Positions 1-64,000 of a stretch of DNA of 64,000 nucleotides are shown here, in pieces; within the stretch, counting starts at the first letter, position 1; each line of letters begins with the position of its first letter. A program made the position numbers and the translations under genes. The DNA is taken from the NCBI RefSeq assembly GCF_016820245.1, contig NZ_JAFCAR010000003.1:329001-393000 (forward strand), in the 5' to 3' direction. The notes under the pieces are model-generated. The model was not told the origin of the DNA, did no database searches, and saw only the letters and a program-made list of their open reading frames with translations. This stretch comes from Jannaschia sp. Os4 (GTDB taxonomy: Bacteria > Pseudomonadota > Alphaproteobacteria > Rhodobacterales > Rhodobacteraceae).

Positions 1-104
1 ACGAGGCGATGAGCGCCATCGCCGCCGACCTCTCGGACGCCGAGATGCGCGCCGCCGCCGACTGGTACGCCGCCGCCACGCTGGAGATCGCGCCGCCCGG
101 CTGA
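1..104 (+). CDS. C-terminal end of a probable class I c-type cytochrome (5' truncated)
   Basis: The window opens inside a reading frame that ends at the TGA at 102-104. The last 33 readable residues contain M-S-A-I-A-A-D-L-S-D-A-E-M and then A-A-D-W-Y-A. This resembles the end of small soluble cytochromes c of the c4/c553 type, where a Met ligates the heme iron and a final helix runs after L-S-D-x-E. No CXXCH motif is visible because the N-terminal part lies outside the window. The family call rests only on this short tail. A periplasmic electron carrier is likely, but another c-type domain protein is possible. Confidence 0.5.
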   Translation, partial: EAMSAIAADLSDAEMRAAADWYAAATLEIAPPG

Positions 105-162
105 GCCCGCGCGCATTCCCCCCTAGCCCCACGCCTCCGCCTGTGCCTACCCTCCCCCCAGA

Positions 163-193
163 GGGACCGGGAGGGTCCCCGCACAAGGGAGGG
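163..193 (+). promoter_or_regulatory. Leader hairpin and Shine-Dalgarno of the TRAP binding-protein gene
   Basis: A GGGACC/GGTCCC inverted repeat (163-168 and 174-179) closes a GGGAG loop (169-173). A strong AAGGGAGG Shine-Dalgarno follows at 186-193, seven bases before ATG 200. The loop itself looks like a ribosome-binding sequence. A similar arrangement precedes the ABC binding-protein gene at 18557. Control by an sRNA or RNA-binding protein is an inference. Confidence 0.4.
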
Positions 194-199
194 AGCTTC

Positions 200-1267
200 A
201 TGCTCGACAAACTGCTCAAGGCCGCCTGCGTGGCGTCGATCGCGATGGGGCCCGCCACGGCCGCCTTCGCCGACGGCCACGCGATCAACATCCGCGCCAC
301 CGCCAACTCCAACGAGAACGACGAGGACTACGACGGCCTCGTGGTGTTCAAGAACTACGTGGAGAACGCGTCCAACGGCGCGATCACCGTCGAGCTCTTC
401 ATCGGCACGCAGCTCTGCTCCAACGGGGCCGAGTGCCTGCAGGGCGTGGCCGACGGCTCCATCGACGTCTTCGTCACCACCTCCGGGGGGGCGGCGGGCA
501 TCTTCCCCTACGTGCAGATCTTCGACCTGCCCTACCTCATGGCCGACGACCGCATCGCGGAAGAAGTGCTCACCAACACCGACCTCGTCCGCCAGATGCG
601 CGCCAAGGCGCTGGAGGACTCGGGCGACGCGATCCGCATCATGACGGTGGGCAACACCGGCGGCTGGCGCAACTTCGCCAACACCCAGCGCCCCGTGCAG
701 GAGCCGGGCGACCTCGCGGGCCTCAAGATCCGCACCGTGGTGGCCGACTTGCCCCAGGAGCTGGTCCGCGCCCTGGGCGCCTCGCCCACGCCGATCCCGT
801 GGCCCGAGCTGTTCACCTCGCTCCAGACCGGCGTGGTCGAGGGGTCCAAGAACGGCATCACCGACATCATGGGCATGAAGTTCCCCGACGCCGGCCTGCA
901 ATACGTCACGCTCGACGGGCATGCCTACATGGCGGCCATCTGGGTCATGAACAATGAGAAGTTCATGTCGATGGACGACGACATGAAGCGCGTCATCGTC
1001 GACGGCTTCTCCGCGCTGCAGCAGGCCACCTTCGCCTCGCCCAAGCGCAAGTCGATCCAAGCCTACGAGGACTTCGTGGCCGGCGGCGGCAACCTCTACG
1101 TCCCCACGCCCGAGCAGAAGCAGGCGTTCCAGGACGCGGCGGCGCCCGTGTACGACTGGTTCGCGGCCAACGTGGACGGCGGCGAGGAGATGCTCGCCAA
1201 CTTCCGCGCGGCGATCGCCGAGGCCGAGGAGAGCATCGGCGCGGCGCGCATGGCGGACATGGAGTGA
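200..1267 (+). CDS. dctP: TRAP transporter solute-binding protein, DctP family
   Basis: This 355-residue protein fits the DctP (P-subunit) family, which captures carboxylates or related small acids in the periplasm and hands them to a DctQM membrane complex. A signal peptide covers residues 1-24 with an A-F-A/D-G-H cleavage region. The stretch ending G-L-K-I-R, followed by P-T-P-I-P-W-P-E-L-F-T-S-L-Q-T-G-V-V-E-G, is the usual ligand-binding core. ATG 200 is chosen over an upstream ATG at 143 because it has an AAGGGAGG ribosome-binding site and begins the signal peptide. A terminator follows directly, so no dctQ or dctM is downstream in the operon. The ligand cannot be told from sequence alone. 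Confidence 0.9.
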   Translation: MLDKLLKAACVASIAMGPATAAFADGHAINIRATANSNENDEDYDGLVVFKNYVENASNGAITVELFIGTQLCSNGAECLQGVADGSIDVFVTTSGGAAGIFPYVQIFDLPYLMADDRIAEEVLTNTDLVRQMRAKALEDSGDAIRIMTVGNTGGWRNFANTQRPVQEPGDLAGLKIRTVVADLPQELVRALGASPTPIPWPELFTSLQTGVVEGSKNGITDIMGMKFPDAGLQYVTLDGHAYMAAIWVMNNEKFMSMDDDMKRVIVDGFSALQQATFASPKRKSIQAYEDFVAGGGNLYVPTPEQKQAFQDAAAPVYDWFAANVDGGEEMLANFRAAIAEAEESIGAARMADME

Positions 1268-1271
1268 GAGA

Positions 1272-1303
1272 AAAGATGGAGCGGCGTTTGCCGCTCCATC
1301 TTT
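1272..1303 (+). terminator. Strong intrinsic terminator after the TRAP binding-protein gene
   Basis: A perfect 14-bp stem (1272-1285 and 1290-1303) encloses a GTTT loop and ends in TTT on the plus strand. It starts just after the dctP stop at 1267. The other arm carries AAA, so it could also work in the opposite direction. It isolates dctP from the gene that follows. Confidence 0.85.
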
Positions 1304-1341
1304 GTAGACTATCGACACAGCCTTCTAGACGTACCGCACAC

Positions 1342-1755
1342 ATGAGCCGAACCTTTCTTGTTTCATTCTTTCTACTAATATACTTCTTCGTATCGCTCGC
1401 CGTATTTGTGATCGCCGCTACATCGGTGATAGGGCAGCCTCGTAGTGAGCTAAATAAACTTCTGACGGAAGCAATTTCTAATCCGGCGGCCTCTGGAATA
1501 TCTGGAGCAGATTCTGGCATCGAGATAGCGCATCTAACATGCTCGTTAGAGACATTTCGATTGGTCGCCGGTGTCGCAGGACAGGCCTTTTCGATGGTCT
1601 ATGAGCCTGCTTTTGTTTCCGATATCTACCGCCTGATATTTGGTGGTACACCCATACCTGGAAGTTGCGAATCGGAAACTCGAATGTTGGCAGAGCAGTT
1701 TCCTGGTTCGAGATTTGCGCAAGAATTCTATATGATTTCCCGGAGTGGCGGCTAA
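1342..1755 (+). CDS. Hypothetical single-pass membrane or exported protein, AT-rich
   Basis: I do not recognise a family for this 137-residue protein. Residues 4-30 are strongly hydrophobic (F-L-V-S-F-F-L-L-I-Y-F-F-V), giving one membrane anchor or uncleaved signal. The remaining part is soluble and holds two cysteines (T-C-S-L and G-S-C-E) that could pair outside the cytoplasm. ATG 1342 is preferred because the frame upstream overlaps the terminator. The DNA is roughly half A+T, with codons such as ATA, TTT and AAA that are rare in all neighbours. This suggests recent acquisition or weak expression. Whether it is expressed is uncertain. Confidence 0.5.
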   Translation: MSRTFLVSFFLLIYFFVSLAVFVIAATSVIGQPRSELNKLLTEAISNPAASGISGADSGIEIAHLTCSLETFRLVAGVAGQAFSMVYEPAFVSDIYRLIFGGTPIPGSCESETRMLAEQFPGSRFAQEFYMISRSGG

Positions 1756-1759
1756 TACG

Positions 1760-2239
1760 CTATCGAAACGGATACATCCAAGCCTTGTAGTCTCCCACCA
1801 GCTCCAGCGCATAGGCCACCTGCGCGGGGGTCATCTTCTTCACCACCTCCTCCTGCGAGATGGCCGCGTCCGGGTCGCCGCCGATGGCCGAGAGCACGTA
1901 CCACATGTAGGCCCGCACGAGGTCCGGGGCGGGCAGCCCGATCCCCTCCTCGTAATACCAGCCGACCCCCGACTGCGCCCCCGGATGGCCCTTCATGGCC
2001 GAGCGCAGGTACCACTCGAAGGCCCGCACCGGGTCCTTCTCGACCCCCAGCCCCAGCGCGTACATCACGCCGATCAGCTCCTCCGCGTCGGCGTTGCCCG
2101 ACCGCGCGGCGGGCCAGAACGCCTCGAAGGCCTCCTCGAACCGCCCCGCCTCCATCAGGTCGCGCCCGGCCTCGATGTCGGCGGTCGCAGGGGTGGACAG
2201 GAGGAGCATCCCCGTCATCATCGCGGCATGTCGAAGCAT
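1760..2239 (-). CDS. Sel1-repeat (SLR/TPR-like) exported protein
   Basis: The product has 159 residues, with an N-terminal signal peptide ending near T-P-A-T-A-D. At least two Sel1-like helical repeats follow: A-R-S-G-N-A-D-A-E-E-L-I-G-V-M-Y, then A-M-K-G-H-P-G-A-Q-S-G-V-G-W-Y-Y-E-E-G. Such repeats mediate protein-protein contact in the periplasm or envelope. The gene is divergent from the peroxidase gene, and the ATG at 2239 would overlap its start at 2228. An internal ATG at 2221 would avoid this overlap and still leave a signal peptide, so the start is open. Partner and role are unknown. Confidence 0.75.
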   Translation of the reverse strand: MLRHAAMMTGMLLLSTPATADIEAGRDLMEAGRFEEAFEAFWPAARSGNADAEELIGVMYALGLGVEKDPVRAFEWYLRSAMKGHPGAQSGVGWYYEEGIGLPAPDLVRAYMWYVLSAIGGDPDAAISQEEVVKKMTPAQVAYALELVGDYKAWMYPFR

Positions 2240-3505
2240 CTCGTCCCCCTCCTCCTCGCCATCCTAGCCGCGCCCGCCGCCGCGGAGGAAGTGGAGTTCC
2301 ACCCCTTCGACCCCGCCAAGGCCGAGATCGGGCGGCTGCTCTTTTACGACCCCATCCTGTCGGGCAACCGCAACATCTCCTGCGGGACGTGCCACCACCA
2401 CAAGACCTTCTCCGCCGACGCGCTGTCCCTCGGCATCGGCGAGGGCGGCGCGGGCGTCGGGCCGGAGCGCACGGCGGGCACCGGCGACGACGCCATCCGC
2501 AAGCGCGTCCCCCGCCACGCCCCCGCGCTGTGGAACGTGGGCGCCACCGAGTTCGAGACCTTCTTCCACGATGGGCGCGTCTCGGTCTCGCCCCACTACG
2601 AGGTCGGCTACGACACGCCGGCCGAGGAGTGGCTGCCCGAGGGCCTGCCCAACATCCTCGCCGTGCAGGCGCTCTTCCCGATGGTCGCCCAGTTCGAGAT
2701 GGCCGGGAACCCGCGCGAGAACGAGGTGGCGGGCGCGGTCCACGACCGCGTGGACTACGCGTGGCCGATCCTCGCCAAGCGGGTGCGGACGATCCCCGCA
2801 TATGGCGAGATGTTCGTTCGTACATTTCGTGAAATCGAGGCACCCGAGGACGTACAAATCGTACATATCGCCGTCGCGCTGGCGGATTTCATGGGCTCCG
2901 AGTGGCGTTCGCTCGACTCCCCCTACGATCTGGGCACGATGGATGCCGCGGCGCGGCGCGGCGGGATCCTGTTCCGCGACAAGGGCTGCGCCACCTGCCA
3001 CTCGGGCCCGCTCTTCACCGATCACGGCTTCCACGCCATCGGCCTCCCGCCCTTCGGCCCGGGCCGGACGCGGCGGTTCGACCCCACCGCGCGGGACGTG
3101 GGCCGCATGGCCGAGACGGACGACCTCGCCGACGCCTACCGCTTCCGCACGCCGTCCCTGAGGAACGTCGCCCTGACAGCGCCTTACGGCCACAATGGGG
3201 CCTATCCGACCTTGGAGGGGATCGTGCGCCACCACGCCGATCCGGCCGCCGCGCTGGCCGCGTGGACGCCCGACCTCGCAAAGCTGCCCGCCGCCCCGTG
3301 GCTGGAGGCGGTGGACTTCGTGATCCACCAGGACGCGCGCGAGATGGCGCGGGTGGCGGCCACCATCGACCTCGCGCCCGTCCCGCTCTCGGACGCGGAG
3401 GTCGCCGACCTCGTCGCCTTCCTCGGCGCCCTCACGGGCGGCGCCTCGCGCCACGGACGGCTGGGGCGGCCCGACGCGGTGCCCTCGGGTTTACCCGTGG
3501 ATTGA
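2228..3505 (+). CDS. Di-heme cytochrome c peroxidase / MauG-family protein
   Basis: The protein has 425 residues with a signal peptide (M-S-K-H-L-V-P-L-L-L-A-I-L-A, cleaved near A-A-A-E). Two c-type heme sites are present: S-C-G-T-C-H near residue 55 and G-C-A-T-C-H near residue 257. This two-heme layout, with L-F-Y-D-P-I-L-S-G-N before the first site and R-T-P-S-L-R-N-V-A-L-T-A-P-Y-G-H-N-G near the end, is that of the CcpA/MauG family. Members reduce hydrogen peroxide in the periplasm or carry out oxidative maturation. Which of these it does is not decided here. A cytochrome c fragment occurs at the window start, but no dedicated partner gene is adjacent. Confidence 0.88.
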   Translation: MSKHLVPLLLAILAAPAAAEEVEFHPFDPAKAEIGRLLFYDPILSGNRNISCGTCHHHKTFSADALSLGIGEGGAGVGPERTAGTGDDAIRKRVPRHAPALWNVGATEFETFFHDGRVSVSPHYEVGYDTPAEEWLPEGLPNILAVQALFPMVAQFEMAGNPRENEVAGAVHDRVDYAWPILAKRVRTIPAYGEMFVRTFREIEAPEDVQIVHIAVALADFMGSEWRSLDSPYDLGTMDAAARRGGILFRDKGCATCHSGPLFTDHGFHAIGLPPFGPGRTRRFDPTARDVGRMAETDDLADAYRFRTPSLRNVALTAPYGHNGAYPTLEGIVRHHADPAAALAAWTPDLAKLPAAPWLEAVDFVIHQDAREMARVAATIDLAPVPLSDAEVADLVAFLGALTGGASRHGRLGRPDAVPSGLPVD

Positions 3506-3530
3506 AGGGGTTGCGCCGCCGCGACCCCGC

Positions 3531-4835
3531 TCAGGCGGGCTCTTGCGGACCCCCGCGGACCTTCGCCGCGAACCGCCGGGCCAAGGCCGGCGCCTCGCCC
3601 CACCGCCGCTCGGGGGCGTAGTCCGCCGGGTCGGCGCCCGCGCGGTCCAGCAGCGACCCGCCCTCCACCCGCACCTCCGCCGCCCACGCCTTCACCCGCG
3701 CCTGCGCCTCGGGGCGGGGCATGGTGCGGGCCATGTCGAAGGACAGCGCCTCGGCGTGGATCAGGCCGGTCGGGTCGTCGACGCGGGCACGCATGAGGGC
3801 GGCATCCACCGTCACTTCCGCATCGGCCGCCGCCAAAGCCCGCCCGGCGGCGATCACCAGTTGCGGCAGGGCCAGCCACTCCGCCATCCACGCGCCGCCA
3901 TCGCGGGCGTCCCAGTGGGTCGTCGCCTGCAGCGTCGCGTTCAGCCCCGCGCCGTGGGCGTGGAGCGCGCGGACGACGGAGGGGCCCACGGGGTTGGCCT
4001 TCTGCGGCATGGTCGAGGAGGAGCCGCCCGCGACCGCCACCTCGCCGTCGCGGGCGAGCAGCAGGAGGTCGGTCGCCATCTTGGCCGAGGCGGCGAGGAC
4101 GCGGGCGCACCAGCCCGCGAGGCGGAGCGTGTGGGACCGGTCGGCGTGGGGCGACCGTTGGGGGGCGCGCAGGCCGAGGGCGGTCGCCAGCTTGGACCGC
4201 ACCGCGGGCCCGTCCGTCCCCATCGCGCCCAGCGTGCCCGCCGCGCCGTTGAGGGTGAGGATGCAGGTCGCATGGCGCACGTCCTTCAGCTCCCCGCGGA
4301 CGGCCAGCAGGCCCTCGCCCCACGTCGCGACGGTCGCGCCGAAGGTGGTGGGCGTGGCGACCTGCCCCCACGTGCGGGCGGCCATCGGCGTCTCGGCATG
4401 GGCCTCGGCCAATGCAGCGAGGCGGTCGAGCAGAGCATCGAGCCGGGTCTCGAGGATCGCGAGGGCTTGGCGCAGCCGCAGCGCCAGCGCGGTGTCGACG
4501 ACGTCCTGCGTGGTCGCGCCCCAATGGGCGTAGGGCGCGTATTCGGGCGCGTTGCAGGCCGCGCGGAAGGCGGCGACGAGGGCGGGGACGGGGATGCCGT
4601 TCGCCGCCGTGCCCTCCGCCAAGCCGGCGGGATCGACCTGCACCTCCATCGAGGCGCGGTGGAGGAAGGCCCCCGCCGTCTCGGGGATCATGCCGACCTC
4701 GCCCTGCGCCTTCGCCAACGCCCCTTCGAAGATGAGCATCGCGCGCACCTCCGCCGTGGCGGAGAAGAGGTGCCCCAGTTCGGCGTCGCCGAGGAGCTTG
4801 GAGAAGATCGGGCTGTCGAAGGGGGTGGCGGTCAT
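3531..4835 (-). CDS. pcaB: 3-carboxy-cis,cis-muconate cycloisomerase
   Basis: PcaB converts 3-carboxy-cis,cis-muconate to 4-carboxymuconolactone in the protocatechuate branch of the beta-ketoadipate pathway. The 434-residue protein belongs to the fumarase/aspartase superfamily and carries its signature S-S-T-M-P-Q-K-x-N-P near residue 271, plus the H-W-G-A-T-T-Q-D-V-V-D-T stretch that binds substrate. The length is typical. The ATG at 4835 overlaps the pcaD stop as ATGA, so translation is probably coupled. The gene order here is pobA-pcaD-pcaB. pcaC, pcaH and pcaG are not in the window. Confidence 0.92.
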   Translation of the reverse strand: MTATPFDSPIFSKLLGDAELGHLFSATAEVRAMLIFEGALAKAQGEVGMIPETAGAFLHRASMEVQVDPAGLAEGTAANGIPVPALVAAFRAACNAPEYAPYAHWGATTQDVVDTALALRLRQALAILETRLDALLDRLAALAEAHAETPMAARTWGQVATPTTFGATVATWGEGLLAVRGELKDVRHATCILTLNGAAGTLGAMGTDGPAVRSKLATALGLRAPQRSPHADRSHTLRLAGWCARVLAASAKMATDLLLLARDGEVAVAGGSSSTMPQKANPVGPSVVRALHAHGAGLNATLQATTHWDARDGGAWMAEWLALPQLVIAAGRALAAADAEVTVDAALMRARVDDPTGLIHAEALSFDMARTMPRPEAQARVKAWAAEVRVEGGSLLDRAGADPADYAPERRWGEAPALARRFAAKVRGGPQEPA

Positions 4836-5605
4836 CGGTGCCCCGTCGCGTCGAGGAAGGTGGAGACGTGGTCGGCCATCGCGTCCGGCTGCTCGACCGG
4901 GGGGAGGTGGCCGCACCGGCGGATCAGTTCGAACCGGCTGCCGGGGACGAGGTCCGCCGTCTCGCGCACGAGGTCGGGCGGCGCGGCGCGATCCTCGGCC
5001 CCCGCGAGCGCGAGGACGGGCAGGCGCAGGCCCGAGGTGGGCGTGATGAGGTCCGCGCCCCCGATGGCCGCGCAGCAGCCGGCGTAGCCCTCCGGGTCGA
5101 TGGCGAGCAGGCAGTCGCGCCACGCGGCGCGGTCGGCGAAGGACGGCGCGAACCAGCGGTCCAGCACGGCGTCGGCCACCGCCTCCATCCCGCCCGCGCG
5201 GACCCGCGCGATCCGGTCGTCCCACATCTGGGGCGTGCCCATCTTCACCGCCGTGCAGGCGAGGACGAGGCCCCGCACGAGGTCGGGGCGCTTCACCGCC
5301 AGCCCTTGGGCGATCATGCCGCCGATGGAGAGGCCGACGACCACGGCGTCCTTGGCGCCCGCCGCGTCCATCACCGCCTCGGCGTCGGCGACGAGCTGGC
5401 CCATGCGGTAGGGGGCGGGCGGCACCTCGGACGCGCCGTGGCCGCGCAGGTCGAAGCGGATCACGCGGTGGCCGGGGAAGCGGGCGGCGACCGCGTCCCA
5501 CAGCGCCATCGTCGTGCCGAGCGAGTTGGCGAGGAGGAGCGCGGGCGCGTCCGCCGGGCCGTCCACGCGGGCGGCGATGCGGGCGCCGGGGGCGGAGACG
5601 ATCAA
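4832..5605 (-). CDS. pcaD: 3-oxoadipate enol-lactonase (alpha/beta hydrolase)
   Basis: PcaD hydrolyses 3-oxoadipate enol-lactone to 3-oxoadipate. The 257-residue product is a typical alpha/beta hydrolase with nucleophile motif G-L-S-I-G-G (Ser near 93), an Asp in A-G-A-E-D and a His in C-G-H-L-P-P-V-E-Q-P near 236. No ATG precedes the conserved start of the fold, so I place the start at TTG 5605. This overlaps the pobA stop as TTGA and agrees with the tight coupling of the operon. The stop overlaps pcaB as ATGA. The sequence is compact and lacks the fused carboxymuconolactone decarboxylase domain seen in PcaL proteins. Confidence 0.88.
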   Translation of the reverse strand: MIVSAPGARIAARVDGPADAPALLLANSLGTTMALWDAVAARFPGHRVIRFDLRGHGASEVPPAPYRMGQLVADAEAVMDAAGAKDAVVVGLSIGGMIAQGLAVKRPDLVRGLVLACTAVKMGTPQMWDDRIARVRAGGMEAVADAVLDRWFAPSFADRAAWRDCLLAIDPEGYAGCCAAIGGADLITPTSGLRLPVLALAGAEDRAAPPDLVRETADLVPGSRFELIRRCGHLPPVEQPDAMADHVSTFLDATGHR

Positions 5606-6780
5606 AACGGCAGCCCCACGTAGTTCTCCGCGAACACGGTGCGGGCGGCGGGCGAGCCGTCCAGATAGGCGATCTCGGCCTCTTGCATCTTCTGGTGGAA
5701 GGCCGTGTCGTCGGGGTAGCGGTGCATCAGGGTGGTGAACCACCACGAGTAGCGCACCGCCTTCCAGACGCGGGCCAGCGCGCGGTCGGAGTAGCGGTCC
5801 ATCCCCTCGGCCTCGCCCCCACAGGCCGCGATCAGCCCTTCGGAGAGGTAGTGGACGTCCGAGACCGCGAGGTTCAGCCCCTTGGCCCCCGTGGGCGGCA
5901 CGATGTGCGCCGCGTCGCCCACGAGGCAGAGGCGGCCCCAGCGCATCGGCTCGCAGATGAAGGACCGCAGCGGGGCGAGGGACTTCTCGATGGACGGCCC
6001 CGTCACCAGCGTCTCGGCGGCGTCGGCGGGCAGGCGGCGGCGCAACTCGTCCCAGAAGCGGTCGTCGGGCCAGTCCTCCGCGCGGTCCGTGACGGGGGCC
6101 TGCACGTAGTAGCGGCTGAGGTTCTCGTTGCGCATGGAGGCGAGGGCGAAGCCGCGCGGCGAGTTGGCGTAGATCAGCTCGTGGTCGACGGGGGGCGTCT
6201 CGGACAGGACGCCGAGCCAGCCGAAGGGATAGACGCGCTCCACCTCCGTGCGGACCGCCTCGGGGATGGTCCGGCGGGACACGCCGTGGAAGCCGTCGCA
6301 GCCCACCACCCAGTCGCAGTCGATCCGGTGCGCGGTGCCGCCCGCGTCGTAGGTCACGTGCGGGACGTCCGTGTCGGCGCCGTGGATCGTCACGCCCTCG
6401 ACCCCGTGGATCACGGGCGCCGCGTCGGAGGCGTCGCGCGCGTCGTAGAGATCTTGTGTCACCTCGGTCTGGCCGTAGACGGTGACCGGCTTGCCCGCCG
6501 ATTCGGCGAAGTCGATGCGGAACGCCCGATCCCGCGACGCCACCCGCGTGCCGGTGTGGACGAACCCCTCGCGCGCCAGCCGGTCGCCGACGCCCGCCCG
6601 CCGCAGCATGTCGACCGTCCCGCCCTCCAGCACGCCCGCGCGGATGCGCGACAGCACGTGGGCGCGCGGGCGGCGCTCGAGGATGCGGGTGTCGATGCCC
6701 GCGCGGTGGAGGATCTGCCCCAGCAGGAGGCCGGACGGCCCGCCGCCGACGATGCAGACTTGGGTGCGGATGCGGGACAT
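5602..6780 (-). CDS. pobA: 4-hydroxybenzoate 3-monooxygenase
   Basis: PobA hydroxylates 4-hydroxybenzoate to protocatechuate using FAD, NAD(P)H and oxygen. The 392-residue length matches the family. Visible motifs are the N-terminal dinucleotide fold V-G-G-G-P-S-G (residues 11-17), the D-G motif in G-C-D-G-F-H-G-V-S-R near 162, and the second FAD motif G-D-A-A-H-I-V-P-P-T-G-A-K-G-L-N near 285. The gene is first in a minus-strand operon with pcaD and pcaB. A 106-bp gap separates it from the divergent dehydrogenase gene. No PobR or PcaQ regulator is encoded nearby. Confidence 0.95.
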   Translation of the reverse strand: MSRIRTQVCIVGGGPSGLLLGQILHRAGIDTRILERRPRAHVLSRIRAGVLEGGTVDMLRRAGVGDRLAREGFVHTGTRVASRDRAFRIDFAESAGKPVTVYGQTEVTQDLYDARDASDAAPVIHGVEGVTIHGADTDVPHVTYDAGGTAHRIDCDWVVGCDGFHGVSRRTIPEAVRTEVERVYPFGWLGVLSETPPVDHELIYANSPRGFALASMRNENLSRYYVQAPVTDRAEDWPDDRFWDELRRRLPADAAETLVTGPSIEKSLAPLRSFICEPMRWGRLCLVGDAAHIVPPTGAKGLNLAVSDVHYLSEGLIAACGGEAEGMDRYSDRALARVWKAVRYSWWFTTLMHRYPDDTAFHQKMQEAEIAYLDGSPAARTVFAENYVGLPF

Positions 6781-6886
6781 GGCGGCGCCTCGTGTCGGTT
6801 GCGGCGGACGATGGCCGCGCGGGGGGCTTGGCGCAACCGTCCGGCTGTGGCCTAGGTTCGGGACGTCGAGCGGGGGAATACCGAAG

Positions 6887-7954
6887 ATGCGAACGATCCG
6901 GGCGGCCGTGTGCCGCGCCCATGGCGAGCCGCTCGCGCTGGAGGAGGTGCTCCTGCCCGACCCCGCGCGGGACGAGGTGCAGGTCGATCTCGAGGCGGTG
7001 GCGATCTGCCACTCGGACGTGACCTACGCCGACGGCGGCTGGGGCGGGGCGCTGCCCGCCGTCTACGGCCACGAAGCGGTGGGCCGCGTGGCGGCGGTGG
7101 GCGACGGCGTGGGCGATCTGGAGCCGGGCGCGCGCGTGCTCGTCACGCTTATCCGCGCCTGCGGCACCTGCGCGGCCTGCGCGAGCGGGCGACCGACGCA
7201 ATGCGCCACGCCGGGGGACCATCCGGGCCTGACCAACGCGGACGGCGAGGTCATCGCCGCCGCGATGGCCTGCGGGGCCTTCGCCGAGGCGGTGACGGTG
7301 CACCGGTCCCAAGTGGCGCAGGTGGGCGAGGAGGTCGCCGCCCCCGGCGCGGCCTGCCTGTCCTGCGGGGTGGTCACGGGGCTGGGCGCCGCCGTCAACA
7401 CGGCGCGCGTGCGGCCCGGCGACTGGTGCGTGGTGGTGGGCTGCGGCGGCGTGGGGCTGAACGCGGTGCAGGGCGCGCGGCTGGCGGGGGCGGCGCGGAT
7501 CGTGGCGGTCGACCTGACGGAGGAGAAGCTGGAGGCGGCGAAGGCGTTCGGCGCGACGGACGGGGTGCTGGTGTCGGAGGGGCCGGAGGGGCTTAAGCGG
7601 CTCGGGCGGCTGGCGGACCACGCCTTCGTGACGGTAGGGCATCCGGCGGCCTTCGACGCGGCGCCTGGCTGGCTGGCGCCGCACGGGACGGCCTACCTCG
7701 TGGGCCTGCCGCATGTGGGGACCGAGACGCGGTTCGACCCCGTGTCGATGGGCTTCTACGGGCAGGGGTTCCGCGGAACGCGGATGGGCGACGTGGTGCT
7801 GCGCCGCGACGTGCCGTGGCTCTTGGACCTGCACCGGCAGGGGCGGCTGAAGCTGGAGGAACTGGTGTCGGCCACCTATCCGTTCGAGCGGATCAACGAC
7901 GCGATGGACGCGGTGCGCCGGGCCGAGGGCCGCCGCAACGTGGTGGTCTTCTAG
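6887..7954 (+). CDS. Zinc-dependent medium-chain alcohol dehydrogenase
   Basis: This 355-residue zinc MDR dehydrogenase has catalytic-zinc ligands Cys41 (C-H-S-D) and His62 (G-H-E). The structural zinc loop reads C-G-T-C-A-A-C-A-S-G-R-P-T-Q-C. A nucleotide-binding segment G-C-G-G-V-G-L-N-A-V lies near residue 185. It resembles class III-like or NDMA-type alcohol dehydrogenases, but the substrate is not clear. The next gene starts on the base after its stop, so the two are surely co-transcribed. A sugar or sugar-acid alcohol is a reasonable guess given the partner. The start ATG at 6887 fits the conserved N-terminus. Confidence 0.85.
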   Translation: MRTIRAAVCRAHGEPLALEEVLLPDPARDEVQVDLEAVAICHSDVTYADGGWGGALPAVYGHEAVGRVAAVGDGVGDLEPGARVLVTLIRACGTCAACASGRPTQCATPGDHPGLTNADGEVIAAAMACGAFAEAVTVHRSQVAQVGEEVAAPGAACLSCGVVTGLGAAVNTARVRPGDWCVVVGCGGVGLNAVQGARLAGAARIVAVDLTEEKLEAAKAFGATDGVLVSEGPEGLKRLGRLADHAFVTVGHPAAFDAAPGWLAPHGTAYLVGLPHVGTETRFDPVSMGFYGQGFRGTRMGDVVLRRDVPWLLDLHRQGRLKLEELVSATYPFERINDAMDAVRRAEGRRNVVVF

Positions 7955-9193
7955 ATGCGCCCCGCGATGGAGCTGGCCGACCTGGAGGTCCTCGTCGTCG
8001 CCCCCCCGCCGCCGGGCTGGGGCGGGCGCTGGTGGGTGATCCCGAAGGTGACGACCAAGTGCGGCGTGACGGGCTACGGCGAATGCTACGCCTCGGCCAT
8101 CGACCCGCACGTGCTGGCGCGGGTCTGCGCGGACGTGTTCGCCCGCCACATGGCCGGCACCTCGCCCTTCGACGTCGCGCTCATGGCGCGGCGGGTCTGG
8201 GGATCGGGCTTCACGGGCCGGCCCGACCCGACCGTGTGGGGCGCCTTCGCGGGGATGGAGATCGCCTGCTGGGACATCATGGGCAAGGCGCTGGACGTGC
8301 CGTGCTGGCAACTGCTCGGCGGGCGCCTGAACGCGCGGCTGCGCGCCTACACCTACCTCTACCCCGACGACGGCGGCAACGACCACGCGGACGGCTTCTG
8401 GACCGATCCGGACGCGCAGGCCGCCGTGGCGGCCAAGCGCGCCGACGAGGGGTGGACGGCGGTCAAGCTCGATCCCTCCGGCCCCTACACCATCCGGGGC
8501 GGGCACCAGCCGGGGCGGCGCGACATCGCGCTGTCTGCCGCGATGGCGGGCGCGGTGCGGGCCGCCGTGGGCGACCGCGCCGACATCCTCTGGGGGACGC
8601 ACGGGCAGTTCACCGCGTCCGGCGCGGTGCGGCTGGCGCAGGCGCTCGTCCCCCACGATCCGCTCTGGTTCGAGGAGCCGTGCCCGCCGGACGACCCCCA
8701 TGCGCTCGCCCACGTCGCGCGGTCCCAGCCGATCCCCGTGGCGGCGGGCGAGCGGCTCTGCGGCCTGTCGGAGTTCGCGCAGCTGCTGCGCGCGGGCGGC
8801 GCGTCGATCCTGCAGCCGGCGCTGGGCCGCCTCGGCGGCCTGCGCGAGGGCGCGCGCCTCGCCGCGCTGGCCGAGGGGTTCGGCGCGCAGCTCGCGCCCC
8901 ATCTCTACTGCGGCCCCGTCGAGTTCGCGGCGTCGGTCCAGCTCGGCACCGCGATCCCGAACCTCCTGATGGTCGAGGCGATCGAGTCCCCGTTCCACCA
9001 TGCGCTCGCCTCCGGGCCGCGCGTGGAGGGCGGCTTCGTCCGTGCACCCGACGCGCCCGGGCTCGGCATCGCCTTCGACGAGGACCTCGCCCGCGCGAAC
9101 CCCTATTCCGGCGACAGGCTCCACTTGGAGATGCAGGAGGCCGCGCACGACCCATCGATCCTCCCCTCCTTCGCCGGAGGCGCCGCCGACTGA
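7955..9193 (+). CDS. Mandelate racemase / muconate lactonizing enzyme superfamily protein
   Basis: The product has 412 residues in the enolase-superfamily MR/MLE fold. The N-terminal capping domain contains G-Y-G-E-C-Y and S-G-F-T-G-R-P-D. The barrel has K-L-D near 173, W-G-T-H-G-Q-F-T near 213, W-F-E-E-P near 235 and A-A-G-E-R-L near 263. The two glutamates of the metal site are present. The first ligand, usually Asp, is not obvious because the position reads Thr-His. Family members dehydrate or racemise sugar acids. It is the only candidate here for the galactonate dehydratase missing from the galactose locus at 16-30 kb, but that is inference. ATG 7967 is an alternative start. Confidence 0.8.
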   Translation: MRPAMELADLEVLVVAPPPPGWGGRWWVIPKVTTKCGVTGYGECYASAIDPHVLARVCADVFARHMAGTSPFDVALMARRVWGSGFTGRPDPTVWGAFAGMEIACWDIMGKALDVPCWQLLGGRLNARLRAYTYLYPDDGGNDHADGFWTDPDAQAAVAAKRADEGWTAVKLDPSGPYTIRGGHQPGRRDIALSAAMAGAVRAAVGDRADILWGTHGQFTASGAVRLAQALVPHDPLWFEEPCPPDDPHALAHVARSQPIPVAAGERLCGLSEFAQLLRAGGASILQPALGRLGGLREGARLAALAEGFGAQLAPHLYCGPVEFAASVQLGTAIPNLLMVEAIESPFHHALASGPRVEGGFVRAPDAPGLGIAFDEDLARANPYSGDRLHLEMQEAAHDPSILPSFAGGAAD

Positions 9194-9194
9194 G

Positions 9195-9247
9195 CGACCG
9201 GGGGCTCTGCCCCCGGGCCCCGGGATATTTAGGGCAAGAGGAAGAAC
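9195..9247 (+). repeat. 3'-end element, copy 1 (plus orientation)
   Basis: Directly after the MR/MLE stop lies a GC-rich palindrome (GGGGGCTCTGCCCCC), then CCCCGGGATATTT, four bases, and GCAAGAGGAAG. The same layout follows several other genes in this window, always in the sense orientation of the gene. It probably acts as a transcription terminator or 3'-end processing site. It faces copy 2, which serves the converging rhodanese gene. Confidence 0.75.
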
Positions 9248-9305
9248 GCGTCCGGCGCCTGCGGCTTGGAGGGGGCGCTGCCCAGCCCCCTGCGCGGCAG
9301 CGGGC

Positions 9306-9361
9306 CTTCCTCTTGCTCCAAGTATCCCGGGGGAGGCCCGCAGGGCCGGGGGCGGAGCCCC
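9306..9361 (-). repeat. 3'-end element, copy 2 (minus orientation)
   Basis: Read on the minus strand, this begins right after the rhodanese stop with GGGGCTCCGCCCCC, then a second GGCCCTGCGGGCC hairpin, then CCCCGGGATACTT, GGA and GCAAGAGGAAG. It is convergent with copy 1, and the 58 bp between them hold another GGGGGC/GCCCCC hairpin. The pair should separate the two converging transcripts. Confidence 0.75.
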
Positions 9362-9745
9362 CTACTTCGGCTCCGGTTCCTCGACAGGACCGCCCGCCGC
9401 GACCCACTCGTCGTAGCCGTCCCGCAGGTGCGCGACCTCGTGGCCCATCCCGCGCAGCGTGTCGGCGGCCAGCGCCGAGCGCCAGCCCATCGCGCAGTGC
9501 AGCACGTAGGTCTTGCCCGGCTGGGCGAAGACCTCGCGGTGGTAGGGCGAGGCCGGATCCCACCAGAACTCCAGCATCCCGCGCGGCGCGTGCACCGAGC
9601 CGGGGATCCGGCCCTTCGCCCGCTCGCGCACGTCGCGGATGTCGACGACGACGACCCCCTCGGGGTCCATCGCCATCACCTCCTCCGCCGAGACCTCGCG
9701 CACCCGCGCGCGCGCCTCGGCCACCATGTCGGCCACGCTCTTCAT
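9362..9745 (-). CDS. Rhodanese-like sulfurtransferase domain protein
   Basis: This is a 127-residue single-domain rhodanese. The active loop H-C-A-M-G-W-R-S-A has the catalytic Cys followed by the G-x-R-S that closes the persulfide-binding cradle. The N-terminal half has V-V-V-V-D-I-R-D-V-R-E-R, typical of the domain, and G-R-I-P-G-S-V-H-A-P-R-G as the substrate-entry strand. ATG 9745 is used since upstream codons overlap the divergent gene and have no domain match. It probably moves sulfane sulfur or cyanide-reactive sulfur in the cytoplasm. No signal peptide is seen. Confidence 0.88.
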   Translation of the reverse strand: MKSVADMVAEARARVREVSAEEVMAMDPEGVVVVDIRDVRERAKGRIPGSVHAPRGMLEFWWDPASPYHREVFAQPGKTYVLHCAMGWRSALAADTLRGMGHEVAHLRDGYDEWVAAGGPVEEPEPK

Positions 9746-9810
9746 GGGCGGGACGTTGACCCGCGCGGGGCGCGGGTTCAAGCGTGCCCCCGACAGGGAG
9801 GACCACGGAC

Positions 9811-10548
9811 ATGGCACGCATCGCACTGATCACCGGGGGCGCGCAGGGCATCGGCCACGCCTGCGCCGAGGCGCTGAAGGAGGACGGCTGCGAGGTCGTG
9901 CTCTGGGACGTGAAGGAGGAGGTGCGCGACGCGGCGGAGGCGCTGGGCGGCACGGGCTACGTCGTCGACATGGGCGACCCGGCGGCCATCGCGAGCGCCT
10001 TCGACGCGATGGAGGCGGAGGTGGGCGTGGCCTCGGTGCTGGTGAACAACGCGGGCATCGCGGTGGGCGCGGACTTCCTCGAGATGTCGGAGGCGCAGTT
10101 CCGGCAGGTGCTCGACGTGAACCTCGTGGGCGTCTTCCTCGCCACCCAGCGGGCGGCCAAGGCGATGGTGCGTGAGGGCATCGAGGGCGCGATCGTCAAC
10201 ATGTCCTCGATCAACGCCCAGGTCGCGATCCCGCAGATCGCGGGCTACTGCGCCTCCAAGGGCGGGGTGATGCAGCTGACCAAGGTGGCCTCGCTCGCGC
10301 TGGCCCCGCACAACATCCGCGTCAACGCGGTCGGGCCGGGCAGCATCGACACGGCGATGATGGCCGCCGTGAACGCCGACCCCGCCGCCTTCGACCGGGC
10401 CATGTCGCGCACGCCGCTCAAGCGGCCGGGCACGGCGCGGGAGATCGGGGACGTCGTGGCCTTCCTCGCCTCCGACAAGGCGTCCTACGTCACGGGCGAG
10501 ACGATCTACGTCGACGGCGGGCGGCTGGGGCTCAACTATACCGTCTGA
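9811..10548 (+). CDS. SDR-family NAD(P)-dependent oxidoreductase
   Basis: This 245-residue classical short-chain dehydrogenase has the nucleotide motif T-G-G-A-Q-G-I-G (residues 8-15), N-N-A-G near 84, the catalytic Ser in M-S-S-I-N, and Y-C-A-S-K near 150. Conserved P-G-S-I-D-T and the C-terminal Y-V-D-G-G-R complete the fold. It resembles FabG-like and sugar or polyol dehydrogenases. The substrate cannot be assigned. It stands alone between a divergent rhodanese gene and a converging xerC, so it is probably monocistronic. Confidence 0.85.
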   Translation: MARIALITGGAQGIGHACAEALKEDGCEVVLWDVKEEVRDAAEALGGTGYVVDMGDPAAIASAFDAMEAEVGVASVLVNNAGIAVGADFLEMSEAQFRQVLDVNLVGVFLATQRAAKAMVREGIEGAIVNMSSINAQVAIPQIAGYCASKGGVMQLTKVASLALAPHNIRVNAVGPGSIDTAMMAAVNADPAAFDRAMSRTPLKRPGTAREIGDVVAFLASDKASYVTGETIYVDGGRLGLNYTV

Positions 10549-10551
10549 CCG

Positions 10552-11469
10552 TCAGCCGCCGTGCGGGTGCGCCCGCGCGTAGGTCTCCATCAGGTGCACT
10601 TGGTCCACGGCGGTGTAGCCCTGCGTCGTGGACAGCGAGGCGTGGCCGAGCAGCTCCTGGATCGCGCGGAGGTCGCCCCCCGCCTCCAGCAGGTGGGTGG
10701 CGAAGGAGTGGCGCAGCGCGTGGGGCGTGGCCGTCGCGGGCAGGCCCAGCTGCATCCGCGTCCGCGCCATCACCCCGGACACGAGGCGCGGGTTGAGCGG
10801 CCCGCCCCGCGCGCCCCGGAACGTCGGCCCGGCGGACAGGTCGAACGGGCAGGCGGCGGCGTAGCGGTCCACCGCCGCGCGCGCCGCCGGGATCACGGGG
10901 ACCACCCGCTCCTTGCCGCCCTTGCCGGTGACGCGCAGCACCTCGGGCAGCGCGGGGCCCTCCAGCGCCAGCGCCTCCGAGATGCGCAGGCCGCAGCCCC
11001 AGAGGACCGTCACGACCGCCACGTCCCGCGCCGCGATCCACGGCTCGGGGTGCTGCATCCCGACCGCCTCGACCAAGGCGCTCGCGGCGTCGGCGGCCAA
11101 GGGGCGGGGCAGGGGCTTCTGGAAGCGGGGCGCGCGGGCCGACAGCACTGCGGTCGGGTCGAACCCCTCGCGGTCCGAGAGCCACCGCCAGAACGCCTTG
11201 ACCGCCGAGAGCCGCCGCGCGACCGAGCGCGCGCCCGTGCCCCGTGCCCGCTCCCGCGCCATCCACGCGCGCAGGTCGGGGGTCGCCACCCCGCCGAGCG
11301 CGGCCAGCCCCATCGGCCCGCCGCGATGCTCCGCGAGGAAGGCGAGGAAGGCGCCCACGTCGGCGCCGTAGGCCCGCACCGTGTTCGGCGCGCGCCCCTC
11401 GACGCCGCGCATGTGGTCGCCCCACGCGGCCAGCGCGTCGCGCGTGCCCTCGCTGAGCGACAGGCTCAC
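10552..11469 (-). CDS. xerC: Tyrosine recombinase XerC
   Basis: XerC works with XerD to resolve chromosome dimers at dif. The 305-residue protein has an N-terminal SAM-like core-binding domain (residues 5-95) and a C-terminal catalytic domain with Arg in C-G-L-R-I-S-E, the H-x-L-R-H-S-F-A-T-H-L box, the H in L-L-G-H-A-S-L, and the nucleophile Tyr in T-T-Q-G-Y-T-A-V. The start is GTG 11469, which overlaps the DUF484 stop as GTGA. The DUF484-xerC pairing is conserved in Proteobacteria, so this is a housekeeping recombinase and not a phage or ICE integrase. Confidence 0.93.
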   Translation of the reverse strand: MSLSLSEGTRDALAAWGDHMRGVEGRAPNTVRAYGADVGAFLAFLAEHRGGPMGLAALGGVATPDLRAWMARERARGTGARSVARRLSAVKAFWRWLSDREGFDPTAVLSARAPRFQKPLPRPLAADAASALVEAVGMQHPEPWIAARDVAVVTVLWGCGLRISEALALEGPALPEVLRVTGKGGKERVVPVIPAARAAVDRYAAACPFDLSAGPTFRGARGGPLNPRLVSGVMARTRMQLGLPATATPHALRHSFATHLLEAGGDLRAIQELLGHASLSTTQGYTAVDQVHLMETYARAHPHGG

Positions 11470-12143
11470 CCGTCGAGATGGCGCCGGATCAACCGCTCCA
11501 GCGCCTGCCCGAAGAAGGCCAGCAGCTCCGTCCCTTGGTGGGGCCCGAACTGCGCCGCGTCGGCGGCGCCGAACGCCACCATGCCCGGCAGCCGCCCCGG
11601 CCCGAGGTCCAGCCGGACGCAGGCCTCCGAGCGCAGCCGCGGGCCCGACCGGTCGTAGATCCGGGCCGACCCCTCGCCCACGGCCCGCAGCGTCACCGCC
11701 CGCGCGCCCATGTGCCGCTCCACGAAGCCCGCCCCCACGGCGACCACGCCGGAGTGCGGCACCGTGCCCGGGCCGGTCGTCTCCAGCACGAGGCGCACCG
11801 TCTCGATCCGGAACGCCTCCGCCGCGTCGAAGGTCAGCACGTCGAGCAGCTCGACGAACGAGGCCGCCTCCAGCAGCATCAGGAGCACGCGATGCACCTG
11901 ATTGGTGCCCGACAGGTTGTCGTAGGCCGCGCCCACCACGCTGCGATGGGTGTCCTCCAGCCGCGACAGCCGCGCCCGGAGCCGGTCCATCGCCTGCCCG
12001 CGCATGTCGACCACGGTGGGGCCGGCGGCCCGCTCCGACGCCGCGACCAGCGCGGCCATCACGTCGCGGTCGGAAAGGATCATGTCGGGGTCGCCGAGGA
12101 CGCGGTCGCGCCAATCGGTCCCCTTGAGGTGGGGGTCTGCCAT
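11466..12143 (-). CDS. DUF484 family protein
   Basis: This 225-residue member of the DUF484 family is usually encoded next to xerC. Residues 60-85 form a short coiled region (R-L-R-A-R-L-S-R-L-E-D-T-H-R). The rest looks like a degenerate GAF-type sensor fold, with L-T-F-D-A-A-E and S-A-C-V-R-L-D-L-G-like segments. No enzymatic residues are visible. Its role is unknown; the constant neighbour suggests a link to chromosome dimer resolution or its regulation. The gene ends in a GTGA overlap with xerC. Confidence 0.85.
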   Translation of the reverse strand: MADPHLKGTDWRDRVLGDPDMILSDRDVMAALVAASERAAGPTVVDMRGQAMDRLRARLSRLEDTHRSVVGAAYDNLSGTNQVHRVLLMLLEAASFVELLDVLTFDAAEAFRIETVRLVLETTGPGTVPHSGVVAVGAGFVERHMGARAVTLRAVGEGSARIYDRSGPRLRSEACVRLDLGPGRLPGMVAFGAADAAQFGPHQGTELLAFFGQALERLIRRHLDG

Positions 12144-12286
12144 GCTCTGCCTCGTGCAACGGCCGATCTGACGCCGGCGCTTGCCCCGAGCCTTAGCATC
12201 CCGCCCCGGCGGGCGCGCAAGCGAAACGCGCGGCCCCGGGCGAGACCGCGCGTCCATGCGGGGCGGGGGGCAACAGGTCGGCCCCC

Positions 12287-12304
12287 CCCGGGCACATGCC
12301 CGGG
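12287..12304 (-). terminator. Palindrome at the end of fsa
   Basis: CCCGGGCA and TGCCCGGG arms flank a CA centre and touch the fsa stop codon at 12305. A G-run, not a U-run, follows on the minus strand, so this is a likely but non-standard terminator. Confidence 0.4.
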
Positions 12305-12958
12305 TCAGCCGATCTTGATGCCCGCGCCCTCGGCGTCCTTGAGGAAGGCGGCGAGGCCCGCATCCGTGAGCGGGTGCTTGACCATCGCCTTGATCACGCC
12401 CGGCGGCGCGGTGGCGACGTCGGCGCCGATCAGCGCGGCCTCCTTCATGTGGTTGGCCGAGCGGATCGAGGCCGCGAGGATCTCGGTCCCGAACCCGTAG
12501 TTGTCGTAGATCTCGCGGATGTCGCGGATCAGGTCCATGCCGTCGAGCACGATGTCGTCGAGCCGCCCGATGAAGGGCGAGATGAACGTCGCGCCCGCCT
12601 TGGCGGCGAGCAGCGCCTGGTTGGGCGAGAAGCAGAGCGTCACGTTGACCTTCGTGCCCTCGTCCGAGAGCGTCTTGCAGGTCTTCAGCCCCGCCCAAGT
12701 GAGCGGCACCTTCACGCAGATGTTGTCGGCGATCTTGGCGAGGTGGCGCCCCTCGCGGAGCATGTCGTCGGCCTCGGTGGCGACGACCTCGGCGGAGACG
12801 GGCCCGTCGACCATGTCGCAGATCTCGCGCGTGACCTCCTCGATGTCGCGGCCCGACTTGGCGATGAGCGACGGGTTCGTCGTCACGCCGTCCACCATCC
12901 CGAGGTCGTTGAGTTCGCGGATGGCGTCGACCTCGGCGGTGTCCACGAAGAATTTCAT
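12305..12958 (-). CDS. fsa: Fructose-6-phosphate aldolase / transaldolase-like protein
   Basis: The 217-residue length and sequence match the small transaldolase/FSA family (MipB/TalC type). The Schiff-base lysine lies in I-C-V-K-V-P-L-T near residue 85. Other family marks are F-F-V-D-T-A-E-V at the start, [10 protein letters not shown] near 30, T-L-C-F-S-P-N-Q-A near 112 and S-P-F-I-G-R-L-D-D near 132. It reversibly cleaves fructose-6-phosphate or transfers dihydroxyacetone; which activity dominates is not evident from sequence. ATG 12958 has the canonical N-terminus. fsa next to priA is common in Rhodobacterales. Confidence 0.9.
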
Positions 12959-13023
12959 GTTGCGTCCTCCTGCCTGCGGCTGTCGGGTGCGTCCTATCAC
13001 TCCCAACGCGCGAGGAAACCGAA

Positions 13024-13653
13024 ATGGACCCGACCACGTGGATCGCCTTCGCGCTGGCCTCGGCGGCGCTGCTCGCCATCCCCGGCCCGACGATCCTCCT
13101 GGTGATGTCCTACGCGCTGTCGCAGGGGCGCCGCGTGGCCGTCGCCTCGGCGCTGGGCGTGGCGCTGGGCGACCTCGTGGCGATGACCGCCTCGCTGGCG
13201 GGGCTCGGCGCGCTGGTGCTGGCCTCGGCCACGCTGTTCACCGCGCTCAAGTGGATCGGCGCGGCCTACCTGGTCTGGCTGGGGGTCAGGCTGTGGCGCT
13301 CGGCGGGGGACGCGGCCTTGGACGACCTGACCGCGGGCCGCGCCACGACGTCGCGCGCGATCTTCGGCCACGCCGCGCTCGTCACCGCGCTCAACCCGAA
13401 GTCCATCGCCTTCTTCATCGCCTTCGTGCCGCAGTTCGTCGACCCGGGCCGCCCGCTGGGGCCGCAGTTCGCCGTCCTCGTCGCGACCTTCGTCGGCCTC
13501 GCGACGGCGAACGCGCTGCTCTACGCGCTGCTCGCGGCGCGGATGCGGACGGGGCTCAAACGGCCCGCCACGCTGCGCTGGATGACGCGCTTCGGGGGCG
13601 GCGCGCTGGTGGCGATGGAGGCGGCGACGGCCCTGATCCGCCGCGCGGGCTGA
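13024..13653 (+). CDS. LysE-family amino-acid exporter
   Basis: This 209-residue membrane protein has about six hydrophobic segments. The LysE/RhtB signature [10 protein letters not shown] lies near residue 20 and the conserved N-P-K-S-I-A-F-F near 126. Family members export amino acids or homoserine-lactone-like compounds from the cytoplasm. The substrate is not clear from sequence. A GAGGAA ribosome-binding site precedes ATG 13024. A copy of the 3'-end element follows immediately. Confidence 0.88.
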
Positions 13654-13710
13654 GGGCGCCGGGGGCCGGCCCCCGGACCCCCGGGATATTTGCGGCAAGA
13701 GGAAGGACCG
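13654..13710 (+). repeat. 3'-end element, copy 3 (plus orientation)
   Basis: After the LysE stop come a GGGGGCCGGCCCCC palindrome, CCCCCGGGATATTT, four bases and GCAAGAGGAAG. The structure and orientation relative to the gene match copies 1, 2, 4 and 5. Confidence 0.75.
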
Positions 13711-13834
13711 ATCCTCCGCGGGGGGGCGCCGGAACCTCGTCGGCGCGATGGAGGCGACGAGGCCGAAGACGATGCGAGGGCGGCGGCGCTCCCCCCCTAC
13801 CGTTCCAGCCCAAGACCCACGATATGGGGGTCCG

Positions 13835-16030
13835 ATGCGACCCATGCCCCGACATTTCGCCCCCGGAGAGCCGCTTGCGGTGCTGACCACGCAGCCGCTG
13901 GACGGCCCGCTCGACTACCGCGCGCCCGAGGGCGGGGTGGCGATGGGCGCCTTCGTGGAGGTGCCGCTCGGGCCGCGCACGGTGATGGGCGTGGTCTGGG
14001 GCGAGGCCGAGGGCGACTGGCCCATGGAGCGGCTACGCCCGGTGACGCGCGCTTTGGACGTGCCGCCGATGACGGCGGGGATGCGGGCGTTCCTCGAGCG
14101 GGCCGCCGCCTACACGCTGACGCCGATGGTCTCGATGCTGCGCCTCGCGCTGCGGGTGCCCGGGCTGGGGGAGCCGCCGGGCAAGCGGCGGCTCTACGCG
14201 CTGGGCGAGGGCGAGCCGCCGCGCGTGACGGCGGCGCGGACGAAGCTGCTCGACGCGCTGAAGGAGCGGCCCGGCGAGCTGTTCGGACTGTCCGAGCTGG
14301 CGGACCTCGCCGGGGTGTCCACGGGGGTGGTGAAGGGCCTCGTCGGGCACGGCGTGGCCGAGGTGGAGGCGCCGCGCGACGCGCCCTATGACGCGCTGGA
14401 CCACGGGCGGCCCGGCAAGGACCTCGCCCCTGATCAGGAGGAGGCGGCCGACGTGCTGCGCGCCGCCGTGGGGCAGGGGACCTACGGCACGACGCTGCTG
14501 CGCGGCGTCACGGGGTCGGGCAAGACGGAGGTGTACCTGGAGGCGGTGGCCGCCTGCCTCGCCGCCGGGCGGCAGGCGCTGGTGCTGCTGCCCGAGATCG
14601 CGCTGACGGCGGAGTTCCTGACGCGGGTCGAGGCGCGGTTCGGCGCGAGGCCCGCCGAATGGCATTCCGGCGTGACGCAGGCCGAGCGGCGGCGCTGCTG
14701 GCGCATGGTGGCGTCGGGGCAGGCGCGGCTGGTCGTGGGCGCGCGCTCGGCGCTGTTCCTGCCCTACCCGGACCTCGGCCTCGTGATCGTCGACGAGGAG
14801 CACGACACCTCCTACAAGCAGGAGGACGGGGTGCTCTACTCGGCGCGGGACATGGCCGTGCTGCGCGCGAGCGAGGAGGGGGCGCAGGTGGTGCTGGCCT
14901 CGGCCACGCCGTCGCTGGAATCGTGGGCCAACGCGGAGGCGGGCAAGTATCGCCGCCTCGACCTCATCTCGCGGTTCGGGGATGCGGTGATGCCGGACCT
15001 GGGCGTCATCGACATGCGGGCGGAGGCCACGCCCTCGGGGCGGTGGGTGTCGCCCGCGTTGCAGGCGGCGATGGCCGAGCGGCTGGCACGGGGCGAGCAG
15101 AGCCTCGTGTTCCTGAACCGCCGGGGCTACGCGCCCGTCACGCTGTGCCGGGCCTGCGGCGAGCAGGTGGGCTGCCCGCAATGCGACGCGCGGATGGTCG
15201 AGCACCGCTTCCTCAAGCGGCTGATGTGCCACCAGTGCGGCGAGACCGCGCCGATGCCGCCCGCCTGCCCCTCCTGCGGGGTGGAGGGCAAGATGGCCGC
15301 CGTGGGGCCGGGCGTGGAGCGCATGGCCGAGGAGGTGGCGGCGCTCTTCCCCGAGGCGCGGGTGGCGATCCTGTCGTCGGACCTGTTCGGCTCGGCCCGC
15401 TCGCTGAAGGCCGCAGTGGAAGACATCGCGGCGGGGGCGGCGGACATCGTGGTCGGCACGCAGCTCGTGGCCAAGGGGCACAACTTCCCGCTGCTGACGC
15501 TGGTGGGGGTGATCGACGCCGACCTCGGGTTGCAGGGGTCGGACCTGCGCGCCGCCGAGCGGACGTTCCAGCTGATGCGGCAGGTGTCGGGGCGCGCGGG
15601 GCGGGCGGACCGGAAGGGGCAGGCGCTGCTGCAGACGCATCAGCCGGACCATCCGGTGATCCGCGCGATCCTCGCGGGCGACGAGGAGGGGTTCTGGCGC
15701 GCCGAGGCCGCCGGGCGGCAGCAGGCGGGCGTGCCGCCCTACGGGCGCATGGCGGGGGTGGTGATCTCGGACCCGGACCAGGGGACGGCGTTCGACGTGG
15801 GCAACGCGCTGGCGCGCCGGGCGCACGTGCTGGAGCAGGTGGGGGCCGAGCTCTACGGCCCCGCGCCCGCGCCCATCGCCCGCATCCGGGGGCGGCACCG
15901 GGTGCGGCTGCTGGTCAAGGCGCCGCGCCAGTCGCCGATCCAGCCCGCCTTGGCGGAATGGGCGGCGGGGGTGGAGTTGCCGCGGTCCACCCGGCTGTCC
16001 ATCGACATCGACCCGCAGAGCTTCCTTTGA
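13835..16030 (+). CDS. priA: Primosomal protein N' (replication restart helicase)
   Basis: PriA recognises stalled forks and reloads the replicative helicase. The 731-residue protein has an N-terminal DNA-binding domain, Walker A G-V-T-G-S-G-K-T-E near residue 225, the DEEH box (V-D-E-E-H-D-T-S) near 319, and a zinc-binding cysteine cluster between about 438 and 485 (C-R-A-C-G-E-Q, C-P-Q-C, C-H-Q-C-G, C-P-S-C). V-G-T-Q-L-V-A-K-G-H-N-F-P near 547 is helicase motif V. ATG 13835 gives the conserved N-terminus; an upstream ATG at 13748 has no family similarity. The order fsa-lysE-priA separates the usual fsa-priA neighbours by one insertion. Confidence 0.95.
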   Translation: MRPMPRHFAPGEPLAVLTTQPLDGPLDYRAPEGGVAMGAFVEVPLGPRTVMGVVWGEAEGDWPMERLRPVTRALDVPPMTAGMRAFLERAAAYTLTPMVSMLRLALRVPGLGEPPGKRRLYALGEGEPPRVTAARTKLLDALKERPGELFGLSELADLAGVSTGVVKGLVGHGVAEVEAPRDAPYDALDHGRPGKDLAPDQEEAADVLRAAVGQGTYGTTLLRGVTGSGKTEVYLEAVAACLAAGRQALVLLPEIALTAEFLTRVEARFGARPAEWHSGVTQAERRRCWRMVASGQARLVVGARSALFLPYPDLGLVIVDEEHDTSYKQEDGVLYSARDMAVLRASEEGAQVVLASATPSLESWANAEAGKYRRLDLISRFGDAVMPDLGVIDMRAEATPSGRWVSPALQAAMAERLARGEQSLVFLNRRGYAPVTLCRACGEQVGCPQCDARMVEHRFLKRLMCHQCGETAPMPPACPSCGVEGKMAAVGPGVERMAEEVAALFPEARVAILSSDLFGSARSLKAAVEDIAAGAADIVVGTQLVAKGHNFPLLTLVGVIDADLGLQGSDLRAAERTFQLMRQVSGRAGRADRKGQALLQTHQPDHPVIRAILAGDEEGFWRAEAAGRQQAGVPPYGRMAGVVISDPDQGTAFDVGNALARRAHVLEQVGAELYGPAPAPIARIRGRHRVRLLVKAPRQSPIQPALAEWAAGVELPRSTRLSIDIDPQSFL

Positions 16031-16083
16031 GCGACCGGGGCTCCGCCCCGGACCCCGGGATATTTCCGGCAAGAGGAAGAACC
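16031..16083 (+). repeat. 3'-end element, copy 4 (plus orientation)
   Basis: Directly after the priA stop lie GGGGCTCCGCCCC, CCCCGGGATATTT, four bases and GCAAGAGGAAG, in the sense orientation of priA. It faces copy 5 of the converging ugpC gene. Confidence 0.75.
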
Positions 16084-16188
16084 GTTCCTTAACCATTCAC
16101 CCGCTAACGAGGGCGCGCGGAACAGGCTGGGAAGCCGATGGCCGTGCAAGGGGAAGGCGCCCGGTCGATGCACCGGGTGCCCGACCCT

Positions 16189-16244
16189 CCTTCCTCCTGC
16201 CGCAAGTATCCCGGGGGAGGCCCGCAGGATCGGGGGCAGCGCCC
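16189..16244 (-). repeat. 3'-end element, copy 5 (minus orientation)
   Basis: On the minus strand this touches the ugpC end: GGGGCGCTGCCCC, a CCTGCGGG hairpin, CCCCCGGGATACTT, and GCAGGAGGAAG with one change from the consensus. Together with copy 4 it flanks a 105-bp convergent intergenic spacer. Confidence 0.7.
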
Positions 16245-17300
<1,056 letters not shown>

Positions 17301-17427
17301 ATTGTCCCTCCCCTTGCTCCCCCGGTCATGGGAGGGCATGCGGAGGAGGATTGCAACGCCCTCCCGCGTCGCCCGCGACGCGCGGCGGCAGGTCGGCTCC
17401 CGCGCCCCGCAGCCGAAGGGACCCGAC

Positions 17428-18450
17428 ATGGGCCATGCCCCCGCGACCGAGACCCCGCGCAGCTACAAGGACTGGGCGCGCGAGCTGCGCCCCTACCAGA
17501 ACGCCCGCCTCGGGCGGAGCCTCCTCGAGATCGCGATCACGCTGCTGCCCTACGCGGCGCTGTGGCTCGCGGCGGCGGCGCTGGTCGCCCGCGGGCAGTG
17601 GTGGGGCCTCCTCCTGACGATCCCGGCGGCGGGGTTCCTGCTGCGCGTGTTCATCCTGCAGCACGATTGCGGGCACGGCGCGCTCTTCGCGTCCAAGCGG
17701 GCGAACGACTGGACGGGTCGCCTGCTCGGGGTGCTGACCTTCGCGCCCTACGACTACTGGCGCCGCTCCCATGCGGTGCATCACGGGGGCGCGGGCAACC
17801 TCGACCGCCGGGGCCTCGGCGACATCACCACGCTGACGGTGGCCGAGTACCGCGCGCAGTCCCGCCTCGGGCGGCTGCGCTACCGGCTCTACCGGCATCC
17901 GGCGGTGATGTTCGGGATCGGGCCCGCGTGGATGTTCCTGTGCCAGTTCCGCCTGCCCGTGGGGCTGATGCGGGACGGGCCGGGGCCGTGGGTCTCGACG
18001 CTGGCGACGACGCTGGCCGTGGTGCCGCCCGCGCTGCTTCTGGCGTCGGTCTTCGGCTGGGGGCCGGTGCTGGCGGTGCAGCTGCCCACGACGCTGATCG
18101 CGGCGACGGCGGGCATCTGGCTGTTCTACGTGCAGCACCAGTTCGAGGAGACGCACTGGTCCGAGGAGGAGGAGTGGCGCTTCGGCCATGCGGCGCTGCA
18201 CGGCTCGTCCAACTACGTGCTGCCGCGCCCGCTGCCGTGGATCACGGGCTACGTCGGCGTCCACCACGTCCACCACCTCGCGGCGCGGATCCCGTTCTAC
18301 CGCCTGCCCGAGGTGCTGCGCGACCACCCGGACCTCGCGCGGATGGGGCGGATCACCGTGCGCGAGAGCCTCGCCACCGTGCGCCTGACGCTGTGGGACG
18401 AGGCGGCGCGGCGGCTGATCTCCTTCCGCGAGGCGCACGCGGCGGCCTGA
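17428..18450 (+). CDS. Membrane fatty acid desaturase
   Basis: The 340-residue integral membrane protein has the three histidine boxes of the FA_desaturase family: H-D-C-G-H (79-83), H-A-V-H-H (115-119) and H-H-V-H-H (279-283). Hydrophobic pairs before box one and between boxes two and three span the membrane so that the di-iron site faces the cytoplasm. It introduces double bonds in acyl chains of lipids or acyl-CoA; regiospecificity cannot be read here. ATG 17428 is the start that matches the family. The gene sits between ugpC and the sugar operon without an evident functional link. Confidence 0.87.
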   Translation: MGHAPATETPRSYKDWARELRPYQNARLGRSLLEIAITLLPYAALWLAAAALVARGQWWGLLLTIPAAGFLLRVFILQHDCGHGALFASKRANDWTGRLLGVLTFAPYDYWRRSHAVHHGGAGNLDRRGLGDITTLTVAEYRAQSRLGRLRYRLYRHPAVMFGIGPAWMFLCQFRLPVGLMRDGPGPWVSTLATTLAVVPPALLLASVFGWGPVLAVQLPTTLIAATAGIWLFYVQHQFEETHWSEEEEWRFGHAALHGSSNYVLPRPLPWITGYVGVHHVHHLAARIPFYRLPEVLRDHPDLARMGRITVRESLATVRLTLWDEAARRLISFREAHAAA

Positions 18451-18515
18451 GGCGCGGGCTCCCCCGCGACGCCGCTTGCCCCCGGCGGGGGGATGGGTGC
18501 ATCGTCGCGCCGCAA

Positions 18516-18550
18516 GCGCGGCCCGGAGGAGGGGCCGCGCGCAAGGGAGG
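18516..18550 (+). promoter_or_regulatory. Leader hairpin with SD-like loop before the sugar binding-protein gene
   Basis: A perfect 9-bp stem (18516-18524 and 18532-18540) holds a GGAGGAG loop. The true Shine-Dalgarno AGGGAGG is at 18544-18550, six bases before ATG 18557. The exposed purine loop could bind an anti-SD sRNA or a CsrA-like protein. A smaller version of the same layout precedes dctP at 200. Function is inferred. Confidence 0.5.
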
Positions 18551-18556
18551 ACACCA

Positions 18557-19816
18557 ATGCGCACCACCATCGCGGCGCTCGCCGCCACCACCATGCTGGC
18601 CGGCACGGCGCTGGCCGACGGGCACTCGACCCTCGAAGGCACCATGCGGATCATCTCCGACATGTCGAACCCCGCGCCGCGCGCGGTGATGGAGGGGCTC
18701 GCGGCCGAGTTCGACGAGATGCACCCGAACCTCACCGTCGAGCTGGAGATCGTCGACCGCGAGGCGTGGAAGAGCCAGATCCGCAACGCGCTGTCGGCCA
18801 ACCCGCCGGACGTCGTGAACTGGTACGCCGCCAACCGGATGCGGCCCTACGTCGACTCGGGGCTGTTCATGGACGTCTCCGACGTCTGGGCCGAGCCGGA
18901 GTTCGAGGCGCTGGCCTCGACCAAGGGCGCGATGACCATCGACGGCAAGCAGTGGGGCGTGCCCTACACCTACTACCAGTGGGGCGTGTACTACCGCGAG
19001 GACGTCTACGACGACCTCGGGCTGGAGGAGCCGGCGACCTACGAGGAGCTGAAGGCCAACTGCCAAGCGATCCTCGACGCGGGCAAGAAGTGCTTCACCA
19101 TCGGGTCGAAGTTCCTTTGGACGGCCGGCGGCTGGTTCGACTACATCAACGCCCGGACCCACGGCTACGACTTCCACATGGAGCTGGCCCGCGGCGAGGT
19201 GGAGTGGACGGACGACCGCGTGCGCGAGACGTTCGCCAACTGGCGCGAGCTGATCGACATGGGCGCGTTCATCGACGACCACCAGACCTACTCGTGGCAG
19301 GAGGCGCTGCCCTTCATGACCGGCGAGGACCCGGAGGCCGTCCACTACCTGATGGGCAACTTCGCCGTCGCGCCGCTGCGGGACGCGGGCCTGTCGGACG
19401 AGCAGCTGGACTTCTTCCAGTTCCCGACCATCACGGACGGGGTGGCCTATGCCGAGGACGCGCCGACGGACACGTTCCACGTCGCTTCGGGCGCGTCGAA
19501 CCCCGACGCCGCCAAGGAGTTCCTCCGCTTCGTGACCTCGGCCGACGTGCAGACCCGCATCAACGGCGGGGACGCGCTTGGCCAGCTCCCGGTCAACGCC
19601 AACTCGTCCGTCGACGACGACGAGTTCCTGAACGCGGGCTTCGACATGCTGTCGAACAACGCGACGGGCGGGATCATGCAGTTCTTCGACCGCGACCTCG
19701 ACGCCGAGATGGCGTCCATCGCGATGGAGGGCCTGCAGGAGTTCATGGTGTTCCCCGACAACCTCGACGACATCCTGAACCGCCTCGAGCAGGCGCGCGC
19801 GCGAATCTACGAGTGA
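18557..19816 (+). CDS. Sugar ABC transporter solute-binding protein
   Basis: This periplasmic binding protein of the carbohydrate-uptake-1 (family 1) type has 419 residues. The signal peptide is residues 1-20 with cleavage at A-L-A/D-G-H. The mature part has the usual N-terminal E-G-T-M-R-I-I-S-D strand, P-P-D-V-V-N-W-Y near residue 78 and Y-Y-Q-W-G-V-Y-Y-R near 137. Many aromatic residues suit an oligosaccharide pocket. It is the first gene of a long operon ending with glycosidases and galactose catabolism. The ligand is therefore probably an alpha- or beta-galactoside; the exact sugar is unknown. Confidence 0.92.
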   Translation: MRTTIAALAATTMLAGTALADGHSTLEGTMRIISDMSNPAPRAVMEGLAAEFDEMHPNLTVELEIVDREAWKSQIRNALSANPPDVVNWYAANRMRPYVDSGLFMDVSDVWAEPEFEALASTKGAMTIDGKQWGVPYTYYQWGVYYREDVYDDLGLEEPATYEELKANCQAILDAGKKCFTIGSKFLWTAGGWFDYINARTHGYDFHMELARGEVEWTDDRVRETFANWRELIDMGAFIDDHQTYSWQEALPFMTGEDPEAVHYLMGNFAVAPLRDAGLSDEQLDFFQFPTITDGVAYAEDAPTDTFHVASGASNPDAAKEFLRFVTSADVQTRINGGDALGQLPVNANSSVDDDEFLNAGFDMLSNNATGGIMQFFDRDLDAEMASIAMEGLQEFMVFPDNLDDILNRLEQARARIYE

Positions 19817-19899
19817 CGGCTCACCGGGGGCGGCGTCCGCGCCGCCCCCACCCCTCCGACCCATCGGCGGGGGCCGGTCCGAACCGCTGGTCCCCTCCC

Positions 19900-20346
19900 A
19901 TGCGCCGACTGATCGCCACCCTCCTCGTGCTGGCCGCCGCCCCGGCGGGGGCCTCCGTGCGGGGCGCGTGCACCGCCGGGTCGATGTGGTGGGCCGAGGG
20001 CGCGCTCGCCGCGCTCGGCCCCTGCGAGGCGCCGGGCGAGGGCTTCTTCCTGCTCGCCTGCAACGGCCCCATCCCCGTGATCGAGATCGACACCGACGCC
20101 CGCGTGGCCGAGGGCGCGCCCGCCCGCGCGCGGGTCTCCGTCGACGGGCGGGCCTTCGCGCTGGAGGGGACGGGCACCCGCTTCCCGCGCACGGGGCTCG
20201 TCGGCATCGGGCAGGCGCCGATCCCGAGCGGCCTCCTCGAGGCGCTGGCGCGGGGCAGCCGCGCGACCTTCGCGCTGCCCGGCGAGACGCGCGACATCCA
20301 CCTCGCCGGATCGGCCCGCGCCATCCGGTCCGCCTGCGGAGGATAA
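19900..20346 (+). CDS. Hypothetical small secreted protein within the sugar operon
   Basis: I do not recognise a family. The 148-residue protein has a clear signal peptide (M-R-R-L-I-A-T-L-L-V-L-A-A-A-P-A-G-A-S). The mature domain has four cysteines (G-A-C-T, G-P-C-E, L-A-C-N-G, S-A-C-G-G), which suggests two disulfides and a periplasmic location. Its position between the binding protein and first permease, with two bases before the permease ATG, makes co-expression likely. A role in sugar capture or envelope quality control is possible but unsupported. Confidence 0.65.
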   Translation: MRRLIATLLVLAAAPAGASVRGACTAGSMWWAEGALAALGPCEAPGEGFFLLACNGPIPVIEIDTDARVAEGAPARARVSVDGRAFALEGTGTRFPRTGLVGIGQAPIPSGLLEALARGSRATFALPGETRDIHLAGSARAIRSACGG

Positions 20347-20348
20347 GC

Positions 20349-21302
20349 ATGGCCAACGTCTCCCCCGCCGTCCCCGACATCCATCCGCCGGTCCGCGGGC
20401 GCGGCTGGTACCGCCGCAACGAGATCGCGATCACGCCGTGGCTGTTCCTCCTGCCGGGCATCCTGTTCTTCGCGGTCTACGTCATCATCCCGATCTTCCA
20501 GTCCTTCCACGTCTCGCTCTACGAGTGGAACGGCTTGGGCGAGCTGTCCGAGCAGGGCGAGTTCGTGGGCCTGCGCAACTACGAGGAGCTGGCCACCGAC
20601 CGGGCGTTCGAGATCAGCCTCTGGAACAACCTCAAGTGGCTGGTGCTCTACCTGCTGGCCATCCCGGCGGGCCTCTTCATCGCGCTGTTCCTGAACCAGA
20701 CGGTGACGGGCATCCGCCTCTACAAGTCTCTGTTCTTCTTCCCCTTCGTCATCAGCCAAGTGGTCGTGGGCCTCGTGTTCTCGTGGTTCTACCTGCCGCG
20801 CGTGGGGCTCCTGAACGTGGTCCTCGGCTGGTTCGGGATCGACGGGGTCAACTTCCTCGGCGACCCCGACATCGCGACCTACGCGATCATCGCCGCGGGC
20901 CTGTGGCCGCAGACGGCCTACTGCATGATCCTCTACCTGACGGGCCTCAACGCCGTGGACCCCGAGCAGATCGAGGCGGGCCGCCTCGACGGGGCCAAGG
21001 GCTGGCGGATGCTGTGGCACGTCGTGCTGCCGCAGTTGCGGCCCGCGACCTTCATCGCCTTCGTCGTCACGATCATCGGCGCGCTCCGGTCCTTCGACCT
21101 GATCTCGATCATGACCAACGGAGGGCCGTTCGGCTCCACCCGGGTGCTCAGCTTCTACATGTTCGAGAAGGCCCTGTCGGAATACGGCTTCCGCATGGGC
21201 TACGGCTCGGCCATCGCGGTGGTGCTGTTCTTCATCATGCTGTTCTTCATCGCCTACTTCCTGTGGTCGATGTGGCGCGACGAGAAGGCGGCGGCGCGGT
21301 GA
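20349..21302 (+). CDS. Sugar ABC transporter permease, MalF type
   Basis: This 317-residue inner-membrane permease has six to seven hydrophobic segments, starting with W-L-F-L-L-P-G-I-L-F-F-A-V-Y. The cytoplasmic EAA loop reads E-A-G-R-L-D-G-A-K-G-W-R-M-L-W-H-V-V-L-P near 220-240, where the ATPase docks. The protein pairs with the permease at 21661. ATG 20349 is two bases after the stop of the small secreted protein gene. Its stop overlaps the GTG of the next gene. Confidence 0.92.
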   Translation: MANVSPAVPDIHPPVRGRGWYRRNEIAITPWLFLLPGILFFAVYVIIPIFQSFHVSLYEWNGLGELSEQGEFVGLRNYEELATDRAFEISLWNNLKWLVLYLLAIPAGLFIALFLNQTVTGIRLYKSLFFFPFVISQVVVGLVFSWFYLPRVGLLNVVLGWFGIDGVNFLGDPDIATYAIIAAGLWPQTAYCMILYLTGLNAVDPEQIEAGRLDGAKGWRMLWHVVLPQLRPATFIAFVVTIIGALRSFDLISIMTNGGPFGSTRVLSFYMFEKALSEYGFRMGYGSAIAVVLFFIMLFFIAYFLWSMWRDEKAAAR

Positions 21303-21658
21303 ACCGGGCGGCCGTCGACGCGCTCTGCGCCGCCCATCCCGGCGCCACGCCCCCCGCGCCGGGGGAGCTCGTCGCGTGGAAGGTGGGCGGCAAGATGTTC
21401 TGCTGCTTCTCGGGCGAGGCGTCCAAGCCCTCCGCCCCCACCGAGGGGGCGAGCGGGTTCTCCGTGAAGTGCCCCGACGTGGAGACCGCCGCCATGCTGA
21501 TCGACGCGGGCGTGGCGCGGCGCGCGCCCTACTTCCACCGCTCGTGGGTCCGCGTCCCCTTCGAGGGCACGGATGCGGACGAGGCCGCCCACCGCATCGC
21601 CGTCAGCTACGACACCATCGTCGCCACCCTGCCCAAGCGCGTCCGGGAGGCGCTCTGA
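21299..21658 (+). CDS. MmcQ/YjbR-family protein
   Basis: The 119-residue protein starts at GTG 21299, overlapping the permease stop as GTGA. Sequence such as W-K-V-G-G-K-M-F-C-C-F, S-V-K-C-P-D, H-R-S-W-V-R-V and S-Y-D-T-I-V-A-T-L-P-K fits the MmcQ/YjbR (CyaY-like fold) family, often described as DNA-binding but without a proven activity. It lies between the two permease genes of one importer, with only two bases before the next ATG. Such a protein is not part of known sugar transporters, so a regulatory role is possible but untested. Confidence 0.75.
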   Translation: MNRAAVDALCAAHPGATPPAPGELVAWKVGGKMFCCFSGEASKPSAPTEGASGFSVKCPDVETAAMLIDAGVARRAPYFHRSWVRVPFEGTDADEAAHRIAVSYDTIVATLPKRVREAL

Positions 21659-21660
21659 CC

Positions 21661-22509
21661 ATGTTCCCGCGCCCGATCCAGACCCAGTCGGCGGCGGTCC
21701 AGACCGCCTACAAGACGCTGCTGCCGCTGGCCCTGATCATGTGGCTCCTGCCGCTGATCGCGGTGGCCATCTTCTCGATCCGCCCCGAGGCCGACTTCGC
21801 CACCGGCAACTACTGGGGGATGCCGTCGTCCTTCGACCTCGCGGCCAACTACGGGCGCGTGTTCTTCGACAGCGACATGCCGCGCTACCTGCTCAACAGC
21901 TTCCTCATCACCATCCCCACGGTGGTGGGCGCGGTGGCGCTGTCGTGCATGACCGGCTTCGCGCTGGGCATCTACCGGTTCAAGGGCAACCTGTGGATCT
22001 TCTTCATGTTCATCGCGGGCAACTTCGTGCCCTTCCAGATCCTGATGGTCCCCGTGCGCGACCTGACCGTGGACCTCGGCCTCTACGACACCAAGCTGGG
22101 CCTCGTCCTGTTCCACGTCGCCTTCCAGACCGGCTTCTGCACCCTCTTCATGCGCAACTTCATCCGCGCGCTGCCCTTCCCGCTGATCGAGGCGGCGCGG
22201 GTCGAGGGCGTGTCCGAGTGGCGCATCTTCTGGTTCGTCGTGCTGCCCCTGATGAAGCCCGCGCTCGCCGCCTTGGCCGTGCTCATCTTCACCTTCATCT
22301 GGAACGACTACTTCTGGGCCATCGTCCTGACCCAAGGCCCGGACGCCCAGCCCGTCACGGCGGGCATCACCTCGTTCAACTCGCAGTTCCGCGCGGCCTA
22401 CCACCTGATGAGCGCGGGCAGCATCGTCGCCGCCCTGCCGCCGGTGCTGATGTTCTTCCTGATGCAGAAGCACTTCATCGCGGGCTTGACGCTGGGCGCC
22501 GTGAAGTAG
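21661..22509 (+). CDS. Sugar ABC transporter permease, MalG type
   Basis: The second permease subunit has 282 residues and six predicted membrane segments. Its EAA loop reads E-A-A-R-V-E-G-V-S-E-W-R-I-F-W-F-V-V-L-P near residue 180. The C-terminal end (Q-K-H-F-I-A-G-L-T-L-G-A-V-K) is the classical MalG family ending. With the permease at 20349 it forms the channel, probably energised by the UgpC-type ATPase at 16245. Confidence 0.92.
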   Translation: MFPRPIQTQSAAVQTAYKTLLPLALIMWLLPLIAVAIFSIRPEADFATGNYWGMPSSFDLAANYGRVFFDSDMPRYLLNSFLITIPTVVGAVALSCMTGFALGIYRFKGNLWIFFMFIAGNFVPFQILMVPVRDLTVDLGLYDTKLGLVLFHVAFQTGFCTLFMRNFIRALPFPLIEAARVEGVSEWRIFWFVVLPLMKPALAALAVLIFTFIWNDYFWAIVLTQGPDAQPVTAGITSFNSQFRAAYHLMSAGSIVAALPPVLMFFLMQKHFIAGLTLGAVK

Positions 22510-22521
22510 AGCCGCGCGACC

Positions 22522-24702
22522 ATGACCGCGACACCGCCCCCCGCCACGGCGGATGCCCTGCCCGTCGGCACCGCCCCCGCCCCGCCGGCCCCCCGCCGCG
22601 CCGCCCGCGCATGGCGGCTGGACGACCGCGACCCGGAGACGGGAGCGCGCCAGACGATGGTGCTCGCCGCGACCGGCGACCGGCTGCCCGAGGTGGTCTA
22701 CTGGGGCGCGCCGCTGCCCGCGGAGGCGGACCTCGCCACGCTCCACGCGGCGGCCGCCATCGACGTCACCGGCGGGATGCTGGACGAGAACCCCGACCTG
22801 TCGCTGTCCCCCGAGGCGGTCCGCACCTTCCCCGGCCAGCCCGGCCTGATCCTGCGCGACGAGGGCGGCACGCCGCTGCTGCCCAAGTTCCGCTACGCCT
22901 CCGAGGACGCGGCGGACGGCCTCTCCCTTACCTATGCCGACGCGGAGAACGGCCTGCGGCTGACCTTCCGCTTCCGCCCCGACCCCTCGACTCGCATCGT
23001 CGAGGCCAAGACCGTCCTCGAGGCCGACCGCCCGGTCCACCTGCACTGGCTCGCCGCGCCCGTCCTGCCCGCGCCGCAGCAGTCCGACGAGATGATCGAC
23101 GTTTCCGGGCGGTGGGTGGGGGAGTTCCAGCTCAACCGCACCGCGTGGTCGCCGGGGATGCGCTACCGCGAGAACCGCACGGGCCGGACGGGGCACGAGC
23201 ACTTCCCCGGCCTGCTTGTCCCGCTGCGCGGCGCCACCAACACCCAAGGCGAGTGCTACGGCTTCCACTACGGCTGGTCCGGCGGCCACAAGATGATCGC
23301 CGAGGAGCTGCCCGACGGGCGCCGCCAGATCCAGTGGGGCCACGCCGCCCGGATGGAGACGAAGCCCGGCACCCGGTTCGAGAGCGCGACCCTCTACGTC
23401 ACCTACTCGCAATACGGGCTCAACGGCTGCGCGGTCGCCTTCCAGCGCCACGTCCGGGACCGCATCGTGACGTGGCCCAAGGGCGCGGCCCATCCGCGCC
23501 CGGTGCACTACAACTGCTGGGAGGCGGTCTACTTCGACCACAAGCTCCCCGTGCTGAAGGACATCGCGGAACGCGCCGCCGACCTCGGGGCGGAGCGCTT
23601 CGTCCTCGACGACGGCTGGTTCGGCCAGCGCGACGACGACACCCGGTCGCTGTCGGACTGGGAGGTGGACCCGCGCAAGTATCCCGACGGCCTCGGCCCC
23701 CTGATCGACCACGTCCACGGCCTCGGGATGACCTTCGGCCTGTGGTTCGAGCCCGAGATGATCAACCCCGACAGCGACATCCACCGCGCCCACCCGGACT
23801 GGGCCTTGGGCGGCGAGGACCAGACGCTGGGGCGCCAGCAGAAGGCGCTCAACATGGCGCTGCCGGAGGTGCGCGACTTCATCTACGATCGCATGGCCGC
23901 GATCCTGTCGCGTCACGCGATCGACTACGTGAAGTGGGACCACAACCGCGTCCTGCCGATGCCGGACGCCGACCAGACGCGCGGCAGCTACGCGCTGATC
24001 GACCGGCTGCGGACGGACTTCCCGCAGGTCGAGATCGAGTCCTGCGCGTCGGGCGGCGGCCGCATCGACTTCGGCATCCTGAAGCGCACCCAGCGGGTGT
24101 GGCTGTCGGACTCGAACGACGCGCTGGAGCGGCTCCGCATCCAGCACGACGGCGCGCTGTGGCTGCCGCTCGCGGTGACCGGCTCCCATGTCGGGCCGCG
24201 CCGGTGCCACACGTCGGGGCGGGTGCTCGACATCGCGTTCCGCGCGTGGGTCGCCGCGCAGCGGCACATGGGGTTCGAGATGGACCCGCGCGAGCTGGAC
24301 GACCGCGAGGCGCGCGTGCTGCGCGACGTCGCGGCGTGGTGGAAGGCCAACCGCGACTGGATGACCTCCGCCGACATCCACCGCCTCGACAGCGCCGACC
24401 CCGCCGTGCTCGCCGAGCAGCAGCAGGCCCGCGACGGCTCCCGCTTCGTCTGCTTCGCCGGCAAGGCCGCCACCTCCGCCCAGATCGCGCCCCGCCCCCT
24501 CCGCCTCACCGCGCTGGAGGCCGACGCCACCTACCGGATCGAGCTGGTCAACCGCGCCGACGCCCCCGCGCTCAGCCGGGGGATGCCGCTCCTCAAGGAC
24601 GGCCCGGTAGAGCTGTCGGGCACTTGGCTCATGCAGCATGGACTGGTGCTGCCGTGGTCCTTCCCCGAGACCATGTGGGTCGTGGAGGGCCGACGCCTGT
24701 GA
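22522..24702 (+). CDS. Alpha-galactosidase, GH36
   Basis: This 726-residue enzyme of family GH36 hydrolyses terminal alpha-galactosyl groups of raffinose, melibiose, stachyose or galactosylglycerol-type sugars. The nucleophile Asp473 lies in Y-V-K-W-D-H-N-R and the probable acid/base Asp530 in W-L-S-D-S-N-D. Other GH36 marks are V-L-D-D-G-W-F-G, G-L-W-F-E-P-E-M-I-N-P-D-S and S-C-A-S-G-G-G-R. There is no signal peptide, so the substrate must be imported first, which agrees with the transporter genes just upstream. ATG 22522 lies 12 bases after the permease stop. Confidence 0.95.
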   Translation: MTATPPPATADALPVGTAPAPPAPRRAARAWRLDDRDPETGARQTMVLAATGDRLPEVVYWGAPLPAEADLATLHAAAAIDVTGGMLDENPDLSLSPEAVRTFPGQPGLILRDEGGTPLLPKFRYASEDAADGLSLTYADAENGLRLTFRFRPDPSTRIVEAKTVLEADRPVHLHWLAAPVLPAPQQSDEMIDVSGRWVGEFQLNRTAWSPGMRYRENRTGRTGHEHFPGLLVPLRGATNTQGECYGFHYGWSGGHKMIAEELPDGRRQIQWGHAARMETKPGTRFESATLYVTYSQYGLNGCAVAFQRHVRDRIVTWPKGAAHPRPVHYNCWEAVYFDHKLPVLKDIAERAADLGAERFVLDDGWFGQRDDDTRSLSDWEVDPRKYPDGLGPLIDHVHGLGMTFGLWFEPEMINPDSDIHRAHPDWALGGEDQTLGRQQKALNMALPEVRDFIYDRMAAILSRHAIDYVKWDHNRVLPMPDADQTRGSYALIDRLRTDFPQVEIESCASGGGRIDFGILKRTQRVWLSDSNDALERLRIQHDGALWLPLAVTGSHVGPRRCHTSGRVLDIAFRAWVAAQRHMGFEMDPRELDDREARVLRDVAAWWKANRDWMTSADIHRLDSADPAVLAEQQQARDGSRFVCFAGKAATSAQIAPRPLRLTALEADATYRIELVNRADAPALSRGMPLLKDGPVELSGTWLMQHGLVLPWSFPETMWVVEGRRL

Positions 24703-24763
24703 ACACTGTACAGACCCGCCCCCGGCGGCTTCACGTTCCGTACGGAAATTCGAGGAGGCCCGC

Positions 24764-25534
24764 ATGACCCCCACCTTCCCCGACCTCGAGGGCGCCTCCG
24801 TCTTCGTCACCGGCGGCGGCTCCGGCATCGGCGCCGCGCTGACCGAGGGCTTCCTGCGCCAAGGCGCGAGGGTCGCTTTCGTGGGCCGCTCGGACTACGC
24901 CGCCTTCGCAGCCGAGATGGCCGAGGCCACGGGCAACGAGCCGCTGTTCCTGCAATGCGACGTGACCGACACCGCCGCGCTCCGGGCCGCCCTCGACGAG
25001 GCGTCGGCGCGGCACGGCACCGTCACCCGCCTCGTCAACAACGCCGCCAACGACAAGCGCCACGAGACCCTCGACGTGGACGAGGACTTCTGGCGCTGGT
25101 CCATCGAGATCAACCTCAAGTCCTACCTCTTCGCCTGCCAGCACGCGATCCGGGGGATGCTCGACGCGGGCGTGGCGGGTCACGTTGTGAACTACTCCTC
25201 CATCAGCTACATGATGGGGAACGCGGGCTACGCGATCTACACGGCGGCCAACGCGGGCATCACGGGCCTCACCCGGTCGCTCGCGCGCGAGTTCGGCCCC
25301 AAGGGCATCCGCCTCAACGCCCTCGCCCCCGGCTGGGTGCTGACGCAGGCGCAGCTCGACAAGTGGGCCACGCCCGAGGCGCTCGCGGCCCATCTCGACC
25401 GGCAGTGCCTGAAGGACCACCTGAAGCCGGAGGACATGGTCGCCCCCACCCTGTTCCTCGCCTCCGAGGCGTCCAAGATGATGACCGGGCAGGTCATGGC
25501 CGTGGACGGCGGCGTGGTCACGGTCGCCGCATGA
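24764..25534 (+). CDS. SDR dehydrogenase, probable D-galactose 1-dehydrogenase
   Basis: This 256-residue SDR has N-terminal T-G-G-G-S-G-I-G and N-N-A near residue 90. By context it oxidises D-galactose to galactonolactone, the first De Ley-Doudoroff step: lactonase, KDGal kinase and KDPGal aldolase genes follow in the same operon. The usual Y-x-x-x-K reads Y-T-A-A-N, so the catalytic lysine is replaced by Asn. I recall this in some galactose dehydrogenase-like SDRs but cannot verify it. The A-P-G-W-V-L-T segment and K-P-E-D-M-V near the end fit a sugar dehydrogenase. GAGGAGG precedes ATG 24764. The stop overlaps the kinase start as ATGA. Confidence 0.78.
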   Translation: MTPTFPDLEGASVFVTGGGSGIGAALTEGFLRQGARVAFVGRSDYAAFAAEMAEATGNEPLFLQCDVTDTAALRAALDEASARHGTVTRLVNNAANDKRHETLDVDEDFWRWSIEINLKSYLFACQHAIRGMLDAGVAGHVVNYSSISYMMGNAGYAIYTAANAGITGLTRSLAREFGPKGIRLNALAPGWVLTQAQLDKWATPEALAAHLDRQCLKDHLKPEDMVAPTLFLASEASKMMTGQVMAVDGGVVTVAA

Positions 25535-26403
25535 GGTGGATCGCCGTCGACTGGGGCACGAGCCGATTGCGCGCCACCCTGATGGAGGGGGACCGCCCGC
25601 TGGAGACCCGCGAGAGCGCGGACGGCATGGGCGGCCTCGCGCGCGAGGGGTTCGAGCCCGCGCTCGTGGCCCTGATCGACGACTGGCTGGAAGGCGCCGC
25701 GGAGGTCCGGGCGGCGGGCATGGTCGGCGCGCGCCAAGGCTGGCACGAGGCGCCCTACCGCGCGGTCCCCTGCACCCCGCTGGGCGACGCGGTGGCCGTC
25801 CCGACCAAGGATCCCCGCCTCGACGTCCGCATCGTGCCGGGCCTGTCCCAGCGCGCGCCCCACCCGGACGTCATGCGCGGCGAGGAGGTGCAGATCGCCG
25901 GATGCCTCGCCATCTCGGGCGAGTTCGACGGCTGCCTGTGCCTGCCCGGCACGCACACGAAATGGGTCCACGTCAGCGCGGGCGAGGTCATCTCCTTCCT
26001 GACCGTCATGTCCGGCGAGGTCTTCGCGCTCCTTTCCGAGCGATCCGTCCTGCGCCACTCCGTCGGGGCCGACGGCTGGGACGACGCGGCCTTCGCCGCC
26101 TCCGTCTCGGACGCGCTCTCCCGGCCCGAGGCGCTGACCGCCCGCCTGTTCCGCCTGCGCGCCGCCGACCTGCTCGACCGGCAGGATCCGGCGACGGCCC
26201 GCGCGACCCTGTCGGGCCTCCTCCTCGGGGCGGAGCTCGCCGCCGCCCGCCCGTGGTGGCTGGGCCGCGAGGTGGTCGTCTGCGGCTCCGACCGGACGAC
26301 GCCCGCCTATATGGCCGCGCTCGACGCCCAAGGCGTGACCGCGCGGGCCATCCCGGCCAAGGATGCGACCATCGCGGGCCTGTCGGCCGCGCGCACCGCC
26401 TGA
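25531..26403 (+). CDS. dgoK: 2-dehydro-3-deoxygalactonokinase
   Basis: DgoK phosphorylates 2-keto-3-deoxygalactonate with ATP. The 290-residue length fits the family. The ATP-binding start D-W-G-T-S-R-L-R-A (residues 6-14) and L-C-L-P-G-T-H-T-K-W-V near 133, followed by F-L-T-V-M-S-G-E, are the family signatures. The ATG overlaps the dehydrogenase stop. The product is used directly by the aldolase encoded six bases downstream. Confidence 0.93.
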   Translation: MRWIAVDWGTSRLRATLMEGDRPLETRESADGMGGLAREGFEPALVALIDDWLEGAAEVRAAGMVGARQGWHEAPYRAVPCTPLGDAVAVPTKDPRLDVRIVPGLSQRAPHPDVMRGEEVQIAGCLAISGEFDGCLCLPGTHTKWVHVSAGEVISFLTVMSGEVFALLSERSVLRHSVGADGWDDAAFAASVSDALSRPEALTARLFRLRAADLLDRQDPATARATLSGLLLGAELAAARPWWLGREVVVCGSDRTTPAYMAALDAQGVTARAIPAKDATIAGLSAARTA

Positions 26404-26409
26404 GGACGC

Positions 26410-27024
26410 ATGAGACCGCTGATCGCCATCCTGCGGGGCATCGAGCCCGCCCAAGCCGTCGATGCCTGCGCCGCGCTGATCGACGCGGGGATCACGACCG
26501 TCGAGGTGCCGCTGAACTCGCCCGACCCGCTCCGCTCGATCGCCGCGATGGCCGACGCGCACGGGGGCACGGCCACCATCGGCGCGGGCACCGTGCTCGC
26601 CCCCGAGGACGTCGACGCCGTGGCGGATGCCGGCGGCGCGCTGATCGTCTCGCCGGACGCGAACGAGGCCGTGATCCGCCGGACGGGGGAGCGCGGGCTG
26701 CAGTCGTGGCCCGGCGTCTTCACCCCGACCGAGGCGTTCAGCGCCATCCGCTGGGGCGCGACGGGCCTCAAGCTCTTCCCCGGGTCCATGGCGGGGCCTT
26801 CGGGGCTCAAGGCAATGCGCGCGGTCCTGCCCCGCGACGTGCCCGTCTACGCCGTCGGCGGCGCGGGGGCCGAGAACTTCGGCGAATGGGTCGCCGCGGG
26901 GGCCGACGGCTTCGGGCTGGGCACCGCGCTCTTCACCCCCGGCTTGTCCACGGAGGAGATCGCCGCCCGCGCCCGCCGCATCGTCGCCGCATGGGATGCC
27001 CTTCAGGGGGAGCGCATGGCGTGA
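26410..27024 (+). CDS. dgoA: 2-dehydro-3-deoxy-6-phosphogalactonate aldolase
   Basis: This enzyme splits 2-keto-3-deoxy-6-phosphogalactonate to pyruvate and glyceraldehyde-3-phosphate. The 204-residue protein is a KDPG/KDPGal-type class I aldolase: L-R-G-I at the start, E-V-P-L-N-S-P-D near 37, G-A-G-T-V near 59, and Schiff-base Lys121 in L-K-L-F-P-G. The short length shows it lacks the fused galactonate dehydratase domain of some old dgoA annotations. The stop overlaps the lactonase GTG as GTGA. Confidence 0.93.
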   Translation: MRPLIAILRGIEPAQAVDACAALIDAGITTVEVPLNSPDPLRSIAAMADAHGGTATIGAGTVLAPEDVDAVADAGGALIVSPDANEAVIRRTGERGLQSWPGVFTPTEAFSAIRWGATGLKLFPGSMAGPSGLKAMRAVLPRDVPVYAVGGAGAENFGEWVAAGADGFGLGTALFTPGLSTEEIAARARRIVAAWDALQGERMA

Positions 27025-27878
27025 AGCTCTGGGACGACCGCCGCTGCGAATTGGGCGAGGGCATCCTCCGCCACCCCGGCCTCGACCGCGTGTTCTGGCT
27101 CGACATCCTCGGACGCCGCCTGCTCGCGCGGGACGCCGACGGCACCGGGCCGGCGGACTGGGCGATGCCCGAGATCGTCTCCGCCCTCGGCTGGATCGAC
27201 GACGCGACGCTGTTCCTCGCGGGGGAGACGGGCTTCTGGTCCTTCGCCCTCGGCACGGGCGAGCCGACCAAGCTCGTCGACCTCGAGGCCGACGACCCCG
27301 GCACGCGCTCCAACGACGGGCGCGCGGACCCGATGGGCGGATTCTGGATGGGGACGATGGGGCTCGGCGCCGAGGGCGGGCGCGGCGCGTTCTACCGCTA
27401 CTACCGGGGGGAGGTCCGCAAGCTCTACGCCCCGGCCTCCATCCCCAACGGCCTGTGCTTCAGCCCCGACGGCGCGTGGGCCTACATGGCCGACAGCGCG
27501 GCGGCGACCGTCTGGCGCGTCCGGCTGGACCGGGCGGGCTGGCCCTCGCTCAAGCGCGAGCCGTTCCTCGACCTGCGCGCCGCGGGCCTCGCCCCCGACG
27601 GGGCGGTGACCGACGCCGAGGGCAACCTCTGGATCGCGCAGTGGGGCGCGTCGCGGGTGGCGGTCCACGCGCCCGACGGGCGGTTCCTGCGCGCCGCCTC
27701 CGTGCCCGCGCCGCACGTGACCTGCCCGTGCTTCGCGGGGGAGGGGCGGCTGCTCGTGACGACGGCGACGCAAGGGATGGACCCCGTCGCGCTGCAGGCG
27801 ATGCCCGGTGCGGGCATGGTCTGGAAGTTGGACGTGACCGGACGCGGGCGGGACGAGCCGCGCGTGGTGATCGCGTGA
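27021..27878 (+). CDS. SMP-30/gluconolactonase-family lactonase
   Basis: This 285-residue six-bladed propeller of the SMP-30/regucalcin family starts at GTG 27021. Metal-site residues are visible: Glu in L-G-E-G near 13, Asn in I-P-N-G near 138, and Asp in A-P-D-G-A-V-T-D near 193. S-N-D-G-R-A-D-P near 97 is the substrate loop. In this operon it should open galactonolactone to galactonate. It lies between the aldolase and the beta-galactosidase, with 4-nt overlaps on both sides. Confidence 0.88.
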   Translation: MKLWDDRRCELGEGILRHPGLDRVFWLDILGRRLLARDADGTGPADWAMPEIVSALGWIDDATLFLAGETGFWSFALGTGEPTKLVDLEADDPGTRSNDGRADPMGGFWMGTMGLGAEGGRGAFYRYYRGEVRKLYAPASIPNGLCFSPDGAWAYMADSAAATVWRVRLDRAGWPSLKREPFLDLRAAGLAPDGAVTDAEGNLWIAQWGASRVAVHAPDGRFLRAASVPAPHVTCPCFAGEGRLLVTTATQGMDPVALQAMPGAGMVWKLDVTGRGRDEPRVVIA

Positions 27879-29764
27879 AGCGGACGCTGGGGGTCTGCTA
27901 CTACCCTGAGCACTGGCCCGAGGCGACGTGGCCCGACGACGCCCGCCGCATGGTCGACGCGGGCCTCGCGTGGGTCCGCATCGGCGAGTTCGCGTGGTCC
28001 CGGGTTGAGCCGGAGCCGGGGCGCCTCGACTGGGGCTGGCTCGACCGGGCGATGGACGTGCTGGGTGAGGCGGGGCTGCGCGTGGTGCTGGGCACGCCCA
28101 CCGCCACGCCGCCGCGCTGGATGCTGGACCGCCATCCCGACATGCTGGCCGTCGACGCGGAGGGCCGGCCCCGCGGGTTCGGGTCGCGGCGGCACTACTG
28201 CTTCTCCCACGACGGCTACCGCGCCGAAGCGGCGCGCATCGCGGGGCTCTACGCGGAACGCTACGGGCGTCACCCGGCGCTGGGCGCATGGCAGACGGAC
28301 AACGAGTACGGGTGTCACGACACGGTGGTCAGCTACTCCGACGCCGCCCTCGACGCGTTCCGCCTCTGGCTGGCCGACCGCTACGGCGCGATCGAGGCGC
28401 TGAACGTCGCGTGGGGCAACGTGTTCTGGTCGATGGAGTATCGCTCCTTCGGGGAGGTGGGCCTGCCCAACCTGACGGTGACCGAGCCGAACCCGTCGCA
28501 CGCGCTGGCCTTCCGCCGCTTCTCGTCGGACCAGGTGGTCCGCTGGAACCGCACACAGCTGGACGCGATCCGCCCCCACACGGACGCGCCGGTCTCTCAC
28601 AACTACATGGGCCGCGTGACCGAGTTCGACCACTACGCGCTGGGCGCGGACATGGAGATCGCGACGTGGGACAGCTACCCGCTGGGCTTCCTGCTGGACC
28701 GGGTGCCGGAGGGCGACGCCGACGCCTATCTCCGGCAGGGCGACCCGGACTTCCAAGCCTTCCACCACGACCTCTATCGCGCCGTGGGGAAGGGCCGGTG
28801 GTGGGTGATGGAGCAGCAGCCCGGCCCGGTGAATTGGGCGCCGTGGAACCCCGCGCCCCTGCCGGGGATGGAGCGGCTCTGGGCGTGGGAGGCCTTCGCC
28901 CACGGGGCCGAGGCGGTGTGCTGGTTCCGCTGGCGGCAGGCCCCCTTCGCGCAGGAGCAGCACCATGCGGGCCTGCTGCGGCCCGACAGCGTCGCCGCGC
29001 CCGCGCTCTCGGAGGTGGAGGCGGTCGCGCGCGAGCTGGCCGAGGCGCCGGAGGTGCCCGAGGGGCCGTCGCCCGTCGCCCTCGTCTTCGACTACGGCAG
29101 CCAGTGGGCGTGGGAGGTGCAGCCGCAGGGGCAGGGGTTCGACCACTTCGCGCTCGTCTTCTCGCTCTACCGCGCGCTGCGGCGGGTAGGGCAGTCGGTC
29201 GACGTCGTGCCGCCCGACCACGCCGACCTCTCCGCCTATTCGCTCGTCCTCGTGCCGGGGGTGCAGACGCTGTCCGAAGGCTTGCGCGCCGCGATGGCAG
29301 ACTGCCCCGGACATGTCGTAACGGGTCCGAGGACGGCGCTGACGACGGCGGAGCTGTCCATCCCCACGCCGCTGGGGCCGGACGTGCCGGGGCTGGAGGC
29401 GACGGCCGTGCTGGTCGAGACGTTCCCCGGTGCGCGGCCCTTGGAGGAGGGCGGCGCGGTGCGCGTCTGGCTGGAGCGGCTGGAGACGGGCGCGGAGGTG
29501 GTGGAGCGGACCGTCGAGGGCGATCCCGTGCTGGTCCGCGCCGGGCGGCGCTGGCACCTCGCGGGCTGGCCCGACGACGACGCGGCGGAGCGGATCGTCA
29601 CCGGCCTGTGCCGCGCGGCGGGGCTGGAGGTGCTCGGCCTCGAGCCCGGCGTGCGGGTGCGCGACTGCGGGGCCGAGCGGATCGTGACCAACTATGCGAG
29701 CGTCGCGCGGCGGTTCGAGGGGCACGCGGTGCCGGCGGCGGGGGTGCTGCGGCTGCGGCGGTAG
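27875..29764 (+). CDS. Beta-galactosidase, GH42
   Basis: This 629-residue GH42 enzyme has acid/base Glu144 in W-Q-T-D-N-E-Y-G and nucleophile Glu313 in W-W-V-M-E-Q-Q-P-G-P-V-N-W. The N-terminal L-G-V-C-Y-Y-P-E-H-W and the glutamine amidotransferase-like trimerisation domain (residues about 395-560) complete the layout. No signal peptide is seen, so it cleaves imported beta-galactosides in the cytoplasm. GTG 27875 overlaps the lactonase stop as GTGA. It closes an operon of eleven genes that starts at 18557. Confidence 0.94.
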   Translation: MKRTLGVCYYPEHWPEATWPDDARRMVDAGLAWVRIGEFAWSRVEPEPGRLDWGWLDRAMDVLGEAGLRVVLGTPTATPPRWMLDRHPDMLAVDAEGRPRGFGSRRHYCFSHDGYRAEAARIAGLYAERYGRHPALGAWQTDNEYGCHDTVVSYSDAALDAFRLWLADRYGAIEALNVAWGNVFWSMEYRSFGEVGLPNLTVTEPNPSHALAFRRFSSDQVVRWNRTQLDAIRPHTDAPVSHNYMGRVTEFDHYALGADMEIATWDSYPLGFLLDRVPEGDADAYLRQGDPDFQAFHHDLYRAVGKGRWWVMEQQPGPVNWAPWNPAPLPGMERLWAWEAFAHGAEAVCWFRWRQAPFAQEQHHAGLLRPDSVAAPALSEVEAVARELAEAPEVPEGPSPVALVFDYGSQWAWEVQPQGQGFDHFALVFSLYRALRRVGQSVDVVPPDHADLSAYSLVLVPGVQTLSEGLRAAMADCPGHVVTGPRTALTTAELSIPTPLGPDVPGLEATAVLVETFPGARPLEEGGAVRVWLERLETGAEVVERTVEGDPVLVRAGRRWHLAGWPDDDAAERIVTGLCRAAGLEVLGLEPGVRVRDCGAERIVTNYASVARRFEGHAVPAAGVLRLRR

Positions 29765-29799
29765 GACCTAACGCCTATCCCACGCATGGTGCCCATGAG

Positions 29800-29970
29800 C
29801 TATGCCACCGCGCGATACGACCGCGCAGCGGTCCGCGCATCGCCGGGCCGTCCCCCGGCCCGGCGATCCCGTTCCGACGGCGCTCCGCCGGGGCGTCGTG
29901 CGGGGGTGAGGGATAAATCGCTTCGTGGGAGGGGCGGATCGCCGCGCCACGGCCCTGCGATGCGCTCGCG
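29800..29970 (+). repeat. Dispersed 171-bp intergenic repeat, copy A
   Basis: This block is closely similar over its whole length to 47740-47911. It contains an 11-bp perfect stem (29839-29849 and 29857-29867, loop GTCCCCC), and GGGATAAATCGCTTCGTGG, which is identical in both copies. It then has a 30-base conserved tail that ends in CCTGCGATGCGCTC. It lies 35 bp after the beta-galactosidase stop. The reading frames inside are probably not genes, though two minus-strand frames stay open in both copies. Confidence 0.8.
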
Positions 29971-30017
29971 GATCGACTAGGTTCCATGCGAGGTCGAGGT
30001 CCGCCCTGCGGATCGTC

Positions 30018-31529
30018 TCAGCCCTTCGGCTTCGGCTTGAACCGTCGCGTGCCCGATCCGATGCGCTTGGTCCGCAGGCTCACGTTGCTGTCCTCGCGCA
30101 GCGCGCGCTTCTTCTCGGCTTTCGTCCGCTCCGCGGGCTTGTCCGCCTCCGTCCGGTCGTTGCGCGTGACCGGCGGCTTGCCCATCGGCGGGCCCTTCCG
30201 CGCCGGGCGCTCCGTCCGCTCGGGCCGCGTCCCCGGCTTGCCGCCGGGCTTGCCGCGCGGCCCGCCCTTGGGCCGGTCGCCGAACCCCTCGCCCGAGCGG
30301 GCGCCGTCCCGCGCCACCCGGTCGCCGCCGGGCCGGGGACGCCCCGGTCCCCGCGACGGCCTGTCGTCGCCGTCCCGGCGCGGCCCCTTCGGGCCATCGC
30401 TGCGGCGCGGCCGGTCGGGCCGGTCGTCGCGCGCGGGGCGCGCGGGCCGGTCCCCCCGGTCGTCCCGGCGGGGACCGCCGCGGTCGGGCCGCTCGCCCCG
30501 ATCGGGACGCCCCCCCTTCGGCCCGCCGCCGTCCCGCTTCGGCCGATCGTCCCGCCGGGGCCGGTCCCCGCGCGGCGCGTCGCCCCGCCCGGGGCCACCG
30601 CCCTTCGCCCGGTCCGGACGCCCGCCGCCCCCGCTCCGCGCCTCGCGCGCGGGGCCACCGTCGCGCCCGCCGCCCTTGCCCTTCGGCGGCCCGTCCCGGC
30701 CCGGTCCCTTGCCCGATCCCTTGCCCGCGCCCTTCGGCCCGCGCGGCGCCCCGCGCTTCGGCCCGTCCTTCGTCTCGTCCGCCATGTCGATCCTCTCGGC
30801 CCAGATGGGCCCCAACTGGTCGCGCAGCACCTTGGGCCGCACCTCCTCCACCGCGCCGGGGGCGAGGTCGCCCAACTGGAACGGACCGTAGCTCACCCGG
30901 ATCAGCCGCGTCACTGTCAGGCCCACCGCCTCGCAGGCGCGACGCACCTCGCGGTTGCGCCCCTCGCGCAGGCCCACGGTCAGCCACGCGTTGGCCCCCG
31001 TCTCCCGGTCCAGCGCGACCGTCATCGGCGCGAAGTCCTCCGGCCCGTCCGGCCCCTCGACGGTCACGCCCCGACGCAGCCGGTCCAGCGCCGCCTCGGT
31101 GGGACGCCCATGCACCCGCACCCGGTAGCGCCGCATCCAGCCCGTGTCCGGCAGCTCCAGCTCGCGCTTGAGCCCGCCGTCGTTCGTCAGCAGCAGCAGA
31201 CCCTCCGACGTCAGGTCCAGCCGCCCCACCGACAGCACGCGCCCCAGTTCCTCGGGCAGCGCGTCGAACACCGTCTCGCGGCCCTTCTCGTCGCGCTCGG
31301 TGGTGACCAGCCCGGCGGGCTTGTGGTGCAGCCAGAGCCGCGCGGGCTCGGGCGCGGGCAACGGCGCGCCGTCCACCGTCACGCGGTCGCGCGGCCCCAC
31401 CACCGTCCCCGGCTCCGAGATCGTCGCGCCGTTCACCGCGACGCGGCCCTCGGCCACCCACGCCTCCGCCTCCCGCCGCGAGGCGAGCCCGGCGCGCGCG
31501 ATGCGCTTGGCGATGCGTTCCGTGTCCAT
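30018..31529 (-). CDS. RluB-type 23S rRNA pseudouridine synthase with long disordered tail
   Basis: Residues 1-55 form an S4 RNA-binding domain. Residues 65-235 form the RsuA/RluB/E/F catalytic domain, with the active Asp105 in V-G-R-L-D-L-T-S-E-G and the conserved G-R-N-R-E-V-R-R. The enzyme should make a pseudouridine in 23S rRNA. After residue 250 comes a 253-residue tail built almost only of Gly, Arg, Asp, Pro and Lys, with many R-D-D-R-P and G-G-R-D-G pieces, ending in a basic segment. Tails of this kind occur in several alphaproteobacterial homologues and probably bind RNA or promote condensation. The gene is divergent from tadA, 54 bp away. Confidence 0.9.
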   Translation of the reverse strand: MDTERIAKRIARAGLASRREAEAWVAEGRVAVNGATISEPGTVVGPRDRVTVDGAPLPAPEPARLWLHHKPAGLVTTERDEKGRETVFDALPEELGRVLSVGRLDLTSEGLLLLTNDGGLKRELELPDTGWMRRYRVRVHGRPTEAALDRLRRGVTVEGPDGPEDFAPMTVALDRETGANAWLTVGLREGRNREVRRACEAVGLTVTRLIRVSYGPFQLGDLAPGAVEEVRPKVLRDQLGPIWAERIDMADETKDGPKRGAPRGPKGAGKGSGKGPGRDGPPKGKGGGRDGGPAREARSGGGGRPDRAKGGGPGRGDAPRGDRPRRDDRPKRDGGGPKGGRPDRGERPDRGGPRRDDRGDRPARPARDDRPDRPRRSDGPKGPRRDGDDRPSRGPGRPRPGGDRVARDGARSGEGFGDRPKGGPRGKPGGKPGTRPERTERPARKGPPMGKPPVTRNDRTEADKPAERTKAEKKRALREDSNVSLRTKRIGSGTRRFKPKPKG

Positions 31530-31583
31530 CCCGCGCCCCTACAGCCGTGGACCGGGCAGGGGAACCGGAATAGGCCTGCCCGG

Positions 31584-32027
31584 ATGTTCCGCTCCTTCAT
31601 GCTCGACGCCCTCGCCGAGGCCCGCGCCGCCGCCGCCGCAGGCGAGGTGCCCGTCGGCGCGGTCGTCACGCGCGGCACGGAGATCCTCGCGCGCGCCGCC
31701 AACGCGATGCGCGGCGGGTACGACCCCACCGCTCATGCCGAGATGCGCGCGATCCGCATGGCCTGCGCCGCGCTCGGCTCCGAGCGGCTGACGGGCTGCA
31801 CGCTGTGGGTCACGCTGGAGCCCTGCGCGATGTGCGCGGGCGCCATCGCCCACGCCCGGCCCGCCCGCCTCGTCTGGGGGGCGGACGACCCGAAGTCGGG
31901 CGGCGTGGCGCACGGGGCCCGCGTGCTGTCGCGACCGCAGGCCCATGCCGATGTCGAGATCGTGCAGGGCGTCGAGGCCGAGGCCTGCGCCGCCCTCCTG
32001 CGCGACTTCTTCGCCGCGCGCCGGTAG
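31584..32027 (+). CDS. tadA: tRNA-specific adenosine deaminase
   Basis: TadA converts the wobble adenosine 34 of tRNA-Arg(ACG) to inosine. The 147-residue protein has the zinc deaminase motifs: H-A-E (His51, Glu53) and P-C-A-M-C (Cys81, Cys84). D-P-K-S-G-G-V near 103 is a TadA mark. The start could also be the ATG at 31599; 31584 gives the longer N-terminus seen in many homologues. Cytoplasmic and essential in most bacteria. Confidence 0.93.
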   Translation: MFRSFMLDALAEARAAAAAGEVPVGAVVTRGTEILARAANAMRGGYDPTAHAEMRAIRMACAALGSERLTGCTLWVTLEPCAMCAGAIAHARPARLVWGADDPKSGGVAHGARVLSRPQAHADVEIVQGVEAEACAALLRDFFAARR

Positions 32028-32028
32028 G

Positions 32029-32310
32029 TCAGTCGATCGGGACGGTCACGATGCCGGGCCGCGGCTCCGGGCGCCCCGTCACGGAATGGCACGACAGGAT
32101 GTCGCCGTAGCCGCGGTCCGGCAGGCCGACCCCGACGCAGCCGGGCACGGCGGGCCGGAACTCCGGCGCGACGGCCACGGGCAGCTCGATGTCGGCGCCG
32201 GGATAGGTGTCGACCGGCGCGAGCCGGTCGTTCCCCGGCGTCGGGGTCGCGACCTGCGCGGCGGCGGGCAGGGCGAGCATCAGGGTGGCGGCGAGCGTTC
32301 GCATGAGCAT
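32029..32310 (-). CDS. Hypothetical small secreted protein
   Basis: No family is recognised. The 93-residue product has a signal peptide (M-L-M-R-T-L-A-A-T-L-M-L-A-L-P-A-A-A-Q). The mature part of about 74 residues has two cysteines (P-G-C-V-G and L-S-C-H-S) that could form one disulfide. It converges on tadA with almost no gap. It is followed upstream by the P1 peptidase gene, 56 bp away, on the same strand. Function is unknown. Confidence 0.6.
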   Translation of the reverse strand: MLMRTLAATLMLALPAAAQVATPTPGNDRLAPVDTYPGADIELPVAVAPEFRPAVPGCVGVGLPDRGYGDILSCHSVTGRPEPRPGIVTVPID

Positions 32311-32366
32311 GGTCGGTCCTCCTGTGGGATCGCCCCCTCAACGCCGCGGGCGGCGGGTGCGTTCGA

Positions 32367-33344
32367 TCACGATCCGAAGCGCTCCGCCCACGAGGGCGGC
32401 ATCCCCTTCGGCGGAGGCGACGCCGCGCGCACGCCCCGCGCCACCGCGCGGGCGAGCGTCACGGCGGCCGCGTGGCCCAGGCGCATGGGGTCGCCGACCG
32501 GGTCCGCGACGGGCCGCGCGCCGGTCGCGGCCGCGAAGACGAGGTCCCCGTCGAGGGGCGTGTGGGCGGGCCAGAGCGACCGGGCCAGCCCGTCATGCGC
32601 GGCGACCGCCATGCGCGTCGCCTGCGCTTGGGTGAGGGCGGCGTCGGTGGCCACGATGGCGATGGTGGTGTTCGTGCCCGGCGCGCCCGGGGGCGCGGCC
32701 TCGGCGGTCGGGTCGGGCGCGCCGCCCCCCGCGAAGCCGTCCCCCGGCAGCGGCGCGGCGAGGAACCGCCCCGCCCCGTCCACCGCCGCCCCCAGCGCGT
32801 TGACCGCGACGAGCGCGCCGACCGTATGCCCCGTCGAGAGCACCGCCGACGCCGTCCCCAGCCCCCCGCGCAGGCCGTCCGTCGTCGCCCCGAGGCCGGC
32901 GCCGTGGCTCCCCGACGGCACGTCCTCCGACGCCGCCTCCAGCGCCGCGCGCCCGAGTGCGGGGTAGGGCGAGCCGTCCCATCCTTTGTCCCCGCCGTTG
33001 AGCAGGTCGAACAGGATCGCCGCCGGCACGATCGGCACGGTCACGTCCCCGACCGCGAAGCCGCGCCCCATCCGCCGCAGCCCGTCCGCCACCCCGTCGG
33101 CGGCCCCCAGCCCGAAGGCGGACCCCCCCGCGAGGACGAGCGCGTCCACCTCCTGCACCAGCTTGTCGGGCGCCAGAAGGTCCGTCTCCCGCGTTCCCGG
33201 TGCCCCGCCCATCACGTGCACGCCCGCCACGAAGGGGGCATCCGCCATCAGGACGGTGACCCCGGACCGCAAGCCCTCGTCATGGGCGCACCCGACGCGC
33301 AGGCCCGCAACGTCCGTGATCGCGTTCCGCGCCCCCGCCCTCAC
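32367..33344 (-). CDS. P1-family (DmpA-like) Ntn peptidase
   Basis: This 325-residue member of peptidase family P1 self-cleaves to a two-chain Ntn hydrolase and acts as an aminopeptidase or related amidase. The N-terminal N-A-I-T-D-V-A-G-L-R-V-G is the family start. G-G-S-A-F-G-L near 74 is conserved. The cleavage point lies at G-T-N-T-T-I-A-I-V-A-T-D, where Thr226 or Thr227 replaces the Ser of DmpA as likely nucleophile. GTG 33344 overlaps the upstream gene stop as GTGA. No signal peptide, so cytoplasmic; its natural peptide or amide substrate is unknown. Confidence 0.87.
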   Translation of the reverse strand: MRAGARNAITDVAGLRVGCAHDEGLRSGVTVLMADAPFVAGVHVMGGAPGTRETDLLAPDKLVQEVDALVLAGGSAFGLGAADGVADGLRRMGRGFAVGDVTVPIVPAAILFDLLNGGDKGWDGSPYPALGRAALEAASEDVPSGSHGAGLGATTDGLRGGLGTASAVLSTGHTVGALVAVNALGAAVDGAGRFLAAPLPGDGFAGGGAPDPTAEAAPPGAPGTNTTIAIVATDAALTQAQATRMAVAAHDGLARSLWPAHTPLDGDLVFAAATGARPVADPVGDPMRLGHAAAVTLARAVARGVRAASPPPKGMPPSWAERFGS

Positions 33345-33658
33345 GCCCGCACCACCGTGCCGTCGAACCGCCCCAAGGCGCGCAGCCGCGCCGTCGCCGC
33401 CATCTCCCGCCCGAGCAGCGCGCCCGGCAGCACCACGATCAAGGTGTCGGCCCCGTCGGCGGCAGCCTCCACCTCCTTCGCCACCTCGTCGGGGAACCAG
33501 CCGGCCAGCCGCGGCCCGAACGGCGCGCGCACCACCTCCACGTGGTCGAGGTCCGGCGACAGGCCCTGCCGCTCGCAGGCGTCCAGCACGTGCGCGTAGG
33601 CCAGCTGCTGCGAGGCGAAGTCCCCCGCGAGGACGGCGATGGAGGCGGCGAGGCGCAT
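33341..33658 (-). CDS. Hypothetical protein translationally coupled to the P1 peptidase
   Basis: I do not recognise this 105-residue protein. It is soluble, acidic to neutral, with an N-terminal strand-like segment (L-A-A-S-I-A-V-L-A-G-D) and a second (T-L-I-V-V-L-P-G-A-L-L-G). It could be a small alpha/beta fold. The stop overlaps the peptidase GTG start, so the two are probably made together and may work together. Confidence 0.6.
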   Translation of the reverse strand: MRLAASIAVLAGDFASQQLAYAHVLDACERQGLSPDLDHVEVVRAPFGPRLAGWFPDEVAKEVEAAADGADTLIVVLPGALLGREMAATARLRALGRFDGTVVRA

Positions 33659-33699
33659 CGCGCGAGCGTGGCCCAGCCCGCCCGGCGCGTCCAGCAGGC

Positions 33700-34053
33700 T
33701 CAGATCCGGTCCTTGGCCGCCGCCGTGGCCGGGTCGCCCGTGTTCGGCGTGCCGCGCGGCTCGATCAGCAGCACCTTAGCCTCCCGCGCGGCCCGGGGAC
33801 GGTGCATCCGGCCCCTCGGCACGACGCAGAGGTCGCCCGCCCGCAGCGTCTCGGACGGCCCGTCCTCGTAGTCCATCACCACCTCGCCCTCGAGGATCAG
33901 GAACAGGTCGTCGGTGTCGTCATGCGCGTGGAAGGGGAACTTCCCCAGCACCTTCACGACCATCACGTCGTCGCCGTTGTAGCCGGCGACGACCTTCGGG
34001 TCCCAGTGGGTGTCGAACAGGGCGAGCTTCTCGGAGAGCGTGATCTTGGCCAT
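33700..34053 (-). CDS. Cupin-domain protein
   Basis: This 117-residue single cupin has the first metal motif F-H-A-H-D-D-T-D-D-L-F-L-I-L-E-G near residue 41 and the second G-D-L-C-V-V-P-R-G-R-M-H-R-P near 72. Three His and one Glu for a metal site are visible. Small cupins of this type may bind a ligand or metal, or act as isomerases. No substrate can be named. It is on the same strand as the P1 peptidase and the SDR, with short gaps, and may belong to the same transcript. Confidence 0.85.
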   Translation of the reverse strand: MAKITLSEKLALFDTHWDPKVVAGYNGDDVMVVKVLGKFPFHAHDDTDDLFLILEGEVVMDYEDGPSETLRAGDLCVVPRGRMHRPRAAREAKVLLIEPRGTPNTGDPATAAAKDRI

Positions 34054-34137
34054 GCCGCCCGCCTCGCACGAGGCGCACGCCCGCGTCCAACGCCGATCCG
34101 TGATGCCGCTTCGATGGTCCGGGAACGCCCCGGGGAT

Positions 34138-34156
34138 CCGGGGGCGGCGCCCCCGG
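34138..34156 (-). terminator. GC-rich hairpin after the SDR gene
   Basis: An 8-bp stem (CCGGGGGC/GCCCCCGG, 3-nt loop) lies four bases beyond the SDR gene end on the minus strand. It matches the hairpin part of the 3'-end element but lacks the GATATTT-GCAAGAGGAAG tail. Confidence 0.5.
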
Positions 34157-34159
34157 CGC

Positions 34160-34906
34160 TCAGATGCAGCGCCCCCCGTCCACCTCCATCGCCACGCCGG
34201 TCACCATCGACGCCTCGTCCGAGCACAGGAACACCGCCGCGTGCCCCATGTCCTCCGGGGTGGAGAACCGGCCCAGCGGGATGGTGGACAGGAACTTCGC
34301 CCGGACCTCCGGGGTGTCCTCGCCCATGAACGACTTGAGCAGCGGCGTCTCGCCCGCCACCGGGTTGATCGCGTTCACCCGGACGCCGTGGGGCGCCAGC
34401 TCGACCGCCATCGCCTTCGTAGCGGTGATCATCCAGCCCTTCGAGGCGTTGTACCAGTTGAGCCGGGGCCGGGGCGAGACGCCCGCGGTCGAGGCCACGT
34501 TCAGGATCGCGCCCGCCCCGGCGCGCTTCATCGCGGGCACCACGTGGCGGGCCGACAGGTAGACCGACTTCGCGTTCACCGCGAGGACGCGGTCGAACTC
34601 GGCCTCCTCCACCTCCTCCATCGGCTGCGGCAGGTGGGTGATCCCGGCGTTGTTCACGAGCACGTCGATCCGCCCCCGGTCGTCGAGGACGCGCGTCGCC
34701 ACGTCCCGCCAGTCCGCGTCCTTCGAGACGTCCATCCGCATCGCGTCGCCGCCGATTTCACGTGCCGCGTCCTCGGCCCCGCCGCCGTCCAAGTCGGCGA
34801 CGACGACGTAGGCCCCCTGCGCCGCGAAGGCGCGCACGATCCCGAGGCCGAAGCCCGACGCGCCCCCCGTCACGAGCGCCACCTTGTCCTTGAGCCTGTC
34901 GGTCAT
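34160..34906 (-). CDS. SDR-family oxidoreductase
   Basis: This 248-residue classical SDR has T-G-G-A-S-G-F-G (residues 12-19), N-N-A-G-I near 85, the catalytic Ser in A-S-T-A-G and Y-N-A-S-K near 151. The C-terminal V-D-G-G-R-C-I is usual. It belongs with FabG-like and 3-hydroxyacyl or polyol dehydrogenases; substrate not determined. GGGAGG precedes ATG 34906, which is why the longer upstream frame is not used. Confidence 0.85.
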   Translation of the reverse strand: MTDRLKDKVALVTGGASGFGLGIVRAFAAQGAYVVVADLDGGGAEDAAREIGGDAMRMDVSKDADWRDVATRVLDDRGRIDVLVNNAGITHLPQPMEEVEEAEFDRVLAVNAKSVYLSARHVVPAMKRAGAGAILNVASTAGVSPRPRLNWYNASKGWMITATKAMAVELAPHGVRVNAINPVAGETPLLKSFMGEDTPEVRAKFLSTIPLGRFSTPEDMGHAAVFLCSDEASMVTGVAMEVDGGRCI

Positions 34907-34959
34907 CCGCGATCCTCCCGCGGACGAGGGGACCGCGTTTCGCGCGGAGGGTCCAGTCC

Positions 34960-35952
34960 CTACCGCCGCGACGCCCGCCGCAGCGCGTCCGCCGCGTCGA
35001 GCCCGTCGAGGTCCGCCGCCGACGGCTCCCACGCGGCGCGGGGCGTGTGGTCCACGTCCCCCGCCGCCGCCGAGAGGTCCTCGGCCAAGGTCCCGCCCAT
35101 CCCGGCCAGCACCTCGGGCGCGACGAGCAGCGACTCCGCCGGGATGCCCTCCGCGTAGATGATCTCATGGGCGTCGAGCAGCAGGTGGCACAGCGTCAGC
35201 GACGGCATGTCCCGGCGCACGATGCTCGTTCCGTTCACGAGGTGCCGCGCGCGGACCAGCACCTCCGCGCCACCCGCGCCCAGCAAGTCCGTCCGCTGCC
35301 AGACGTAGAGACGGTGGTCCGGCGACAGCACGAGCTCGTCGGCGTTGTTCATCGCCCCGGGCGCCAGCACGACCGGCGCGTCCGACCCCTCGGCCGTCAC
35401 CGTGCGCCGCCCCGTCCAGCGCACCGCCTGCGGGCCGTTGTCCCGCGTCAGCACGCGGTCGCCCGCGCGGATGTCCTCGACCGCGGCCTGCGCGCCGCCC
35501 GCCATCGTGATCCGGGTCCCGGCGGCGAAGGCGACCGAGGCCGCGCCCGCGAGCTCCCCCTCCGTCGCGGGGCGCGAGCGCAGCAGCGTGTACTCGTCCC
35601 GCTCCGAGAGCGGCCCGAACGGCATCAGCAGCCGCACCCCGTCCAGTTCCAGCACCAGCGCCTCGACCAAGGCCCCGCGCTCGCCCATCAGCTGATGCCG
35701 GGCCAAGGCCGCCACCGCCGCGCCGGGCCGGCCCACCGAGGAGCCGGGCGCGACCGTGCCGCCCGCGAGCAGGAGCTCGGCGGGCACCGCGCGCCCCTCG
35801 AACCGGAAGAGATCCCCCGCCATCGAGTCCTCGACCGCGCCGAGCGCCTCGCCCTCCATCACGCCCGTCTCCACGCGCAGCGCGTCCGCCAAGTAGACGG
35901 TGCAGCGCGTCGGGCCGGGGAGGGTGGATGTTTCGCCGAGGGATGTCCGCAT
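34960..35952 (-). CDS. Hint-domain protein lacking the usual catalytic Cys
   Basis: The 330-residue protein has a Hint (hedgehog/intein) domain at residues 139-260: A-F-A-A-G-T-R-I, then V-E-D-I-R-A-G-D-R-V-L-T-R-D-N-G-P-Q, R-W-T-G-R and L-V-L-S-P-D-H-R. This is the Rhodobacterales type often found in secreted or surface proteins. The residue before F-A-A-G-T is Ala141, where homologues carry Cys, so the usual nucleophile for self-processing is absent. The N-terminal 130 residues are unassigned. There is no signal peptide. It faces a 183-bp regulatory gap toward the next gene. Confidence 0.85.
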   Translation of the reverse strand: MRTSLGETSTLPGPTRCTVYLADALRVETGVMEGEALGAVEDSMAGDLFRFEGRAVPAELLLAGGTVAPGSSVGRPGAAVAALARHQLMGERGALVEALVLELDGVRLLMPFGPLSERDEYTLLRSRPATEGELAGAASVAFAAGTRITMAGGAQAAVEDIRAGDRVLTRDNGPQAVRWTGRRTVTAEGSDAPVVLAPGAMNNADELVLSPDHRLYVWQRTDLLGAGGAEVLVRARHLVNGTSIVRRDMPSLTLCHLLLDAHEIIYAEGIPAESLLVAPEVLAGMGGTLAEDLSAAAGDVDHTPRAAWEPSAADLDGLDAADALRRASRR

Positions 35953-35988
35953 AGGCGCACGGCATATCCGGCGCGCCCCGCGAATCGG

Positions 35989-36045
35989 GTTACGTGACCT
36001 AAAGTAAAGGACGGGGCTTACGTAAAGGAAGCTGACCTAGGGTCA
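35989..36045. promoter_or_regulatory. Possible operator region with repeated TTACGT and GTAAAGG
   Basis: TTACGT occurs at 35990 and 36018, AGTAAAGG/CGTAAAGG twice and GACCT twice. TGACC-TAG-GGTCA (36033-36045) is an imperfect palindrome. All sit in the gap between the divergent Hint and SDR genes and are AT-richer than the surroundings. A transcription factor site is possible; no regulator is encoded nearby. Confidence 0.35.
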
Positions 36046-36135
36046 ACAGGCAATCGGCGCACCCCCGGCGAAAAGGGGCGGACGCCGCCGCCGAGGCCGG
36101 GCATACAGCGCCTGACACCAAGCGAAGGGGGCGAC

Positions 36136-36915
36136 ATGGATCTGGGCATCAAGGGCAAGCGGGCGCTGGTCTGCGCGTCGTCCAAGGGGCTGGGGCTGGG
36201 CTGCGCCCGCGCCTTGGCCGGGGCGGGGGTCGACCTCGTGATGAACGCGCGCGGCGCCGAGGCGCTGGAGGCGTCCGCGCAGGCCATCCGCGACGAATTC
36301 GGCGTGTCGGTCGAGGCCGTCGCCGCCGACATCACCGCCGAGGCGGGCCGGGCGAAGGTGCTGGCGGCGGCGGGCGAGCCCGACATCCTCGTGACAAACG
36401 CGGGCGGCCCGCCGCCGGGCATGTGGTCCGACTGGTCGCGCGACGACTTCGTGGCCGCGCTCGACGCCAACATGCTCACCCCCATCGCGCTGATGCAGGC
36501 CACCTTGCCCGCGATGATGGCCCGCAGGTGGGGCCGCGTCGTCAACGTCACCTCGCAGTCGGTCAAGGCGCCGATCCCCGTCCTCGGCCTGTCCAACGCG
36601 GCGCGCACGGGGCTGACGGGCTTCGTCGCGGGCACCGCCCGGCAGGTCGCGCCCGAGGGCGTGACGATCAACAACCTCCTGCCCGGCATCCACGACACCG
36701 ACCGCGCGACGGCCCTCGACACGGCCGTCACGCGCCAGAAGAACGTCTCGATGGAGGAGGCCCGCGCCGAGCGCGAGGCGACGATCCCGGCCCGGCGCTA
36801 CGGCACGATCGACGAGTTCGGGGCCATGTGCGCCTTCATGTGCTCGGTCCACGCGGGGTTCATGGTCGGCCAGAACGTCCTGCTCGACGGCGGCGCGACC
36901 AACGCCACGATTTGA
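36136..36915 (+). CDS. Atypical SDR-family protein without the YxxxK motif
   Basis: This 259-residue protein of the BKR-like SDR branch has A-S-S-K-G-L-G-L-G in place of the classical T-G-x-x-x-G-x-G motif, and T-N-A-G-G-P-P-P near 88. At the normal Y-x-x-x-K position it reads L-S-N-A-A-R, with no Tyr or Lys. The C-terminal L-L-D-G-G is present. The branch is common in bacteria, but its reaction is uncertain. ATG 36136 lies 8 bases after an AAGGGGG-type ribosome-binding site. Confidence 0.8.
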   Translation: MDLGIKGKRALVCASSKGLGLGCARALAGAGVDLVMNARGAEALEASAQAIRDEFGVSVEAVAADITAEAGRAKVLAAAGEPDILVTNAGGPPPGMWSDWSRDDFVAALDANMLTPIALMQATLPAMMARRWGRVVNVTSQSVKAPIPVLGLSNAARTGLTGFVAGTARQVAPEGVTINNLLPGIHDTDRATALDTAVTRQKNVSMEEARAEREATIPARRYGTIDEFGAMCAFMCSVHAGFMVGQNVLLDGGATNATI

Positions 36916-36927
36916 GGGGGGCGGGGC

Positions 36928-37653
36928 TCAGAACCCGGCGGTGGTGACCGTCAGGTTGTCGAGCCCCGTCGCCTCCGGGCGCCCGTCGAGATGCTGCATC
37001 CGCAGCCGCGTCTCGGTCACGTCAGCCATCGCGGTGCGCATCTCCGGCTCCGTCACCGCCGCCCCGTCGAGCCGCCAGCCCGCGTCGGCGCGCAGCGTCA
37101 CCTCCGCCGAGGACCAGCCGGCCCCCGCGGGCGCGTAGTCGGAATGCAGCTCCAGCCGCCGCCCGTCCGCCGTCGTCATCGTCAGCAGCGGCACCGCCTC
37201 CGTGGGCCCGCCGGCGCCCGACCCCTCCAGCGCCGCCATGTCGAAGGCGATCGTCCCGCCGTAGAGATCCCGCAGATCCCCCGACAGCACCTCCGGCGCG
37301 AGGATCAGGCCGGTCCCGCCCCCGTCCCGGTAGTGGAGGAAGCCCGGCGCGCCGTCGCTGCCCGGCCCGTCCGCGTGGGACAGCACGCCCGGCCCGTCGT
37401 TCAGGAACCCGTCCGGCCCGTCGAGGAACTGGATGTCGGCCAGCTCGGTGCGGAAGCGGTCGTTCAGCTCCAGCCCGTCCAAGTGGTCCGAGACCCCCTC
37501 GCCCTGCCGTTGGGCGGCCACCGACAGAAGGCCGCCCGTCGCCAGCCCGATCCCGACCAGGGCGGCGGTCAGCACCGTCCAGTCCACCGTCACCGCGCCG
37601 GAGGTGGCGGCGGCGAAGCGGCGGAGCGCGGGGGGCAGGGAGCGGCAGGACAT
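36928..37653 (-). CDS. Surface/pilin-like protein with probable laminin-B-like domain
   Basis: The 241-residue protein starts with a charged piece, then A-A-A-T-S-G-A-V-T-V-D-W-T-V-L-T-A-A-L-V-G-I (about 16-37). This matches the short hydrophobic anchor of Tad/Flp-type pseudopilins, with an acidic residue shortly after the start of the helix. The rest is an exported beta-rich domain. L-I-L-A-P-E-V-L-S-G-D-L-R-D-L-Y-G-G-T-I-A-F-D-M resembles the core of laminin IV (B) domains. A surface adhesin or minor pilin is suggested. No tad genes are in the window. ATG 37653 is chosen for the anchor. Confidence 0.55.
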   Translation of the reverse strand: MSCRSLPPALRRFAAATSGAVTVDWTVLTAALVGIGLATGGLLSVAAQRQGEGVSDHLDGLELNDRFRTELADIQFLDGPDGFLNDGPGVLSHADGPGSDGAPGFLHYRDGGGTGLILAPEVLSGDLRDLYGGTIAFDMAALEGSGAGGPTEAVPLLTMTTADGRRLELHSDYAPAGAGWSSAEVTLRADAGWRLDGAAVTEPEMRTAMADVTETRLRMQHLDGRPEATGLDNLTVTTAGF

Positions 37654-37805
37654 GGCGAGACTGGATGCGCGCCGATTCGGGCGGAACGGGGGCGGACATG
37701 GGGCGGGCGGGGCGCCCCGATTGGAAACGGCCCGGCGGGGGCGGCGTTGTCCCCCCGTCCCCGCCCCCCTATCTCCGGGGGGCAGCACCGGACCGGGAGG
37801 GCCGC

Positions 37806-38825
37806 ATGACCGAGCAGACCCCCCGCCGCGCGCTGCTGATCGAGCATGACGACGGCGACGGGACGGCCCGCACGCCCGCCGACGCCCCCGCCGTCCCCGA
37901 CGCCGCGGAGGGGCGGGCCGTGCGCGGCGCGCTGGCGCTGGCCGCGCGCCCGCGCTCGGGCCTCGCCCGGTGGTTCTGGGCCAGCCTCGGGGCGCTGCTG
38001 CTCTTCGCCGCCTCCGTCGCTGCGTGGTCCTTCGTCGAGGGGCTCATGGCCGAGCGCGAATGGCTGGGCTGGGTCGCCCTCGCCCTCGTGGGCAGCCTCG
38101 TGCTCGCCTGCCTCGCAGTCGTGGTCCGCGAGCTCGCCGCGCTGTCGCGGCTGGGCCGTATCGACGCGCTTCACCGCGAGGCGGCCTCCGTCGCCGACCT
38201 CGCGGGCGCCCGCGTCCTCACCGACCGCCTGCTGCGCTTCTACGCCCGCCGCCCCGACCTGCGCTGGGGCCGCGACGCGCTGCGCGAGGGGGCCGCCGAC
38301 ACGTTCGACGCCGACGCCCAGATCGCCTTGGCCGAGCGCACGCTGCTCGCCCCCCTCGACGCCGCGGCCGCCCGCGAGGTGGAGGCCGCCGTGCGCCAGG
38401 TCGCCGCCGTCACCGCCTTCGTCCCCTTGGCCCTCGCCGACGTCGCGGTCGCGGGCGCCGCCAACCTGCGGATGATCCGCCGCGTGGCCGAGATCTACGG
38501 CGGGCGCTCCGGGACGCTGGGCAACTGGCGCCTCGCCCGTTCCGTGGCCGCCCATCTCGTCGCCACGGGCGCCGTCGCGGTGGGCGACGACGTGATCCAT
38601 TCCCTCGCGGGGGGCTCCGTGCTCGCCCGGCTCTCGCGCCGCTTCGGCGAGGGCGTGGTAAACGGCGCGCTCACCGCCCGCGTGGGCGTCGCCGCGATGG
38701 AGGTCTGCCGCCCGCTGCCCTTCGCCGCCGAGCGCCCGCCCCGCGTCACCGCCCTCCTCGGCCGCGCCCTGACGGGCTTCGGCCCCGCCTCCGACACGCC
38801 AGACACGCCCGACAGGAAGGACTGA
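37806..38825 (+). CDS. YcjF/DUF697-family membrane protein
   Basis: This 339-residue protein resembles the YcjF (TIGR01620/DUF697) family. A disordered acidic N-terminus (1-55) is followed by two close transmembrane segments near 57-80 and 93-115. A DUF697-type helical domain follows (residues 190-310), with G-R-S-G-T-L-G-N-W-R-L and G-D-D-V-I near its centre. The usual partner YcjX, a GTPase, is not adjacent. Function is not known; the pair is linked to envelope stress in other bacteria. The next gene begins five bases downstream. Confidence 0.75.
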   Translation: MTEQTPRRALLIEHDDGDGTARTPADAPAVPDAAEGRAVRGALALAARPRSGLARWFWASLGALLLFAASVAAWSFVEGLMAEREWLGWVALALVGSLVLACLAVVVRELAALSRLGRIDALHREAASVADLAGARVLTDRLLRFYARRPDLRWGRDALREGAADTFDADAQIALAERTLLAPLDAAAAREVEAAVRQVAAVTAFVPLALADVAVAGAANLRMIRRVAEIYGGRSGTLGNWRLARSVAAHLVATGAVAVGDDVIHSLAGGSVLARLSRRFGEGVVNGALTARVGVAAMEVCRPLPFAAERPPRVTALLGRALTGFGPASDTPDTPDRKD

Positions 38826-38830
38826 CCCCG

Positions 38831-40501
38831 ATGGAAAGCCTCGCCCACGACCTCCGCACGATGCAGCGCACCCCGCTGCACGACTCGCACGTCGAGCATC
38901 TCCGCCACATCGGCGAGGTCGTCGAGCGCAAGGCGGGCGACGTGCTCTTCGACCTCGGCGACCCGATGGACACGTTCTACTACGTGCTCGACGGCGAGGT
39001 GGAGGCCGTCGACGCCGTCACCGGCGAGCGCTACGGCGACGGCGCGACGCTGGGGCCGGGGCAGTTCGCGGGCGAGATCTCGCTCCTGACCGGCGGCGGC
39101 TCGATGCTGCCGATGCGGCTCGTGCAGGACAGCCGCCTGATCGCCGTCCCGCGCGAGGCGCTGCTCGAGGCGATGGCCCGCGTGCCCGAGATGTCGGACA
39201 TCATCGTGACCGTCATCTCCGCGCGCCGCCGCCGCCTCCTCGAGTCCAACGACGCCTCGCTCACCCTGATCGGCATGGACGAATCTAAGGAGATCCGCGC
39301 CATCGCCGCCTTCGCCGCCCGCAACCGCATCCCGTTCCGTACCCCCGAGGACGACCCGGAGGAGGCGCACGAGGTGGCCGAGGCCTGCTCGCTCGACCTG
39401 AAGGGCCCGGCGGTGGTCTTCGGCAAGGACCGCGTCATCCACGACCCCACCCCCCGCAAGGTGGCCCAGCTCTTCGGCCTCGACCTCGACCTCGACGAGG
39501 AGCGGACCTACGACGTGCTGATCGTCGGCGGCGGACCGGGCGGCGTGGCGGCGGGCGTCTATGCCGGGGCCGAGGGGCTCTGCGCGCTGGTGGTCGAGGA
39601 TGCGACCATCGGCGGGCAGGCGGGCACCTCGTCGCGCATCGAGAACTACATGGGCTTCCCCACGGGCATCTCGGGCGCCGACCTGTGCTGGCGCGGCGAG
39701 GTGCAGGCGATGAAGTTCGGCACCCGCTTCGCCGTCCCCCGCCGCGCCTCCGCCATCGAGCGGATCGGCGCGGGCGAGGGCGGTCCCGGCTTCCGCGTCA
39801 CCCTCGACGACGGCACGCCCGTCTGCGCCCGCGCCATCGTGGTCTCCACGGGCGTGCAGTACCGCCGCCTTCCGCTCGACCGCCTCGAGGAGTTCGAGGG
39901 CGCGGGCGCCTACTACGCCGCCACCGACGTCGAGGCCCGCTTCTGCCGCGGCACCGAGGTGGTGATCGTGGGCGGCGGCAACTCGGCGGGGCAGGCGGCG
40001 ATGTTCCTGTCGCGCTACGCCAAGTGCGTCCACGTGCTGATCCGCGGCGACAGCCTCGCCGACAGCATGTCCACCTATCTCCGCGACCGGCTGGAGGCCG
40101 ACGCGGGCGTCGCGATCCACTACAACACCGAGGTCGAGGGGCTGGAGGGCGACGACCACCTCTCCGCCGTCCGCCTCAAGGGCGACGGGGCGGCGGAGCT
40201 GGACGGGCGCATCGACACCCGCGCCCTCTTCATCATGGTCGGCGCCGCGCCTAACACCGGCTGGCTCGACGGGCTGATCGAGACGGACGCCAAGGGCTTC
40301 GTGCTGACCGGGGACGCGGTGGGGCGCGACTCCCCCTTCGAGACGTCCTGCGACGGCATCTTCGCGGTGGGCGACGTGCGCGCCGGGTCCGTGAAGCGCG
40401 TGGCCTCCGCCGTGGGCGAGGGCTCGGTGGTCATCTCCAAGGTCTGGGAGCACGTGGCCCGCGTCCGCGACGAAACCGGGGCGGCGCAGGCCGCCGAGTA
40501 G
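38831..40501 (+). CDS. cNMP-binding / thioredoxin-reductase-like FAD oxidoreductase
   Basis: The 556-residue protein has three parts. Residues 20-130 form a cyclic-nucleotide-binding-type beta barrel (D-V-L-F-D-L-G-D-P, F-A-G-E-I-S-L-L-T-G). Residues 145-222 look like a thioredoxin/glutaredoxin fold. Residues 227-556 are a thioredoxin-reductase-like flavoprotein with V-G-G-G-P-G-G, V-G-G-G-N-S-A-G-Q-A and G-D-V-R-A-G. The C-x-x-C pair of true thioredoxin reductases is missing, so electrons must pass elsewhere. A cyclic nucleotide or another ligand might control the flavoprotein. The gene follows the DUF697 gene by five bases. Confidence 0.88.
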   Translation: MESLAHDLRTMQRTPLHDSHVEHLRHIGEVVERKAGDVLFDLGDPMDTFYYVLDGEVEAVDAVTGERYGDGATLGPGQFAGEISLLTGGGSMLPMRLVQDSRLIAVPREALLEAMARVPEMSDIIVTVISARRRRLLESNDASLTLIGMDESKEIRAIAAFAARNRIPFRTPEDDPEEAHEVAEACSLDLKGPAVVFGKDRVIHDPTPRKVAQLFGLDLDLDEERTYDVLIVGGGPGGVAAGVYAGAEGLCALVVEDATIGGQAGTSSRIENYMGFPTGISGADLCWRGEVQAMKFGTRFAVPRRASAIERIGAGEGGPGFRVTLDDGTPVCARAIVVSTGVQYRRLPLDRLEEFEGAGAYYAATDVEARFCRGTEVVIVGGGNSAGQAAMFLSRYAKCVHVLIRGDSLADSMSTYLRDRLEADAGVAIHYNTEVEGLEGDDHLSAVRLKGDGAAELDGRIDTRALFIMVGAAPNTGWLDGLIETDAKGFVLTGDAVGRDSPFETSCDGIFAVGDVRAGSVKRVASAVGEGSVVISKVWEHVARVRDETGAAQAAE

Positions 40502-40588
40502 CGTCCGCGCCACGCCCGGCGCCCCGCGGGGGGGCGTCCCGCGTGCCCCGTCTCGACCGGGCGGGGGGCGCCTGCCATCCCGGCGGGC

Positions 40589-43357
40589 ATGGAAGACCTC
40601 CTCATCCTGCTCGCCGTCGCGGCGCTGGTGGCGATCGTCGCCGCGCCCGTGCTCGCCTTCGTCGCGCTGTCCCGAACCTCCGACCTGCGGCGCCGCGTCG
40701 CGCATCTGGAGGAGGACGTGCTGACCCTCGCGGAGACCCTGCGCCGGAGGCCCGCTGCCGAGCCCGCGAAGGCCGCCCCGTCCGCAGCCCCGTCCGCAGC
40801 CCCGGCCCCCGCGACGCGCCCCGCCGCCGCCGCGGCCCCGCCCCCCGCCGCGACCGCGCCCGACCCCGAGCGGCGGGCCGACCCGTGGGGACGCGCCGGA
40901 TCCCGGACGGCGGACGCGGTCGCGCCCGCGCCGCGCACGCCCGCCGTCGCGCCGCCGCCGAAGCCCGTCGACCCCTCGCCCCTCGACCGCGCCGCGCGAT
41001 GGGCCGCGCAGAACTGGTTCTACCTCGTCGCCGCGGCCTCCTTGGCCTTGGCGGGCATCTACCTCGTGCAGTGGGGCGCCGAGCGCGGCCTCCTGCCGCC
41101 CGCCATGCGCGTCGCCGCCGCCCTCGCCTTCGGGGCCGCCCTGATCGGTGGAGGCGAATGGCTCCGCCGCCGCTTCGGCGACGAAGGGGACGTCGCCACG
41201 CGCCACCTCCCCTCCGTGCTGTCGGGCGCGGGCGTCGTCACCCTCTTCGCCGCCGTCCTCGCGGCCATCCACCTCTACGCCCTGATCGGGCCGGTCGCCG
41301 GCCTCGTCGCCCTCGTGGCCGTCGCCGCCCTCGCCATCGTGCTGGGCTGGTTCTCCGGCCCCCTGCTCGTGGCCGTGGGCCTCGTCGGCGCGACCGTCGC
41401 CCCCTTCGCCGTGGGCGGCGCGTCGGACGACCCCTCGCTCCTGCACGCGTACTTCGCCCTCGTGGCGCTCACCGGCCTCGCCGTGGACACGCTGCGGCGC
41501 TGGATGTGGGTCTCTCTGCTGGCCGTGGGCCTCGGGCTCGCGGGCACGTTCCTCCTGATGGGGGCGGGCACGCGGGAGCCTGTCGCCTATGCCGCCGCCG
41601 TCGCGATCGCGCTGCTCGCGATGGTGCTGCCCAACGGGCGGCTGCGTCCCGACCAGGACGGGCCGATGCTCTGGCAGGCGCCCCGCGCCCGCCCGCGCCC
41701 CGAGGCCCGCCCCGCGATGCTGGGCGTCGCCGGGGCCGTCGCGCTGATCGTGTTCGACGCGGCCACGTCCTACCCGTCGATGGCCACCGCGCCCGGCCTC
41801 GCCGCCTGCGCGGTCCTGATCGCCGCCCTCGCCGTCTGGGCCGAGCGCAGCCGCGCCCTGCAGGACCTCGTCCTGCTCCCCGTCGCGGGATTCCTGCTGA
41901 TCGCCCTGAACCCCGACGCCGCGACCGTGGCGCAGTTCACCCGCGAGATCGCCCCCGAGCAGCCCGGCCCCCGCGGCGCGACCACGCTCCTCGCCCTCGC
42001 CGCCGCGCTCGCGCTTCCGCTCGCATGGCGGGCCGCGCGCCCCGCGCCGACATGGCGCCTGCTCTGGACCCTCGCCGCCGCGGGCCTCGCCCCCGCCACG
42101 GGCCTCGCGCTCGACGTCGGCTGGGACGCGCCCGCCGTGCTCGGCAGGGCGGCGTGGGCGTGGCACGCCATCGCCGTGGCCGCGCTGCTGACGGGCGTCG
42201 CCGCGTGGTGGGCGCGCGCGGTCCAAGGCGACGGGGGCCGCGAGATGGCCGCCATGGCCGCCCTCATGGGTTTCGTGACCATCGGCTACGCGGCGGCCCA
42301 AGTCCTCGACAAGGCGGCCCTCACCCTCGCCTTCGCGGGGCTGGCGGCGGGCGCGGCATGGATGGCCCGCGCGCTCGACCTGCCGCGCCTCGGGTGGACG
42401 CTGGTGATCGCCGTGCCGGTCCTCGGCTTCCGACTGATCGCCGATCCCGGCCTGTCGTGGGCGATCCAAGGCCCCGCCGGACCCGTCGCCGCCGCCTACG
42501 CGGGCACCGCCGCCGCGCTGCTCCTCGCCGCGTGGCTCCTACGCGGGGCCGCCCCCGCCCCGCGCCTTGCCGCCGAGTCCGGCGCGCTGACGGCCACCGC
42601 CACCGCGATCTCGGTCCCGCTGCTGCGCTGGATCGACGGGGCGGAGAACGAGGCCGGCGGCGCCACGATGGGCCTGATCGCCGCCGTCTGGGGCACCGCC
42701 GCGCTGGGCCAGCTCATCCGCGCCGAGGGCGGCCTCCCCCGCCTGCGCCAAGCCCTCGCCGCGCTCCTCGCGCTGCCCGCCGCCGGGGCGCTGGCCTTGG
42801 CCCTCACCGAGTTCAACCCCGTCCTCGGCCTCCGGCCCAAGGGCGAGGTGACGGTCCTCGGCCCGCCGCTCCTCAACTCCCTCGTCCTCGCCTACCTCGC
42901 GCCCGCCGCGATCCTCTGGCTCGCCCACCGCCGCCTCGGCTGGCGCTGGCCGCTCTGGGGCGCGGGCGCGCTCGCCGGGCTCTGGGCGGTCCTCGCCATC
43001 CGCCACGCGTGGCAAGGCCCGAGTGAGATGCCGTGGGTGGAAGGCATCGGACGCGGCGAGATGCTCACCTACACCGCCGTCCTGCTGATCGCGGGCGCCG
43101 CCGCGTTCTTCCGCGGCCTCACGCGAGGCGAGCCGACCGTCCGCCGCGTCGGCACCGGCCTCCTGGCGCTCACGGCGGCCAAGGTGTTCCTTGTCGACGC
43201 CGCCGCGCTGCAGGGCCTCGCCCGCGTCGGCGCCTTCGTGGCGCTGGGCCTAAGCCTCGCGGGGCTCGCGTGGCTCGACCGCCGCGCCGCCGGGGCGCCC
43301 GTCCGAGAGGCCGGCGAGGAGGGGCGGGACGACGCCCCCCCGGACGAGGGCGCCTAG
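40589..43357 (+). CDS. DUF2339 multi-spanning membrane protein
   Basis: This 922-residue DUF2339 protein begins with one N-terminal transmembrane helix and a short coiled segment (R-R-R-V-A-H-L-E-E-D-V, near 32-45). A Pro/Ala-rich linker (50-125) follows, then more than twenty hydrophobic helices to the end. Such proteins occur widely, but their activity is not established. The conserved A-A-Q-N-W-F-Y-L-V-A near 138 marks the start of the membrane block. Its last 108 bases overlap the end of the converging monooxygenase frame. Confidence 0.85.
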   Translation: MEDLLILLAVAALVAIVAAPVLAFVALSRTSDLRRRVAHLEEDVLTLAETLRRRPAAEPAKAAPSAAPSAAPAPATRPAAAAAPPPAATAPDPERRADPWGRAGSRTADAVAPAPRTPAVAPPPKPVDPSPLDRAARWAAQNWFYLVAAASLALAGIYLVQWGAERGLLPPAMRVAAALAFGAALIGGGEWLRRRFGDEGDVATRHLPSVLSGAGVVTLFAAVLAAIHLYALIGPVAGLVALVAVAALAIVLGWFSGPLLVAVGLVGATVAPFAVGGASDDPSLLHAYFALVALTGLAVDTLRRWMWVSLLAVGLGLAGTFLLMGAGTREPVAYAAAVAIALLAMVLPNGRLRPDQDGPMLWQAPRARPRPEARPAMLGVAGAVALIVFDAATSYPSMATAPGLAACAVLIAALAVWAERSRALQDLVLLPVAGFLLIALNPDAATVAQFTREIAPEQPGPRGATTLLALAAALALPLAWRAARPAPTWRLLWTLAAAGLAPATGLALDVGWDAPAVLGRAAWAWHAIAVAALLTGVAAWWARAVQGDGGREMAAMAALMGFVTIGYAAAQVLDKAALTLAFAGLAAGAAWMARALDLPRLGWTLVIAVPVLGFRLIADPGLSWAIQGPAGPVAAAYAGTAAALLLAAWLLRGAAPAPRLAAESGALTATATAISVPLLRWIDGAENEAGGATMGLIAAVWGTAALGQLIRAEGGLPRLRQALAALLALPAAGALALALTEFNPVLGLRPKGEVTVLGPPLLNSLVLAYLAPAAILWLAHRRLGWRWPLWGAGALAGLWAVLAIRHAWQGPSEMPWVEGIGRGEMLTYTAVLLIAGAAAFFRGLTRGEPTVRRVGTGLLALTAAKVFLVDAAALQGLARVGAFVALGLSLAGLAWLDRRAAGAPVREAGEEGRDDAPPDEGA

Positions 43358-44436
43358 CACCGGCGGCAGCGGGGGCACCCGGCTCAGGGGCATCAGCACC
43401 CGGTCGCGCAGCCACGGCAGCAGGCGCGAGTCGCTCTGGTATTGCGGCGTGAACAGGCGGCTCATCCCCTGATACGCCAGCACGTGCAGGCGCCGCGCGT
43501 TCAGCATCCGTCGTCCCGCCTCCTCCGCCGGTCCGGCCCGCAGCGCCAAGCACAGCGCGTGCGCGTCCAAGAGCGCCATGTTCGCCCCTTGGCCCAGTTG
43601 CGGCGAGGTGCGGTGCCACGCGTCGCCCAGATGGATCACCCCCTCCGACCACGGGCGCCACAGCGTCCCATGCGCGTAGCGGGCCATCGTCATCTGCCCG
43701 TGATCCTCGACCTGCGCCACGAAGGGCGCGATGGCGGGCCACAGCGCCTCCGCCTCCTCCCGCCAATCGGCCAAGGGCCGCGCCAGCCAGTCCGCATGCC
43801 CGTCCCGCGGCAGCGACCAGAACACCGCCGCCAGCTCCGGCCCCCCGGCCTCCGTCCGCCCGATCGGCAGGACGCCCGCCATCCGGTCCGCCCGCCGATA
43901 CCGCTGCCGCAGCTCGTCGCGGGGCAGGTCCGTTCCCTCGGGCCAGCGCACCGTTCCCCAGATCGCGCCGTAGGGCAGCGGGGCCGCCCGCATCGGCGAC
44001 AGCGGCGAGCCCGCCCCCGCGCGTCCACCCGCAGGTCGAACCGCCCGTCCGACGCGAAGCCCGGTCCGACCTCCGCGCCCAGCTCGATCCGGGCGCCCGC
44101 CGCGACGGCGGCGTCCCACAGCACCCCGTGCAGCGCGGCGCGGTGCATCGCCAGCCCCTCGCGCCCCCGCCCCGCCGGGTCGTAGGTCACGTCCAGGGCG
44201 ACGCGCCCGCCCGACATCCCCCGCATCCGCGCGATCCGCTGGCCCAGCCGGCGCGCCGCGCCGCCCGCGCCCAGCGCGTCCAGCACCGCCTGCCCGACCG
44301 GCTGCACCACCAGCCCCGACCCCACGGGCCGCGCCGCCTCGAACCGCTCCAGCACCGTCACGTCGTGCCCGTCCGCCGCCAGCCCCGCCGCCGCCGCCAG
44401 CCCCGCGATGCCCGCTCCCGCGATCCCGATCCGCAT
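43250..44436 (-). pseudogene. FAD-dependent monooxygenase (UbiH/salicylate hydroxylase type) with frameshift
   Basis: Two frames together give one protein of about 395 residues. The first, from ATG 44436, has the FAD motif G-I-A-G-A-G-I-A-G-L-A-A-A and R-A-A-L-H-G-V-L, and ends sense at D-A-R-G. The second continues with G-S-P-L-S-P-M-R-A-A-P-L-P-Y and has the later FAD motif H-L-G-D-A-W-H-R-T-S-P-Q-L-G-Q-G-A-N. The break is at the five-C run 44014-44018. One extra base would restore D-A-R-G-A-G-S-P-L-S. It may be a true frameshift or a homopolymer sequencing error. The 3' end overlaps the DUF2339 gene. Confidence 0.75.
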
Positions 44437-44721
44437 GGTGGATTCCCCTTTCGCGGGGACGGGCTACCCCCGCCGCCCCGCGCGTTCCAGCGGACACGCC
44501 GCCGCGTTCCCGCTTTCCCGTCCGGGCGATGCACCGGCGCGGTGGACGCCGCGGAGCGGCCCCTCGCTTGTCCCCTCCCCACCCGCCCGCTACAGACCGC
44601 CCCGATGCCCACGCGCCACGTCATACCGCGCCGAATTCGCCGCCCGGCGCCCCGAGCCTGACCGGCAGGGGCGACCGGGATCCTTCGCGCGCCCCGCTAC
44701 CTCAGATTCAGGACGACCCCG

Positions 44722-47631
44722 ATGGACGGCAAGACCACCTCCGCGACCCCCGCCCCCGACTACAAGGCCACGCTCAACCTGCCCCGCACGGACTTCCCGA
44801 TGCGCGCGGGCCTGCCCAAGCGCGAGCCCGACTGGCTCGCCCGCTGGGCGCGCATCGGCGTCTACGACCGCCTCCGCGAGAAGGAGGGCCGCCCGCCCTT
44901 CGTCCTCCACGACGGCCCGCCCTACGCCAACGGCCACCTCCACATCGGCCACGCGCTCAACAAGATCCTCAAGGACATGGTCGTCCGCTCCCGGCAGATG
45001 ATGGGCTTCGATGCCCGCTACATCCCCGGCTGGGACTGCCACGGCCTGCCGATCGAGTGGAAGATCGAGGAGAAGTACCGCCAGAAGGGCCGCGACAAGG
45101 ACGCCGTCCCCGTCGTCGAGTTCCGGCAGGAGTGCCGCGACTTCGCCGCCGGCTGGGTCGACGTGCAGCGCGGCGAGTTCCAGCGCCTCGGCATCACCGG
45201 CCGCTGGGACGCGCCCTACCTCACGATGGGCCACCACGCCGAGGCGGTCATCGCAGCCGAGTTCCAGACCTTCCTGATGAACGGCCTCATCTACCAAGGC
45301 TCCAAGCCCGTGATGTGGTCCCCCATCGAGAAGACCGCGCTGGCCGAGGCCGAGGTGGAGTATCACGACCGCCAGGTGGACGCGGTGTGGGTGGCGTTCG
45401 ACGTGGCGTCCGGGATGGACGGTGCGAAGCTCGTCATCTGGACCACCACCCCGTGGACCCTGCCGTCCAACCGCGCCGTCGCCTACGGCCCCGCCATCTC
45501 CTATGGGCTCTACGAGGTCACCGGTCGCCCCGAGGAATGCTGGGCGCGCATCGGCGACCGCTACCTCCTCGCCGACGCGCTGGCCGAGGACGCGCTGGCC
45601 GCCATGCGGCTGGAGCCCTCCATGCACCGCCGCCTCCGCGACGTGATGCCCGAGGAACTGAACGCCCTCACCCTCGCCCACCCCCTCCGCGGGGCCGGGG
45701 GCGCGGACGGCGAATGGGACTACGACGTCCCCCTCCTCCCCGGCGACCACGTCACCGACGACGCGGGCACCGGCTTCGTCCACACCGCGCCGTCCCACGG
45801 CGACGACGACTACCAGCTCGGGCTGACCCACGGCCTGCCCATGACCCACAACGTCGAGGCCGATGGCTCCTACCGCGCCGACCTCCCCCTCTTCGGCGGC
45901 GAGGCGATCCTGAAGCCCAACGGCAAGCCCGGCGGCGCGAACAAGGCGGTCATCGACAAGATGGTCGAGGTCGGCGCCCTGCTGGCCCGCCGCCGCCTCA
46001 CCATCTCCGACGCCCACTCGTGGCGCTCCAAGGCCCCCGTCATCCGCCTCAACCGCCCGCAATGGTTCGCCGCCATCGACAAACCCGTGGGCGACGGCAA
46101 GGACGACCACGGCGAGACCGTCCGCCAGCGCGCGCTGACCTCCATCGACACGCTCGTCGAATGGACCCCCCGCTCGGGCCGCAACCGTCTGCACTCCATG
46201 ATCGAGGCCCGCCCCGATTGGGTGCTGTCGCGCCAGCGCGCGTGGGGCGTCCCCCTCACCTGCTTCACGAAGAAGGGCGCCAAGCCCGGCGACGCCGACT
46301 TCCTCCTCATGGACGAGCAGGTGAACGCCCGCATCACCGCAGCCTTCGAGGCGGAGGGCGCCGATGCGTGGTATGCCGAGGGCGCCAAGCACCGCTTCCT
46401 CGACGGCCTCCACGACCCGGACGCCTACGATCAGGTGATGGACATCCTCGACGTCTGGTTCGACTCCGGCTCGACCCACGCCTTCACGCTCCGCGACCGG
46501 GACGACGGCTCCGAGGACGGCCTCGCCGACCTCTACCTCGAGGGCACGGACCAGCACCGCGGCTGGTTCCACTCCTCCATGCTGCAGGGCTGCGGCACGA
46601 TCGGGCGCGCGCCCTACCGCGCGGTGCTGACCCACGGCTTCACGCTGGACCAGAAGGGCCAGAAGATGTCGAAGTCGATCGGCAACACCATCGCCCCGCA
46701 GGAGGTGGTGGACCAGTATGGCGCCGACATCCTCCGCCTCTGGGTGGCGCAGGCCGACTATACCGCCGACCTCCGCATCGGGCCGGAGATCCTCAAGGGC
46801 ACGGCGGACTCCTACCGCCGCCTGCGCAACACGATGCGCTTCCTGTTGGGCTCGCTCTCGGACTTCTCCGAGGCCGACCGCACCGACCCCTTGGAGATGC
46901 CCGACCTCGAGAAGTGGGTCCTCCACCGCATGGGCCAGCTCGACGCACAGGTCCGCGACGGCTACGCCGCCTACGACTTCCCCGGCGTGTGGCGCGCGGT
47001 GTTCGACTTCTGCACCGTGGAGCTGTCGGCCTTCTACTTCGACGTCCGCAAGGACGCGCTCTACTGCGACGGCGAAACGCTCCGCCGCCGGGCCGCGCGC
47101 ACGGTGCTGGACCTGCTCTACCACCGCCTGACCACGTGGCTCGCCCCGATCCTGACCTTCACGATGGAGGAGGTCTGGCTGGAGCGCCACGCGGGCGACG
47201 ACGCCTCCGTCCACATGCAGGACATGCCCGCGCCGAAGCCCCAATGGGTCGACGACGGCCTTGCCGCGCAGTGGGACACCGTCCGCCGCGTCCGCCGGGT
47301 CGTCACCGGCGCGCTGGAGGTGGCCCGCCGCGACAAGGTGATCGGTAGCAGCTTGGAGGCCGCCCCCACCGTCCACGTCGACGCCGCCACCAAGGCCGTG
47401 CTCGACGGGGTCGCCTTCGACGACGTCTGCATCGTCTCCGCGATCACGGTGACGACCGACGCCGCGCCCTCGGACGCGTTCGTGCTGGACGAGGTGCCCG
47501 GCGTGGCCGTCGCCTTCGCCCATGCCGAGGGCGGCAAGTGCCAGCGTTGCTGGAAGGTCCTCCCCGACGTCGGCCACCACGGCCATGACGGCGTCTGCGC
47601 CCGCTGCGATCAGGCGCTCTCGGACGGCTGA
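44722..47631 (+). CDS. ileS: Isoleucyl-tRNA synthetase
   Basis: IleRS charges tRNA-Ile. The 969-residue class I synthetase has H-I-G-H in the stretch [11 protein letters not shown] (about 68-77) and K-M-S-K-S near 648-652. The CP1 editing domain has W-T-T-T-P-W-T-L-P near 240. A C-terminal zinc finger is present (C-Q-R-C and, 20 residues later, C-A-R-C). Full length with no internal break. It is isolated: a pseudogene lies upstream on the other strand and a 539-bp gap downstream. Confidence 0.97.
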
Positions 47632-47739
47632 CGCCCCGGACCCGATCCGGGCCCTCGCCCCCCAAGCCCCCGCCTCGCGCGGGGGCCTCCGCCTCCACGG
47701 GCGACCCCGGTGGCCGTCGTTCGCGCGCACCCCCCACTG

Positions 47740-47911
47740 CTACGCACCCGCGCGATACGGCCGCGCCAGCGGCCCGCGCATCGCCGGGCCGCCCCCCGGC
47801 CCGGCGATCCCGTGCCGACGGCACCCCGCTCGGGCGTCGCGCAGGTGTGAGGGATAAATCGCTTCGTGGAAGGGGCGGATCGCCGCGCCACGGCCCTGCG
47901 ATGCGCTCCCG
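47740..47911 (+). repeat. Dispersed 172-bp intergenic repeat, copy B
   Basis: Copy B of the element at 29800-29970, in the same orientation. The 11-bp hairpin arms (47780-47790, 47798-47808) are identical to copy A. Differences are scattered single bases plus one inserted base. It lies 108 bp after the ileS stop. Confidence 0.8.
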
Positions 47912-48009
47912 TCCCGCTCCGGCCCAACGCCCCTTGACCTGCCTCCCGCTCCCCACCCCGTGATCCCCCGAAACACTCCTTAACGCCCCCGCCCCGGACC
48001 CCCCCGTAT

Positions 48010-48042
48010 GCACGGGGGGTGTACGGGGGGTGCACGGGGGGT
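48010..48042. repeat. Three tandem 11-bp GC-rich units
   Basis: Three contiguous units read GCACGGGGGGT, GTACGGGGGGT and GCACGGGGGGT. They end next to a GGTGCCCCGCACC palindrome. It could be slippage-prone DNA or a binding-site array upstream of the EamA gene. Confidence 0.6.
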
Positions 48043-48170
48043 GCCCCGCACCGCACGCACGCGCCGAATCGCCTCAACCCCCTCCGCCCACACGCAAAAC
48101 CCGTTCGATCCAAGGCGGCATTAACCTTTCCCCGCTTCCCTCCCCCGCCGCACCCGTCCACACCGCCCCC

Positions 48171-49001
48171 ATGACGCTTCCGATCCTCCTCGCGGTCCTG
48201 CTCGCCGCCGCGCTCCACGCGGCGTGGAACGCGGTCATCCGGTCGGGCGGGTCCAAGGTCGCCGCCATGACCGCGATGACCGTCTGCCAAGGCGGCATCG
48301 GCCTTGCGCTCGGCCTCTGGAACGGCTTCCCCACCGGCGAGGCGGCGGCTTGGCTCGCCCTGTCCGTCCTCGTCCACGGCGGCTACCAGACCTTCCTCGT
48401 GCTGGCCTACGAGCAGGGCGACCTCTCCCGCGTCTATCCCATCGCCCGCGGCACGGCCCCGCTGCTGGTCACCCTCGTCACCCTCGCCTTCGCCATCGAG
48501 CCGCTCTCGCGCGGCGACCTCCTCGCCGTCGCCATCCTCGCCTCCGGCATCGCCCTCATCGCCTTCGGCGCGCTCCGGGCCCGCGAGGCCCGGCGCCTGA
48601 TTCCCTACGCGCTGGCGACGGCTTGCATGACGGCGGCCTACACGCTCACCGACGGCCTCGGCGCCCGCGCGTCGGGCGCGCCCGTCGCCTATGTCGGCTG
48701 GATCCTCGCGGGCACCGCGTTCACCTTCCTGCCGGTGGCCTACCTGCTCCGGGGCCGCGCCATCGTCCCCGACGCGCGCACGTGGAAGGGCGGCGCGCTG
48801 GGCGCCGTCGCCTCCTTCGGGGCCTACGCCATCGCCGTCTGGGCCATGACGCAGGCGCCCATTGCCTTGGTGGCCGCTCTCCGCGAGACCTCGATCCTCT
48901 TCGCGGTGGGGATCGGCTGGGCGATGGGGGAGCGGATGGACATGACCAAGGCGGTCGCCGCCGCCATCATCGTCGCGGGCGTGCTGATGGTGCGGCTGTG
49001 A
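48171..49001 (+). CDS. EamA/DMT-superfamily transporter
   Basis: This 276-residue protein has ten hydrophobic segments in two repeated halves of the EamA domain, typical of drug/metabolite exporters. N-A-V-I-R-S near residue 19 and G-L-G-A-R-A-S-G near 161 mark the two repeats, and the last helix ends A-A-I-I-V-A-G-V-L-M-V-R-L. The substrate is unknown. The ATG at 48171 lies just after a GC-rich leader with no obvious SD. The stop overlaps the next GTG as GTGA. Confidence 0.85.
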   Translation: MTLPILLAVLLAAALHAAWNAVIRSGGSKVAAMTAMTVCQGGIGLALGLWNGFPTGEAAAWLALSVLVHGGYQTFLVLAYEQGDLSRVYPIARGTAPLLVTLVTLAFAIEPLSRGDLLAVAILASGIALIAFGALRAREARRLIPYALATACMTAAYTLTDGLGARASGAPVAYVGWILAGTAFTFLPVAYLLRGRAIVPDARTWKGGALGAVASFGAYAIAVWAMTQAPIALVAALRETSILFAVGIGWAMGERMDMTKAVAAAIIVAGVLMVRL

Positions 49002-49216
49002 GGGCCGAGGTCGAGCGCGCCCTGCGCCATCTGGCCGAGACGCGCACGGCCACCTTCTGCCCCTCCGAGGCGGCGCGGCGGGTGGCCGACGACTGGCGCC
49101 CGCTCATGCCGCTCGTGCGCGAGGTGGCGCGCGACATGGACCTCCGCGCCACCCAAGGCGGAACGGAGGTCGATCCGGTCACGGCCCGCGGCCCGATCCG
49201 GTTAACGAAACGCTAA
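48998..49216 (+). CDS. DUF3253-family small protein
   Basis: The 72-residue protein starts at GTG 48998, overlapping the exporter stop. F-C-P-S-E-A-A-R-R-V, D-W-R-P-L-M, V-R-E-V-A-R and D-P-V-T-A-R-G-P-I-R-L match DUF3253, a small winged-helix-like family of unknown function. It is soluble and basic, so nucleic-acid binding is plausible. The final codons overlap the converging L-lactate dehydrogenase gene by 4 bp. Confidence 0.78.
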   Translation: MRAEVERALRHLAETRTATFCPSEAARRVADDWRPLMPLVREVARDMDLRATQGGTEVDPVTARGPIRLTKR

Positions 49217-50355
49217 CGCTCCATTAACCGTCCCTTAACCTCCGCCAGCGACCCCGCCCCGATCTGCGTCATGCAGGACGTCATGTCGGCCCGCAGCACG
49301 TAGGCGAGATGGTCGATCCCCTTCCCCCCCAGCGCCCCCAGCGCGAAGTACCACGCCTTCCCGAGGAACACGTGGTCCGCCCCCAGCGCGATGGCCCGCA
49401 GGATGTCCAACCCCCCTGAAATCCCTGAGCAAAAGAGGACCGGCGCCCGCCCCGCCACGGCCTCCACGACCGGCGGCAGCGTGTCGATGGCGGCGGGTCC
49501 CCCCTCGAACTGCCGCCCCGAATGGTTGCTCACCCAGATCGCGTCGACCCCCATCCCCAGCAGCCGGTCCGCGTCCTCAGCCTCCGCCACGCCCTTGACG
49601 ATCAGCGGCCCGTCCCACTCAACCCGGCACCCCTCGATGTAGTCCCAGCCCGGCGAGCCCCGGATGATCTTGCCCGCATGGGTGAACCCGTCCTCGTTCA
49701 GCGCGGCGGTGTAGTCCTCGACGAACCGCATCCGCGGCATCCCCCGCTTGGCATGGCCCAAGGACCATTCGGGATGCATCACCATGTCCGCCACCATGCC
49801 CGGCGTGATCACGGGCGGCATCGAGATGTTGGCCCGCCGCTGCCGCTCCCGCCTACTCTCGCCCGGCACGTCCACCGTGACCACCAGCGCGCCCCACCCG
49901 GCCGCCTTGATCCGCCCCAGCATGTCCTTCCGGATGGCGGGATCGTTGACCGGATAGTGCTGATACCACCCCAGATCGCCCACGATCGGCCCCGTTTCCT
50001 CGGGGCGCGCGGCGGCCACGGTGGACTGCCCGTAGATCAGCCCGTTGCGCTTGGCCCCCTCGGCCATCGTCGCCTCGGCCCCCGGCCAGATCAGCCCCGC
50101 CATCCCCACCGGCGCGATGCCGAAGGGCTGCGCGTAGTCCCGCCCCAGCAGCGTGCAGGACAGGTCCGGCTCCACCTCGCCCCGCAGGATCGCGGGCATG
50201 AACCGCACCGCGTCCAGCCCCGCCCGGTTGCTCCGCACCCCGGCCTCCGTGCCGGTCCCCGAGTCCACGTACTCGAACGCGAACTTCGGCATCCGCCGCC
50301 GAGCCTTGGCGCGGAGATCGGAGATCGCGGGATACTTCAGATCGAGTTGGGACAC
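49213..50355 (-). CDS. lldD: FMN-dependent L-2-hydroxyacid dehydrogenase (L-lactate dehydrogenase type)
   Basis: This 380-residue FMN enzyme oxidises L-lactate or a similar L-2-hydroxyacid and passes electrons to the respiratory chain. The catalytic His lies in V-S-N-H-S-G-R-Q near residue 275. Other marks are P-I-V-G-D-L-G-W-Y-Q-H-Y near 125 and G-G-L-D-I-L-R-A-I-A-L-G-A near 312. The start is GTG 50355. An FAD-linked oxidase gene lies upstream on the same strand, 63 bp away; the two probably handle L- and D-isomers. Confidence 0.88.
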   Translation of the reverse strand: MSQLDLKYPAISDLRAKARRRMPKFAFEYVDSGTGTEAGVRSNRAGLDAVRFMPAILRGEVEPDLSCTLLGRDYAQPFGIAPVGMAGLIWPGAEATMAEGAKRNGLIYGQSTVAAARPEETGPIVGDLGWYQHYPVNDPAIRKDMLGRIKAAGWGALVVTVDVPGESRRERQRRANISMPPVITPGMVADMVMHPEWSLGHAKRGMPRMRFVEDYTAALNEDGFTHAGKIIRGSPGWDYIEGCRVEWDGPLIVKGVAEAEDADRLLGMGVDAIWVSNHSGRQFEGGPAAIDTLPPVVEAVAGRAPVLFCSGISGGLDILRAIALGADHVFLGKAWYFALGALGGKGIDHLAYVLRADMTSCMTQIGAGSLAEVKGRLMER

Positions 50356-50375
50356 GGCCCCGCTCCCTCATCTCA

Positions 50376-50418
50376 GCTCAAATACCTCGGGGGTCCGGGG
50401 GCAGCGCCCCCGGCGCCC
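50376..50418 (-). repeat. 3'-end element, diverged copy 6
   Basis: Read on the minus strand, the end of the FAD oxidase gene is followed by GGGCGCCGGGGGCGCTGCCC, then CCCCCGAGGTATTT and GAGCTGAGATGAGG. The hairpin and a TATTT core are kept, but the GCAAGAGGAAG tail is changed. It separates the oxidase gene from lldD. Confidence 0.5.
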
Positions 50419-51807
50419 TCAATCGGGGACCACCTTGCCGGGGTTCATCACCCCGTCCGGATCCAGCGCCCGCTTCACCGCGCGCATCACGTCCAGCGCG
50501 ACGGGGTCCTTGCGCCGCGTCATCGTCGCCAGCTTGGACAGCCCGATCCCGTGCTCCGCGCTGATCGACCCGCGCAGGTCGACCACGATCCCCTCCACCA
50601 TCTCCCGGATCGCGTCGAGATGGGCCGGATCGTCGTCCTTGGGATAGACCGTGAGATGCACGTTCCCGTCGCCTAAGTGACTGACGATCAGCGTTTCCGC
50701 CCCCGGCGACAGCCGCTCCAGCTCGTCGTGCATCCGGTCGATGAACGCCTCCACCCGGTCCACCGGCAGGCACACGTCGTTGTCCACGATGGGCAGCCGC
50801 GTGAAGGTGATCTCGGCGGCGGCCTCGCGCATCTCCCAGATCAGGCGGCGCTGCGCCTCGTCCTGCGCGACCATGGCGTCCAGCACCTCGCCCCGCTCCA
50901 GCGCGTCGCCCAGCACCTCCTCCAGCACGTCGTCCAGCGGGCGCGACAGGCCGCCCAGCTCGATCATCACCGCGTGGTCGCCCACCGGGAAGGGCTGGCG
51001 CAGGTCGGGGCGCAGGCGGGCCAGCTCGCCCATGTAGGTGCGCGGCATGTACTCGAACGCCTCCACCGCGCCGTCGCTGGCGGTCTGGAGGCGGTTGAGC
51101 AGATCCAGCGCGGCGGGCAGGCCGGCCACGGCGGCCAGCGCGGTGGCGTGGTGCCGGGGCTTGGGATGCAGGCGCACCACGGCGGCCGTGATCAGTCCCA
51201 GCGTCCCCTCGGCCCCGATGAACAGATCCTTGAGGTCGTAGCCGGAGTTGTCCTTGTGCAGCTCGCTCATCAGGTCGAGCACGCGCCCGTCGGCCAGCAC
51301 CACCTCCAGCCCCAGCACGAGGCCCCGCGTCGGCCCGTGCCGCACCACGTTGGACCCGCCCGCGTTGGTCGAAAGGAAGCCCCCCACCCGCGCCGACTGC
51401 CGCGCGCCGAAGGTCAGCGGGAAGACGAGACCCTCCGCCTCCACCGCGTCGTGGATGTCCGACAGGATCGCGCCCCCCTCGACCACCGCGAGGCGGGCGG
51501 CGGGCCGCACCTCCCGGATGGCGGCCATGCGCTCCAGCGAGACCATGACGGCGCCTTGGTTGGCCGTCCCCCCCACGAGGCCCGTGTTGCCACCCACCGG
51601 CACGATGGCGAGGCCATGCCGCGCGGCGCACCTGACGACGTCGGAGACCTCGGCGGTCGAGGCCGGGCGCACCACGGCCAAGGGATCGGCGCGCCACTTG
51701 CCCGTCCAGTCCTTGGCGAAGCGCGCGGTGTCCTCCCCCGTCAGCACCTGCGCGTCCCCCACGAGGGCGCGCAAGTCCGCGAGGGCGGCGTCGGCGGTGT
51801 CGAGCAT
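50419..51807 (-). CDS. FAD-linked D-2-hydroxyacid dehydrogenase (D-lactate/glycolate type)
   Basis: This 462-residue flavoprotein of the GlcD/D-LDH group has the N-terminal PCMH FAD domain (G-G-N-T-G-L-V-G-G near residue 73; G-G-F-L-S-T-N-A-G-G near 144). The C-terminal FAD-oxidase domain carries H-L-G-D-G-N-V-H-L near 383 and S-A-E-H-G-I-G near 421. Substrates in the family are D-lactate, glycolate or D-2-hydroxyglutarate. Its neighbour lldD suggests lactate. ATG 51807 follows a GGAGG ribosome-binding site. Confidence 0.9.
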   Translation of the reverse strand: MLDTADAALADLRALVGDAQVLTGEDTARFAKDWTGKWRADPLAVVRPASTAEVSDVVRCAARHGLAIVPVGGNTGLVGGTANQGAVMVSLERMAAIREVRPAARLAVVEGGAILSDIHDAVEAEGLVFPLTFGARQSARVGGFLSTNAGGSNVVRHGPTRGLVLGLEVVLADGRVLDLMSELHKDNSGYDLKDLFIGAEGTLGLITAAVVRLHPKPRHHATALAAVAGLPAALDLLNRLQTASDGAVEAFEYMPRTYMGELARLRPDLRQPFPVGDHAVMIELGGLSRPLDDVLEEVLGDALERGEVLDAMVAQDEAQRRLIWEMREAAAEITFTRLPIVDNDVCLPVDRVEAFIDRMHDELERLSPGAETLIVSHLGDGNVHLTVYPKDDDPAHLDAIREMVEGIVVDLRGSISAEHGIGLSKLATMTRRKDPVALDVMRAVKRALDPDGVMNPGKVVPD

Positions 51808-51890
51808 GGCAGGTCCTCCGGAGGGAGGGATGCCATGCGGCCCGAGGGGAAGGGAAGCGCCCCGCTCGGCGGCGGGCCCGGAGGGGCGGG

Positions 51891-53054
51891 CTACTCCGCC
51901 GCCACCCCGACCGGCGCGGGATCGGCCACCGCCAGTTCGATCTCTGGGAACTCGACCTTCGGCGCGATGCCCGACAGGCCCTCCCGGGCGGCGCGGTAGG
52001 CGCGCTCGTAGGACTGCACCATGCGCTCGACGGTGAACATCTCCTGCACCCGAAGGCGCGGGGTGGAGCGGGGGATCTTCATCGCCTTCTTGATGGCGAG
52101 TCCCAAGGCCGCCGGCTCGTTGGGCCGGGCGAAGCGGCCCGCCTCCTCGCCGATCACCTCGCGCGCGGCGCCGTTGTCGATGGACGCCACCGGCAGGCCG
52201 CAGGACATCGCCTCGACGGCGGCGAGGCCGAACGGCTCGTCCCACATCGGCGTGAACACCGCGACGGAGGCCTTCCCCATCGCCTCGGCCAGCTCGGGCT
52301 GGGGCAGGTGACCGCCGTAGCGGATCGTGTCCGACAGGTAGGGCCGGATCATGCGGTCGAAATAGTCCTGCCGCTCGATCGGGCCGTAGATCGTCAGCGG
52401 GACGCGGGCGAACTCGGCCGCCGTGACCGCGAAGTGGGTGCCCTTGTTGGGCGCGATGCGCCCCGCCCAGACGGCCGTGCCGTCGCCCTTGGGCTGGAGC
52501 GGCCATGCGCGCAGGTCGATCCCGTTGTGCACCACGTGCAGCGGATCGGGCGCGCCGCCGTTGCCCTCCTCGTCCACCGGCCACCACGAGCCGACCTGCG
52601 TCTGCGACGTCACGGTGAAGCGCGACCACGGGGCCGGGCTCTCGTGGACGGCGCGGCGCAGGGCGTCGAAGGGCGGGACGTGCAGCGACGTGACCATCGG
52701 GATCCGGTGCTGCCGCGACAGCCGGGGCGGGTAGCGATGCAGCGAGTTGTTGTGGACCACGTCGAACCCGCCATCGAGCAGCTCGCGCATCGTGCTGGCG
52801 AAGCCCGCGTCGACGTGCCGGTTGAGCGCCTCCGTCCCGTGGTTGTCGTGCCACGGGAAGTCGCGGTCGTAGTGGACGTCGAGGACCGGCACGAGCTTCG
52901 CGTCGCCCGCGTCCGAGTCGCCCGACGCGAAGAGGGTGACGTCGTGCCCCTTCGCGGTGAGCGCGCGGGTCAGGTGCCATGCGTGGCCCTCCATGCCCCC
53001 CATGAAGGGGGGGCGCACGGGGTGGCGCACATGGGCGAGGACGGCGATCCGCAT
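51891..53054 (-). CDS. Glycosyltransferase family 4
   Basis: This 387-residue GT-B transferase has G-G-M-E-G-H-A-W-H-L-T-R-A-L (19-32), the acceptor loop in a GT4 retaining enzyme. The donor-site E-x7-E lies in E-P-F-G-L-A-A-V-E-A-M-S-C-G-L-P near residue 275. A-G-R-I-A-P-N-K-G-T-H near 195 is also typical. A nucleotide-sugar donor is expected, probably UDP-glucose made by galU at the other end of this cluster. The acceptor is unknown. It is the last gene of the minus-strand cluster, starting 11 bp after the GT2 gene. Confidence 0.88.
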   Translation of the reverse strand: MRIAVLAHVRHPVRPPFMGGMEGHAWHLTRALTAKGHDVTLFASGDSDAGDAKLVPVLDVHYDRDFPWHDNHGTEALNRHVDAGFASTMRELLDGGFDVVHNNSLHRYPPRLSRQHRIPMVTSLHVPPFDALRRAVHESPAPWSRFTVTSQTQVGSWWPVDEEGNGGAPDPLHVVHNGIDLRAWPLQPKGDGTAVWAGRIAPNKGTHFAVTAAEFARVPLTIYGPIERQDYFDRMIRPYLSDTIRYGGHLPQPELAEAMGKASVAVFTPMWDEPFGLAAVEAMSCGLPVASIDNGAAREVIGEEAGRFARPNEPAALGLAIKKAMKIPRSTPRLRVQEMFTVERMVQSYERAYRAAREGLSGIAPKVEFPEIELAVADPAPVGVAAE

Positions 53055-53065
53055 GGTTTCGTTCC

Positions 53066-54097
53066 TTATTCGGCTGCCACTGAGGTAGCGCTGCGGGCCG
53101 GGATGTCCCGCATTTCCGCCTGCGCGGCCCGCATCGCCGCCACGGCCTCGTCGTCGGCGAGCTTGCGCCGCGCGCGCCGCTCTTGGAGCAGGCGGATCAC
53201 GCGGGTCGTGTTGGCGTAGGGCTCGTGGCTCTGCTGGCGGCAGAGGCGGTCGTCCTCGTCGTTGGGGCGGCGCACGACCTCGATGACGTCGCCCTGCCGC
53301 TCGATCAGGCCCATCAGCTCGAAGGCGTAGAGCCAGTGCTCCATCGTCCGGTAGCCCCACTTCTCGGCGAACAGCGTCGAGTTGCGGATCACCGTGTCCA
53401 TGTGGTGGATCGGCGGCATCGCGTGGGGGTGGTACTGGTGGTAGACCCGCGCGCCGCGCACCCACCAGATCGGCAGGCCGAGATGGTCGAGCGTCTTGCC
53501 GAAGTCGGTGTCCTCGCCGCCGTAGCCCTCGAACCGCTCGTCGAAGCCGCCCACGATGTCCCAGTCGGCGCGCCGCATCGCGAAGTTCAGCGACCAGAAG
53601 CAGCGGTAGTCGCGGCACAGTTCGCGCGGGCCCGCGGGCGGGCCCTGCCGGTCGGAATGCTTCTCGGCCACCTTGTCGAAGGACTCGTACTTCCAGCCGG
53701 GCGCGTTCTGGCCCGAGGGCAGGTACATCACCTCGCCCATCATCACGCCGCCCTCCTCGGCGGCGCGGCGGGCGTAGTCCTTCACGAGGGTGGGCCCGGG
53801 GATGCAGTCGACGTCCACGAAGGCCAGCACGTCGCCCGACGCGGCCCGTGCCACGGCGTTGCGCGCGGCCGCGAGCGGGAGTTCGTGGCCGGTCCGCACC
53901 TTGACCTGCCGGATCGGGAAGGGCGCGTCGGGCAGGGCGTAGTCGTCCGCCTGCATCACGCCGACGACGAGTTCATGCGGCATCACCGTCTGGCGGGTCA
54001 GGCCCCGCACGACGTTCGAGAGGTGTTCGGCGCGGCCCTTGGCGAGGGTCAGCACCGAGGTCCGTTGCAGGGCGGACGTGTCGGTCATCTCGGTCAT
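53066..54097 (-). CDS. Glycosyltransferase family 2 with GT7-like C-terminal region
   Basis: This 343-residue GT-A enzyme has the metal motif D-V-D (Asp95, Asp97) in F-V-D-V-D-C-I-P-G. G-G-F-D-E-R-F-E-G-Y-G-G-E-D-T-D-F-G (183-200) resembles the C-terminal part of galactosyltransferases (GT7/chondroitin polymerase type). It therefore probably uses an inverting UDP-sugar mechanism. No membrane segment is seen. ATG 54097 overlaps the upstream gene stop as ATGA; ATG 54088 is an internal alternative. The acceptor is unknown. Confidence 0.86.
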   Translation of the reverse strand: MTEMTDTSALQRTSVLTLAKGRAEHLSNVVRGLTRQTVMPHELVVGVMQADDYALPDAPFPIRQVKVRTGHELPLAAARNAVARAASGDVLAFVDVDCIPGPTLVKDYARRAAEEGGVMMGEVMYLPSGQNAPGWKYESFDKVAEKHSDRQGPPAGPRELCRDYRCFWSLNFAMRRADWDIVGGFDERFEGYGGEDTDFGKTLDHLGLPIWWVRGARVYHQYHPHAMPPIHHMDTVIRNSTLFAEKWGYRTMEHWLYAFELMGLIERQGDVIEVVRRPNDEDDRLCRQQSHEPYANTTRVIRLLQERRARRKLADDEAVAAMRAAQAEMRDIPARSATSVAAE

Positions 54098-55242
54098 TCT
54101 CCGGCTAGTTTGAAGGGAACGGGAGCGGTCGGGGCGGTCCGGCCCCCCGACCACAGCGACGTGGCGAGGCCGTCCAGCCAGCGCGCCGCGTGGGCGGCCG
54201 CGTCGGGACGGATCATCGCGCGCTGGCGGGCCGCGTCGTGGGACGCGCGCGCCTCGGCCAGCGCCTCGCGCCACGCGGGCGCGGAGGAGGGAAGATGGGG
54301 CAGGTGGTGGGCGGCGCCCGCGCGGTGGAGCGCGCAGGCCTTCTCCACCTGCTCGTCGAAATAGCGCCATTCCGGAACGGCGAGCCACGGCACGCCCGCC
54401 GCGAGCACCTGCTGGCACGTCGTGTTGCCCGTCGAGGCGACGATCATGTCGGCGCTCGCGATGTGGTCCGGCGCGTCGTCGACCCAGCCGCGATGCTCGA
54501 GGTTGGGCGGCTCGGTCGCGTGCCAGTTGCGCTCGACGGTGCCGATGGTGATCCAGCGGGCCGAGGGCACCGCGCGGGCGCCCACGCCCAAGGGCGCCGC
54601 GTGCACGCCGCTGCCGCCGCCGCCCGAGAGGACGAGGATCATCTCCTCGTCCGCGCCGACGCCGATCCGCTCGCGCGCGGCGGCGCGGTCGGGCATCTCC
54701 GTGCGCACGCCCAAGCCCCCCGCGAAGCAGGTCCGCGCGAGCCACGCCTCGTCCCAGTCGGGCTGCGAGAGGGCCGCGTCGAAGGGGGCGAGCACGCCCG
54801 CCGCGCCGTCCAGCGCCGCGCGGTGGCCGGGATCGGTGCGCCGCCCGTGCTGGAGCGAGACCACGTGGGGGACCGACATGAGCCGCGCGAGCTGCGCGAC
54901 CTCGGCGCTCACGTCCGAGACGACCAAGGCGGGATCGGCCCGGCGCATCCAGTCGGCCATCGTCCCCATCGCCTCGCGGATGGCGGGCCAGCCCAGCGGG
55001 GCGCAGTGCACCGTGTCGGGCTCCGGCAGGTCGATCGGCGTCTCGTCGCCGCGCGCCTCGAACAGCGAGGGGATGGGCACGACCGAGACGCGCGGCGGCA
55101 GGGGCGGGAAGATCGCGGGCTTGGCGCAGAACACGGTGACGGGCCGGTCCGGCGGCAGGGCGTGCAGCAGGTCGGCCGTCCGCTCGGCGTGGCCGCGGCC
55201 CTGATGGTGGACGAACCACCCGAGGGGCCGGTCGCCGCTCAT
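54094..55242 (-). CDS. GT-B glycosyltransferase, MurG-like (GT28 C-terminal domain)
   Basis: The 382-residue protein starts with W-F-V-H-H-Q-G-R-G-H-A-E-R (residues 9-21), the loop seen in MurG-like and glycosyltransferase-family-28 enzymes. The C-terminal domain has L-V-L-S-G-G-G-G-S-G-V near 209 and S-T-G-N-T-T-C-Q-Q-V-L-A-A-G-V-P near 275, where the UDP-sugar binds. It is not MurG itself: the lipid-binding region is absent and context differs. Translation is coupled on both sides by ATGA overlaps with the sucrose-phosphate synthase and the GT2 gene. Confidence 0.83.
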   Translation of the reverse strand: MSGDRPLGWFVHHQGRGHAERTADLLHALPPDRPVTVFCAKPAIFPPLPPRVSVVPIPSLFEARGDETPIDLPEPDTVHCAPLGWPAIREAMGTMADWMRRADPALVVSDVSAEVAQLARLMSVPHVVSLQHGRRTDPGHRAALDGAAGVLAPFDAALSQPDWDEAWLARTCFAGGLGVRTEMPDRAAARERIGVGADEEMILVLSGGGGSGVHAAPLGVGARAVPSARWITIGTVERNWHATEPPNLEHRGWVDDAPDHIASADMIVASTGNTTCQQVLAAGVPWLAVPEWRYFDEQVEKACALHRAGAAHHLPHLPSSAPAWREALAEARASHDAARQRAMIRPDAAAHAARWLDGLATSLWSGGRTAPTAPVPFKLAGE

Positions 55243-57320
55243 GGGCGGACCGCCGGGGCGAAGGCCACGCGGCGCGCGGGCACCGCCGCCGCGGGGGCCG
55301 CGGCGAGGCCGAGGCTGGCGAGCCCCTCCAGCACCCCGTCCGCGTAGGGCGCGACCGCGCGGATCAGGCCGGGCCGGGGCGGCAGGTCCAGTTCCGGCAG
55401 CGCGTTGCCCACCAGGATCGCGGCGCCCGCCGCGCGCAGCATCGACGCGTCGTTGCCGCTGTCCCCGCAGGCGATGCAGTCGTTGACCGACAGCCCCCAG
55501 ATCTCCGCGACCCGGGCCATCGCGCTCGCCTTGTCGGCGCGGGGGGCGAGCACGTCGATCAGGTTCTCGTGGCTGTGGATCACCGTGGCGTCCACGCCCG
55601 CGTTGCGGAGCACGCGCACGACGCGCACCGCCTCGACGCGGTCGCCGGTCAGGCCCAGCTTCCACCGCCGCTGCTCCACCTCGTCCTGGAACGTCGCGCC
55701 CGCACCCGACAGGGCGGTGCGGGCGGCCTCCGCGTCCCAGCCTTGCGAGATGCGCGCGGCATAGGTCTCGTCGAGCGTCGCGCGCCCGCCTACGTCGGGC
55801 AGGTGCAGCTCGGTGCCCACCGCCGTGACGAAGGCGTCCGGCTCGGGCAGGTCCCACCGGGCGAGGATGCGCCGCGCCTCGGTCAGCGAGCGGCCCGTCG
55901 CCACGGCCCACGGCATCCCCGCCGAGGCCAGCCAGCGCCGCAGCCGTCGCGCGCCCGCGCGGCTCCCGGTGAGGGTGCCGTCGATGTCGCTGACCAGCAG
56001 GCGGCGCGCTCCCCGGTGGGGGCGCCCTGCCGGACGGCGGGGCGCCTCGGCGAGCTTGGCGTAGATCGAGGTCGTGCGGGTGGCGTAGTCGTCCCACGAG
56101 TAGCGGGAGAGGTTCCGCTCCGCCGCCGCGGCATGGGCGGCGTGGCGGGCGGGATCGGAGACGACGGCGCGGATCGCCTCGCCCATCGCACGCACGTCCG
56201 TGGGATCGACGAGGACGCCGTGCCCGATGTCCGAGAGGATGTCGCGCGGCCCGCCCCGGTCGGTCGCCACCACCGGCAGGCGGTGGGTCGCGGCCTCGAG
56301 GAGCGTGAGGCCGAACGGCTCGTGCAGGGCCGGGTTCACGAACACCCCGCCCGAGCGCGCCGCGAGCCGGTAGAGCTGCGGCACGTCCGAGGCGACGTGC
56401 CGCTGGGGCAGGGCGAGGCGCCCGTAGAGGTCGTACCGGTCCATCCCCTCCATCAGGGCGCGGAGCGTGGCGCGCTGCTCGGCGCCGCCGCTCTCCGGCC
56501 CGTCGCGCAGGCCCGCCACGATGGCGAGGTTGGCGCGCTCGCGCAGGCCGGGCGTTGTGGCGTAGGCCTCCACGAGCGCGGGGAGATTCTTCTTGGCGAC
56601 GGGCCGCGCGATGGTCAGGATCAGCGGCTTGCCCGGGTCGCGCAGGAACCGCGCGAGCAGCGCCTCCGCCCCCGCCGTGCCGTCCCGTTCGGCCATCCAG
56701 ACGCCGGGCGAGGCGCGGTGCGTCCGCCCCTCCGCGTCCGTGCCGTAGGCCGTCACCTGCCGCTCCGCCTCGTCGCGCGACGAGACCACCACGGCGTCGG
56801 CGCGGGCGATGGCGTCCCGCTCCCGCGCGATGCGGCGCGCCAAGGCCGGGTCGGCGCCCATGCAGCCCCGCTTGTCGATCCCCAGCGAATGCGGCGTGTA
56901 AATCACGGGGATGCCCCATCGGTCGCGCGCCGCCAGCGCGAGCTCGGCGGCGTCGGCGAAGTGGGCGTGGATCGCGTCGGGCCTCGGCCCGCGCGCCAGC
57001 ATCCGCAGGAAGCTCGCGCGCAGGTCCGGCAGCGCGGCCTCGAGGTCGTCCTTGTCGAGGTAGCCCGGCCCGCCCCCCGCGATGCGGCGGATGCGCGTGA
57101 CGCCGTCCACCGGCTCGACGGCGCGGGCATGCGCGCTGTCGAGGGCGGGGTCCGAGAAGGCGCGGGTGACGATGTCGATGCGGGCCACGTCGCCCCGCCG
57201 CGCCTGCGCGGCGGCGGCGCCGAGGACGTAGGCGATGTGGCCGCCGGTGTCCTCGGTCACTCCTAGGCGGATGGGCGGCGCCTTCAGGCAGCCGCCGAGG
57301 GCGACGTGCATGACATACAT
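55239..57320 (-). CDS. Sucrose-phosphate synthase fused to a HAD sucrose-phosphatase domain
   Basis: The 693-residue protein joins two enzymes. Residues 1-430 are a GT4 sucrose synthase/SPS-like domain: V-T-E-D-T-G-G-H near 21, L-T-I-A-R-P-V-A-K-K-N near 247, and E-P-F-G-L-T-L-L-E-A near 336. Residues 440-680 are a HAD-IIB phosphatase with D-I-D-G-T-L (Asp445, Asp447) and C-G-D-S-G-N-D near 610. Together they could turn UDP-glucose plus fructose-6-phosphate into sucrose. Acceptor residues are not verified, so a glucosyl- or mannosyl-linked analogue is possible. ATG 57320 begins the conserved start. Confidence 0.85.
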   Translation of the reverse strand: MYVMHVALGGCLKAPPIRLGVTEDTGGHIAYVLGAAAAQARRGDVARIDIVTRAFSDPALDSAHARAVEPVDGVTRIRRIAGGGPGYLDKDDLEAALPDLRASFLRMLARGPRPDAIHAHFADAAELALAARDRWGIPVIYTPHSLGIDKRGCMGADPALARRIARERDAIARADAVVVSSRDEAERQVTAYGTDAEGRTHRASPGVWMAERDGTAGAEALLARFLRDPGKPLILTIARPVAKKNLPALVEAYATTPGLRERANLAIVAGLRDGPESGGAEQRATLRALMEGMDRYDLYGRLALPQRHVASDVPQLYRLAARSGGVFVNPALHEPFGLTLLEAATHRLPVVATDRGGPRDILSDIGHGVLVDPTDVRAMGEAIRAVVSDPARHAAHAAAAERNLSRYSWDDYATRTTSIYAKLAEAPRRPAGRPHRGARRLLVSDIDGTLTGSRAGARRLRRWLASAGMPWAVATGRSLTEARRILARWDLPEPDAFVTAVGTELHLPDVGGRATLDETYAARISQGWDAEAARTALSGAGATFQDEVEQRRWKLGLTGDRVEAVRVVRVLRNAGVDATVIHSHENLIDVLAPRADKASAMARVAEIWGLSVNDCIACGDSGNDASMLRAAGAAILVGNALPELDLPPRPGLIRAVAPYADGVLEGLASLGLAAAPAAAVPARRVAFAPAVRP

Positions 57321-57403
57321 CGGATTTCGCTCGCTTGCAGGTTGTGCCCTTCCAACCCACCCCCTCCCCCCCGGTTCCGCCCCGGACGACGGAAAAATCA
57401 CCC

Positions 57404-57431
57404 TTGACGTAGAACCCGCCCCCCCTAGATG
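57404..57431 (+). promoter_or_regulatory. Orphan sigma70-like promoter on the plus strand
   Basis: TTGACG (57404-57409) and TAGATG (57426-57431) are spaced by 16 bases, a good alphaproteobacterial promoter. All genes here run the other way, so it would make an RNA antisense to the otsA 3' end. A TTTTCC-ACA-GGAAAA hairpin lies at 57450-57464. Confidence 0.35.
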
Positions 57432-57465
57432 CGCGGTCCATTCATCTGTTTTTCCACAGGAAAAT

Positions 57466-57484
57466 CCCGACCCCGCGGGGCGGG
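57466..57484 (-). terminator. Hairpin after otsA
   Basis: Imperfect palindrome CCCGACCCCGCGGGGCGGG, two bases from the otsA stop at 57487. On the minus strand it is followed by ATTTTCC. A weak intrinsic terminator between otsA and the sucrose-phosphate synthase gene is possible; it could instead be only an attenuator. Confidence 0.4.
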
Positions 57485-57486
57485 CG

Positions 57487-58908
57487 TCATCCGGCGCGCA
57501 TCCGCAGCGGCAGGCTCGCCGGCGCCTCGGCCAAGCGGTCGAGGAAGGTCTCCGCCCAGTGGCCCACGTCGTCGCGGAACACCCCCTCGCGCAGGGCCGC
57601 GTGCCGCGCGCGCCGCTCCGCGGCGGGCATCCGCAGCGCCCGGTCGATGGCGGCGGCGAACCCCGCCTCGTCGTAGGGGTTCACGAGCAGCGCCTCGGTC
57701 ATTTGCTCCGCCGCGCCGGCGAAGTGGGACAGGATCAGCACGCCCGGGTCGTCGGGATCCTGGGCGGCCACGTACTCCTTGGCCACGAGGTTCATCCCGT
57801 CGGCCAAGGGCGTCACCAGCGCGACGTCGGCGCGCCTGTAGAGCGCGGCGAGGCGGTCGCGGTCGACATGGGAGCGCACGTAGCGGATCGGCGTCCAGTC
57901 CAGCGTCGAATGCGCGCCGTTGATCGAGCCCGCCGTGCGCTCGAGATCCTCGCGGATATCCTGATACGCCACCACGTCGCCGCGGCTCACGGGCGCGATC
58001 TGCAGGTAGGTCGGCTTCACGTCCGGGTCGCGGTGCTCGGCGAGGTAGGTGCCGAACGCGTCGAACCGCTTCACCAGCCCCTTGGAGTAGTCGAGTCGGT
58101 CCACCCCCAGCAGCAGGGGGGAATCCCGCGTCGGCAGCGTGAGGCGCGGCAGCACCCCCGCCTCGGCCGTGCGCGCGAAGCCCTCCGCGTCGATCCCGAT
58201 CGGGAAGCGCCGAACCGAGAAGGTCCGCCCCTGCCGCGACAGCATCCCGTTGTTGAGGAGTTCGGTGTGAGGGTCATGGCGCAGCAGCTCCAGCGCCGCG
58301 ATCACGTCCCGCTCGGTCTGGAGGCCGAGGAGGTCGTGCGCCGCGAGCCACGCCGGCAGCATCGCCACCTGCGGCAGCGCCATGGCGTCGGTCGGGCCGG
58401 GGAAGGGGATGTGCAGGAACAGGCCGATCCGGTTCTCGACGCCCATCTGCCGCAGCTCGTGGGCGAGCATGAGGAAGTGGTAGTCGTGGATCCAGATCAT
58501 GTCGTCCGGCTCCAGCCGGTCGCGCAGGGCGCGCGCGACGCGGCGGTTCACCGCGACGTAGTGGTCGAAGTCCCCCTCCGACACGGCCACGAGGTCCGGA
58601 CGGTGGTGGAAGAGCGGCCAGAGGACCGAGTTGGAGTAGCCGAGGTAGTAGCCCTCCTGCTCCGCATGGCTCAGCGGGAAGGCGAAGCGCTGGTAGGCGC
58701 CGGTCGGGTCGGGGCCGAGGTCGCGCAGCCCGCCCGAGGTGTCGCCGCCCGGCTCGTCCGCGCCGATCCAAGACCCGCCCGTGCCGCGCAGCGCCTCGTC
58801 GAGCGCGTAGATCAGCCCGCCCGCCGGCACGTCGCCCTTGGGCACGCGGTTCGAGACGACGACGAGGCGCCCCCGCGACCGGCCGCGCGGTGAGGATCCG
58901 TCAGGCAA
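57487..58908 (-). CDS. otsA: Trehalose-6-phosphate synthase
   Basis: OtsA joins UDP-glucose and glucose-6-phosphate to trehalose-6-phosphate. The 473-residue GT20 protein has G-G-L-I-Y-A-L near residue 31, W-P-L-F-H-H near 94, I-W-I-H-D-Y-H-F near 137, G-V-D-R-L-D-Y-S-K-G-L near 264, and D-G-M-N-L-V-A-K-E-Y near 360. No ATG lies before the conserved start, so TTG 58908 is chosen; it overlaps the otsB coding end by 8 bases. Osmotic control is expected from the family but is not visible here. Confidence 0.9.
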   Translation of the reverse strand: MPDGSSPRGRSRGRLVVVSNRVPKGDVPAGGLIYALDEALRGTGGSWIGADEPGGDTSGGLRDLGPDPTGAYQRFAFPLSHAEQEGYYLGYSNSVLWPLFHHRPDLVAVSEGDFDHYVAVNRRVARALRDRLEPDDMIWIHDYHFLMLAHELRQMGVENRIGLFLHIPFPGPTDAMALPQVAMLPAWLAAHDLLGLQTERDVIAALELLRHDPHTELLNNGMLSRQGRTFSVRRFPIGIDAEGFARTAEAGVLPRLTLPTRDSPLLLGVDRLDYSKGLVKRFDAFGTYLAEHRDPDVKPTYLQIAPVSRGDVVAYQDIREDLERTAGSINGAHSTLDWTPIRYVRSHVDRDRLAALYRRADVALVTPLADGMNLVAKEYVAAQDPDDPGVLILSHFAGAAEQMTEALLVNPYDEAGFAAAIDRALRMPAAERRARHAALREGVFRDDVGHWAETFLDRLAEAPASLPLRMRAG

Positions 58909-59683
58909 GCCAGTCCTCCAAGAGGTCGAGCAGGTCGTCCGGGCCGCCAAGGCGGTGGTTCGCGACCGTCTCCGCCGCGCCGACCTTGATCGCCGCCCCG
59001 CCGCGCCCTTGGACGAGGTCCAGCGCGGGCTCGTCGGTGAGGTCGTCGCCGGCGTAGATCGGCACCGTGTCCATCAGGTCGGGCCGCGCGAGGAGACGCT
59101 TGAGCGCGACGTCCTTGCCCACGCAGTCGGGCTTGAGCTCGTAGGCCATCAGCGCGGGCTGCAGCTTGAAGCCGTCGGCGGCGCAGGCCAGCGCCTCCAT
59201 GAACTTCAGCGCCACGCCGCCCAGTTCCTCGGCCTGCCGGTAGTGCAGGACCACGCCCGAGGGCTTCGGCTCGACGAGGAACTCGGGCCGCAGGGCACCG
59301 AAGTCGCCCACCAGCCGCTGGAGCCGGGCCACGGTGTCGAGGTCGAAGTCCTGGACCTGGCTCCACTCCATGTCGACGCGGAACTCCGCGCCGTGGGTGC
59401 CGATCATGTGCCCGCGGAATCCGGGGAGGAAGTGCTCCAGCGCCTCGATCGACCGCCCCGACACGAGGCCCACGCGCCCGTCCAGCCGGTCCATCGCCCG
59501 CGACAGCAGGTTCGGGACGCGCGGATCCACCACCACGTCCTGCGGGCGCGCCGCGATCTCCACGAGGCTGCCGTCGAAGTCGAGGAACAGCGCCGCCTCC
59601 GCCGGGTCGGGCAGGGCGATGCCGTCGGAGGCCGCCACGGCGGCGTCCTGCTGCATGAAGCCGGTCATCTGATAGTACTGCAT
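58901..59683 (-). CDS. otsB: Trehalose-6-phosphate phosphatase
   Basis: OtsB removes phosphate from trehalose-6-phosphate. The 260-residue HAD phosphatase has the nucleophile in L-D-F-D-G-S-L (Asp35, Asp37). V-S-G-R-S-I-E near 77 and G-D-D-L-T-D-E near 215 complete the active site. ATG 59683 has a GGGAGG site 9 bases upstream and is better than an ATG 30 bases earlier. The 3' end overlaps otsA, in the order otsB-otsA. Confidence 0.93.
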   Translation of the reverse strand: MQYYQMTGFMQQDAAVAASDGIALPDPAEAALFLDFDGSLVEIAARPQDVVVDPRVPNLLSRAMDRLDGRVGLVSGRSIEALEHFLPGFRGHMIGTHGAEFRVDMEWSQVQDFDLDTVARLQRLVGDFGALRPEFLVEPKPSGVVLHYRQAEELGGVALKFMEALACAADGFKLQPALMAYELKPDCVGKDVALKRLLARPDLMDTVPIYAGDDLTDEPALDLVQGRGGAAIKVGAAETVANHRLGGPDDLLDLLEDWLA

Positions 59684-59732
59684 CCCTCGGACCTCCCTAA
59701 GGCAACCCGGCATCCGCCGGGCCGTTCCCTCC

Positions 59733-59751
59733 CCCCGCCGCGAAGGCGGGG
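59733..59751 (-). terminator. Hairpin after galU
   Basis: CCCCGCC and GGCGGGG arms with a 5-nt loop, two bases beyond the galU end (59754). No U-tract follows, and a run of G appears on the minus strand. Partial read-through into otsB is plausible. Confidence 0.35.
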
Positions 59752-59753
59752 AT

Positions 59754-60623
59754 TCACTCGGCGGCGACCCGCAGGTGCGGCGCCGCGCGCGCGCTCCCGT
59801 GCCGCATCGCCTGGACGGCGAGCGTCGCCTCGACCATGCCGTCCTTGCTGCCGCAATCGTGCCGCGTCCCGGAGAAGCGGAAGGCGTGGATGCCGCCCAT
59901 CGCCGCGATGGCGTCGGTCAGCTGCACCTCGCCCCCCGCGCCGGTCCCGGTGCCGCGGAGCACGTCGAAGATAGCCGAACCAAGGACATAGCGCCCGACG
60001 GCCGCCAGTCGAGAGGGCGCGTCGTCGGGATCCGGCTTCTCCACGAACCCGGTGGCGGCGCGGACGGGTCCCCGCTCGGGGGTGCCTTCGCCGCAGTCGA
60101 AGATGCCGTAGGAGGAGACGCGCTCGCGCGGCACCTCCTGCGCGGCCACGAGGCTGCGCATGGCCCCGGTCCACGCCTCCGCCATCTCGGCCAGCGCAGG
60201 CGACCCGAGGATCAGGTCGTCGGGCAGGATGACGCCAACCGGCCCGCCGCCGACCACCGCCTCGGCGCCGCACAGGACCGCGTGGCCGAGGCCCAGCGGC
60301 TCGTCCTGCATCACGAACGTGACCTCCACGCCGTCGGGCAGGCGGGAGGAGCGGACGACCTCCAGCAGGTCGGCCTTCCCCTTCGCGGCCAGCGACGCCT
60401 CGAGTTCGGGCTGGGGCGCGAACCAGTCCTCGATGGCCGCCTTGTCGGGGTGCGACACCATCACGAGGCGGCGCGCCCCGGCGGCCAGCGCCTCCTCGAC
60501 GGCGAAGTGCAGCAGCGGCGTGTCGTAGACGGGCAGGAGCTCCTTCGGCGTCACCTTGGTGGCCGGCAGCATCCGCGTCCCCATCCCCGCGACGGGAAAG
60601 ATAACCGTGTCCAGACGGGGCAT
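59754..60623 (-). CDS. galU: UTP-glucose-1-phosphate uridylyltransferase
   Basis: GalU makes UDP-glucose from UTP and glucose-1-phosphate. The 289-residue length is typical. The nucleotide loop G-M-G-T-R-M-L-P-A-T-K-V-T-P-K-E near residues 13-28 and F-V-E-K-P near 175 are family signatures. It is the first gene of a seven-gene minus-strand cluster that consumes UDP-glucose (otsA, sucrose-phosphate synthase, three glycosyltransferases). GAGGAGA precedes the ATG. An inverted repeat lies 27 bp upstream. Confidence 0.94.
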   Translation of the reverse strand: MPRLDTVIFPVAGMGTRMLPATKVTPKELLPVYDTPLLHFAVEEALAAGARRLVMVSHPDKAAIEDWFAPQPELEASLAAKGKADLLEVVRSSRLPDGVEVTFVMQDEPLGLGHAVLCGAEAVVGGGPVGVILPDDLILGSPALAEMAEAWTGAMRSLVAAQEVPRERVSSYGIFDCGEGTPERGPVRAATGFVEKPDPDDAPSRLAAVGRYVLGSAIFDVLRGTGTGAGGEVQLTDAIAAMGGIHAFRFSGTRHDCGSKDGMVEATLAVQAMRHGSARAAPHLRVAAE

Positions 60624-60649
60624 GACGTTCTCCTCGATGCCTCAGCGCA

Positions 60650-60668
60650 CCACAACCTGGGGTTGTGG
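60650..60668. promoter_or_regulatory. Perfect inverted repeat in the galU leader
   Basis: CCACAACC (60650-60657) and GGTTGTGG (60661-60668) flank three bases, 27 bp before the galU start. It can be an operator or an RNA hairpin near the ribosome-binding site. No similar sequence was noticed elsewhere in the window. Confidence 0.45.
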
Positions 60669-60761
60669 GCGTCATTTGACATGAAACGTCGGACCGCGGG
60701 AGGGGGTTCCTTGCGGGGCGGCGGAAAAATGCTGCATTGCCGCATTCGCGGAACGCACTAC

Positions 60762-60781
60762 AGCGGAACGGTTTTTCCGCT
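60762..60781 (-). terminator. Hairpin after the UdgX gene
   Basis: AGCGGAA and TTCCGCT with a 6-base loop begin at the last base of the UdgX stop region and extend into the gap before galU. There is no U-tract on the minus strand. It probably reduces read-through from the DNA-repair pair into galU. Confidence 0.35.
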
Positions 60782-62238
60782 CAGGCCGCCGCCTCGCGCA
60801 CGAGGTCGTGGACCCGACGGAGGTCGGCCTCGAACTTCTCGATCTCGGCCATCCTCAGGTCCTCGTCGGGCAGGCGCAGCAGGTAGGAGGGATGCACCGT
60901 CACGAGGCAGGGGCGACCGTCGCGGGTCTGCTCGACGCCGCCGCGCCGCTTGAGGATGCCCGCCCCGTTGCCCGTCAGCGCGTGGAGCGCGGTCGCGCCC
61001 ATCGCGACGACCAGCTTGGGGTCGACCATCTGCAGCTCCTGCTGCAGCCACCAGTTGCAGGCGTTCACCTCCGAGGCGGCGGGCCGCTGGTGGATGCGGC
61101 GGCGCCCGCGCAGCACGAACTTGAAGTGCTTCACCGCGTTCGTGACGTAGTAGTCGTCGCGGTCGATGCCGACCCGCTCGGCGCAGTCGGTGAACATCTG
61201 GCCGGCGGGGCCGACGAAGGGCCGCCCGGCGAGGTCCTCCTTGTCGCCCGGCTGCTCGCCCACGAACATCACCGAGGCCGATCTCGGCCCCTCGCCGAAC
61301 ACCACCTGCGTGGCGTCGGAGTAGAGCGGGCAGCGGGTGCAGGCCGAGGCGGACTCGGCCACCTCGTCCAGCGTCTGGGAGCCGAAGAGGTCGTGCTGGG
61401 CGGGCATCTTCATGGTCGTGTCCTCCGGGGCGGGGCCGCGGGCGATGGCCGGAGCGGCGGGCGTCAGGCCCGCCTCGTGCATCTCGGCCACCCGGGACCG
61501 GGCGTTGGCGATCAGGTCGGGAATCGCCGCCGCCTCCGGAAGGTTCCGCCAATACTTCTTGGGCATCTCCGCCCGCATCGCGTCGGGCTTCAGCCGCGCG
61601 GGGTTGAAGATCGACCCGTAGTAGGTCGTCCAGAGCCCCTCCATCTCGTCGCCCTCGTCGGGGCGCGACCCGTCCTGCGCCACGAGTTCCAAGGCCCCCT
61701 CGCGGAAGCGGATCGCCACCTCGGGCGTGCGGATGGTCCAGTCCATGTCGCCGAAGCGGTCGGCGAAGAACGGGGCCGCCGCCTCCTCGATCCGGTGGTC
61801 CGGCTCGAACCATGCGGTGAACATGCGCCGGTCGGCGCGCCCGTGCTGCTCCTTGAAGCGGACAAAGGCGTGCATCTTGTGGATGTCGCGCCGGATCGCC
61901 TTGGCGATGCGCTCGGCGCGCGCGACGGCCGGGTCGGCGCGGTTCTCCAAGAAGCGCGGCTCGGACTGGAGGCGCAGCACAAGCTCGTAGGCAGTGGACA
62001 GGCCCAGATGCGTCCGCTCGGGGATGAGCGTGCGCGCGAGGTCCGGGAAGGCGCGTGGCACCCGCAGCGCGCGGGTGGGCTCGGGCAGGTCGTCCAAGGG
62101 CGCGGCGAAGAGCGGGGCCGCCTCGCCCTCCAGCCCCCACTCCACCTCGGCGGGATCGACGCGCGCGGCGGCCAGCCGCTTGGCGGCGGCGCGCCATGCG
62201 TCGAGGGTGCCGACGCGGGGCAGGCGGGGGGCGATCAT
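60781..62238 (-). CDS. udgX: UdgX-type uracil-DNA-binding protein fused to DUF4130 domain
   Basis: The 485-residue protein has two parts. Residues 1-250 are a DUF4130 (TIGR03915-type) domain. Residues 285-480 are a family-4-like uracil-DNA glycosylase. The iron-sulfur cysteines are Cys300, Cys303, Cys394 and Cys444, and the active G-E-Q-P-G-D-K-E-D motif is at 327-335. The R-R-R-I-H stretch with His383 matches the UdgX loop; in characterised UdgX this His forms a covalent bond to the uracil site. ATG 62238 overlaps the radical SAM stop as ATGA. This pair is a known conserved DNA-repair unit of unclear product. Confidence 0.88.
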   Translation of the reverse strand: MIAPRLPRVGTLDAWRAAAKRLAAARVDPAEVEWGLEGEAAPLFAAPLDDLPEPTRALRVPRAFPDLARTLIPERTHLGLSTAYELVLRLQSEPRFLENRADPAVARAERIAKAIRRDIHKMHAFVRFKEQHGRADRRMFTAWFEPDHRIEEAAAPFFADRFGDMDWTIRTPEVAIRFREGALELVAQDGSRPDEGDEMEGLWTTYYGSIFNPARLKPDAMRAEMPKKYWRNLPEAAAIPDLIANARSRVAEMHEAGLTPAAPAIARGPAPEDTTMKMPAQHDLFGSQTLDEVAESASACTRCPLYSDATQVVFGEGPRSASVMFVGEQPGDKEDLAGRPFVGPAGQMFTDCAERVGIDRDDYYVTNAVKHFKFVLRGRRRIHQRPAASEVNACNWWLQQELQMVDPKLVVAMGATALHALTGNGAGILKRRGGVEQTRDGRPCLVTVHPSYLLRLPDEDLRMAEIEKFEADLRRVHDLVREAAA

Positions 62239-63473
62239 GCGAACAGCTCCATCTGCTTGGGCTTCACGTAGCGGGCGCGCAGGTCCACCGCGTCGAGCGA
62301 CCCCGACGGGTGGTGGTCGCGCGCCGTGACGAAGGGCAGGGCGGCCTTCACCCGGCCCCCCATGCGGCGGATGTCCTCCAGCCCCAGCGTCACCTGGCGG
62401 CGCGCCTTCACGATCCGGTCCACGATCTTGGACCCGAAGCCCGGCACGCGCAGCAGCGCCTCGCGGTCGGCGCGGTTCACGTCCACGGGGAAGCGGTCGC
62501 GGTTCGACAGCGCCCACGCCAGCTTGGGGTCCACGTCGAGGTCGAGGTTGCCGTCCGGCGCCGCAGACGTGATCTCGTCCAGCCCGAACTCGTAGTAGCG
62601 CAGGAGCCAGTCGGCTTGGTACAGCCGGTGCTCCCGCATCAGGGGCGGGTCCTTCAGCGGCAGCACGGCGGAGGCGTCGGGGATCGGCGAGAAGGCGGAG
62701 TAGTAGACCCGCTTCAGCCCGTAGGCGCCGTAGAGGCGCGTCGACTGGCCCAGCACGTCGGCGTCGGTGCTGTCGTCGGCGCCCACGATCATCTGCGTCG
62801 ACTGCCCGGCGGGGGCGAAGCGGTCGCGGCGCCCGCGGAAGGTCGGCTCGTCGGCCGAGTCCTTCAGCAGCCGCACCCCCGCCATGGCCTTGCGGATGTC
62901 GGCACCGTCCTTCTCGGGCGCCAGCTCCGCGATGGAGCGGTCCTGCGGCAGCTCGATGTTGATCGACAGCCGGTCGGCGCAGCGGCCCGCCCGCTCGATC
63001 AGCTCGGGCGAGGCGTCGGGGATCGTCTTGAGGTGGACGTAGCCGCGGAAGCCGTCCGCGCGCAGCTTCTCCACGATGAGGACCATCTGCTCCATCGTGT
63101 AGTCCGACGACCGGATGATGCCCGACGAGAGGAACAGCCCCTCGATGTAGTTGCGGCGGTAGAACTCGGTCGTGAGATGCACGACCTCGTCCACGGTGAA
63201 CCGCGCGCGGCGCACGTTCGAGGAGCGCCGGTTGATGCAGTAGGCGCAGTCGAAGATGCACTGGTTGGTCATCAGGATCTTCAGCAGCGAGATGCACCGC
63301 CCGTCCGGCGCGTAGGCGTGGCAGATGCCCGACCCGGTGGTCGAGCCGAGCCCCGCGCCGTCGCGCGAGTCGCGCTTCGCGCCCCCCGACGAGGAGCAGG
63401 AGGCGTCGTACTTGGCCGCGTCCGACAGGATGCCAAGCTTTTGCTGCAGCGTCATCTTTCCCATGGTGTTCAT
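62235..63473 (-). CDS. DNA modification/repair radical SAM protein
   Basis: The 412-residue protein has the radical SAM cluster motif C-I-F-D-C-A-Y-C (Cys72, Cys76, Cys79). An N-terminal Cys-rich stretch lies before it (C26, C51, C60). Near residues 325-357, V-N-R-A-D-R-E-A-L-L-R-V-P-G-F-G-S-K-I-V forms a helix-hairpin-helix, which binds DNA. This matches the TIGR03916 type, linked to UdgX/DUF4130 genes. The reaction on DNA is not known. ATG 63473 is one of three close starts (63464 and 63455 too); none has a strong SD. Confidence 0.85.
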   Translation of the reverse strand: MNTMGKMTLQQKLGILSDAAKYDASCSSSGGAKRDSRDGAGLGSTTGSGICHAYAPDGRCISLLKILMTNQCIFDCAYCINRRSSNVRRARFTVDEVVHLTTEFYRRNYIEGLFLSSGIIRSSDYTMEQMVLIVEKLRADGFRGYVHLKTIPDASPELIERAGRCADRLSINIELPQDRSIAELAPEKDGADIRKAMAGVRLLKDSADEPTFRGRRDRFAPAGQSTQMIVGADDSTDADVLGQSTRLYGAYGLKRVYYSAFSPIPDASAVLPLKDPPLMREHRLYQADWLLRYYEFGLDEITSAAPDGNLDLDVDPKLAWALSNRDRFPVDVNRADREALLRVPGFGSKIVDRIVKARRQVTLGLEDIRRMGGRVKAALPFVTARDHHPSGSLDAVDLRARYVKPKQMELFA

Positions 63474-63702
63474 ACTATGTTCACGGTGGTTCCGCTGCAA
63501 GCGGAACGATCGCCGCCGGCGGTCGTCCGCGCGCCCCTGTCGCCATGCCCGCATCGGGCGAGCGTCCGGGGCGGGCGCGCACGTCATCGTGGAACAATCC
63601 CCCCCCACGGCGACGTTGGGGGGGCGATGACGGCCTGCGGACCGTCACGCCTTCAAGACCCGCCGGGGCGCCGCGTCCCGGATGCCTGCACGGAGCGAGA
63701 GC

Positions 63703-63771
63703 ATGAACAGCATCTTCTACATCATCGGCGTCGTCGTCGTCGTCCTGGCCGTCATCAGCTTCGTCGCCTGA
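63703..63771 (+). CDS. 22-residue membrane microprotein
   Basis: The frame from ATG 63703 gives 22 residues: a polar start M-N-S, then a single hydrophobic helix (I-F-Y-I-I-G-V-V-V-V-V-L-A-V-I-S-F-V-A). A GGAGCGAGAG site precedes it. Very short membrane proteins with this pattern are common in Rhodobacterales but unassigned. It may tune a larger membrane complex. The stop is 50 bp before the next gene, so co-transcription is likely. Confidence 0.7.
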   Translation: MNSIFYIIGVVVVVLAVISFVA

Positions 63772-63821
63772 CGGTTCGCCGACCGACCGACCCCATCCCC
63801 CACGAGACAGGAGGACGTTCC

Positions 63822-64000
63822 ATGTCCGACAAGACCGAAGGGAAGGGCGGCTCCAAGATCGAGACGCCCGCTCCCAACTCCCACACCACGATGACCGCCG
63901 CGTCGACCTCGTCCCCGGCGGCGAAGGCGTCGCTCGAGACGTCGTCCACGGCCACCGGCGGGCAGCAGTCCTCCGAGAAGGCCGCCGCCGAGATGGCGTC
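63822..64000 (+). CDS. Start of a Ser/Thr/Ala-rich hypothetical protein (3' truncated)
   Basis: ATG 63822 has an AGGAGGACGTT ribosome-binding site. The first 59 residues are polar and low in complexity: M-S-D-K-T-E-G-K-G-G-S, then P-A-P-N-S-H-T-T-M-T-A-A-S-T-S-S. No hydrophobic or signal segment is seen yet. The frame continues past the window end. It could be a disordered cytoplasmic protein, such as a phasin-like or stress protein, but nothing confirms this. Confidence 0.65.
   Translation, partial: MSDKTEGKGGSKIETPAPNSHTTMTAASTSSPAAKASLETSSTATGGQQSSEKAAAEMA

Follow-up and report, generated by a model that had tools for sequence, protein, structure and literature searches.

Seven intact genes, all on the minus strand, occupy positions 51891-60623 of the window, the 64,000-nucleotide stretch of the Jannaschia sp. 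Os4 genome analyzed here (Table 1). The arrangement given in a preliminary description of this DNA is borne out: the seven genes share a strand, ATGA overlaps join the SPS (sucrose-phosphate synthase) and GT-B genes (55239-55242) and the GT-B and GT2 genes (54094-54097), and otsB and otsA overlap by eight bases (58901-58908), provided that the TTG at 58908 is the otsA start codon. Its gene labels stand as well, since each of the seven proteins has a fitting Pfam match above the curated cut-off, although for the GT-B protein only barely (23.4 versus 22 bits). Third-position GC across the seven genes is 0.94-0.97. Family-level names for the three glycosyltransferases were rejected, as their NCBIfam matches are all weak and under the cut-offs.

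Table 1. Genes and promoter-like sites of the locus, in window coordinates
Feature	Position	Strand	Evidence
Putative promoter for the general stress sigma factor EcfG, GGAAC-N17-CGTT, ahead of galU	60685..60710	-	Exact pattern match
galU, UTP-glucose-1-phosphate uridylyltransferase-like; neighbour unit, outside the conserved cassette	59754..60623	-	PF00483 2.8e-22; TIGR01099 257.8 bits, under cut-off 326.8
otsB, trehalose-6-phosphate phosphatase; neighbour unit	58901..59713	-	PF02358 9.9e-20; TIGR00685 100.2 bits, above cut-off 68
otsA, trehalose-6-phosphate synthase; neighbour unit	57487..58908	-	PF00982 1.3e-103, above cut-off; TIGR02400 474.9 bits, under cut-off 564.9
Putative EcfG promoter GGAAC-N16-GGTT, begins 58 bases upstream of the SPS start	57354..57378	-	Same form as promoter-like sites beside nepR
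SPS/SPP fusion; cassette gene 1	55239..57320	-	PF05116 1.3e-44; PDB 2r60 8e-32; sucrose-phosphatase 1s2o 2.5e-22
GT-B glycosyltransferase with a GT1/GT28-like fold; second cassette gene	54094..55242	-	PF04101 7e-5; model pLDDT 89.5; top PDB folds include CalG1, OleD, MurG
GT-A glycosyltransferase combining GT2 and a GT7C-like part, with motifs DVD and GGEDTD; third cassette gene	53066..54097	-	PF02709 3.9e-9; PF00535 2.3e-7; model pLDDT 93.6; top PDB fold chondroitin polymerase
GT4 glycosyltransferase, glucosylsucrose synthase relative; cassette gene 4	51891..53054	-	Family profile vs PDB 7fg9 (TeGSS) 7.3e-54; window sequence alone 1.3e-31

The otsA and SPS genes are separated by 166 bases (57321-57486), and the galU-otsB-otsA block and the SPS block each have their own general-stress-type promoter motif; two units are thus more likely than a single seven-gene operon. 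A GT20 (otsA-like) gene lies distant from the cassette in five of six relatives (at 56% identity in three and only 33% in two, where the match is a distant GT20 that may not be OtsA), and the query is unmatched in the sixth. Among 80 alphaproteobacterial cassette loci, otsA is found in none, otsB in two and galU in one. Given these distributions and the gap with its promoter motif, a single seven-gene pathway was rejected, and the proposed linkage of the glycosyltransferases to trehalose is not supported. The galU-otsB-otsA genes look like an ordinary trehalose unit that is a mere neighbour of the cassette in this genome, and they would make trehalose separately from it, under their own stress-type promoter motif.

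The SPS/SPP, GT-B, GT2 and GT4 genes form a widely conserved bacterial cassette. In a survey of 149 genomes of the family, the hits for SPS (E<=1e-30), those for GT2 (E<=1e-20) and the close ones for GT-B all come from one and the same set of 7. Among 385 genomes of the class, SPS and GT2 are present in the same 4 and lie ~1.2 kb apart or less in all four, in one case only via a second GT2 copy. All four genes are present in 74 of the 80 alphaproteobacterial loci, and 70 keep the order SPS-GTB-GT2-GT4 on a single strand, although the genes do not adjoin in every case. Carriers of the cassette include type strains of Loktanella, Limimaricola, Sphingomonas and Methylobacterium. Two loci have GT2-GT4 with SPS and GT-B absent within the 10 kb flank, and two others have no GT4 nearby. 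GT2 relatives are found in 18 of 378 genomes sampled from the phylum: the nine whose best score is at least 304.9 bits all have SPS, and the nine at 284.3 bits or below have none at 1e-30. Among five of these latter genomes that were inspected, four encode a more distant GT4-GTB-GT2 set and one GT2 only. Because such sets occur without SPS, the acceptor of the wider family need not be sucrose. The idea that the three glycosyltransferases work with the sugars made at this locus thus survives in part: they co-occur and are co-located with SPS/SPP in distant relatives and belong with it, but not with the trehalose genes. No description of the cassette was found in the open-access literature, which is the sole basis for calling its product possibly new.

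The SPS/SPP protein joins a GT4-fold sucrose-phosphate synthase (~1-430) to a HAD sucrose-phosphatase (~439-670). The phosphatase domain scores 153 bits against PF05116 (cut-off 20.3) and contains DIDGT and GDSGND, which fit the DxDGT and GDSGND motifs of sucrose-phosphate phosphatase (HAD-IIB). The solved enzyme closest to the synthase domain is the SPS 2r60, which has Gly-Gly-Gln where the cassette proteins have a Gly-Gly-His that is invariant in 25 sequences. In TeSPS, the catalytic residues are His158 and Glu331, and Arg105 and Arg178 are located at the phosphate site of sucrose-6-phosphate (PMC7264703). In an alignment to TeSPS (PDB 6kih), these correspond to His144 and Glu334 and to the basic pair Lys90 and Arg163 in the window protein, all invariant in 25 sequences. 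These conserved residues suggest that SPS/SPP makes sucrose. As the scores are well under the NCBIfam equivalog cut-offs for both activities (TIGR02472, 333 of 576 bits; TIGR02471, 118 of 210 bits), the product could be a different disaccharide.

The closest solved match of the GT4 family in a profile search is TeGSS (186 bits versus 165 for the next family), a cyanobacterial glucosylsucrose synthase that elongates sucrose and whose gene neighbours that of SPS (PMC9909042). The UDP-diphosphate site residues of TeGSS, Arg179, Lys184 and Glu256 (also written 265), and the rim residue Trp254 (PMC9909042) correspond to Arg199, Lys204, Glu273 and Trp271 in the window GT4, all invariant in 35 sequences. 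The sucrose side is different. Trp10 and Tyr18 of TeGSS touch sucrose, and the Y18F variant is nearly inactive (PMC9909042), but these positions align with Arg10 and Met18 in the window protein, and Arg10 is also invariant in 35 sequences. The acceptor or donor may therefore differ from that of TeGSS. A second GT4 gene, divergent from SPS, is present in all 20 Methylobacterium-group loci that have SPS; the one such protein tested aligns with TeGSS from end to end (1.7e-61). Since the glycosyltransferases co-occur and lie with SPS, and GT4 is akin to a sucrose-extending enzyme, a larger sucrose-based solute is a plausible product.

The genes that accompany the cassette vary by clade. A sulfotransferase is found alongside it in 29 of 34 rhodobacteral loci, a pyruvyltransferase in 13 of 18 Sphingomonas loci and a methyltransferase in 12 of 21 Methylobacterium loci. 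The sulfotransferase is not strictly rhodobacteral, as it is also present at a locus from another family. No decoration gene was seen beside the window cassette, and a single sulfotransferase query, run with no positive control, found no match in the window genome.

The promoter motifs point to stress regulation. EcfG promoters in Sphingopyxis are of the form GGAAC-N16-CGTT, with a flexible -10 box that includes TGTT and GGTT (PMC7083833), and the motif upstream of SPS fits this pattern. The window genome encodes NepR, and the sites beside nepR read GGAAC-N16-TGTT and GGAAC-N16-GGTT; the SPS promoter thus resembles the general-stress promoters of its own genome. The strict form GGAAC-N15-18-CGTT occurs at 6 of 75 loci, compared with 0.43 expected from its density. 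Of 34 rhodobacteral sequences, 20 have the relaxed form GGAAC-N15-18-NGTT in the 200 bp that precede SPS, and none of the 34 has it on the reverse strand (0.3-0.4 expected); the count involves related, non-independent loci and a relaxation chosen post hoc, after the sequences had been looked at. This relaxation is supported by the -10 variants in PMC7083833 and at the genome's own nepR locus. The relaxed form is absent upstream of SPS in all 20 Methylobacterium-group and all 15 Sphingomonas sequences. Another motif is shared upstream of SPS by the 15 Sphingomonas sequences, a circular count, as the motif was read off the same sequences. Spacers with G/C runs occur in 5 of 24 EcfG-like sites and in 63 of 1546 background stretches.

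From gene content, conservation, co-occurrence, homology and promoter motifs, we infer the substrates, linkages, product, function and regulation as follows. Expression of the cassette would be induced as part of the general stress response governed by EcfG. SPS would convert UDP-glucose and fructose-6-phosphate to sucrose-6-phosphate, from which the fused SPP domain would release sucrose. GT4 would then act on sucrose or a sucrose-headed intermediate, attaching a sugar with retained (alpha) configuration, and GT-B and GT2, which are usually inverting families, would append further residues. In many relatives the chain may be capped according to clade, by sulfate in rhodobacterales, methyl in Methylobacterium and, in Sphingomonas, a pyruvate ketal together with an additional sugar. 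That the cassette is stress-linked and makes a soluble, sucrose-primed hetero-oligosaccharide, with charged or methylated forms in some clades, is in our judgement somewhat better than an even bet.

The main alternative, which also continues an earlier suggestion of a surface glycan, is a glycolipid or a surface or exported glycan, in which sucrose (or its phosphate) would be a mere by-supply and GT-B, GT2 and GT4 would build an anionic, sulfated or pyruvylated surface structure. Pyruvyltransferases and sulfotransferases are common in surface-glycan pathways, and both (by Pfam label) are among the neighbours. The nearest solved fold to GT2 is that of a capsule polymerase, and there is a weak similarity to EpsD, below the cut-off. 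However, no flippase, polymerase, export ABC transporter or priming glycosyltransferase was recognized among the 45 listed recurrent neighbour groups, which were read by eye and in part checked with Pfam, and none of the four cassette proteins has a likely transmembrane segment (the highest 19-residue mean hydropathy is 1.53). Additionally, the SPS/SPP disaccharide would be soluble and non-reducing, so that lipid linkage would require another enzyme. Gene content does not support a surface glycan, and we consider this alternative unlikely. With no likely transmembrane segment and no exporter or lipid-linking enzyme recognized with the genes, a cytosolic compatible solute or protectant is the most likely product.

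The other two alternatives concern the starting disaccharide and the role of GT4. It may be that SPS has a different specificity, similar to that of a mannosylfructose-phosphate synthase, and that the cassette extends this non-reducing disaccharide instead of sucrose. The sub-threshold equivalog scores and the invariant Gly-Gly-His would fit such an enzyme, but the closest solved structure is an SPS, the catalytic His and Glu and the phosphate-site Lys90 and Arg163 are retained, and TeGSS-like genes adjoin SPS; this is quite improbable. There is a much slimmer chance that GT4 is a plain glucosylsucrose synthase, that alphaproteobacteria acquired the alpha-1,2-glucosylsucrose pathway of cyanobacteria by transfer, and that GT-B and GT2 have some unrelated substrate. 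The homology of GT4 to TeGSS and its adjacency to SPS are in line with this, but the link of GT-B and GT2 to SPS is just as strict as that of GT4, and the sucrose-contacting Tyr18 and Trp10 are not conserved.

The sucrose-primed hetero-oligosaccharide could have a broader significance. In heterotrophic bacteria, sucrose is usually regarded as nothing more than an osmolyte. If the proposed pathway is correct, it would instead be the primer of a larger, clade-tailored and often charged oligosaccharide in many alphaproteobacteria, including marine rhodobacterales, Sphingomonas and Methylobacterium, and the general stress response would gain a concrete metabolic output. More tentatively, and with less than even confidence, these compounds could represent an undescribed class of stress solutes, run by EcfG, built by a conserved set of three glycosyltransferases, capped by clade with sulfate, pyruvate or methyl groups, and spread horizontally among alphaproteobacteria, with a related form outside them.

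Several known systems resemble parts of the cassette. The trehalose OtsA/OtsB pathway adjoins it in the window and has its own general-stress-type promoter motif, but does not sit with it in any of six relatives and requires no glycosyltransferase besides OtsA. Agrobacterium makes mannosylfructose, and as generally described, its pathway similarly uses an SPS-like synthase and an SPP-like phosphatase to produce an osmoprotectant disaccharide; to our knowledge, it has no extra glycosyltransferase set. Cyanobacterial tetrahydrobiopterin glucosyltransferases (PDB 9v0l, 5zer) are the second closest solved relatives of GT4, but score more weakly than TeGSS and, judging by their name, use a pterin acceptor. 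The chondroitin polymerase K4CP (PDB 2z87) is the solved relative nearest to GT2 by both sequence profile and fold, but it is a capsule polymerase of ~600 residues, whereas GT2 of the window consists of just one domain, 343 residues long. The cyanobacterial sucrose/glucosylsucrose pathway (TeSPS, tll1590, and TeGSS, tll1591; PMC7264703, PMC9909042) also has an SPS gene near a retaining GT4-fold glycosyltransferase akin to the window GT4, and its product rises under salt and heat stress (PMC9909042). A single glycosyltransferase is described for it, forming alpha-1,2-glucose chains on sucrose. Compared with that pathway, the cassette has three glycosyltransferases from distinct families, an SPS/SPP fusion, an EcfG-type promoter motif and two changed sucrose-contact residues, and its loci carry clade-specific enzymes for sulfate, pyruvate or methyl groups.

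The seven genes initially read as one galU-otsB-otsA-SPS/SPP cluster are all intact on the minus strand at 51891-60623, with the described overlaps present, but they more likely form two units than one, galU-otsB-otsA and a cassette of SPS/SPP, GT-B, GT2 and GT4; otsA and SPS are separated by a 166-base gap. In the family sample (149 genomes, Jannaschia sp. Os4 included), close GT-B homologues (56-64% identity) occur in six other genomes, and all further matches are weak (1e-11 or worse). Regions around GT-B were fetched from all six relatives. SPS, GT-B and GT2 are together and in order in 6/6, GT4 lies no more than 2.7 kb away in 5/6 and is inverted in one, and none of the six cassette regions contains galU, otsB or otsA. 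From this placement, the conservation of the glycosyltransferases with otsA and SPS envisaged in the preliminary description stands for SPS but not for otsA. An otsA-like gene is found away from the cassette in five of the six relatives, and is unmatched in one. In three of the five it is close (56%) and adjoined by otsB, in one case by galU as well; in the other two (L126 and L127) the match is a distant GT20 (33%), which may be something other than OtsA. In these two loci, a weak SPS-like stretch (27-28%) precedes the sole otsA match, and the region is perhaps another glycosylated solute pathway.

Features of the window and of loci fetched from other genomes (L-numbers), with Pfam labels for the seven window genes
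Feature	Locus	Position	Strand	Label or pattern
galU	window	59754-60623	-	GalU-type
otsB	window	58901-59713	-	OtsB
otsA	window	57487-58908	-	OtsA
SPS/SPP	window	55239-57320	-	SPS/SPP fusion
GT-B	window	54094-55242	-	GT28-C GT-B
GT2	window	53066-54097	-	GT2/GT7C
GT4	window	51891-53054	-	GT4
Putative EcfG-type site before SPS	window	57354-57378	-	GGAAC-N16-GGTT (pattern match)
Putative EcfG-type site before galU	window			GGAAC-N17-CGTT (pattern match)
Further site	window	63591	+	GGAAC-N18-CGTT
Further site	window	7858	+	GGAAC-N18-CGTT
Oxidase pair after cassette	window	49213-51810	-	GlcD-like FAD oxidase, FMN-dependent (lactate dehydrogenase-like) gene
SPS-like stretch and GT20	L126	638-2889
SPS-like stretch and GT20	L127	687-2862
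GT4-GTB-GT2 set without SPS	L134	7670-13936
GT4-GTB-GT2 set without SPS	L136	7513-13706
GT4-GTB-GT2 set without SPS	L137	5651-8581
GT4-GTB-GT2 set without SPS	L138	4134-8047
Simpler SPS-GT2 form	L131	6642-14210
Simpler SPS-GT2 form	L132	6274-11511
Possible stress island	L044	681-16875

Searching GTDB representatives with the GT2 alignment gave at least 597 matching stretches. Of these, 581 proved to be relatives, and the 80 best loci were retained; these 80 are not independent of the six family relatives, three of which coincide with L036, L048 and L075. Among the best 80 of 581 are rhodobacteral loci (Loktanella, Jannaschia, Sulfitobacter, Paracoccus, Limimaricola and others) and loci of Sphingomonas, Methylobacterium/Methylorubrum, Asaia, Paeniroseomonas, Pseudochelatococcus and a Beijerinckiaceae MAG. 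GT2 is present in 80/80, GT4 in 79, GT-B in 77 and SPS in 75; all four occur in 74, and 70 of the 80 have the order SPS-GTB-GT2-GT4 on one strand, with direct adjacency not constant. GT4 is inverted in four of the 74 complete loci, all Limimaricola. Of the loci without SPS, L054, L063 and L085 break off at a contig end close to GT2. At L050 and L095 neither SPS nor GT-B is present, although 10 kb of flanking sequence is available, free of N runs; L100 has no GT4 at the locus. The 20 Methylobacterium-group loci with SPS have two additional genes, a GT2 placed between SPS and GT-B and a GT4 divergent from SPS. The GlcD-like oxidase that follows the window's cassette is in 0/80 of these loci, and its FMN-dependent neighbor is weakly matched in 2/80.

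SPS and GT2 also co-occur genome-wide, in family, class and phylum samples that share some genomes. At 1e-30 or better for SPS and 1e-20 or better for GT2, both are found in exactly the same 7/149 family genomes, one copy each, and both in the same 4/385 genomes of the class-wide sample, always within about 1.2 kb. In genome G480, the GT2 near SPS is a second copy, the best being on another contig. In the phylum sample, a GT2 relative scoring 1e-40 or better is found in 18/378 genomes; SPS is present in 9/9 whose best GT2 score is at least 304.9 bits, including two outside the class (G846 and G647), and at 1e-30 in 0/9 scoring 284.3 bits or less. The GT2 tree places the 29 rows linked to SPS in a single supported group (95/94), which contains the window's type as a subgroup (100/99), and GT2s without SPS branch outside it; long branches (L138a, L138b, L133, L131) leave parts unsure, and the root is a drawing aid only. 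The GT-B tree is poorly resolved. In the GT2 tree, Acetobacteraceae rows nest among Sphingomonas and Methylobacterium; together with the patchy occurrence of the cassette in the family, this suggests horizontal spread.

By profile, the solved structure nearest to the cassette's SPS is another SPS, 2r60 (3.4e-68), while its C-terminal domain is nearest to the sucrose-phosphatase 1s2o (2.7e-44). Thermosynechococcus SPS (TeSPS) is reported to lose activity without His158 or Glu331 (PMC7264703). Aligned to TeSPS 6kih, whose chain numbering is that of the paper plus three, these correspond to window His144 and Glu334, and the phosphate-binding Arg105 and Arg178 to Lys90 and Arg163, all invariant in 25 sequences. 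Since SPS and SPP both score under the NCBIfam equivalog cut-offs, the protein is assigned to a divergent subfamily, and sucrose is its predicted rather than established disaccharide. GT-B (model pLDDT 89.5) has a GT1/GT28 fold as in CalG1, OleD and MurG (TM about 0.6), and GT2 (pLDDT 93.6) best matches chondroitin polymerase (TM about 0.5). GT1/28 and GT2 families are usually inverting and GT4 retaining. The best PDB match of the GT4 profile (35 sequences) is 7fg9 (7.3e-54), the Thermosynechococcus glucosylsucrose synthase TeGSS, which, according to PMC9909042, was chosen for study because of the proximity of its gene, tll1591, to the SPS gene tll1590. TeGSS Arg179, Lys184, Glu256 and Trp254 are kept as window Arg199, Lys204, Glu273 and Trp271, and Tyr18 and Trp10 are replaced by Met18 and Arg10 at the aligned positions; GT4 is thus kin to a sucrose-extending enzyme and may work like TeGSS, its membership in that family being putative. 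For the additional GT4 of Methylobacterium (L093), the match to TeGSS is full-length (1.7e-61).

It is somewhat probable that the cassette product is a stress-induced, cytosolic oligosaccharide, in which sucrose would prime a chain finished by different enzymes in different clades. Against this reading stand the changed TeGSS residues and the SPS-less GT2-bearing genomes (n=9), five of which were fetched, with relatives of the glycosyltransferase set in four. These more distant GT4-GTB-GT2 sets, in other Pseudomonadota, probably represent a sister pathway that uses a different acceptor; by eye, some have stress-like neighbors, with a catalase at L134 and a Crp-type regulator and DUF892-like protein at L136. 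A simpler form, unlike the window's type, occurs at L131 and L132 (the latter outside the class), with SPS-GT2, convergent GT-B and a TeGSS-type GT4 nearby, and is related to the Methylobacterium-group layout. A surface glycan had been the other early proposal; the four cassette proteins have no membrane segments and no recurrent exporter was recognized by eye among cassette neighbors, which argues for, short of proof, a soluble intracellular product.

Among the best 80 of 581, with clades taken from genome names and Pfam labels from one representative per gene group, a sulfotransferase adjoins the cassette in 29/34 rhodobacteral loci (0/46 others), a polysaccharide pyruvyltransferase and further GT2 in 13/18 Sphingomonas loci (0/62 others) and a methyltransferase in 12/21 Methylobacterium-group loci (1/59 others). 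This link with clade is strong, though not absolute, as L139, from a different family of the class and outside the 80, also has a sulfotransferase. None of the three lies beside the window's cassette. One sulfotransferase, used as a query against the Jannaschia sp. Os4 genome without a positive control, gave zero matches.

Stress induction would fit the upstream sequences. NepR is above the Pfam cut-off in the Jannaschia sp. Os4 genome, adjoined by frames resembling, by eye, the general stress sigma factor EcfG and PhyR, and its locus has two overlapping opposite sites, GGAAC-N16-TGTT and GGAAC-N16-GGTT. Sphingopyxis EcfG-type promoters are reported to have a flexible -10 box including TGTT and GGTT (PMC7083833). 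GGAAC-N15-18-NGTT occurs within 200 bp upstream of SPS in 20/34 rhodobacteral sequences (the window plus 33 loci; 0/34 on the reverse strand, 0.3-0.4 expected), 0/15 Sphingomonas, 0/20 Methylobacterium-group and 1/6 remaining sequences. The spacer of the window's SPS site is a nearly pure G run (e.g. CGGGGGGAGGGGGGGA), common to the window and Loktanella loci L034 and L036. The 15 Sphingomonas loci (e.g. L110, L113) share a GGGANNC...ACGTT(C)-like motif directly upstream of SPS, which differs from the usual EcfG -35 box and may mark another ECF sigma factor. At L044, a catalase and Crp-type regulator (Pfam) and LigD-like and Ku-like genes (by eye) near the cassette are possibly a stress island; further stress-like neighbors were seen by eye only.

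No description of the cassette was found in the open-licence literature searched. Its nearest known counterpart is the pairing of SPS with glucosylsucrose synthase.
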